Shown here: positions 1 through 26,212 of the stretch, one piece after another | Layout of the letters: every line of letters starts with the position of its first letter | How positions within the stretch are numbered: the first letter of the stretch is position 1 | IMG/VR virus record: IMGVR_UViG_3300035142_000027 | Location: 1-26,212 of that record | DNA from: a virus | Strand: one strand, 5' to 3' | DNA: 26,212 bases | Translations under genes and position numbers: made by a program | Notes under the pieces: generated by a model | The model's database searches: none | Told to the model about the DNA's origin: nothing | The model's input: the letters and a program-made list of their open reading frames with translations, nothing else

Positions 1-209
1 ATTGATTTTGTCAAGCCTGCAACAACAGGAACTGTGAAGGCTACTGACATTGTTTGACCAACACTGGTTAAACTGCTTCCCACTCTTGACAATTTATTTT
101 GTAGTGTAGTCAATTGTGTATTAACAGTCCTCAAAGTACTGCTAACCGCTCTGAGACTGTTTACACCAGTTGTTATAAATCTAATAGTAACATCTTCAAT
201 CATTGCCAA
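1..209 (-). CDS. tape measure protein, N-terminus (runs off left edge)
   Basis: Only the first 67-69 codons are in the window. The protein starts with an amphipathic segment (T-I-R-F-I-T-T-G-V-N-S-L) followed by a Leu/Ser/Thr-rich helix and a 'VGSSLTSVGQTMS' stretch leading into a hydrophobic 'VAFTVPVVAG' segment. That succession is characteristic of siphovirus tape measure proteins, which set tail length and line the tail lumen. It directly follows the tail assembly chaperone pair, the usual neighbour of tape measure genes. A TTG at 209 lies 7 bases from an AGGTG ribosome binding site and an ATG at 203 lies 13 bases from it, so TTG is the likelier start. The family call is strong from context and moderate from the sequence alone. 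Confidence 0.8.
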   Translation of the reverse strand, partial: MAMIEDVTIRFITTGVNSLRAVSSTLRTVNTQLTTLQNKLSRVGSSLTSVGQTMSVAFTVPVVAGLTKS

Positions 210-239
210 GACTTTTCACCTCACAATAATAATAAAAAT

Positions 240-260
240 AGACCCAAACAGATTGGATCT
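240..260 (-). terminator. hairpin before tape measure gene, possible weak terminator
   Basis: On the minus strand AGATCCAA pairs with TTGGGTCT (8 bp, one G-U, 5-base loop), followed by a U-rich run at 239-225. It sits between the chaperone extension and the tape measure start, so it could lower tape measure expression relative to the upstream genes. The U-run is interrupted, so termination would be partial. Confidence 0.4.
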
Positions 261-985
261 TCATTCTTTATTGCTATATTTTTTTTCTAGCTCTAAGGGC
301 ATTTTTAGCCCTAATCGTTTTGATATGTAAAAATATCTTTTGAAATCATTCTCTTTGATTTTAGAGCTGTTTTGATTAATTTTAAAAGGGTTTTTGTAGA
401 TATCTTTTTTAATATCATCAAAAACCTTATCTGCTTTATCATTCATTATAAGCATAGCATTGTTTGAAGCCTGCAACAATGCCATTTCTTTGTCATAAAT
501 ATCTTTCTCAGATAACAAGTCATATATTTCAGTTAGTGCTAAACTATAAAATTCTGTGCTTGAAATACCTAGTTTAACTCTGCATGAACTATACAATTGT
601 TGAAAAAAATAAATAAAGTTATCTGAGTCTATAAGTTTTTTGTTTCTTCATCCACATTTTTTGTTTTTTCATCAACATTATTTGATTTATCTTTGATTTT
701 CTTATGCAATCCAAGTTCTACCGCTTCTGTAACTTTTTTAGCTATATATTCAAAGCTTGCATCGCTCTTGTCAAGCCATTCAACGAATTTATTGAAATTT
801 GCTGGTATATCATCATAATTAGATAAGCTGACATGTAGCAATTTAAGTATATTTTCCAAGTCTGACAAATCTTCTTGTAACATGACATTTATTTTATATT
901 GCTTTTTGATTACGATTAGCTGTACAAGCCCAATTTTTAAAATGTATTCAATACCATTAATTTTTATTTTTGTGCTATATAACAT
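261..985 (-). CDS. tail assembly chaperone, -1 frameshift fusion product (gpGT-like)
   Basis: Predicted 241-residue product made when ribosomes slip by -1 at 635-641. It carries the first 117 residues of the upstream ORF and then 124 residues read in the -1 frame from 635 to 261. The join is open: after the slip the reading is L-I-D-S-D-N-F-I-Y-F-F-Q-Q, with no stop before the downstream frame. In siphoviruses (lambda G/GT and relatives) the short and the fused forms both bind the tape measure protein and recruit tail tube subunits, and the fused form is made at a few percent. The downstream frame alone has only a TTG start without a good ribosome binding site, which favours expression by frameshift. 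The 'LGISSTEFYSLALTEIYDLL' part resembles the usual second chaperone domain. Slippage itself is inferred. Confidence 0.75.
629..985 (-). CDS. tail assembly chaperone, short form (gpG-like)
   Basis: 118 residues, the unshifted product. The N-terminal half is compact and alpha/beta (ending near 'LLHVSLSNYDDIPANFNKF'). The C-terminal tail is charged and contains an imperfect repeat, NVDEKTK / NVDEETK, whose codons place two A-runs near the stop. It is encoded between a small structural gene and the tape measure gene, the standard place for tail chaperones. It would act in the cytoplasm during tail assembly and not be part of the virion. I base the call on position, size, the frameshift site and the match of the downstream frame, because chaperone sequences diverge strongly. 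Confidence 0.72.
   Translation of the reverse strand: MLYSTKIKINGIEYILKIGLVQLIVIKKQYKINVMLQEDLSDLENILKLLHVSLSNYDDIPANFNKFVEWLDKSDASFEYIAKKVTEAVELGLHKKIKDKSNNVDEKTKNVDEETKNL
635..641 (-). promoter_or_regulatory. -1 frameshift slippery heptamer A-AAA-AAC
   Basis: In frame with the upstream ORF the codons are ACA AAA AAC TTA TAG, giving the classical X-XXY-YYZ heptamer A-AAA-AAC two codons before the stop. A GGATGAAG stretch roughly ten bases upstream could act as an internal Shine-Dalgarno stimulator. No strong downstream hairpin is seen. A near copy, A-AAA-AAT, lies 24 bases upstream, but slippage there meets a TGA after two codons, so only this heptamer yields the long product. Confidence 0.8.
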
Positions 986-1003
986 ATTTATTTTACCTTT
1001 CTT

Positions 1004-1255
1004 TTATGTATCTGTAGTTATTGTTTTAACTGTACCATCAGCAAATTTTATCTTTAAATCTCCATCACTAGTGTCAATGTATAACACCGCATAGTTACTA
1101 TCAGTATCCGGTACTGTTATTCCATCTTTTAACCTTAAACCTTTATTCAAAAATAATTCTTCATTAATTTTTTTACTTGCTTTACTGGAAAATTTTTTGT
1201 TAATTTGAGAATCAATATATTTTTTTAGAGTTTCCATCAATGAGTCAAATTTCAT
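1004..1255 (-). CDS. small virion-module protein, function unknown
   Basis: 83 residues. The first half is helical and Lys-rich (METLKKYIDSQINKKF). The second half is beta-rich and ends in 'GDLKIKFADGTVKTITT', a pattern seen in small phage tail and fibre-associated proteins. It lies 6 bases after the propeller/hub gene and before the chaperones, in the same orientation, so it belongs to the tail module. I do not recognise a named family. A trimerising or fibre-adaptor role is possible but unproven. Confidence 0.6.
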   Translation of the reverse strand: MKFDSLMETLKKYIDSQINKKFSSKASKKINEELFLNKGLRLKDGITVPDTDSNYAVLYIDTSDGDLKIKFADGTVKTITTDT

Positions 1256-1261
1256 TTGTTA

Positions 1262-3949
1262 TCATCCTTGCAATAAGTATTTAAAATCACTATCAATTAG
1301 ATAATTGCCATCACTGTCAAATAAATAATCTTGATTATCATTAACAATTCCTGACAATTCATACAACACACATTTCAACACCATTTTCAAATTTCCAGAG
1401 TCGCCATTGTAGCTGATAGATAGACCTACAATTTTATATAGTTCTTTAACCGTACCATACACAAGCATACAAACAATGTCCCTAGGTCTTAAATGTGGAA
1501 TACATATGACATTACCTTGTAAGTTATAATAAGACCTTTTCATAGTTAACTTTTTAGATTTAAGATAATTTTGCATGTTTGCTGTTGTTCTAATTGCTTC
1601 ATTGGAAAAAGTAATTTCTTTATCTGTAGATACTGTTGTTCCATCACCTAAAGTTGTTAACTCCTCTGTTTCCTCGATTTCTTCTTCTTCATTGATTCCG
1701 ACTAAAGTTCCATACATTTCATCATGTGAAACCCACTGCGTGACGTCAAATAGCTGATTCGGTGGAAATCTCCAAGCACAAAAAGTATATACAAAATTAA
1801 CTGTTTGACCTGCTGAAATAGAGCCTGAAATTATTCGTCTAACTGCATTTTTAGCATAATCAATCTCAAAATCGACATTTATTGTATATGTTCCACCATC
1901 AGCCCTGACCGACTCTGGAACAACTCTATAATTAGCTGCCGCCGCATCTGTGAAGGTTATCCAGTCCGTACCAGTTAGGGTTAAATCATCATTTCCAGCA
2001 TAATCAAAATCCCTGTCAACTGCTAAATATATTTTCCCCTGTTCGTCTTCATACATAAAAAAACCAAAAACCCTAGTCCCAGAGACATAATACATAATGT
2101 CAATTATAGCCTGAGCGAAACTTGCCCAGTCGCCTTTAACATTCTCAACGCTCTCTACTGTTATGTCATTGTAACGAAGTGTACACAAGTTACCACCATG
2201 TGTGGTAAAATCGACATCACTATCAGCAAAACCAGCTCTCATGCAAATATCCTTCCAAATTTCATAGAGATACGGGTTTGTATCTGTGCTGTCAAGATAA
2301 TAAGTTTCTACAGTGCCTAAAATAGGGTAATCCATCCACCTATAAGTAATACCAGTATCAACATGTTTTATAGTATTTTGAATAAGACATGCACTTTTAC
2401 CCTTTGCAGTAATGTCCATTACTGAGTTGTTCTCTAGTTGTATTTTTACTGTATTTATAATGCCTGTAAAAACATATACTGATGTATTCCCATAACCAGC
2501 TTTTATTTTAATTTCTATACCATTTTTTATTTTTCCCTCAAAATTATTTGTTGCCTTGACATTATTTGCATTATCCCTTTGATAGTTATAATAGCCTGTA
2601 TCTGCTATATCGCTAGGATTAGTGTTAGCTAGGGTTAATGTGCATTGTTGAGCAATAGCCCCAAAATCACGTGCTAGGTTAAAATTCATTATAGGTATAT
2701 TAGCAGCTGAAAAAATATCACTACTTATAAATTCAAGTTTCATTGATGTACTTGTATTAGTTCCAGACAAAAACCATATATAAATTTTATCTGACCCTAG
2801 ATGTAAAGCCACACTTTCACTGTAACTGTCACCGCCTACTGATTGTGGAACTGTATAAACACTGGAATAAGAGCCATCATAATACTTGTATAACAGTTTA
2901 TTAGATGTTTTATAGAAAAAATGAACTGTGTCTAAATCATCAACTATAAAATTATAAATTGTGTTTGCGATTGGAGCATCCAGATATTCGGTCCACGTCC
3001 CCGAACCCTCCTTATAATACACTTTTTCCTTTGCATTTCCACTGGTTCTTTTGTATAACCAGAGTTTATCCAAAGTTGGAGATTTACAAATAAAAGTTTC
3101 TCCTCCAGTATAGTAATATCCGCTATCTATAACAGTTGTATCAAATGAACTACCGTTATACACTGCATGAACGATTGTTCCTGTTGTATAACCGTATTCT
3201 TGATAGGTAATATTTACATTTCCTGAAATATCCAAGCATGAACAAAAATTATAAGACCTCGTGCCAAGTGAAGTCCAGCCAGACCAACTAGAACCGTCAT
3301 TTGTAGATATGTTGTAATGAAGTCTTGCATTTGTTGTGCTTCCTGTAGTGCTTGCCCTGACAGCAACAAACCATCTTCCAGAACTATCAACAATGCAAAA
3401 AGGTTGACCTACAAAACTTCCTAGTTCCCATGTCAGAAATGAATCTGTTAATAATTGGCTATTTGTAGGATAAGTCCAAGCACTAGAGCCAACATCATAA
3501 ATATTAAAATATAAATTAGTGTCATTTTCGCTTGCTGATGTCTTTTCAAGAAAAATAACATAAATTTTATTGTCATAATGATAAATTGAAGGGGCTTTAT
3601 AGCTTGCACTTCCTGTGCCATAAGTACCACTAGGGACAGGCAATGACAAGTCGTTCCAAGTTGCTCCACTGTCACTTGATTGGTAAACCATGAATACATT
3701 TGCTGTATTTATATGTTTGAGGGCAATATATAAATTGCCCTCATTGTCCTTACAACCATTTTTTGACTGTGAATATTCAATAACATTATCATCCGAAGCC
3801 CTAACAACGACTGGTGTTAAGCTTTCTATTGCTGATAAGTCAATTACAGTTTCTAATCCTTCTATCTCAGCCCTCAAAGTCGGAGCATTGTTCCCAGTGA
3901 AATCCCTTGACAAGAACTGGTTTGCAACTGATTCACTAACTATCTGCAT
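1262..3949 (-). CDS. tail hub-like protein with N-terminal sialidase-type beta-propeller
   Basis: 895 residues, two parts. Residues about 55-410 are rich in aromatic and beta segments and contain sialidase-type Asp-box motifs (S-x-D-x-G-x-[ST]-W): SSDSGATW at 91-98 and STNDGSSW at 215-222, with further 'GSGTWTEY'-like strands. This suggests a BNR-type propeller that binds or cuts glycans. Residues about 415-895 look like a phage tail hub protein: a beta-rich 'CTLTLAN' strand, a 'NGIEIKIKAGYG...VFTG' segment, then 'DITAKGKSACL', a pattern of gp27-like hub proteins. An acidic loop (NEEEEIEETEE) follows near 760. The start ATG overlaps the preceding stop (TAATG), giving translational coupling. 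Hub genes normally follow the tape measure gene, so the position before the chaperones is odd. I do not see an obvious catalytic set, so binding rather than hydrolysis may be its role. Confidence 0.6.
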   Translation of the reverse strand: MQIVSESVANQFLSRDFTGNNAPTLRAEIEGLETVIDLSAIESLTPVVVRASDDNVIEYSQSKNGCKDNEGNLYIALKHINTANVFMVYQSSDSGATWNDLSLPVPSGTYGTGSASYKAPSIYHYDNKIYVIFLEKTSASENDTNLYFNIYDVGSSAWTYPTNSQLLTDSFLTWELGSFVGQPFCIVDSSGRWFVAVRASTTGSTTNARLHYNISTNDGSSWSGWTSLGTRSYNFCSCLDISGNVNITYQEYGYTTGTIVHAVYNGSSFDTTVIDSGYYYTGGETFICKSPTLDKLWLYKRTSGNAKEKVYYKEGSGTWTEYLDAPIANTIYNFIVDDLDTVHFFYKTSNKLLYKYYDGSYSSVYTVPQSVGGDSYSESVALHLGSDKIYIWFLSGTNTSTSMKLEFISSDIFSAANIPIMNFNLARDFGAIAQQCTLTLANTNPSDIADTGYYNYQRDNANNVKATNNFEGKIKNGIEIKIKAGYGNTSVYVFTGIINTVKIQLENNSVMDITAKGKSACLIQNTIKHVDTGITYRWMDYPILGTVETYYLDSTDTNPYLYEIWKDICMRAGFADSDVDFTTHGGNLCTLRYNDITVESVENVKGDWASFAQAIIDIMYYVSGTRVFGFFMYEDEQGKIYLAVDRDFDYAGNDDLTLTGTDWITFTDAAAANYRVVPESVRADGGTYTINVDFEIDYAKNAVRRIISGSISAGQTVNFVYTFCAWRFPPNQLFDVTQWVSHDEMYGTLVGINEEEEIEETEELTTLGDGTTVSTDKEITFSNEAIRTTANMQNYLKSKKLTMKRSYYNLQGNVICIPHLRPRDIVCMLVYGTVKELYKIVGLSISYNGDSGNLKMVLKCVLYELSGIVNDNQDYLFDSDGNYLIDSDFKYLLQG

Positions 3950-4341
3950 TAAGTAACACCCCCATAAATCAGGTCAATCGAATACCAGTAACGTACATCA
4001 TCAGCGTAATTATAACGACCATCAATCATTTGTATGTAATAATAAGCATTTGTCGTAATTACATTTGTACTACCATTTCCTGGATATATGAAAGGATAAA
4101 CTTTAGTTTGATTTTTCATAGCATTTACAAAAATTGTTTTTTGTGCAAATGTACAATTCCCAGTGATTGAGAATCTATGTTTTTTACTTCCATTTGCTGT
4201 CAATACGCTGTTATCTGCTCCATAATCTTCTGGATTAGTGACAGTTTGATTTTCAGTGATAACCGCTTCGTTGCTGTCACTGAAAGACATTACATTTAAG
4301 TTGTAATCAACACTGGATATTGTAAATTTTGATTGAGCCAT
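3949..4341 (-). CDS. small beta-rich tail-module protein
   Basis: 130 residues, beta-rich, no hydrophobic membrane segment. It has a 'TGNCTFAQKTIFVNAMKNQ' helix after a 'KKHRFSITGNC' strand and ends in alternating aromatic strands (YYYIQMIDGRYNY, YWYSIDLIYGG). It lies 11 bases after the second tail-tube paralogue and is coupled by a TAATG overlap to the hub gene. Position and composition suggest a tail tube, distal-tail or hub-connecting protein. I cannot assign a named family. Confidence 0.55.
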   Translation of the reverse strand: MAQSKFTISSVDYNLNVMSFSDSNEAVITENQTVTNPEDYGADNSVLTANGSKKHRFSITGNCTFAQKTIFVNAMKNQTKVYPFIYPGNGSTNVITTNAYYYIQMIDGRYNYADDVRYWYSIDLIYGGVT

Positions 4342-4352
4342 TTAACCACCCC

Positions 4353-4973
4353 TTATAATATCGCTGGTAAAGCCCAATCCGCAGATACTAACAAGCCTAT
4401 CCCTTGAAAATCGATATCTTCTTCTGTTATTCCGTCCACTTTGTCTGATTTTTTCAGGTCTGCAATTTTAGCAAGACCATAAAAACTTTTTAAATTGTCT
4501 ATGTCCCAAAAAAATCTGACAATAAAATTGTCAGTACTAATAAAAGTATCTTCATCAATAAAATATCTTTTTGCTGTTCCAGACCATTCCTTCAGACTTT
4601 TTATGCTCTGTCTCCAAGTATTACCAAAAACAGTTTTATCATTGACATTATTTTTTACATTGACTGACCATTCATAGCATCCACCTATTGTTTCTAATTC
4701 TGCATAAGTACCCGAAATTGTCCATACCCCTGCTGTTTGTGGTTTATTAAAAATTACTCTATCAAGATATAAGTCATAAGAGTCAGTTACTTCAATTGCA
4801 TCTTTTTTGATTGTAAAAAGTGATTTATCATTTTTGAAACTCTTGTATAAAGCACTATCAATAATCACTGTCCTATTATCAGCCTGTAAAGTGCTTGCTT
4901 CATCAGTAAATGTCAATGTATTATCATAATCTTGTTTGTAAATTTGACCTACTATTCCACTATAAGTAGCCAT
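4353..4973 (-). CDS. second tail tube protein, paralogue with inserted domain
   Basis: 206 residues. It begins MATYSGI, as does the next gene upstream. Its middle (CYEWSVNVKNNVNDKTVFGNTW) aligns by eye with the other paralogue's EWTLDIKHNIVEDTEFTDTW, followed in both by a 'LxEgSGxxK...DxDT' block and by a C-terminal 'KVDG...D.DF' strand. About 70-80 extra residues lie between the shared N-terminus and the shared core. In tailed phages the tube protein forms stacked hexameric rings around the tape measure. A longer paralogue could form the first or last ring or carry a surface domain. A GAGGTG ribosome binding site precedes the ATG. Confidence 0.65.
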   Translation of the reverse strand: MATYSGIVGQIYKQDYDNTLTFTDEASTLQADNRTVIIDSALYKSFKNDKSLFTIKKDAIEVTDSYDLYLDRVIFNKPQTAGVWTISGTYAELETIGGCYEWSVNVKNNVNDKTVFGNTWRQSIKSLKEWSGTAKRYFIDEDTFISTDNFIVRFFWDIDNLKSFYGLAKIADLKKSDKVDGITEEDIDFQGIGLLVSADWALPAIL

Positions 4974-5007
4974 TTCAACACCTCAATTCCTGTAAGCTTC
5001 TTATATA

Positions 5008-5394
5008 TTAAGTAAGAGTCCACGCACCATCCGTAATGTAATCAAAATCGACATCTACTTTACCATCTACTTTATTACCGACTTTCATATCAGTTATCCA
5101 AGCGTTACCGCTAAAATAACTCGTACCATCAATATAAAGTCTCAATCCAACTACCGCTGTTCCTGATAATACCGCTGTTTGTAAATTCGCTTGATAAGTG
5201 TCAGCATCATCAAATGAACCCTTCAAACTTCCAGAACCTTCACGCAACCCTTTTACATTACTTTTCCAAGTATCTGTAAATTCTGTGTCCTCAACGATAT
5301 TATGTTTAATATCGAGTGTCCACTCACTCAAATTGGCAATTGTATTTCCACTACTATTCGAAACTTTTCCATCTATTCCACTGTAAGTAGCCAT
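5008..5394 (-). CDS. major tail tube protein
   Basis: 128 residues from the ATG at 5394, which has a well-placed AGGA 8 bases upstream. An in-frame ATG at 5415 would sit against the terminator U-run and lacks a ribosome binding site. The protein is all-beta with the features of siphovirus major tail proteins: an N-terminal 'MATYSGIDGKV' strand, 'EWTLDIKHN', a 'GSGSLKGSFDDADTYQANL' loop-helix, and the C-terminal 'KVDGKVDVDFDYITDGAW' strands. It lies between the tail terminator gene and its longer paralogue. It would be the most abundant tail protein, consistent with its own leader with a hairpin just upstream. Confidence 0.75.
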   Translation of the reverse strand: MATYSGIDGKVSNSSGNTIANLSEWTLDIKHNIVEDTEFTDTWKSNVKGLREGSGSLKGSFDDADTYQANLQTAVLSGTAVVGLRLYIDGTSYFSGNAWITDMKVGNKVDGKVDVDFDYITDGAWTLT

Positions 5395-5415
5395 TATTAT
5401 CATCCTTTCAAACAT

Positions 5416-5446
5416 AAAAAAAAGACACTAAGCCTAAGTGTCTTTT
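5416..5446 (-). terminator. Rho-independent terminator-like hairpin before the tail tube gene
   Basis: Perfect 10-bp arms AAAAGACACT (5420-5429) and AGTGTCTTTT (5437-5446) with a 7-base loop, followed on the minus strand by an 8-base U-run (5423-5416). It lies between the tail terminator gene and the tail tube gene inside the late operon. Transcription must read through, restart, or be processed here. Confidence 0.75.
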
Positions 5447-5453
5447 GATTTAG

Positions 5454-5852
5454 TTATGGTGTAACTGTTGTAACACCATTTATAAGCATTATTGCAAAAT
5501 TTAGGGTCAATATTGTCCTTTTCTTTTCATCCTTACCCTTACCCAAATAATGAATGTCAGATTTTGGATACATACTAAAATTTTGAAAACTGTAAGCCTT
5601 GAAATATTCCCTTATTGTTTCCATCCTCAACCATGCATTTTCATGACTTGCATCCCTGACCAAAATCTGTAAATAAGGGTATCTAGCAATAGTTGTTTTC
5701 CCAAAAGCTAAACTATCACTTATATTGCTGTTGTAATAATTTAAACAAACAATATTGTCATTATCTTCATTGAAATTTCCAATGTAGACATTAGTTTCAC
5801 TGCAATTACTTATTATTTCATCTCTAATGTAGTTATGAACATATTGTGCCAT
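5454..5852 (-). CDS. tail terminator / minor capsid-type connector protein
   Basis: 132 residues. The order is an N-terminal helix (AQYVHNYIRDEII), a strand region with 'NDNIVCLNYYN', then 'RYPYLQILVRDASHENAWLRMETIREYF' and a C-terminal strand 'LTLNFAIMLI'. This alpha-beta plan (strand with Q-I-L-V-R, then a helix with E-x-I-R-E-Y) fits tail terminator proteins of the gpU / A118 minor capsid class, which cap the completed tail and join it to the head. It follows the HK97 gp10-like gene and precedes the tail tube, as expected in conserved siphovirus order. Confidence 0.65.
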   Translation of the reverse strand: MAQYVHNYIRDEIISNCSETNVYIGNFNEDNDNIVCLNYYNSNISDSLAFGKTTIARYPYLQILVRDASHENAWLRMETIREYFKAYSFQNFSMYPKSDIHYLGKGKDEKKRTILTLNFAIMLINGVTTVTP

Positions 5853-5865
5853 GTTATAACCACCT

Positions 5866-6168
5866 CTATTCCTCTAATAGCTTATCTAAAAATTCCAATC
5901 TTTTTGCCATCCACGCATTTTCAAGGAATTTAGCTTCCCCATTTGGATGGTTATACCATAAAATCTCGTGTACATATACTGCGTATGGGGCTTCGTAACC
6001 TATAACCCATTCGTTACGCCTAACCCTGATATACCTACTATTTACAAGTTGATGAGTATCTTTAGGGCATCTCCTGTCTGATTCTAAAGCCACTATTTCT
6101 AGTGCTTGTGGAGCTTTTCGCATTCTCTCAAGACTGTTAAGTCTTGCTAAAATTATTTCAAAAGCCAT
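5866..6168 (-). CDS. head-tail connector, minor capsid / HK97 gp10-like
   Basis: 100 residues, compact: N-terminal helices (LARLNSLERM, LEIVALESDRRCPKDT), then the signature block 'CPKDTHQLVNSRYIRVRRNEWVIGYEAPYAVYVHE', with the 'P-x-D-T-x-x-L-x-x-S ... Y-A-x-Y-V-H-E' pattern that identifies HK97-gp10/A118 minor capsid proteins, and a C-terminal helix. Such proteins act as tail completion or connector adaptors. Its first base overlaps the last base of the upstream head-closure gene, so translation is probably coupled. Confidence 0.78.
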   Translation of the reverse strand: MAFEIILARLNSLERMRKAPQALEIVALESDRRCPKDTHQLVNSRYIRVRRNEWVIGYEAPYAVYVHEILWYNHPNGEAKFLENAWMAKRLEFLDKLLEE

Positions 6169-6467
6169 TATTTTAAGTGATACCTATAAAATTCGATTTC
6201 ATTTTTGTTGTTTTTGCATGGTTCACTCGTAAATATCAGATAATCTCCGATTTTTGTATTTATATCAAGTTCGGTATCAGTGTATAGAATTGCCTTAGAC
6301 AGTATTTTTTCTCCACTGGCAATTTGTACCAATTCATCGTGTATAACGAACCTACCTTGTATCGTTGTAGCTGTATTGTAGGTGATTTCATTGTATTGAT
6401 TAGTTGTAAGTGGTGTCATTACTGTAATAGATGTTGACCATCTTTCAACCAATTTTTTTAATCTCAT
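6168..6467 (-). CDS. head-closure / head-tail adaptor protein
   Basis: 99 residues from the ATG at 6467. That ATG follows a GAGGTG ribosome binding site 6 bases upstream which overlaps the stop of the preceding gene. An in-frame TTG six codons further upstream lies before this site and is unlikely to be used. The chain is a small beta-barrel with 'TTIQGRFVIHDELVQIASGEKILSKAILYTD', matching the head-tail adaptor (minor capsid 1 / gp16-like stopper) pattern that ends in 'GDYLIF'. It sits between connector and gp10-like genes in the expected order. Confidence 0.68.
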   Translation of the reverse strand: MRLKKLVERWSTSITVMTPLTTNQYNEITYNTATTIQGRFVIHDELVQIASGEKILSKAILYTDTELDINTKIGDYLIFTSEPCKNNKNEIEFYRYHLK

Positions 6468-6478
6468 TTTTTTCACCT

Positions 6479-7072
6479 CTAGCAAAATTCAAAAAGTTTT
6501 TTAAAAGATTCTTTATAGACTTTTTTATAAGGGTTCAAAAATTTTTTATTTTGTTCTATAAAATCATTATTAGAATAACCAGTTCCAGAACTACTTCCAA
6601 AATATTCAATTTCAGTATCTTTGATTTTTTCTTTTTTGATATTCCCATCATTGACAATATCTGAATTAATATAAGAACCAATAATGTCAAGAAATACGCT
6701 AGGGAAATCAACTAGGGCTATAATAGTACTGGCTGCTGTTTCTGTTCTCATTGTCTTTGATGATTCTATTGTTATTACTCCACTTGAAAAATCATTGACT
6801 TGAAATAAGTTATCATTGTAAGTTGTACCATATAGCCGAAAAAAATCGCCTGTTATAAATGGCAAGTCTGTATTCAAAGTAATTGTATTTGATGTAATAG
6901 TTAGGTCTGTATCATCATAAATATACAAACCATTGCTTTTTAAGATGAAATCATTCCTGCAATACTGTGTAATTTGTTCAAGTAATTGAGGTATGATTAA
7001 ATCTATTTGACTGTCATAGTCTGTGCTAGTAATCCCCAGCATAGTTTTGATATTAGTTTTGTTAATGACCAA
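6479..7072 (-). CDS. head-tail connector protein (gp6/gp15-like)
   Basis: 197 residues. The start 'VINKTNIKTMLGITSTDYDSQIDLIIPQLLEQITQYCRNDF' is the typical opening of phage head-tail connector proteins: a loop, then a long helix ending at 'I-x-x-Y-C-R-N-D-F'. A beta-rich insertion (residues about 45-115, 'TITSNTITLNTDLPFITGDFFRLYGT') follows, then further helices. These proteins dock under the portal. The beta insertion is longer than in minimal family members. It is the first gene after the glycosyltransferase and starts the connector cluster. Confidence 0.72.
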   Translation of the reverse strand: MVINKTNIKTMLGITSTDYDSQIDLIIPQLLEQITQYCRNDFILKSNGLYIYDDTDLTITSNTITLNTDLPFITGDFFRLYGTTYNDNLFQVNDFSSGVITIESSKTMRTETAASTIIALVDFPSVFLDIIGSYINSDIVNDGNIKKEKIKDTEIEYFGSSSGTGYSNNDFIEQNKKFLNPYKKVYKESFKKLFEFC

Positions 7073-7085
7073 ATTCCATCATCCT

Positions 7086-8144
7086 CTACTTTTGTATAAT
7101 TTCTTTATAAACTTTGTTTATCTGATTGTTGTATGCTTCAAAACTAAAGCATTTTTTATATATTTCTGTATTAGATTTTTTATTTTGATTTTTTAGTTTA
7201 ATAATATAATTTAGACCAAATATCATTTCTTTGACTTTTGTAAAATCAATAGAGGTATCTGATACCCTGCAATTTTGTCCTGCAATTATATAACAATCAC
7301 TTGATATAGCTTCTGCAATAGTTCTGACTATAATACTATTAGGGCTGATAAGACAATCAGCCTTATTGTAGACATTTTCAATTGTGTCAATCCTTCCCTG
7401 TATATCACCAAGTTTGCCAGTTTCTTTAAGTTTTCCTAACAGTATGTTCCAGCAATTTTCAAGCGGAAAATCAAGTCCGTAAAAATGGAATTTTATATCC
7501 AAATCTTTCAATGATTTGTCATTGACAGCATTTACAAGGCTGACAACTAGTTGATAATTACAAATATCTTCTCTTTCACTATCAGCAATAACAAAGTTAT
7601 ACTGCCCTTTATTTACAAAATCAAAGTCATTATCAACTTTTTTAAAAAATCTTGACTGGTCTATAACTGGATAGTTTAAATTTAAAGCTTTTTCCCCAAA
7701 TAAAATATTCCAATCTGGATTAAATTCTTCCCAAAAATAGAGCATTTTTTTTACTCTCTGCCAGCTTGACAACTCATTGTATAAACTATAACTTTGAGAA
7801 CCTTTGTTCGCTTCTGGTCTAAAACATGCAAGCGGTCTACCATGTACAGTCCAAATAATCGGGGCTTGTGTTCTAACTATCCAGCTATCACTGCAACCAG
7901 TATGCATGATAATAATATCTGCATCATTAAGTATTTTAGGGTCACTAGAAATAATCTTTGTATTTCCTCTATCATCAACCGAACCGATGTTCGGCTCGGA
8001 TATCATTTCACCATTTTTGACTTTTCCAGCATCAACCATATAAACTTCATGTCCATATGCTTTATCTGCTAAATACATGTCTCGACTTGCTTCGTATAGC
8101 CCACAACATGACGGTGCGAACATTGTCACATGACAAATTTTCAT
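7086..8144 (-). CDS. GT-B type glycosyltransferase in the head module
   Basis: 352 residues. The N-terminal Rossmann half starts 'MKICHVTMFAPSCCGLYEASRDMYLA...GHEVYMVDA', the usual GT-B (GT4-like) acceptor-side opening, and continues 'NDADIIIMHTG' and 'APIIWTVHGRP'. The C-terminal donor-binding half has a 'VIADSERED' linker, 'KFHFYGLD', then 'YNKADCLISPNSIIVRTIAEAISSDCYIIAG', which corresponds to the GT4 'aDv.v.PS...g....EA...G.pvIa' region. Only one of the two Glu of the EX7E motif is evident. No signal peptide or membrane segment is seen, so it should act in the cytoplasm on folded or assembling virion proteins, or on a nucleotide-sugar pathway. It lies directly downstream of the Ser/Thr-repeat gene and between capsid and connector genes, so a virion protein is the likely acceptor (inference). 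Confidence 0.72.
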   Translation of the reverse strand: MKICHVTMFAPSCCGLYEASRDMYLADKAYGHEVYMVDAGKVKNGEMISEPNIGSVDDRGNTKIISSDPKILNDADIIIMHTGCSDSWIVRTQAPIIWTVHGRPLACFRPEANKGSQSYSLYNELSSWQRVKKMLYFWEEFNPDWNILFGEKALNLNYPVIDQSRFFKKVDNDFDFVNKGQYNFVIADSEREDICNYQLVVSLVNAVNDKSLKDLDIKFHFYGLDFPLENCWNILLGKLKETGKLGDIQGRIDTIENVYNKADCLISPNSIIVRTIAEAISSDCYIIAGQNCRVSDTSIDFTKVKEMIFGLNYIIKLKNQNKKSNTEIYKKCFSFEAYNNQINKVYKEIIQK

Positions 8145-8183
8145 GAAAAAAATACTCCTTTATGTCAATATTTAGTGTTTAGC

Positions 8184-9188
8184 TTATAAAGCACCAACAC
8201 TGTCTATTTTGCTGTTTGTAATTACAAAGTGACTATCTAAAGTACTTTGTAATGTACTCATTAATACACCAGTACTGTCAATTTTGCTATTTCCTGTGCT
8301 TTGAAGAACACCAGTGCTATCTATCTTACTGTTTCCTGTACTTTGAAGAACACCAGTGCTGTCTATCTTACTATTTGCAGTACTTTGAAGAACACCAGTG
8401 CTGTCAATTTTGCTGTTAGCTGTGCTAATAACAACACCATTACTAGTTATTAAGCTATTTGATGTACTGTTTAATGTACCTGTACTGTCAATTTTGCTGT
8501 TTGCAGTGCTTACAAGAACCGCAGTGCTGTCTACTTTTGAGTTTGTAACAGTCACACCACTATCAACCTTGCTATTTCCAACACTTTGCAAAGTTGCATC
8601 ACTGTCTATTTTTGAAATAGCTGTTGATATCAATGTTCCAGTACTATCCGTTTTGGAACTTCCAGTGCTGATTAATAATGCATTACTATCTACAACACTA
8701 TCAACGATTACTACCTTTGAATCTAGTGTCGAAATAGCAAGACCAACACTAGTAGCCAGACTGTTTCCTGTACTTTGAAGAACACCAGTACTGTCAATTT
8801 TGCTATTTGCAGTACTTTGAAGAACACCAGTACTGTCAATTTTGCTATTTGAAGTACTGTTCAATACACCAGTACTGTCTATTTTGCTATTTGAAGTACT
8901 GTTCAATACACCAGTACTGTCTATTTTACTGTTTGCAGTGCTTACAAGAACCGCTGTGCTGTCTGTTTTGCTGCTTCCAGTCGAAACATCAGTTGCAACA
9001 CTATCTAAAACACTAGCTGTTGAGTCAATAACTGTAGCACTTGAACCTATAGTGCTTACTGCTGTTGATTGTTCTGTTGTGATTGAATCAAGTACTGTAG
9101 CACTTGAACTAATCAAAGTTGCAGAACTGTCTACACTTGACATACCAGCTCCCCAGCTTTCAATTTTGCCCTCTAATGTTTGAGCCAT
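8184..9188 (-). CDS. Ser/Thr-rich 14-residue repeat protein, probable virion decoration or fibre
   Basis: 334 residues, about half Ser and Thr, with almost no Cys, Trp or Tyr apart from a single Trp near the N-terminus. After a short head (MAQTLEGKIESWGAGMSS) the chain is nearly all repeats of about 14 residues with the consensus N-S-K-I-D-S-T-G-V-L-[QN]-S-T-[AGS]. Roughly twenty units are present, some degenerate. The hydrophobic I, V and L recur at fixed positions, suggesting a long regular rod (trimeric coiled coil or beta-fibre). It is encoded immediately after the major capsid gene, so it is probably attached to the head. The adjacent glycosyltransferase makes it a candidate O-glycosylated protein. 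The function is inferred from composition and context. The start ATG has an AAGGAG site a few bases upstream. Confidence 0.65.
   Translation of the reverse strand: MAQTLEGKIESWGAGMSSVDSSATLISSSATVLDSITTEQSTAVSTIGSSATVIDSTASVLDSVATDVSTGSSKTDSTAVLVSTANSKIDSTGVLNSTSNSKIDSTGVLNSTSNSKIDSTGVLQSTANSKIDSTGVLQSTGNSLATSVGLAISTLDSKVVIVDSVVDSNALLISTGSSKTDSTGTLISTAISKIDSDATLQSVGNSKVDSGVTVTNSKVDSTAVLVSTANSKIDSTGTLNSTSNSLITSNGVVISTANSKIDSTGVLQSTANSKIDSTGVLQSTGNSKIDSTGVLQSTGNSKIDSTGVLMSTLQSTLDSHFVITNSKIDSVGAL
8190..9000 (-). repeat. 42-bp tandem coding repeats
   Basis: The DNA repeats with a period near 42 bases, matching the 14-residue protein repeat. Units such as 'CTGTCAATTTTGCTATTTG' (plus-strand view) recur with small changes. 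The most uniform block is 8250-8410, and a second near-identical block lies at 8760-8940. The uneven identity suggests recent local duplication and recombination between blocks. Confidence 0.85.
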
Positions 9189-9278
9189 TTTTTATCACTC
9201 CTTAATTAATTTTTTGAAATTATGAGACTTGAGACTATATATTTATTAATATTTTTTTATTTTTTTACATTAAATTAA

Positions 9279-10163
9279 TTAAGTAGACCTTTTATGAATA
9301 TAAACATTACCGACTTTGTTATCAGCCATAAATAAATCATGATAAACCCTGTAACACATTAAAGTTCCTGAATAATCAGCATTATTTTTATTTTCAATAA
9401 ACTTGATTTCTTCGTATTTTTTGACAGCAATAATTGAAGGTTTATGAGCAATCATGAAATTAAGTGCCTCAGCTCCAACCGCAGGTGTAAAGCCATCTGT
9501 AGCACTAAAAGTAAATTCCTGATAGAATCTAGCTTTTGGCACTTCTTTGACTATCATTCCATTCAAACCTTTGATTTGAGTATCAATAATATTATTGTTT
9601 GCAGTAACATTTATTGATTTATAAAACTCTCCTGAGTCCTCCATCAATTGCATCATTTCTGGACTAACATAAAGGATACGACCTTCCCTAGGCACTTCAT
9701 TTTCATTCAATGTCTGAATACCTGTTCTAATAGCACTTACCGCTGTATCATAAGTCAAATCCGCTGTTGCATCTATACCAGATAGATTACAGATTTTATG
9801 AACCCTGTAAGCATCCATTTCAGGGGCAACATGTAATCTTTCAAACTCTGCTCCCACCTCAGCCATGGTTGTCATCGACTCTCTAGCATCTAAGGTATCT
9901 AAATTAAACTTTTTGCTCCTGTCTTGACTCATAGTGTGTGCTTCATATGCAACAGTGATATCACCAGCGTCATAGCCTGTAGTTCTGTTATAATCACCAA
10001 GACCCTCCAATGTCATTTTTCTCAAATAAATTGTCCTTGCATTTTCAGCTGAAAATCTAACACTATCTGGACTTGCTTCAAGGTCGGATAATGCACTATT
10101 GTATTTGTTAACCCTATCAAGCATCTCAAGATATTTTGAATAATAACCAATATTATTTCCCAT
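9279..10163 (-). CDS. major capsid protein (HK97 fold)
   Basis: 294 residues. The N-terminal helix (YYSKYLEMLDRVNKYNSALSDLE) is followed by 'ARTIYLRKMTLEGLGDYNRTTGYDAGDITVAYEAHTMSQDRSKKFNLDTLDARES', typical of A118/SPP1-like Firmicutes capsid proteins with an E-loop, then an A-domain region ('VPREGRILYVSPEMMQLMEDSGEF', 'GLNGMIVKEVPKARFY') and the C-terminal 'FMIAHKPSIIAVKKYEEIKF' strand. It directly follows the scaffold gene. No long N-terminal delta domain or internal protease gene is seen, which fits use of a separate scaffold protein. Confidence 0.88.
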   Translation of the reverse strand: MGNNIGYYSKYLEMLDRVNKYNSALSDLEASPDSVRFSAENARTIYLRKMTLEGLGDYNRTTGYDAGDITVAYEAHTMSQDRSKKFNLDTLDARESMTTMAEVGAEFERLHVAPEMDAYRVHKICNLSGIDATADLTYDTAVSAIRTGIQTLNENEVPREGRILYVSPEMMQLMEDSGEFYKSINVTANNNIIDTQIKGLNGMIVKEVPKARFYQEFTFSATDGFTPAVGAEALNFMIAHKPSIIAVKKYEEIKFIENKNNADYSGTLMCYRVYHDLFMADNKVGNVYIHKRST

Positions 10164-10177
10164 TTATATACAACTCC

Positions 10178-10774
10178 TTAACTTTTGATATTGTCAAGGA
10201 AATCAAAGTCGCTGTCCTGCCCTTCAAAAGGATTTTCACCATTACTACCGCCAGAATTTACATTTTGACTGTTTTCGACAACTTTAAACATGTCTTGATA
10301 GTCATTTTTTAAGGTTTTCATTGTTTCATCAAAACCCAATAACTTATCCTCTCTCACCTCAACTTTGTCAAGGTCAATATCTTTCATGAGTAGATTCACA
10401 TGTTTTGCACCGTTTTGTAGTAGTGATTCCTTTACAAGACTTCTTTTGACTACATTGTTAATTTCCTTGTCTCTGTTTTCTAGTTCTGATTTATGTCTTG
10501 TTGACTGTTCTTCGAATTTTTTCTTGTATTCTTCAGATTCAGTCTTAAATTTTTCTGATTCATCCAGCAATTTTTTGTTTTCAGCTATTTGATTTTCAAG
10601 TGTTTTGGATTTTTCCTCACTTGCTGTAAACTTATCTTTCATTTCGTTATATCGATTTCTAGGGATATAACCTTCTAATAAATCGACTTGCCCTTCTTTG
10701 ATATCTGTATCCTTAATCAAATCTAAAAATTGCTTATATTTTTCTTCGCCTAATTTTTCTTTAAATTTACTCAT
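10178..10774 (-). CDS. capsid scaffold protein (minor structural GP20-like)
   Basis: 198 residues from the ATG at 10774, preceded by GGAGG 6 bases upstream. Twelve more in-frame codons upstream lack a ribosome binding site. Residues about 30-130 form a long Lys/Glu-rich coiled coil (ASEEKSKTLENQIAENKKLL..., KFEEQSTRHKSELENRDKEI). The C-terminus ends in a Gly/Asn-rich linker and acidic tail (GSNGENPFEGQDSDFDFLDNIKS). The 'EGYIPRNRYNEMKDKF' segment is the hallmark of the phage minor structural GP20 family, used as scaffold in procapsid assembly. It sits immediately before the major capsid gene and right after a terminator-like hairpin. Confidence 0.85.
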   Translation of the reverse strand: MSKFKEKLGEEKYKQFLDLIKDTDIKEGQVDLLEGYIPRNRYNEMKDKFTASEEKSKTLENQIAENKKLLDESEKFKTESEEYKKKFEEQSTRHKSELENRDKEINNVVKRSLVKESLLQNGAKHVNLLMKDIDLDKVEVREDKLLGFDETMKTLKNDYQDMFKVVENSQNVNSGGSNGENPFEGQDSDFDFLDNIKS

Positions 10775-10838
10775 AAATGCCCTCCAAGCATGTTTTACGT
10801 GTTTAGTCACGGAATAGTTAACGACCTTTTTAGTCGAT

Positions 10839-10866
10839 AAAAAAAGACTATTTTTATATAGTCTTT
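10839..10866 (-). terminator. Rho-independent terminator upstream of scaffold gene
   Basis: Arms AAAGACTAT (10843-10851) and ATAGTCTTT (10858-10866), 6-base loop, and a 7-base U-run on the minus strand (10845-10839). A small CGAC/GTCG hairpin follows at about 10822-10836. These lie in the 220-base gap before the scaffold and capsid genes. Confidence 0.65.
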
Positions 10867-10891
10867 GAAAATTTATATTTTATTTTTAAAT

Positions 10892-10971
10892 AAAATGTAC
10901 CTAGGATTAATTTAAAATCAACTCCTGTAAATTTAGAGGACTAAACTTTAAACTAATTCTAGGTACATTTT
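10892..10971 (-). repeat. 80-base near-perfect inverted repeat in late operon
   Basis: 25-base arms (10892-10916 and 10947-10971) match with two differences, both giving one wobble and one mismatch on either strand. The outer 13 bases (AAAATGTACCTAG) are perfect. The 30-base apex can form a small inner TCCT/AGGA stem. It encodes no protein. As RNA it would form a very long stem just upstream of the scaffold/capsid terminator hairpin. It could be an mRNA processing or stability element, or the remnant of a small palindromic insertion. Confidence 0.7.
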
Positions 10972-10995
10972 TGAGTGTTTTTTAATTATTCTTTA

Positions 10996-11409
10996 CTAAC
11001 CATTTTGCGGTTGAATCATTTCCAGTTCCATAAAAGTTACAATAAAATCGGTTTCAAGGTCTAATTTGTCAATGTCATTTTCATTTAGAACAGGTAGATA
11101 AACAATAAAATCAGGTAGAGAATCTTTTAACTCATTAAACTTTTTTGTATATTCAGTCATGTTTATAATTTCTGTTGTTCCATTATTTGCGATGATAGGA
11201 AACCCTTCCTCATTCTTTTTACAATGAGATTTTATAAGCATTTCTTGTGCATCTTCAAAGTCTTTTATCTCTGATTCAATTCTTTTAATTGCTTTAATCA
11301 AAAGTATATATTGACTACCTTTTAAAAATTTGCTGTCTCCAAGTGCTTTTAAAGCTATTGTGGTATTTCTCCTGAAATTCTTTGCTAGGTTTATTGTTGT
11401 TTCTATCAT
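10996..11409 (-). CDS. hypothetical phage protein, helical (DUF1617-like size and plan)
   Basis: 137 residues. A long N-terminal helix region (INLAKNFRRNTTIALKALGDSKFLKG) leads to a charged helix (IKRIESEIKDFEDAQEMLIKSH). A 'KKNEEGFPIIANNGTTEI' turn follows, then a 'YTKKFNELKDSL' helix and an acidic C-terminal part. The pattern of two helices, a 'K-N-E-E-G-x-P' turn and a 'KKFNEL' helix resembles small phage proteins often grouped under DUF1617, but I am not certain. A perfect AGGAGG site precedes the ATG. It closes the packaging/portal part before the hairpin cluster. Confidence 0.6.
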   Translation of the reverse strand: MIETTINLAKNFRRNTTIALKALGDSKFLKGSQYILLIKAIKRIESEIKDFEDAQEMLIKSHCKKNEEGFPIIANNGTTEIINMTEYTKKFNELKDSLPDFIVYLPVLNENDIDKLDLETDFIVTFMELEMIQPQNG

Positions 11410-11420
11410 TTTTCATCCTC

Positions 11421-11597
11421 CTAAGTATTATTTATTGCATATTTAAGAAAATTTAACTTTTCTTTTAGTTCCATGTTTTTTGATAATAAAAATTTATTTT
11501 GCTCTTTTAACTCCTGATTTTCAGTTTTTAATTTATTGCACGTTGTCTCAAAATCAGGTCTATCAAGTTTTATTTTTGGTTCATAGTAGTTAGACAT
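11421..11597 (-). CDS. small coiled-coil protein, 58 aa
   Basis: 58-codon ORF with ATG at 11597 and an AAGGGG site 6 bases upstream. The N-terminus MSNYYEPKIKL is followed by a continuous charged helix (CNKLKTENQELKEQNKFLLSKNMELKEKL is its span, split here as CNKLKTENQELKEQ and NKFLLSKNMELKEKL) with leucine at heptad spacing, so a coiled coil is likely. It is cotranscribed with its neighbours, 11 bases from the next gene. No function can be assigned. Confidence 0.6.
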   Translation of the reverse strand: MSNYYEPKIKLDRPDFETTCNKLKTENQELKEQNKFLLSKNMELKEKLNFLKYAINNT

Positions 11598-11624
11598 TGT
11601 TAGCCCCTTTTTTATTTTATTTTA

Positions 11625-11789
11625 TCAGGACTGGTAACTATAATATTTTATTTTTGCTTTACAAAGTTCTTTGTTTTCTGTATCAAGTGCTACAATTAGT
11701 CGTCTTTCCCATTTCCTAAGTTCTGTCTGAGTCTTTGTATCAGTAATCATAAGATTTTTAATTTTTTTTTTAGATAAAAGTTTAGACAA
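11625..11789 (-). CDS. small basic protein, 54 aa
   Basis: 54-codon ORF starting with TTG at 11789, 6 bases after an AGGAAGTGA ribosome binding site. It is strongly basic (SKLLSKKKIKN, ELRKWERRL) and predicted helical. A run of ten A residues lies within codons 7-10, which could make the frame slippery. It sits between the minor capsid gene and the small coiled-coil gene in the same operon. I do not recognise it. Confidence 0.5.
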   Translation of the reverse strand: MSKLLSKKKIKNLMITDTKTQTELRKWERRLIVALDTENKELCKAKIKYYSYQS

Positions 11790-11800
11790 AAAATCACTTC

Positions 11801-12391
11801 CTAAATATCACCATATGGTGTAATAAAATGTTTACAGTTTGGATGAAATAAAGTACTGTTATCAATCTGCACCCTAGTTAAAATCCTTCCTTCAAAAGGT
11901 TTACAAAGGTCACAAATAGTATTATGTGTAGATACCTGAAATAGTTCATTTTCTGAGTTTTCAAGTACATTCATTCTTATAAGTTCATTGTTTACATGTC
12001 TTGTAAACATATGACTATATGACTCAATATTCCATCTAGCCCCGTTTTTGGCTGTGAAGCCATGGAAACCCCTATTTGCAATATCATTTAATAATTTTTG
12101 TTTAAATACTGTATCATCAGTACTCTTTATCATAGTTAAATATCTATTGTATTCGTTCTGAGCTAACCTCGACATTTTTTTCATTGCTTGTTGATATTCT
12201 TTCATTAACTCATTAGCTTTTTTTGAGTTATGAATTTTTTGGTAATGGTCAAGCGTGGCAACTTCTAGAGATTTATTTTTCAAAGCCCTACCAAACTGAA
12301 ATCCCTTTCCATTTGCTAGGTTAGTCAATGCCCTATTTGATACATTTTTATAATATTTAATTATATTATTGAGCATTGATAGGCTATCCAT
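11801..12391 (-). CDS. minor capsid protein 2-like protein
   Basis: 196 residues. The N-terminal half is helical (residues 1-100). The C-terminal half carries 'RGFHGFTAKNGARWNIESYSHMFTRH' and then 'FQVSTHNTICDLCKPFEGRIL...LFHPNCKHFITPY'. These correspond to the two signature blocks of phage minor capsid protein 2: 'G-x-x-G-F-x-x-x-x-G-x-x-W-x-x-x-x-Y' and 'S-x-H-...-C-x-x-C-x-P-F-x-G-x-...-H-P-N-C-x-H'. The Cys/His set suggests bound zinc. Family members are virion proteins associated with the portal and possibly ejected DNA. It is shorter than typical members. The ATG overlaps the portal stop by one base. Confidence 0.75.
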   Translation of the reverse strand: MDSLSMLNNIIKYYKNVSNRALTNLANGKGFQFGRALKNKSLEVATLDHYQKIHNSKKANELMKEYQQAMKKMSRLAQNEYNRYLTMIKSTDDTVFKQKLLNDIANRGFHGFTAKNGARWNIESYSHMFTRHVNNELIRMNVLENSENELFQVSTHNTICDLCKPFEGRILTRVQIDNSTLFHPNCKHFITPYGDI

Positions 12392-13677
12392 TATGTTAAA
12401 TCTCCATGTCTTGAATCATTTTGTTTTTTATTATAATTGTCAATTTCTTTATTAAGCCTTTTCTGTTCCTCAATTACATCAGTAACCCACGGATGATTTT
12501 CAAGTATAGTTTGAATAGATATCAAATTCATACTTTTAATACAATTGTCTATTTGCTCTGATATATTAAAAATTTGATTTCTTGTAAATACTAATTCATT
12601 GTCAAATGAAATTTTATAATATAGCCCTATCATTGTCAAAAGCTGCTTATAGAAGTATTTTATTTGTTTTTCCATGTCTGAGCATTTGGTGTCTAGGGGA
12701 TAATAAAAACTTTTTATAAATACATTTGTAATATCCTTGCCTGTGAAATTAAATGTAGGGTCAACACCTCTGCCAAGCACAAACATATTCTCTTTACATA
12801 TTTGTAATAGTGCTTGCCTAGCTTCTACAGGGATTTTTACCTCAGCATGTTTGAAGTCTCCATCTTCATCGACTGGAATTGTATTGTATTTTTTTAAAAG
12901 TTCTGTAAATTCTTCTAAGTCCTGACTTCCATAACCCTTTAAAATATATATAAGTTCCTCAAATTTTTTAACATTCTTTACAAAACCGCTTGAAATCTGG
13001 TTGTAGACCTCAGCTAGACACAAAATTTCGTCAACATCAGAGGTTTGGTTCTTGTTATTGTAGAGAGGAATAAAAGGTATAAAACCAAAACCTTTAGGGT
13101 TTATTTCTTCCTCAACATCGTTATATTTCAAGGTTTGAAGGTAATGACTTTTTGTTTTCTTTGATATGACTTTTTCCTCAAAAATTTCGTATTCAATAAC
13201 ATTTTGAGTGTCCCATACTTGAACAAATAAAATTTTTTTATCATTTATTTTTTCATACCAAAATTTTATAACTTTTATAAGATATTTATTGTATTTGTCA
13301 TATACCCCAATTACATTCTTATCTTGTACCAGAATCCAGTCGAGCTTTCCATCGTTAATTATTAATTGTGTCCAGCAAACACTGTCTATACTTGCATTAT
13401 GCGAATTTCTAGTTATCAGATTATCGATATCAAATTGTTTAGGAATCTTTTTATCAAATTTAAGAGGTTTTGAAAGACTGTAGTCTATTTTTTGGTCTAT
13501 TAGAACCTTGACCCAGTTAGTGTAGACTTCTTGTTTGTCTATTTTGTTAGTGTACACTTTGCCATCTTGATAATAATTTTCCTCTTTGACAGTATTTTCA
13601 GGTTTATAATAATAATATTTTCTGCCTTTAGAAATTTTCTTTTCTTTTATGAGTTTTAATACTTCTTTTATATCCAT
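12391..13677 (-). CDS. portal protein (SPP1 Gp6-like)
   Basis: 428 residues, the usual length for SPP1-type portals. Recognisable parts are 'NWVKVLIDQKIDYSLSKPLKF' near the N-terminus, the wing strands 'WTQLIINDGKLDWILVQDKNVIGVYD', and 'NPKGFGFIPFIPLYNN'. After these come the long stem/crown helices 'VDEILCLAEVYNQISSGFVKNV' and 'ARQALLQICKENMFVLGRGVD'. The protein forms the dodecameric ring through which DNA is packaged. An AGGTG site lies 6 bases before the ATG. The position between terminase and minor capsid genes is canonical, though four small genes and a hairpin region separate it from terL. Confidence 0.87.
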   Translation of the reverse strand: MDIKEVLKLIKEKKISKGRKYYYYKPENTVKEENYYQDGKVYTNKIDKQEVYTNWVKVLIDQKIDYSLSKPLKFDKKIPKQFDIDNLITRNSHNASIDSVCWTQLIINDGKLDWILVQDKNVIGVYDKYNKYLIKVIKFWYEKINDKKILFVQVWDTQNVIEYEIFEEKVISKKTKSHYLQTLKYNDVEEEINPKGFGFIPFIPLYNNKNQTSDVDEILCLAEVYNQISSGFVKNVKKFEELIYILKGYGSQDLEEFTELLKKYNTIPVDEDGDFKHAEVKIPVEARQALLQICKENMFVLGRGVDPTFNFTGKDITNVFIKSFYYPLDTKCSDMEKQIKYFYKQLLTMIGLYYKISFDNELVFTRNQIFNISEQIDNCIKSMNLISIQTILENHPWVTDVIEEQKRLNKEIDNYNKKQNDSRHGDLT

Positions 13678-13709
13678 TTATAACACCTAATTCTCTATTT
13701 AATGGGCTT

Positions 13710-13964
13710 TTAGCCCTGTGTATCGTTTTCTTTTATGACTTCTCTTTGATTTTTGAAATGACTATTTAATTTATCAAAATCCTTTTTCAGCTGCTTAAAA
13801 TCTTTTTCCAGTTTGTTATTTTTAATAGCTAAATCATAAATAACATTTACTGCTATGTTTGCAGATAATTTATTTGTAGCTAAGTTTGCCCTTAATCCCA
13901 CAACTTTTTCTCTGTCTAAGTATCCCATGTCTTTTAATTTGTCCAGCTTTTTAAAAATTTCCAT
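13710..13964 (-). CDS. small helical protein, 84 aa
   Basis: 84 residues, all helical and charged. An N-terminal 'EIFKKLDKLKDMGYLDREKV' segment is followed by a heptad-like C-terminal half (NKLEKDFKQLKKDFDKLNSHF) that should form a coiled coil. An AAAGGAG site lies 7 bases upstream of the ATG and directly follows a terminator-like U-run. It is placed next to the portal gene. I do not recognise a family. A virion or assembly role is possible from position alone. Confidence 0.55.
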   Translation of the reverse strand: MEIFKKLDKLKDMGYLDREKVVGLRANLATNKLSANIAVNVIYDLAIKNNKLEKDFKQLKKDFDKLNSHFKNQREVIKENDTQG

Positions 13965-13984
13965 AAAAAATCTCCTTTTTGAAT

Positions 13985-14027
13985 AAAAAAATCTAATTAT
14001 ACAAAATAAAAATTTTGTTCAATTAGA
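13985..14027 (-). terminator. terminator-like hairpin upstream of the portal gene pair
   Basis: TCTAATT (13992-13998) pairs with AATTAGA (14021-14027). Inside it, ACAAAAT pairs with ATTTTGT around an AAAA loop. A 7-base U-run follows on the minus strand (13991-13985). The gap 13965-14159 also holds a GTAAA...ATCGAT...TTTAC hairpin near 14081-14107 and a CTGG/CCAG hairpin near 14113-14130. I see no gene in it. Confidence 0.6.
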
Positions 14028-14159
14028 AAATAGCTTATTTATGCATGTTTGAAAGCATTTTTTATAATTTTTTATTAAATTGTAAATAAAATCGATTTTT
14101 ATTTTTACATTTCTGGTTTTTTATTTCCAGCTAATAACTTATTGTGTAAATATCTTTAG

Positions 14160-14555
14160 TTAAAACTCCGTTGTCGCAATTATGCTATTTTCTTCAAATT
14201 TTTTGTAAATTTCAGGTGTATTCATGATTTGATAATAACTCAATAAAACATGTACCTTGTCGTCATAATACTCATTTTCCTCAAAAACATATTTTACTCC
14301 ATTTTTATCTAACTTATAGTGTGAAATATAATTCTGTATTTTTTCTTTAATATCTATTATTTCATCCTTTGTAAATATCTCATTTACAGTCTCTAGAGGT
14401 TGAAAAGTTTTGGATTTGTAATTACATTCTTTTATTAGAATATCATCAATTTTGGTTTCTTCATCAATAACTTCTTCATCCATACATATTTTAAAAGCAT
14501 TTTCTACTGTATCAGTTAAAACCCAATGCATGTCTTCTACTTTAAATATTTTCAT
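14160..14555 (-). CDS. hypothetical acidic protein, 131 aa
   Basis: 131 residues, acidic, soluble, mixed alpha/beta. It starts 'MKIFKVEDMHWVLTDTVENAFKICMDEEVI' and continues with helices 'IKEKIQNYISHYKLDKNG' and 'VHVLLSYYQIM'. No signal peptide, metal site or known motif is visible. The opening (W, then D-T-V-E-x-A) resembles small phage proteins of unknown function found near terminase genes, but I cannot name one. It lies 37 bases after the preceding small gene and before a hairpin-rich gap. Confidence 0.5.
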   Translation of the reverse strand: MKIFKVEDMHWVLTDTVENAFKICMDEEVIDEETKIDDILIKECNYKSKTFQPLETVNEIFTKDEIIDIKEKIQNYISHYKLDKNGVKYVFEENEYYDDKVHVLLSYYQIMNTPEIYKKFEENSIIATTEF

Positions 14556-14592
14556 TCTAAATTACCTTAACCTTTCTAATTAAGTCCATAAA

Positions 14593-14781
14593 TTATTGAG
14601 TTTTTATTAAATATTCTAGAAATTCTTTTGCAATATCATTGCAAGCATTTAAGGATAAATTTGCTCTTGTAAATATCTTTAAGGCAATGTTAGATTGCCA
14701 AGAATGATAATAACTACCCTTTTCCTTATCAGCTTCTAAATGCTTAACTAGCACTTTTAATGCGTTTTCTAGTTCTGTCAT
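14593..14781 (-). CDS. small hypothetical protein, 62 aa, overlapping terL end
   Basis: 62 residues from the ATG at 14781, chosen because an AGGAG site lies 7 bases upstream. The in-frame extension to 14967 lies wholly inside terL, and its apparent membrane helix is an out-of-frame artefact. The protein has 'ALKVLVKHLEADKEKGSYYHSWQSNIAL' and a C-terminal helix. The 'YY-x-S-W-Q-x-N-I-A' pattern is familiar from small phage proteins of unknown function, but normally not next to terL. It overlaps the terL 3' end by 38 bases. Confidence 0.55.
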   Translation of the reverse strand: MTELENALKVLVKHLEADKEKGSYYHSWQSNIALKIFTRANLSLNACNDIAKEFLEYLIKTQ

Positions 14782-16069
14782 TAGTTTTCTCCTTTTTCTT
14801 CCATCCAAAAACTTTTTTATTGAAAATAAGAGTATTACAATAATAGCGGCTTTCGTCCATGCAATGGTCGTAAAGCTTTGTTGGTTTGTCCTCTCCACGT
14901 TCAGCCGCCTTTTTATCCCATGAATAGCTGTGTACCTCTTTAATCCAGTCTTTACATGAGTTATCAATAAATATTATGTCCTTATTTAAAGCTGTTGACA
15001 TGTTCTCAATGCCTTCTAAAACGTCGTTTTTAGCTTTTAGAACATAAAATTTTCCATATTTTTTTATTGTTTGAATAAAGCTACTAGCTGAAGGGTCAAT
15101 GACAACATTTTTAATTTTCCTGTTTCCTGCTAGTTCAACAATATTTTTATAATATACCTCGTTATCTAGCTGTTTTCCGCTGTCTTTACCTGAGTAATAG
15201 TATTCTTTTAACCTGTAATGTTTTTCGCCTATCTTGCCCCATAATCCAGCCGAAAACGCATTATGGACACCATAGTCTATAGAAATATTAAACTCCTCTA
15301 TAAGGTCATAATATATAGATGTATCAATGACATGTTTCTTTTCATCAAACATATCAAAGATAATTCCTTCAGCAATAACCCACAGACCCAAAATATATCT
15401 TTTAAAGAACATGCCTGTGAACATTTTTTTGTATCTGTCCTTGATTCTCTGAGAGAGTGTCAAGTTATCATTCATAGTAAAATGCAGATAATATATCATT
15501 TTGTCTACTGCCATGTCGATAAATTCGGTTTTAAAATAGTGATATGGTGATTGAGGATTACAGTTACAAAAAATCTTTGAACCTTCAACACTGCATCTTC
15601 CTATCATCTGGTCTGTGAATGACTTTGGGAACAATGCTATTTCATCAGCCAATGCCCCTGCCGCTGTAAGACCCTGTAATAGGTCTTGACTGCCTTCGTT
15701 GTTAGCACCATAGAGGTAATATGTATTAGTACCAAGTTCAATATAATTACTCGACCTGTTGTAGTTTTCAGTCCAGTTAAAGGCTGAAATAATCTGTCTC
15801 ATGGGTTTTATAACATTTCTTTTCAGAGTGTTTATGCTCTTTCCAGCAATTATAAAATCATGATATTTATAATAGGTTTGTGACCACATTAAAAAAGAAC
15901 ATATCATTGCAATTGTCTTGCCTGCTCTGATTGCTCCATCAGCTATGACTATATCGTACTTGTCATAATAGTTTGGGTATTCCCACCACTTTAATATTTT
16001 ATTTTGCTTTTTTGAAAAAGGCTGAAATTTAAACTTGTCATTGACTTTTTTTACTCTTTTTTTAATCAT
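14744..16069 (-). CDS. terL: terminase large subunit
   Basis: 441 residues. The ATPase half has a Walker A motif GAIRAGKT (45-52), 'LYGANNEGSQDLLQGLTAAGALADE' with Walker B and catalytic Glu at 139-143, and a coupling 'NCNPQSPYHYFK' segment. The nuclease half has the acidic residues of the RNase H-like fold: D265 in SIDYG, D325 in VIDPSA, and D401/D405 in 'DHCMDESRYY'. This matches PBSX/SPP1-type terminases that cut concatemers and pump DNA through the portal. It overlaps terS by 8 bases, giving coupled translation. All key residues are present, so it should be active. Confidence 0.92.
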   Translation of the reverse strand: MIKKRVKKVNDKFKFQPFSKKQNKILKWWEYPNYYDKYDIVIADGAIRAGKTIAMICSFLMWSQTYYKYHDFIIAGKSINTLKRNVIKPMRQIISAFNWTENYNRSSNYIELGTNTYYLYGANNEGSQDLLQGLTAAGALADEIALFPKSFTDQMIGRCSVEGSKIFCNCNPQSPYHYFKTEFIDMAVDKMIYYLHFTMNDNLTLSQRIKDRYKKMFTGMFFKRYILGLWVIAEGIIFDMFDEKKHVIDTSIYYDLIEEFNISIDYGVHNAFSAGLWGKIGEKHYRLKEYYYSGKDSGKQLDNEVYYKNIVELAGNRKIKNVVIDPSASSFIQTIKKYGKFYVLKAKNDVLEGIENMSTALNKDIIFIDNSCKDWIKEVHSYSWDKKAAERGEDKPTKLYDHCMDESRYYCNTLIFNKKVFGWKKKEKTNDRTRKRIKSAS

Positions 16070-16736
16070 CCTTGAACAACTTTTCTAAATCTTCTTTTTT
16101 TGTTTTTGTAGCTTCTAAGAAGTTGTCAATTTGTTCCCTGTCATCATCTTCGTTTTCCTCAGCAACTAACAATTTTAATTTTTCTTCATCCAGCCACTGT
16201 TTGAACTGTACTTCCATCTGTTTTAACATTTCTTTATTGTCCATTATGCCAAGCGTTAGCCTTTGACTTTTCTGGACTTTTTCAAAGGATGAAATTAAAT
16301 TTGTTAATTTTCTGTCATTAATTGAATCAAAATGAAATTCCTCTAAAATCTCTGAGTTAATTCCATCTTTGACTTTTTCTACCCAAGTATTCAATTCATT
16401 AGGATTTTTCAGGGCTTTCCCAATCTGGAACAATAGAACCTCAGAAATTTTATAATGGTTATCTAGTGCCTTAGCCCTTTTTTTAGCTATATTTTCAATT
16501 GTCAATTCAGTAGCCTTATTATTTATTTCTTGCTGTATTATTTGTTTTGACTTACCCCATTTATGTCTATATGATTTATCTTTTAAGGTATTGAAACTTA
16601 TATTATATTTTTCTGCTAGTTTTGAGATTGAAATATTTGTTGTCTCATATTCTAGCTTTATTTTTTCCCAGTCTACCTCTGCATTTTCTTGAGCTTTTTT
16701 CTTTGCAGCTTGCCTGTAGTAAAATGTTTTATCCAT
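16062..16736 (-). CDS. terS: terminase small subunit
   Basis: 224 residues. The N-terminal part has a helix-turn-helix ('NISISKLAEKYNISFNTLKDKSYRHKWGK', residues about 32-60) of the PBSX XtmA type, which reads pac or cos DNA. The middle is helical for oligomerisation. The C-terminus is very acidic then Lys-rich (EENEDDDREQIDNF, KTKKEDLEKLF), the usual terL-binding tail. It lies just upstream of terL with an overlap. Confidence 0.85.
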   Translation of the reverse strand: MDKTFYYRQAAKKKAQENAEVDWEKIKLEYETTNISISKLAEKYNISFNTLKDKSYRHKWGKSKQIIQQEINNKATELTIENIAKKRAKALDNHYKISEVLLFQIGKALKNPNELNTWVEKVKDGINSEILEEFHFDSINDRKLTNLISSFEKVQKSQRLTLGIMDNKEMLKQMEVQFKQWLDEEKLKLLVAEENEDDDREQIDNFLEATKTKKEDLEKLFKDD

Positions 16737-16738
16737 TA

Positions 16739-16996
16739 TTAAGACTCCAAAAATTCAATATCAGAAATGCCAATTTCATCAGTGATTATATTATATTTTT
16801 TTATACAGCTATCTATGCATACATGGATTGTTGCTATTTTATTTGTATTCATGAGAAAGCCTGATATATAAATAAACTTGCTGTTTTTTGCAAGTTCTTC
16901 ATGTAACATAATTAGAGATTCTTTTAACTTTTCTTCGTTCTCATACTCAACAATTTTAAAATAACTTTTATCAAAGTTTATTTGTATATAATTCAT
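16739..16996 (-). CDS. hypothetical protein, 85 aa
   Basis: 85 residues, alpha/beta, with strands 'YIQINFDKSYFKIVEY', 'FIYISGFLMNTNKIATIHVCID' and a helix 'KLKESLIMLHEELA' between them. It fits exactly between the methyltransferase (4-base overlap, ATGA) and terS (2 bases), so all three are translationally linked. No family is recognised. Confidence 0.55.
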   Translation of the reverse strand: MNYIQINFDKSYFKIVEYENEEKLKESLIMLHEELAKNSKFIYISGFLMNTNKIATIHVCIDSCIKKYNIITDEIGISDIEFLES

Positions 16997-18513
16997 ATTT
17001 TTTCAGCCTTTAACCCAGTGAGGGTTTCCCATCTTTTTATGATATTCTTGCAGTAATCAACATCAATTTCCATCATAAAACATATCCTGTTTAACTGTTC
17101 ACATGCTATCAAAGTGCTACCACTACCACCAAAAAAATCAATAACTAGGTCATTTTCTTGACTGGATGAATTTATAACCCTGCCGCACAAGTCAAGCGGT
17201 TTAGGCGTAGCATGTCCCCCAGCCTGTTCCCGTTCATCAAGTCCAGCCCTTTTAAAATGCCACACATTATTCATATTGTCATGAGTATTATTAAAATATG
17301 CCCTAGTACTTAAAAATTCTTTATTTGCAGTTTCATATTCTTTTTTTAGTTCTGCATAAGGTTTTTCAAATGCCTTCTTGCCAGCTGTTTTAGCGGCTTT
17401 TTGCATTTTAATATAATTTTCCTCAGTAATTAATTCCCACTGTGACTTACTAGTCCAGTGGTCGCGGGATTTGTCAGAGTGTCCCACTGCTGTTTTCATG
17501 TCTTTGACACTCCACCCCATTTTATTTCTCGACTCCAAAAGATAGTCAAAAATAGGGCTAAAACCCTCGAAAAAATAGTCTTTGTTAGTGTTAAATCCAG
17601 TTATCCCATTCACAAAAAATAGGCATTTTTCGTCTGCGACTGGGTATTGTCTAAAATCTGGACTGTTTTGTCCTTGCCCACTTCCTTTATCCCATGTTAT
17701 CAAATTTCTAAATGTGATTTTTTCAGCTTTAATAAGTGGTTTAAAAATCTCAGCAAAAAAATCCATCAATGGGACATCTATTCCCCAGACATAAAAAGAA
17801 CCATTACTCTCTAAGTGCTGATATTGGATATCAAACCATTTTTTATTAAATTTTAATAAATCTTCATAATTTAAATTATCATTCTTTACCCCTTTAATTT
17901 CCTTTTTCATACCGTATGGTGGGTCGTTATGGGCTAATACTGCCTTTTTGCCATTCATTAATTTTTTTACATCACTTTTATTTGTACAATCACCACACAT
18001 TAGGCGATGTTTTCCAAGTCTGTATACATCGCCTGTCTGGACTTGTGGTACTTCATCAGAGATTGAATCTTCTGTCTCATTATTTTCTTGATTTTCTGTG
18101 ATATCAAAATTTAAATCATCATTTTTGATATCATCTAGAGACAAATCAAGACCAAAATCAGATAGTTCAAAATCTAAATCATAATTTTGAAGGTCTAGAA
18201 GCTCTGCTGTAAGCTTTTCATTATCCCAAGAACTAAATTCACTGACCTTGTTATCAGCTAACCTATAAGCCTTGATTTTTTCCTCTGTAAGGTCATTAGC
18301 ATACAGTACAGGTACTTTTTTCAAAGCTAATAATTTAGCTGCTTTTAGTCTAGTGTGACCAACTATAATAATGTTATTTTTATCCAATACTATTGGTTGA
18401 TTAAATCCAAACTGTTTTATACTTTCAGCAACTTTTTCTACTGCATCATCATTGAGTCTAGGGTTATTTTCGTAAGGTATAACTTTATTAATCGGTATTT
18501 CCAGTATTTTCAA
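16993..18513 (-). CDS. ParB-domain / DNA N-methyltransferase fusion
   Basis: 506 residues. Residues 1-95 are a ParB/Srx-like domain ('IPINKVIPYENNPRLNDDAVEKVAESIKQFGFNQPIVLD', 'VGHTRLKAAKLL', 'RLADNKVSE'). Residues about 165-506 are an amino-methyltransferase of the circular-permuted (beta) class: 'GKHRLMCGDCT', the catalytic DPPYG at 197-201, and the AdoMet-binding 'FFGGSGST' near 460 in the C-terminal part. It should methylate adenine-N6 or cytosine-N4 in phage DNA. No restriction enzyme is seen, so it is an orphan, likely anti-restriction or a mark for packaging start. The start is TTG with a GAGAGGA site 8 bases upstream. The ParB part is DNA-contacting or nucleotide-binding in such fusions, not a partition protein here. 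Confidence 0.88.
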   Translation of the reverse strand: MKILEIPINKVIPYENNPRLNDDAVEKVAESIKQFGFNQPIVLDKNNIIIVGHTRLKAAKLLALKKVPVLYANDLTEEKIKAYRLADNKVSEFSSWDNEKLTAELLDLQNYDLDFELSDFGLDLSLDDIKNDDLNFDITENQENNETEDSISDEVPQVQTGDVYRLGKHRLMCGDCTNKSDVKKLMNGKKAVLAHNDPPYGMKKEIKGVKNDNLNYEDLLKFNKKWFDIQYQHLESNGSFYVWGIDVPLMDFFAEIFKPLIKAEKITFRNLITWDKGSGQGQNSPDFRQYPVADEKCLFFVNGITGFNTNKDYFFEGFSPIFDYLLESRNKMGWSVKDMKTAVGHSDKSRDHWTSKSQWELITEENYIKMQKAAKTAGKKAFEKPYAELKKEYETANKEFLSTRAYFNNTHDNMNNVWHFKRAGLDEREQAGGHATPKPLDLCGRVINSSSQENDLVIDFFGGSGSTLIACEQLNRICFMMEIDVDYCKNIIKRWETLTGLKAEKI

Positions 18514-18514
18514 T

Positions 18515-18682
18515 TCACGAATCCTCTCTTGTTAATCTATTCATAAGTCTTTCAAACCTCTTAGTATTATATCTGTGTACATTTATCATATTTTTATGTC
18601 TAAACATAACTAAATTTACAATTTTGCCACTACTTTTTTGTTTATACGACTTTGTTTTTATTTTCTTCCTAAATTTTAACAT
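18515..18682 (-). CDS. small basic protein, 55 aa
   Basis: 55-codon ORF, ATG at 18682 with a GGGG site 7 bases upstream. It is very basic (MLKFRKKIKTKSYKQK, VHRYNTKRFERLMNRLTRE). Its stop lies one base before the TTG of the methyltransferase gene, so the two are probably coupled. It may bind nucleic acid, judged from composition only. Confidence 0.5.
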   Translation of the reverse strand: MLKFRKKIKTKSYKQKSSGKIVNLVMFRHKNMINVHRYNTKRFERLMNRLTREDS

Positions 18683-18699
18683 ATAAAAACCCCATTAAT

Positions 18700-19242
18700 T
18701 CAAAGATGGAAGTTTTTCCTGTAATTGTCCATTCTGTCTTGTGTTAAGCCTATATAGTTTAACGTTTGCAACTCTGAACTATGATTCAATTCAGCCATTA
18801 AAACTGCTAAATCATTAAATTTCAGATAGTGAAAATACGCAAATGTTTTGCGTAAAGAATGACAAGAAAAATGGTTTAAATTAAATTTTTCCTCGATATC
18901 CTTAAAAATTACATGTGCTGACTGCCTAGTTATACTATGCTTGCGTCTTTTTGACTCAAACAGGTAATCATTGTATTTTTTTGAAATAATATACTTATCA
19001 AGCGTCTTTTTTAGTGACTTATTCAACAACATTATTTTGCCTTTTTTGGTTTTTCCTTCTTTAATATATATATAAATGTTGTTTTTAATATCTGATACCT
19101 TCAAACTCAGTAAATCAGATATACGAAAACCTGTGTTAATTCCTGTATAAAATAACATATAATCCCTAGTGTTTTTATATTTGAGGTATAGCTTGATTTG
19201 TTCAATTTGTTCTCTTGATGTTATTGGCAATGCCTTATTCAT
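18700..19242 (-). CDS. compact tyrosine recombinase
   Basis: 180 residues from the ATG at 19242. A TTG four codons earlier abuts the AGGAG site and is unlikely. Only the catalytic domain is present, with the R-K-H-R-H-Y set visible: Arg in 'TGFRISDLL', Lys in 'EGKTKKG', His and Arg in 'HSLRKTF', His in 'ELNHSSEL', and the nucleophile Tyr in 'TLNYIG'. Usual integrases carry an extra 100-150 residue core-binding domain that is missing here. Its site inside the late operon, away from any visible attachment site, argues against a classical integrase. Dimer resolution of a circular phage-plasmid or a role in concatemer processing are alternatives. Activity is plausible because the catalytic set is complete. 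Confidence 0.82.
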   Translation of the reverse strand: MNKALPITSREQIEQIKLYLKYKNTRDYMLFYTGINTGFRISDLLSLKVSDIKNNIYIYIKEGKTKKGKIMLLNKSLKKTLDKYIISKKYNDYLFESKRRKHSITRQSAHVIFKDIEEKFNLNHFSCHSLRKTFAYFHYLKFNDLAVLMAELNHSSELQTLNYIGLTQDRMDNYRKNFHL

Positions 19243-19369
19243 TTTTTTGTTCAACTCCTGTGTAAATCATACCCCAATACTAAATGTATATTCTGTAAAC
19301 CACTTTCAAAACTTATTATTCACGTTTTGACTAGCTTACATAAGTTTTACATTTTTTACCTTTTCAGAA

Positions 19370-19588
19370 TTACCATTTATTGAGTAACTGGTCGAATGTA
19401 ACATTATTGTAAAAATTTTGTTTTGAAAATCCCTTCCGTTTCCTACTAGTAGTGACTTTGTTGTTTTTGGGAATAACTATATTTTTATCAAAATTTCTAC
19501 TTTCCCCACATGCTAAACAACGTAAAGACCATACCTTCGAAAAAGTTTGGCATTTTTCGCACCATAAAAGTATTACTTTTTCTTTCAT
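19370..19588 (-). CDS. small zinc-ribbon protein
   Basis: 72 residues. Four Cys form two CxxC pairs (WCEKC and CLACG, spaced by 13 residues), typical of a zinc ribbon. The C-terminal half is basic and Asn/Lys-rich (TTSRKRKGFSKQNF). It could bind nucleic acid or RNA polymerase. It lies between the tail fibre gene and the recombinase. The start ATG has a GGAAG site about 10 bases upstream. The partner is unknown. Confidence 0.65.
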   Translation of the reverse strand: MKEKVILLWCEKCQTFSKVWSLRCLACGESRNFDKNIVIPKNNKVTTSRKRKGFSKQNFYNNVTFDQLLNKW

Positions 19589-19603
19589 TTTTTTGCTACT
19601 TCC

Positions 19604-21334
19604 TTATTCGCCTGAAACATAAGTTAAATTAACTTTGTATAATGCTCCATTTACATTAATAACCAATGTCCTGTCTGGTGATGGTGTTTCACTATTGATA
19701 GAAGCTTCCGTCCTTAATCCAAGTGTACAATCTGCACCTGCTGTAGCGAATATAGACATTTGGTCTGCTGTTGATGTTGTAGGGTCTGTACCCTGTTTAA
19801 TAGATATAGCTCCTTGACTATTGGTTTCTGCTGTAGACTCATTAATTAATACATTATGACTGTTATCTATAATTACTGCGTCGGTAAAAGTAATTGCAGT
19901 GTCAGCAGTACCCGAACCAGCTACCCTGAATATATGCTTACCTGATTGTTGAGTATAGGCACTTGTCGCCCATGTGTTTTGATACTTCCAGCCAGAACTG
20001 TCATAATAAGCGTTATTTGTAACATTAACCCACCCTGCCGAACCAGCCGTTGTTTCTGTAAATATATTGCCAGCACCGCCAATCTGTAGTGCTGTATATG
20101 AATTGTTCCAAGATTCAAAATTTGAAGTACCAAACAATGTATTGCCACCACTAACAATTATGTTGTTTACCCAATTGACAGTGGTATTTGCTGTTCCACT
20201 AGCGGCTGTCTGTAAATAAATACCACCATCTGTATTCGCAATTCTAGTCGCTTTGTCCGTTGATTTATACTTCCATACTCCATCATAATATGTATTGGTT
20301 ATACAATTAAGATATGGAGTAGATGTAGCACTAAAGCTAATGGCACTGGTAGTAGATTCTATAGCCCTAAAATCAGAGTGCCAATTTTCTACATCAGAAT
20401 TACTCAAACCGATATTACCATTAGTTTCAATACGCAACCTTTCGGTTGCCGCGGTATTAGTTGTCACGCTTCTAGTTCCAAATACTAAAGCATATGCACC
20501 ACCACCACTGCTTGACTTACCCAATGCTCCAATATAAGCCGGCGTTGCATCATAGGTAGATTCTACGTAATAACCAAAACCTATTATATTGTACAACCCA
20601 TCTCCATAAGCCCCTCTACCACAACGTATCATTTCGTTAGAATAGTCAAGACTTTCCATGTCTACTTCTCCACCACCGGCTCCACTATAATCAGATGCAT
20701 GGCGGTAGACATGTAATGCCGGAGCAGTCGCTCCGCTAGTTATATTCTTTCCAGTAACTACTAAGTTACCGGAAAATGCACTATTTTGTGAAGTATCCAT
20801 TGTCATTCCTACTGTGTTATTTGTGCCTAAATATAGACTATTTGAATCTAATGTAAATAGTCTAAGTCCTTCACTTGCATTTTCGGAATACAAACAGACA
20901 CTATCTGCAACTTTCATATTTGATGTTGTCCATCCTGCACTAAGAGAAGCCAAAACGCCAACATTCGAGCTAGTTTCAGAAACACAATAACTCGCTGCTG
21001 CTCCACTAGAAGTGTCATTGTAAGCCCTTATGCAAGTTGCACCGTTTTGGTCATATCTAGCATTAATAATATAATTTGCTGTACTTGCTTCCCTTATCCC
21101 CAGTCCATATGCGTTGAAAGTGCCTATTTCTGCATTGTCTATCTTTATGCCGGTTATATTATCTGTTGAAAAATCAAAGTTATTATCTGAATCCCTACCA
21201 ATATAATTAGCTCCTATATTCAAATTACATAAAGCACTAAAAGAAGTATTAACAGTTAAGTTATCTATTTCACCTGTTGCAGCTGCAAAACTATTTAAAT
21301 TTTGTTGTATCTGACCATTTATAGTTAAACCCAA
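19604..21334 (-). CDS. tail fibre / receptor-binding protein
   Basis: 576 residues, rich in Gly, Ser, Thr, Asn and Ala, poor in Lys and Glu, and richer in GC than its neighbours. After an N-terminal 'TINGQIQQNLNSFAAATGEIDNLTVN' segment come many short beta repeats of the 'F-S-G-N-L-V-V-T-G', 'RLRIETNGNIGL' and 'VLINES' type, as in phage fibre shafts. Two longer repeats of about 85 residues are visible from 'NTYYDGVWKYKSTDKATRI' and from 'NNAYYDSSGWKYQNTWATSAY', each followed by a 'SGTANT/SGTADT' strand and a 'NxNS(Y/H)' turn. The C-terminus ends 'RTLVINVNGALYKVNLTYV'. The start is TTG after a GGCGGTG site. It is adjacent to another beta-rich protein, and it lies upstream of terminase rather than after the tape measure gene. 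Confidence 0.78.
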   Translation of the reverse strand: MGLTINGQIQQNLNSFAAATGEIDNLTVNTSFSALCNLNIGANYIGRDSDNNFDFSTDNITGIKIDNAEIGTFNAYGLGIREASTANYIINARYDQNGATCIRAYNDTSSGAAASYCVSETSSNVGVLASLSAGWTTSNMKVADSVCLYSENASEGLRLFTLDSNSLYLGTNNTVGMTMDTSQNSAFSGNLVVTGKNITSGATAPALHVYRHASDYSGAGGGEVDMESLDYSNEMIRCGRGAYGDGLYNIIGFGYYVESTYDATPAYIGALGKSSSGGGAYALVFGTRSVTTNTAATERLRIETNGNIGLSNSDVENWHSDFRAIESTTSAISFSATSTPYLNCITNTYYDGVWKYKSTDKATRIANTDGGIYLQTAASGTANTTVNWVNNIIVSGGNTLFGTSNFESWNNSYTALQIGGAGNIFTETTAGSAGWVNVTNNAYYDSSGWKYQNTWATSAYTQQSGKHIFRVAGSGTADTAITFTDAVIIDNSHNVLINESTAETNSQGAISIKQGTDPTTSTADQMSIFATAGADCTLGLRTEASINSETPSPDRTLVINVNGALYKVNLTYVSGE

Positions 21335-21335
21335 A

Positions 21336-21716
21336 TCAATACACCGCCCTTGTTATGACTTCTAGACCATAAGTTCTACTTGATGTATTTGTATATGCGA
21401 TGTCTACCTCGTCATCAGCTTCAAAAACTATTTTATCCCCATCAGGAACGTATCTAAGGTCTGAAATAGATGACATGCTCTGAGTCAAAAAATTGAAATC
21501 ATAAGCAGACCCCGAATTGGAATCAACATCCACTGTTAAATTTTCTGCATCTCCATTTGCTGATAAATGTATCCTAATTTCATCTATAACCCATTTATTA
21601 CCAGATAGTGGAGTCGTAATAGTTTCAGCTATTGCTGATGAACCTGCGAATTTATTAATCGTACATTTGGTAACTTTTTCCAAAGCGCCTTTGAGTGTGA
21701 AATTTGATTGAGACAT
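21336..21716 (-). CDS. beta-rich structural protein paired with the tail fibre
   Basis: 126 residues from the ATG at 21716 (AAGGA about 9 bases upstream). Two further in-frame starts exist at 21725 and at 21752. The 21752 start has a good AGGAG site but lies inside a hairpin. The chain is all-beta: 'FTLKGALEKVTKCTIN', 'NKWVIDEIRIHLSANGDAENLTVDVDS', 'GDKIVFEADDEVDIAY' and a closing 'YGLEVITRAVY'. This jelly-roll-like plan fits a small virion surface or fibre-attachment protein. The gene ends one base before the fibre TTG start, so translation is coupled. Confidence 0.6.
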   Translation of the reverse strand: MSQSNFTLKGALEKVTKCTINKFAGSSAIAETITTPLSGNKWVIDEIRIHLSANGDAENLTVDVDSNSGSAYDFNFLTQSMSSISDLRYVPDGDKIVFEADDEVDIAYTNTSSRTYGLEVITRAVY

Positions 21717-21740
21717 TTTTTTCATTCCTTTTTTTGCATA

Positions 21741-21778
21741 GAAAAAAGACATGTCCGCTCCTCTGGAACATGCCTTTT
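21741..21778 (-). terminator. hairpin at the head of the late block
   Basis: On the minus strand a GAAAAAGGCATG arm pairs with CATGTCTTTTTTC around a loop containing AGAGGAG. It ends in a six-U run. It can serve as a terminator for transcripts entering from the early side, and it also sequesters or displays the AGAGGAG site of the 21752 start. The plus strand also gives a U-rich exit, so it may work in both directions. Confidence 0.5.
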
Positions 21779-21953
21779 TCTGTTATTTTTTTTTAGGTTA
21801 ACCCGTTATTTTATACATTTTTTTACATTTTGAATAATTAATTGAAGCTATAATTTTCTTGAAAATATTTTTGTTTCCCTGCTAGGATAACAATATAACA
21901 AAAATTTTCGATTGTAAAGAGTATAAAAGGTATATAAATAGTACATCTAAAGA

Positions 21954-22000
21954 ATACTAAATATTTATACTTTAGTATGATTAATATATATATTTAGTAT
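21954..22000. promoter_or_regulatory. operator-like repeat cluster before the late block
   Basis: Contains ATACTAAA (21954-21961), TTTAGTAT (21971-21978) and a second TTTAGTAT (21993-22000). The first two form an inverted repeat, and the last two are direct copies 22 bases apart, about two helical turns. The middle copy is part of the palindrome ATACTTTAGTAT (21967-21978), whose 15-base context ATACTTTAGTATGAT recurs at 25468-25482 upstream of the LuxR-type gene. The gap 21779-22065 otherwise shows no gene. A TTTACA near 21917-21922 with a weak -10 further downstream is a possible late promoter. Confidence 0.5.
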
Positions 22001-22065
22001 ATTGTTAAAACAATGAATTGCAGATATAATTAGGTATGGTAATATATAATACTATTTTTAAAAAA

Positions 22066-22117
22066 TAATAAACAAAAAAAGAGTTTAAACAATTTTTAAC
22101 TCTTTTTTTGTTTATTA
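22066..22117 (-). terminator. strong bidirectional terminator ending the early block
   Basis: Perfect 20-bp arms (22066-22085 and 22098-22117) with a 12-base loop. The core is AAACAAAAAAAGAGTT paired with AACTCTTTTTTTGTTT. It lies 10 bases after the last small early ORF and is A/T-flanked on both sides. Confidence 0.8.
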
Positions 22118-22126
22118 CATTTTTAT

Positions 22127-22279
22127 TTAATCTTTTTTTATAACCAGTTCGAATTTGGTTTCGTATTTTTCGTTAATGTAACTTATCTTTTCGTCCAGTT
22201 CCCTTAAACAATAAGCACCTGCCATCCAATCACCAATTAACCTTTGATATTCCTCTAATGCTTTTTGTTTTTTATCCAT
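22127..22279 (-). CDS. small hypothetical protein, 50 aa
   Basis: 50-codon ORF with ATG at 22279, preceded by GGAGG at 6 bases. It is charged and mostly helical: 'MDKKQKALEEYQRLIGDWMAGAYCLRELDEKI' in two halves with a 'YINEKYETKFELVIKKD' end. It is the last gene before the strong terminator. No family is recognised. The good ribosome binding site supports it being real. Confidence 0.6.
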   Translation of the reverse strand: MDKKQKALEEYQRLIGDWMAGAYCLRELDEKISYINEKYETKFELVIKKD

Positions 22280-22293
22280 ATAAAACCTCCATG

Positions 22294-22461
22294 TTATAAA
22301 ATTTGTAAAATTTTTATAAATATTTCAGTCTCTGTCCTCGTTGCAATTATTTTGTATTTATTCCCTTTTTCGTCCTCGCCCTGACCCTCTAATGTTTCCA
22401 ACTTTTTGTCTCTTGTCATGAGTGTAACAATATTTTTTGATACATTGTCAATTTTGTACAT
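22294..22461 (-). CDS. small hypothetical protein, 55 aa
   Basis: 55-codon ORF from the ATG at 22461, with AGAGAGGA about 11 bases upstream. It has a beta/turn N-terminus (MYKIDNVSKNIVTLMTRDKKLETLEGQG) and ends in a hydrophobic helix (EIFIKILQIL). It is cotranscribed with the 50-aa ORF, 14 bases away. I cannot assign a function. Confidence 0.5.
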   Translation of the reverse strand: MYKIDNVSKNIVTLMTRDKKLETLEGQGEDEKGNKYKIIATRTETEIFIKILQIL

Positions 22462-22500
22462 TTTTTAATATTTCCTCTCTAAATTTATTATATCATCTTA

Positions 22501-22529
22501 TGAAAAGGCGGTTTTAAACCGCCTTTTCA
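22501..22529 (-). terminator. hairpin overlapping the end of the recombination gene
   Basis: Perfect 14-bp arms TGAAAAGGCGGTTT / AAACCGCCTTTTCA with a single central base. The arms include the stop codon of the recombination gene. The minus-strand exit has only four U, so partial termination or 3'-end protection is likely. Confidence 0.6.
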
Positions 22530-23254
22530 TCCTTTTTATTTAATTTTTCGATTACGTCCTGATAAATTCCCGGATATAATTTTTTTAGTTTTCTGTCCAG
22601 TATTTCGAGTCTTTTTTGTGTTAAAGACTCATATTTGTTACACCCTTTTACAACATTTCCATTCTTATCAGTAAATGTTGTAAGTGTTTCCAATAGTGTT
22701 AAAGCCTTATTTTGATTCTTAGAACTAATAAAATATAAAACATTTTTTACTTTTCTTAATCTTACTTCATCTACTTGCTTTTGTTGATTATCTTGTTTTA
22801 TTGTCCTGTGTGAGTTATCAGTGTTAGTGTATTTATTTTCATCTTTGCCATAGTAAACATCAGCCGCCATGCCTAACATCTTGCAACAAACACCAAGGGC
22901 ATCCGTTGTCGCCATTTTGAAAGCTTCGTCATTAGTGTAATACCCATTTTTGTTACGCTCTACAAATTTATTACCACCATTGCCTTCAATTGCTTCCGAC
23001 CATTCTCCATCGATTTTTACATATAGTTCTAGGTCTACGAAAGCGGCTTTTTCGCCGTTTTGCCCTTCTTCAATCCATTTTTTCACAGTTTTAATTTTCC
23101 ATCCAAAACCTATAACACCAAAAGTTTCAGTCAATTTTTTAATCCTCCACATTGGGTCAATATTGGTTTTTCCGTTCATTCTGCCACCATCTATCACTGT
23201 TTTTGCTTCCGCTGGTACTTCCTTTAATTGATTGTATAAGTTTAAGTTATCCAT
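22514..23254 (-). CDS. probable single-strand annealing recombination protein (Rad52-like)
   Basis: 246 residues. The N-terminal 130 residues hold the conserved core: 'VPAEAKTVIDGGRMNGKTNIDPMWRIKKLTETFG', 'GFGWKI', 'AAFVDLELYVK', 'GNGGNKFVERNKNGYYTNDEAFKMATTDALGVCCKMLGMAADVYYGKD'. The block ending 'K-M-A-x-T-D-A-L-x-x-x-C-K-x-L-G' resembles Sak/Rad52-type annealing proteins that are common in Firmicutes phages. A charged linker and helical C-terminus follow. It would promote annealing of phage DNA in replication and concatemer formation. No exonuclease partner is seen in the window. The family call is from motif memory, not alignment. Confidence 0.6.
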   Translation of the reverse strand: MDNLNLYNQLKEVPAEAKTVIDGGRMNGKTNIDPMWRIKKLTETFGVIGFGWKIKTVKKWIEEGQNGEKAAFVDLELYVKIDGEWSEAIEGNGGNKFVERNKNGYYTNDEAFKMATTDALGVCCKMLGMAADVYYGKDENKYTNTDNSHRTIKQDNQQKQVDEVRLRKVKNVLYFISSKNQNKALTLLETLTTFTDKNGNVVKGCNKYESLTQKRLEILDRKLKKLYPGIYQDVIEKLNKKDEKAV

Positions 23255-23424
23255 TACGCCGCCACCTCCATAGTGACAGCGTTTTCAGTTGTGTTAGCTA
23301 GTTCTGTGAAATATCCAATTGTTTCTAACCAGTTATTATAATCTTGTGATTCCATTTCAAAAATTATTTCATCCTCTGGAAATTCGTACCCCTCGATGTT
23401 TTCGCATAAATATTCATTACTCAT
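23254..23424 (-). CDS. small acidic protein, 56 aa
   Basis: 56-codon ORF with ATG at 23424 and GGAGG 8 bases upstream. It is strongly acidic (ENIEGYEFPEDEIIFEMESQDYNNW), and its stop overlaps the next start (TAATG), so it is coupled to the recombination gene. It is the first gene after the promoter at 23582. Acidic early phage proteins can be DNA mimics or inhibitors, but nothing in the sequence shows that. Confidence 0.6.
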   Translation of the reverse strand: MSNEYLCENIEGYEFPEDEIIFEMESQDYNNWLETIGYFTELANTTENAVTMEVAA

Positions 23425-23453
23425 TTACATTTCCTCCCATTGACTTTTTTGTG

Positions 23454-23543
23454 GGTTAAAATGTAAACTGGTATAGAAAGTAATTTTATATTATAAGTTT
23501 TTTAAAAAAAGTTTTTTAATAATACCAGCTATACAATTTTAAC
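23454..23543 (-). promoter_or_regulatory. long structured leader in the early operon
   Basis: An imperfect inverted repeat brings GGTTAAAAT near 23454-23462 and CTGGTAT near 23468-23474 together with ATACCAG (23521-23527) and ATTTTAACC near 23535-23543. The apex contains an A-run/T-run mini-stem. It lies in the 150-base leader between the promoter and the first coding start, so it could control translation or attenuation of the early operon. Confidence 0.5.
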
Positions 23544-23545
23544 CT

Positions 23546-23574
23546 GTTAGTGATTGTTGACCGCAATCACTAAC
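23546..23574. promoter_or_regulatory. palindrome at the transcription start, candidate operator
   Basis: Perfect 11-bp arms GTTAGTGATTG (23546-23556) and CAATCACTAAC (23564-23574), 7-base spacer. It begins 7 bases downstream of the -10 box, overlapping the predicted start site on the minus strand, the classical place for a repressor operator. Confidence 0.65.
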
Positions 23575-23581
23575 TATATAT

Positions 23582-23610
23582 ATTATACGTCACCACTTAA
23601 TAATTGTCAA
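23582..23610 (-). promoter_or_regulatory. consensus sigma-A promoter, early operon
   Basis: TTGACA (23610-23605) and TATAAT (23587-23582) on the minus strand with a 17-base spacer: both boxes and spacing are perfect. It drives the acidic protein, recombination protein and the two small ORFs. Confidence 0.88.
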
Positions 23611-23619
23611 TACAAATAC

Positions 23620-23649
23620 AAAAAAAAATCCACTTTTTTTTAGTGGATT
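23620..23649 (-). terminator. Rho-independent terminator after the HTH gene
   Basis: AATCCACT / AGTGGATT arms (23627-23634, 23642-23649) with a 7-base loop and a 9-base U-run on the minus strand. It separates the HTH gene from the downstream promoter and so insulates two early transcription units. Confidence 0.8.
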
Positions 23650-23654
23650 AATCT

Positions 23655-23966
23655 TTACTCCTTTTTAGCTTTTTTGCTTTTCCTGTTTCTTTTTTTTCCT
23701 TTGTTTGTTTCATGAGACATCAAGTTTCTTTTTTTCATTTCTTCAATTTCTAATTCTCTATCTTTTATTGCCTGTTCTGCATTTTCATTCCATAATAGGA
23801 AATTATCCATTTTTTTATAATAACTTTCGAAAAAGTTATCATTTGATTGTCTAGCTCTATACATTCTGCTTTTTAAAGCTGCTTTTTGAATATTTAATTT
23901 TTCGCACAGTTCACTACTTGTAATATAAAATTCATTTCTTTGATTGTTTTCTGCTGTTTTACTCAT
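23655..23966 (-). CDS. small basic HTH protein, early gene
   Basis: 103 residues from the ATG at 23966 (GGAGG 8 bases upstream, better than the in-frame start five codons earlier). Residues about 15-45, 'YITSSELCEKLNIQKAALKSRMYRARQ', look like a helix-turn-helix. The C-terminus is a long Lys/Arg-rich tail (KKRNLMSHETNKGKKRNRKSKKAKKE, in two halves). It has its own consensus promoter and terminator, a one-gene unit beside the origin. DNA binding is likely. It may regulate early genes or assist replication. Confidence 0.6.
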   Translation of the reverse strand: MSKTAENNQRNEFYITSSELCEKLNIQKAALKSRMYRARQSNDNFFESYYKKMDNFLLWNENAEQAIKDRELEIEEMKKRNLMSHETNKGKKRNRKSKKAKKE

Positions 23967-23997
23967 TTTCAAGACCTCCAAAAAATTTAATATAATT

Positions 23998-24026
23998 ATT
24001 ATACCAGACCGTCACCGATAAGTCAA
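23998..24026 (-). promoter_or_regulatory. consensus sigma-A promoter with extended -10
   Basis: TTGACT (24026-24021), 17-base spacer, TATAAT (24003-23998), with TGG directly before the -10 box (extended -10). The spacer contains GGTGACG, a heptamer also found in the spacer of the promoter at 23582. It drives the HTH gene leftward, away from the origin region. Confidence 0.85.
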
Positions 24027-24145
24027 ATATTGTTTAAAAGTAAGTAATAGCTTGATTTTATTAAATTATTAATTTGTTAGGAAATGTTAGGAAATCATTG
24101 ATAAATTGGAGTAAATATTATATGATGCTCTAGAAATGCGATAAA

Positions 24146-24162
24146 CCCGCCAAATTGACGGG
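24146..24162 (-). terminator. GC-rich hairpin between early promoter and iterons
   Basis: CCCGCC / GACGGG pair (one mismatch on plus, wobble on minus) around AAATT. On the minus strand it is followed by UUUAU. It may stop leftward transcripts coming from the origin region, such as an antisense RNA. The U-run is short. A direct repeat TGTTAGGAAA occurs twice in tandem at 24075-24094 nearby. Confidence 0.35.
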
Positions 24163-24262
24163 CTACAAACAAAAACTAAATACAGAATCTAAAAGCCTGA
24201 GAAACTTTTAAAAACACGGTTATTACCGCCACATTATACACCATGTATAAGATACAACACAC

Positions 24263-24351
24263 GAAACGTATACCGTATACTACATACCACATACCACATA
24301 CCACACTTGGAAACGTATACCACATACCACACACCACACGAAACGTATACC
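24263..24351. repeat. iteron array, probable replication origin
   Basis: GAAACGTATACC occurs three times in the same direction (24263-24274, 24310-24321, 24340-24351). Between copies a 7-base unit CATACCA is repeated three times in tandem (24283-24303), again at 24323-24329, and as a variant CACACCA after it. The plus strand is almost free of G here, a strong strand bias. The array lies in the 550-base gap between divergent transcription units, just upstream of a replication initiator gene, and an AT-rich stretch (24359-24420) follows that could be the unwinding element. Apart from the early promoter, the tandem repeat and the hairpin to its left, the gap holds no gene. Confidence 0.72.
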
Positions 24352-24534
24352 ACACTTGTATTTAAGCTTATGAAATTAAGTACATAGTAACATCATTTTG
24401 TAAAATCGTCAATTGATGTTTTTGTAAATTAATAGTTAATCAATGATTAATAGTGGGTTGTAAAAGTCAGTAAAGACAGGAAATAAAGGCTTTTATTGCC
24501 TAAAAATAAATAGAAAATTTTGGAGGAATAAAAA

Positions 24535-25446
24535 ATGAATACAATCGAAAATAGTTTTGTTAATTTATTTAATAATGAAAAATATTCTAGCATGACAATT
24601 GAATCAAAGTATTTATATCAAGTTTTGATTTATAGATATCAATTATCAATAAAAAATAAAAATAAATATTCTGATAAAAAAGGTAATATTTTTATTTTTT
24701 ACACAATTGAAGAACTAAAGAAAATATTAAATAAAAGTAAATCAACAATAATAAAATTGAAAAAGGAATTAACAAAATTTGGTTTATTGATTGAGAAAAA
24801 ACAAGGTTTAACAAAACCTAATTTATTATATCCACAACCTGTCATAAACCTAAACAAAAAAAAATCTAGACTTCAAGAAGTCCAAAATTTAGACCCAATA
24901 ATAAAAGATATATATAAAGATAAAAAGATAATAGAAAATACACCATACAGACCAAATTGTCAAGAAAAAAATAAAAAAGATATTATTATTTTTTCTGATG
25001 ATATATCTTTTCATAAAAAAACAGGGAAATTAAAAATAAATTCTGTAAATATGCCTAATTCTAACTGTGACATGGTAAATTCTAACTGTGACATGGTAAA
25101 AAATGTAAGTATAACACAAGAAAAAAATCAGCTAAAAAAAATAACTGACTTTTTCCGTAAACACTTTAATAATGTTAACCCTCATGGATTAAAAAAACTA
25201 TTGAAAATTCCTCTGCATAAAGTATACCAGTATGAGGAATATTTTTCAACTGTCCCTAAGCATTATCAAAATGCAGGATTTTTTGTAGATGCTATCTCTA
25301 AAAACTATGATTTATCAAAACCTGAGCGTCAAAAACCAATACAAGCCACTAATTATGAGCAAAGGAAATATAATGATGATTTTTTTGCTAGTTTGTATGA
25401 TAATATTAAAATAGATAAATATTCAGATTTGGAGGAGGTTTTTTGA
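24535..25446 (+). CDS. RepA_N-family replication initiator
   Basis: 303 residues. The N-terminal 100 residues match the RepA_N plan: 'NLFNNEKYSSMTIESKYLYQVLIYRYQLS', then 'DKKGNIFIFYTIEELKKILNKSKSTIIKLKKELTKFGLL', the winged-helix initiator core of Firmicutes plasmid Rep proteins (pSK41/pAD1 type). The central part is Lys-rich and variable and contains a duplicated 'NSNCDMV'. The C-terminal part (QLKKITDFFRKHF..., KHYQNAGFFVDAISKNYDLSKPE) resembles the family's host-specific domain. A GGAGG site lies 8 bases before the ATG. It is encoded next to an iteron array and reads away from it. Together these suggest that the phage keeps itself as a low-copy plasmid. A phage-type replication protein with the same N-domain is the alternative. 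Confidence 0.78.
   Translation: MNTIENSFVNLFNNEKYSSMTIESKYLYQVLIYRYQLSIKNKNKYSDKKGNIFIFYTIEELKKILNKSKSTIIKLKKELTKFGLLIEKKQGLTKPNLLYPQPVINLNKKKSRLQEVQNLDPIIKDIYKDKKIIENTPYRPNCQEKNKKDIIIFSDDISFHKKTGKLKINSVNMPNSNCDMVNSNCDMVKNVSITQEKNQLKKITDFFRKHFNNVNPHGLKKLLKIPLHKVYQYEEYFSTVPKHYQNAGFFVDAISKNYDLSKPERQKPIQATNYEQRKYNDDFFASLYDNIKIDKYSDLEEVF
25057..25098 (+). repeat. perfect 21-bp tandem repeat inside rep
   Basis: AATTCTAACTGTGACATGGTA occupies 25057-25077 and 25078-25098 without a change, encoding NSNCDMV twice. RepA_N plasmids often carry the replication origin as tandem repeats in the centre of the rep gene, so this is a second candidate initiator-binding site. A 14-base inverted repeat (GACTTCAAGAAGTC) lies upstream near 24869-24882. 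Confidence 0.6.
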
Positions 25447-25467
25447 GTAAAATCTAAAAAAATAATA

Positions 25468-25509
25468 ATACTTTAGTATGATGTCATATAAACAATTTTT
25501 TACTATAAT
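25468..25509 (+). promoter_or_regulatory. operator-like palindrome and -10 box before the regulator gene
   Basis: The palindrome ATACTTTAGTAT (25468-25479) is followed 24 bases later by TATAAT (25504-25509). No clear -35 box is seen. The palindrome centre falls about 42 bases before the likely start site, where class II activators bind. An AACAATT/AATTGTT inverted repeat (25491-25513) flanks the -10. The same palindrome occurs at 21967-21978. Confidence 0.55.
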
Positions 25510-25539
25510 TGTTAATATCAAAATACGAGGAGGATAAAT

Positions 25540-25956
25540 ATGGCTTCTTTGCCAATAAAAAACCTTTTAGAACGATTGACAGAAGACGAATTCAAAGTCT
25601 ACAATCTAATTAAAGTTGGTTATACCAGCAAAAAAATTGCTGAATTTTTAAATTTTAAAGTATACGCTGTTAAAATATTACAAATGTCTATATACAAAAA
25701 ATTAGGTGTAACTGGTCGTCTGGAACTGGTACATGGTAAATTAGAAAAAAAGATAAATAGACCTTATACAAGAAAAAAATATAAAAATTTAAAATGTACT
25801 GCATATGCTTTAAGATATCGATTTCTGAAAGATTGTGGTTTTAATTCTATAGTTGCATCAACTAATCACTCGAAAAAAAAATTCGAAAAATTACTTGATG
25901 AACATAATATAAAATATGTCGAATCTGAGACTGGATACAAGAAAATCGATGAATGA
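25540..25956 (+). CDS. LuxR-type HTH regulator
   Basis: 138 residues. Residues 12-65, 'LTEDEFKVYNLIKVGYTSKKIAEFLNFKVYAVKILQMSIYKKLGV', match the GerE/LuxR HTH pattern 'L-T-x-x-E-x-x-V-...-G-x-T-x-K-x-I-A-x-x-L-x-x-...-V-K-x-x-x-x-x-I-x-x-K-L-G-V'. There is no N-terminal receiver or ligand domain. The C-terminal half is basic (RPYTRKKYKNLKCTAYALRYRFLKDCG) and of unknown fold. A GAGGAGG site precedes the ATG. It is the second gene of the rightward unit after rep. The nearby palindrome suggests autoregulation, and the second copy suggests control of the late block. Confidence 0.75.
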   Translation: MASLPIKNLLERLTEDEFKVYNLIKVGYTSKKIAEFLNFKVYAVKILQMSIYKKLGVTGRLELVHGKLEKKINRPYTRKKYKNLKCTAYALRYRFLKDCGFNSIVASTNHSKKKFEKLLDEHNIKYVESETGYKKIDE

Positions 25957-26212
25957 TAATACAGATATATATATACACTATGGACATTCAAATTTTGATA
26001 TTAATTTGTTTCAGGAAATAAAAAATCGAGAATTTTTCAATAAACCAGCTGGTGGTTTATGGGCATGTGGCGAAAATTGGGAAAATAATTGGCACAATTG
26101 GTGCATTGAAAACAATTTTTTTAAACGTCTTTTATATAAATCTTTTAAATTCAAAATTCATAAAAACTCAAGAGTATTAGTTATAGACAATGTAGATAAA
26201 CTGAAACTTGTA
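25949..26212 (+). CDS. partial gene, 'GGLW' family of unknown function
   Basis: First 88 codons of an open frame running off the right edge. The ATG overlaps the preceding stop (ATGAATGA), so it is coupled to the regulator. It begins 'MNDNTDIYIHYGHSNFDINLFQ' and has 'FNKPAGGLWACGENW', 'NWHNWCIENNF', and then a 'SFKFKIHKNSRVLVIDNVDKL' strand. The 'HYGH ... KPxGGLW ... W-x-x-W-C' pattern is one I recall from uncharacterised Firmicutes and phage proteins. The early His-Tyr and Gly-Leu-Trp elements vaguely recall ADP-ribosyltransferase-like folds, but this is a guess. The rest of the gene is needed to decide. Confidence 0.6.
   Translation, partial: MNDNTDIYIHYGHSNFDINLFQEIKNREFFNKPAGGLWACGENWENNWHNWCIENNFFKRLLYKSFKFKIHKNSRVLVIDNVDKLKLV

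Follow-up and report, generated by a model that had tools for sequence, protein, structure and literature searches.

A Ser/Thr-repeat protein and a glycosyltransferase, encoded by adjacent genes in the head module of the virus IMGVR_UViG_3300035142_000027, were identified as a candidate virion-modification cassette. In our interpretation (probability roughly 0.7), the GT-B enzyme O-glycosylates Ser and Thr residues of a repeat fibre displayed on the virion. The whole record (26,212 bases) was analyzed and is referred to below as the window.

Organization of the locus

The structural genes of the window lie on the minus strand in the order scaffold, major capsid protein, Ser/Thr-repeat protein, transferase and connector-like protein (Table 1). 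The ORF list places the repeat protein and the transferase exactly where an earlier note on this DNA had put them, 39 bases apart, and each of the two ORFs has an ATG start codon and an AAGGAG-type ribosome site. The same note's location of the pair inside the head module was confirmed by PHROG and Pfam matches of the scaffold and capsid genes upstream and of the connector-like gene downstream, and its reading of the second gene as a GT-B glycosyltransferase is borne out by fold and family; of its description of the first product, the 14-residue Ser/Thr repeats stand, while the number of units is 17 and not about twenty. The repeat gene directly follows the major capsid gene, a position typical of head fibre and decoration proteins, and the same is true in many relatives.

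Table 1. Features of the window discussed in the text.
Feature	Position	Strand	Description	Basis
Ser/Thr-repeat protein	8184..9188	-	334 aa; helical N-terminus (residues ~1-65) followed by 14-residue repeats	ORF, repeat units, homologs
Stretch with 16 of the 17 units	8238..9005	-	protein residues 62-317; remaining unit at residue 34	
GT-B glycosyltransferase (predicted)	7086..8144	-	352 aa	model pLDDT 92.5, structural matches, PF13692 family
Major capsid protein (context)	9279..10163	-		PHROG 422, E 3e-72
Capsid scaffolding protein (context)	10178..10810	-		PF06810, E 8e-19; PHROG 194
Head-tail connector-like protein (context)	6479..7072	-	directly after the transferase	PF05135; PHROG 1236
ParB-N and DNA methylase fusion protein	16993..18513	-		
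Tyrosine recombinase	18700..19254	-		PF00589
Small protein	21336..21752	-	beside a 576-aa protein without family match	
Tandem repeats, iteron-like	24277..24354		ATACCAC 7-base and 33-base repeats	
RepA_N replication initiator	24535..25446	+		PF06970, E 1e-15

Elsewhere in the window, genes for a RepA_N replication initiator, a tyrosine recombinase and a ParB-N protein fused to a DNA methylase were recognized, and tandem repeats resembling iterons lie just upstream of the RepA_N gene. RepA_N initiators are typical of low-GC Gram-positive replicons, and the presence of one here is a hint of a low-GC Gram-positive host. The small protein listed in Table 1, whose gene is far from the transferase, looks related by eye to the product of a gene that in one relative stands right after the transferase (L004:9445-9837).

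The Ser/Thr-repeat protein

Ser and Thr account for 126 of the 334 residues of the repeat protein (38%), and Arg, Cys, Pro and Tyr are absent from it. The regular 14-residue array begins at about residue 62 and is preceded by an N-terminal segment without a strict 14-residue register. Thirteen of the units are strong and four weaker, all of them scoring above the best of 200 shuffles (8.7); at the DNA level the period is 42 bases, with 87-88% match (TRF). Unit positions 2, 8 and 12 are occupied by Ser in 17/17 units and position 9 by Thr in 16/17 (repeat-derived peptide: DSTGVLQSTGNSKI). The codons at the invariant Ser positions are a mixture of AGY and TCN, which no single base change interconverts without leaving Ser, and in comparisons between units, differences occur at third codon positions in 53% of cases and at first and second positions in 30-34%. 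The retention of Ser despite mixed codons and third-position divergence indicates that these residues are held by selection, rather than being a trace of recent amplification; they may be kept as sugar acceptors. The protein ends in NSKIDSVGAL and, lacking Pro throughout, has no LPXTG wall anchor. Pfam matches to DUF3955 and HrpF were weak, spanned 13-25 low-complexity residues and were discarded.

The AlphaFold2 model of the protein consists of a helix (residues 2-65) followed by short strands forming a low-confidence solenoid (pLDDT 57, pTM 0.36). AlphaFold2 produces confident yet unrealistic solenoids from repeat sequences (PMC11795689), and the modeled solenoid, being of this known artefact type, was not used for claims about the fold. 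Periodicity of composition was analyzed across the family: 28 of 31 repeat-bearing proteins (carriers) show a Ser/Thr spacing peak between 3.3 and 3.8 residues and 22 of the 31 a hydrophobic peak in the same range, and a windowed Ser/Thr periodicity score of at least 10 was reached by 25/31 carriers and by 4/415 other ORFs, all four of which are also carriers. This family-wide spacing of about 3.5 residues tentatively favours a helical, coiled-coil-like fibre. The window protein has its Ser/Thr peak at 3.52 and its hydrophobic peak at 4.78, so the helical heptad reading is not pressed for this protein; for this single protein a column-order test of its 14-mers for heptad spacing gave no significant result, and the coiled-coil reading therefore rests on the family.

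The glycosyltransferase

The AlphaFold2 model of the transferase, built from 33 aligned sequences (pLDDT 92.5, pTM 0.91), matches GT-B enzymes with twin Rossmann-like domains over its whole length, the best match being BshA (Z 26.6 over 318 residues). Further structural matches include PimA, HepE and PglA, as well as SdgB and GtfA (the latter two by Foldseek). PF13692 (group 1 glycosyltransferases) is matched by 26 of the 33 family members at E <= 0.01 (best 1.5e-8); the window protein taken alone reaches a best Pfam E-value of 0.099 (PF13692) and is too divergent for assignment on its own sequence, so the assignment rests on the modeled fold and the family. On these grounds, the product is firmly predicted to be a GT-B glycosyltransferase. 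Of the EX7E motif of CAZy GT4, all 33 sequences keep the second Glu (E278), but eight positions earlier the window protein has Ser and the consensus Arg. As the first Glu is not conserved, the enzyme is described as having a GT4-like fold and is not placed in CAZy GT4. The acceptor-binding DUF1975 insert was not found either, no such Pfam domain being present in any of the 33 members, which places the phage enzyme outside the SdgB/GtfA family.

Searches with the window transferase as a single sequence revealed no relative in the PDB or among sequenced phages, and at tblastn sensitivity the two-gene unit has no counterpart in 50,697 sequenced phage records. None of the 33 transferases matched a PHROG; a PHROG methyltransferase hit of the window transferase (0.015) was rejected as spurious. 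The relatives were reached only through the repeat protein, followed by a search with a five-sequence alignment.

T4 alpha-glucosyltransferase (1xv5, 1ya6) is also among the Foldseek matches, and glucosylation of phage DNA is well known, so that the enzyme could be imagined to glycosylate DNA bases of the phage. This is scarcely credible for a gene sitting between the capsid and connector genes: linkage to a repeat protein is not predicted by DNA modification, and no hydroxymethylase-type gene was recognized among the scanned ORFs of the window (a subset of all its ORFs).

Co-occurrence of the two genes

The transferase alignment led to 36 IMG/VR contigs, and every one of them encodes a Ser/Thr-repeat protein upstream, within the same cassette, although these contigs are related and the 36 loci do not represent 36 independent events. 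The repeat protein of L037 was seen through L060, and the automatic criteria (motif counts and Ser/Thr periodicity) together miss only L035 and L036, both of which contain repeats on inspection. In the opposite direction, in searches started from four different repeat proteins, the transferase was present in all contigs that extended far enough; L005 and L052 were the only contigs from these searches that ended too early. The earlier note had proposed a check of co-occurrence in related phages, and neither gene was commonly found without the other. The only match in a cellular genome is a contig binned in a Calditrichota MAG (L044), which starts inside the enzyme gene and whose enzyme is 94% identical to that of the viral contig L003. 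These sequence comparisons support the view that the two genes are conserved together as a unit.

Carriers, clades and capsids

The transferase tree contains two clades, which correspond to two types of carrier. Clade A comprises 24 of the 33 tree members, including the window; its carriers typically begin with MAxTLKGKLDSI or a similar sequence, and the enzyme gene usually comes immediately after the carrier gene. The 9 members of clade B usually have a carrier with a beta-helix-like domain at its start (the carrier of L004 has a different N-terminus), and in most members two ORFs lie between carrier and enzyme, one encoding a methyltransferase-like protein (called by eye from an ELGAGLGS motif, with weak Pfam support) and the other a DUF7164 protein (PF23741, E 2e-38) with an invariant TDxD stretch. 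The clade A capsid proteins tested belong to PHROG 422, and those of clade B to PHROG 371 (L034, L035, L042) or PHROG 10 (L004, L031). The repeat is thus found on different N-terminal domains and beside capsids of different families.

The correspondence of two enzyme clades with two carrier types implies few independent events, as would be expected of two functionally unconnected genes that were co-inherited only as parts of one head module passed down from a common ancestor. We consider this improbable, given that the two clades adjoin different PHROG capsid families and use different carrier domains, and that the same type of beta-helix or capsid also occurs without both genes. For example, in L002, which carries a relative of the window capsid gene, a connector-like gene follows the capsid gene, and neither the repeat nor the transferase is present there.

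The beta-helix domain found in carriers of the second type is much more widespread than the cassette, and it was used for a discriminating test. A scan with four sequences (the nine-sequence alignment was too diverse) matched at least 172 viral loci, of which 80 were kept; 52 of these were non-redundant, with enough downstream sequence, and were divided according to the presence of a repeat tail, assigned by inspection of the tails together with motif counts. The transferase is encoded in 4/4 loci with the repeat tail and in 1/48 without it (Fisher p = 1.8e-5); the four repeat-positive contigs had already come up in the enzyme search, and the informative part of the comparison is therefore the 47 of 48 loci lacking the enzyme. 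The exception, L139 (8368-9345), has a very distant enzyme homolog adjacent to two beta-helix proteins and no Ser/Thr repeat; in the tree this enzyme forms a very long branch outside both clades (end branch 4.2). In a further locus (L097), a repeat tail is present, 121 bases short of the contig end. In the complete phage MW202647, a beta-helix protein is encoded after the capsid gene, and both the repeat and the transferase are missing. This post-capsid beta-helix-like protein (L057, MW202647.1, 6001-6900) is annotated as a lacto-N-biosidase. These data support an association that tracks the repeat, and not the type of capsid or the N-terminal domain of the carrier.

Genes of other kinds were observed beside the cassette in relatives, namely those for a DUF285 repeat protein (L003:8515-9549) and an arabinofuranosidase-like protein (L013:4221-5069), and the surroundings of the clade A cassette look like a variable surface-gene island. 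The sharing of an island with such surface-type genes would also suit a transferase directed at another virion protein (capsid or tail) or at the host surface, the repeat protein being an unmodified fibre that co-travels as a useful surface gene. The GT-B fold does not fix the acceptor, and the closest folds, BshA, PimA and HepE, act on small molecules or lipids; on the other hand, SdgB and GtfA, fold relatives of the enzyme, are peptide O-GlcNAc transferases of Ser-rich repeats, which speaks for the repeat as the acceptor. Since the linkage is to the repeat, and to neither the beta-helix carrier nor the capsid family, and since the remaining surface genes of the island vary in presence whereas the pair of repeat and transferase does not, a target other than the repeat appears unlikely.

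Comparison with known systems

Streptococcal GtfA and GtfB act with serine-rich repeat adhesins. Likewise, SdgA and SdgB are dedicated transferases for the Ser-Asp repeat adhesins of staphylococci (PMC8561734, PMC3794999). The phage pair shares with these systems the genetic pairing of a Ser-rich repeat protein with a GT-B transferase (in 36/36 contigs here) and the match in fold. It differs in that the phage enzyme lacks the DUF1975 insert, which binds the acceptor in enzymes of the SdgB/GtfA type (PMC8561734), and the repeat protein lacks a wall anchor; moreover, the phage family is virus-restricted as far as searched, and its repeat is of 14 residues, with Ser at positions 2, 8 and 12 and Thr at 9. 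From BshA, PimA, HepE and other GT4-fold transferases, which it resembles in overall fold (Z 24-27), the phage enzyme is set apart by low identity (11-16%), by the non-conserved first Glu of EX7E and by an acceptor that is presumably a protein.

Glycosylation of phage virions is documented mainly in mycobacteriophages. According to PMC11256854 and PMC12619734, it occurs in phages Che8 and Rita (Freeman et al. 2023, as cited there), phage transferases attach the glycan to capsid and tail-tube subunits at their C-termini, and the transferases of Maravista are encoded near the 3' end of the genome. Common to both cases are phage-encoded transferases, with a glycan on virion proteins in the mycobacteriophages and a predicted one here; the difference is that the presumed acceptor here is a Ser/Thr-repeat protein in its own right, with the enzyme encoded next to it in the head module. 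With phage head fibres and post-capsid decoration proteins, the repeat protein has in common the location of its gene after the major capsid gene and a repetitive, presumably elongated character; it is distinguished from them by the Ser/Thr repeat with a linked transferase, and its place on the virion is a predicted one.

By analogy, the phage pair resembles the Ser-repeat and transferase systems in a setting of virion glycosylation. Both phage virion glycosylation and the Gram-positive pairs were already known, and the pairing of such a repeat with a transferase in phages may be new: a limited search of open-licence papers, which is weak evidence of novelty, returned no description of a phage Ser/Thr-repeat and transferase pair, in agreement with the earlier note, whose author knew of none.

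Proposed mode of action and significance

We propose that the repeat protein is made together with the late head proteins and that its non-repeat N-terminal part would attach it to the capsid or neck for display, with the repeats forming an elongated fibre whose regularly spaced Ser and Thr residues serve as acceptors. The GT-B enzyme would act in the cytoplasm, before virion assembly or in the course of it, moving a sugar from a nucleotide-sugar donor to the Ser/Thr hydroxyls. In clade B, extension or methylation of the glycan may fall to the methyltransferase-like protein and to the DUF7164 protein with its DxD-like motif. The resulting sugar coat would probably act in shielding or adhesion, or perhaps in stability. 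A broader reading, to which we give even chances, is that of a portable phage cassette: a Ser/Thr-heptad module set on varied anchors and always accompanied by its own transferase, occurring beside unrelated capsids and giving an O-glycosylated fibre or sugar coat, to which one clade adds the methyltransferase-like and DUF7164 proteins.

The two-gene unit is small enough for a direct test by co-expression in E. coli. If the proposal is true, the occurrence of such a unit, with its built-in acceptor, across capsid families would make the sugar-coating of virions a modular, exchangeable trait.
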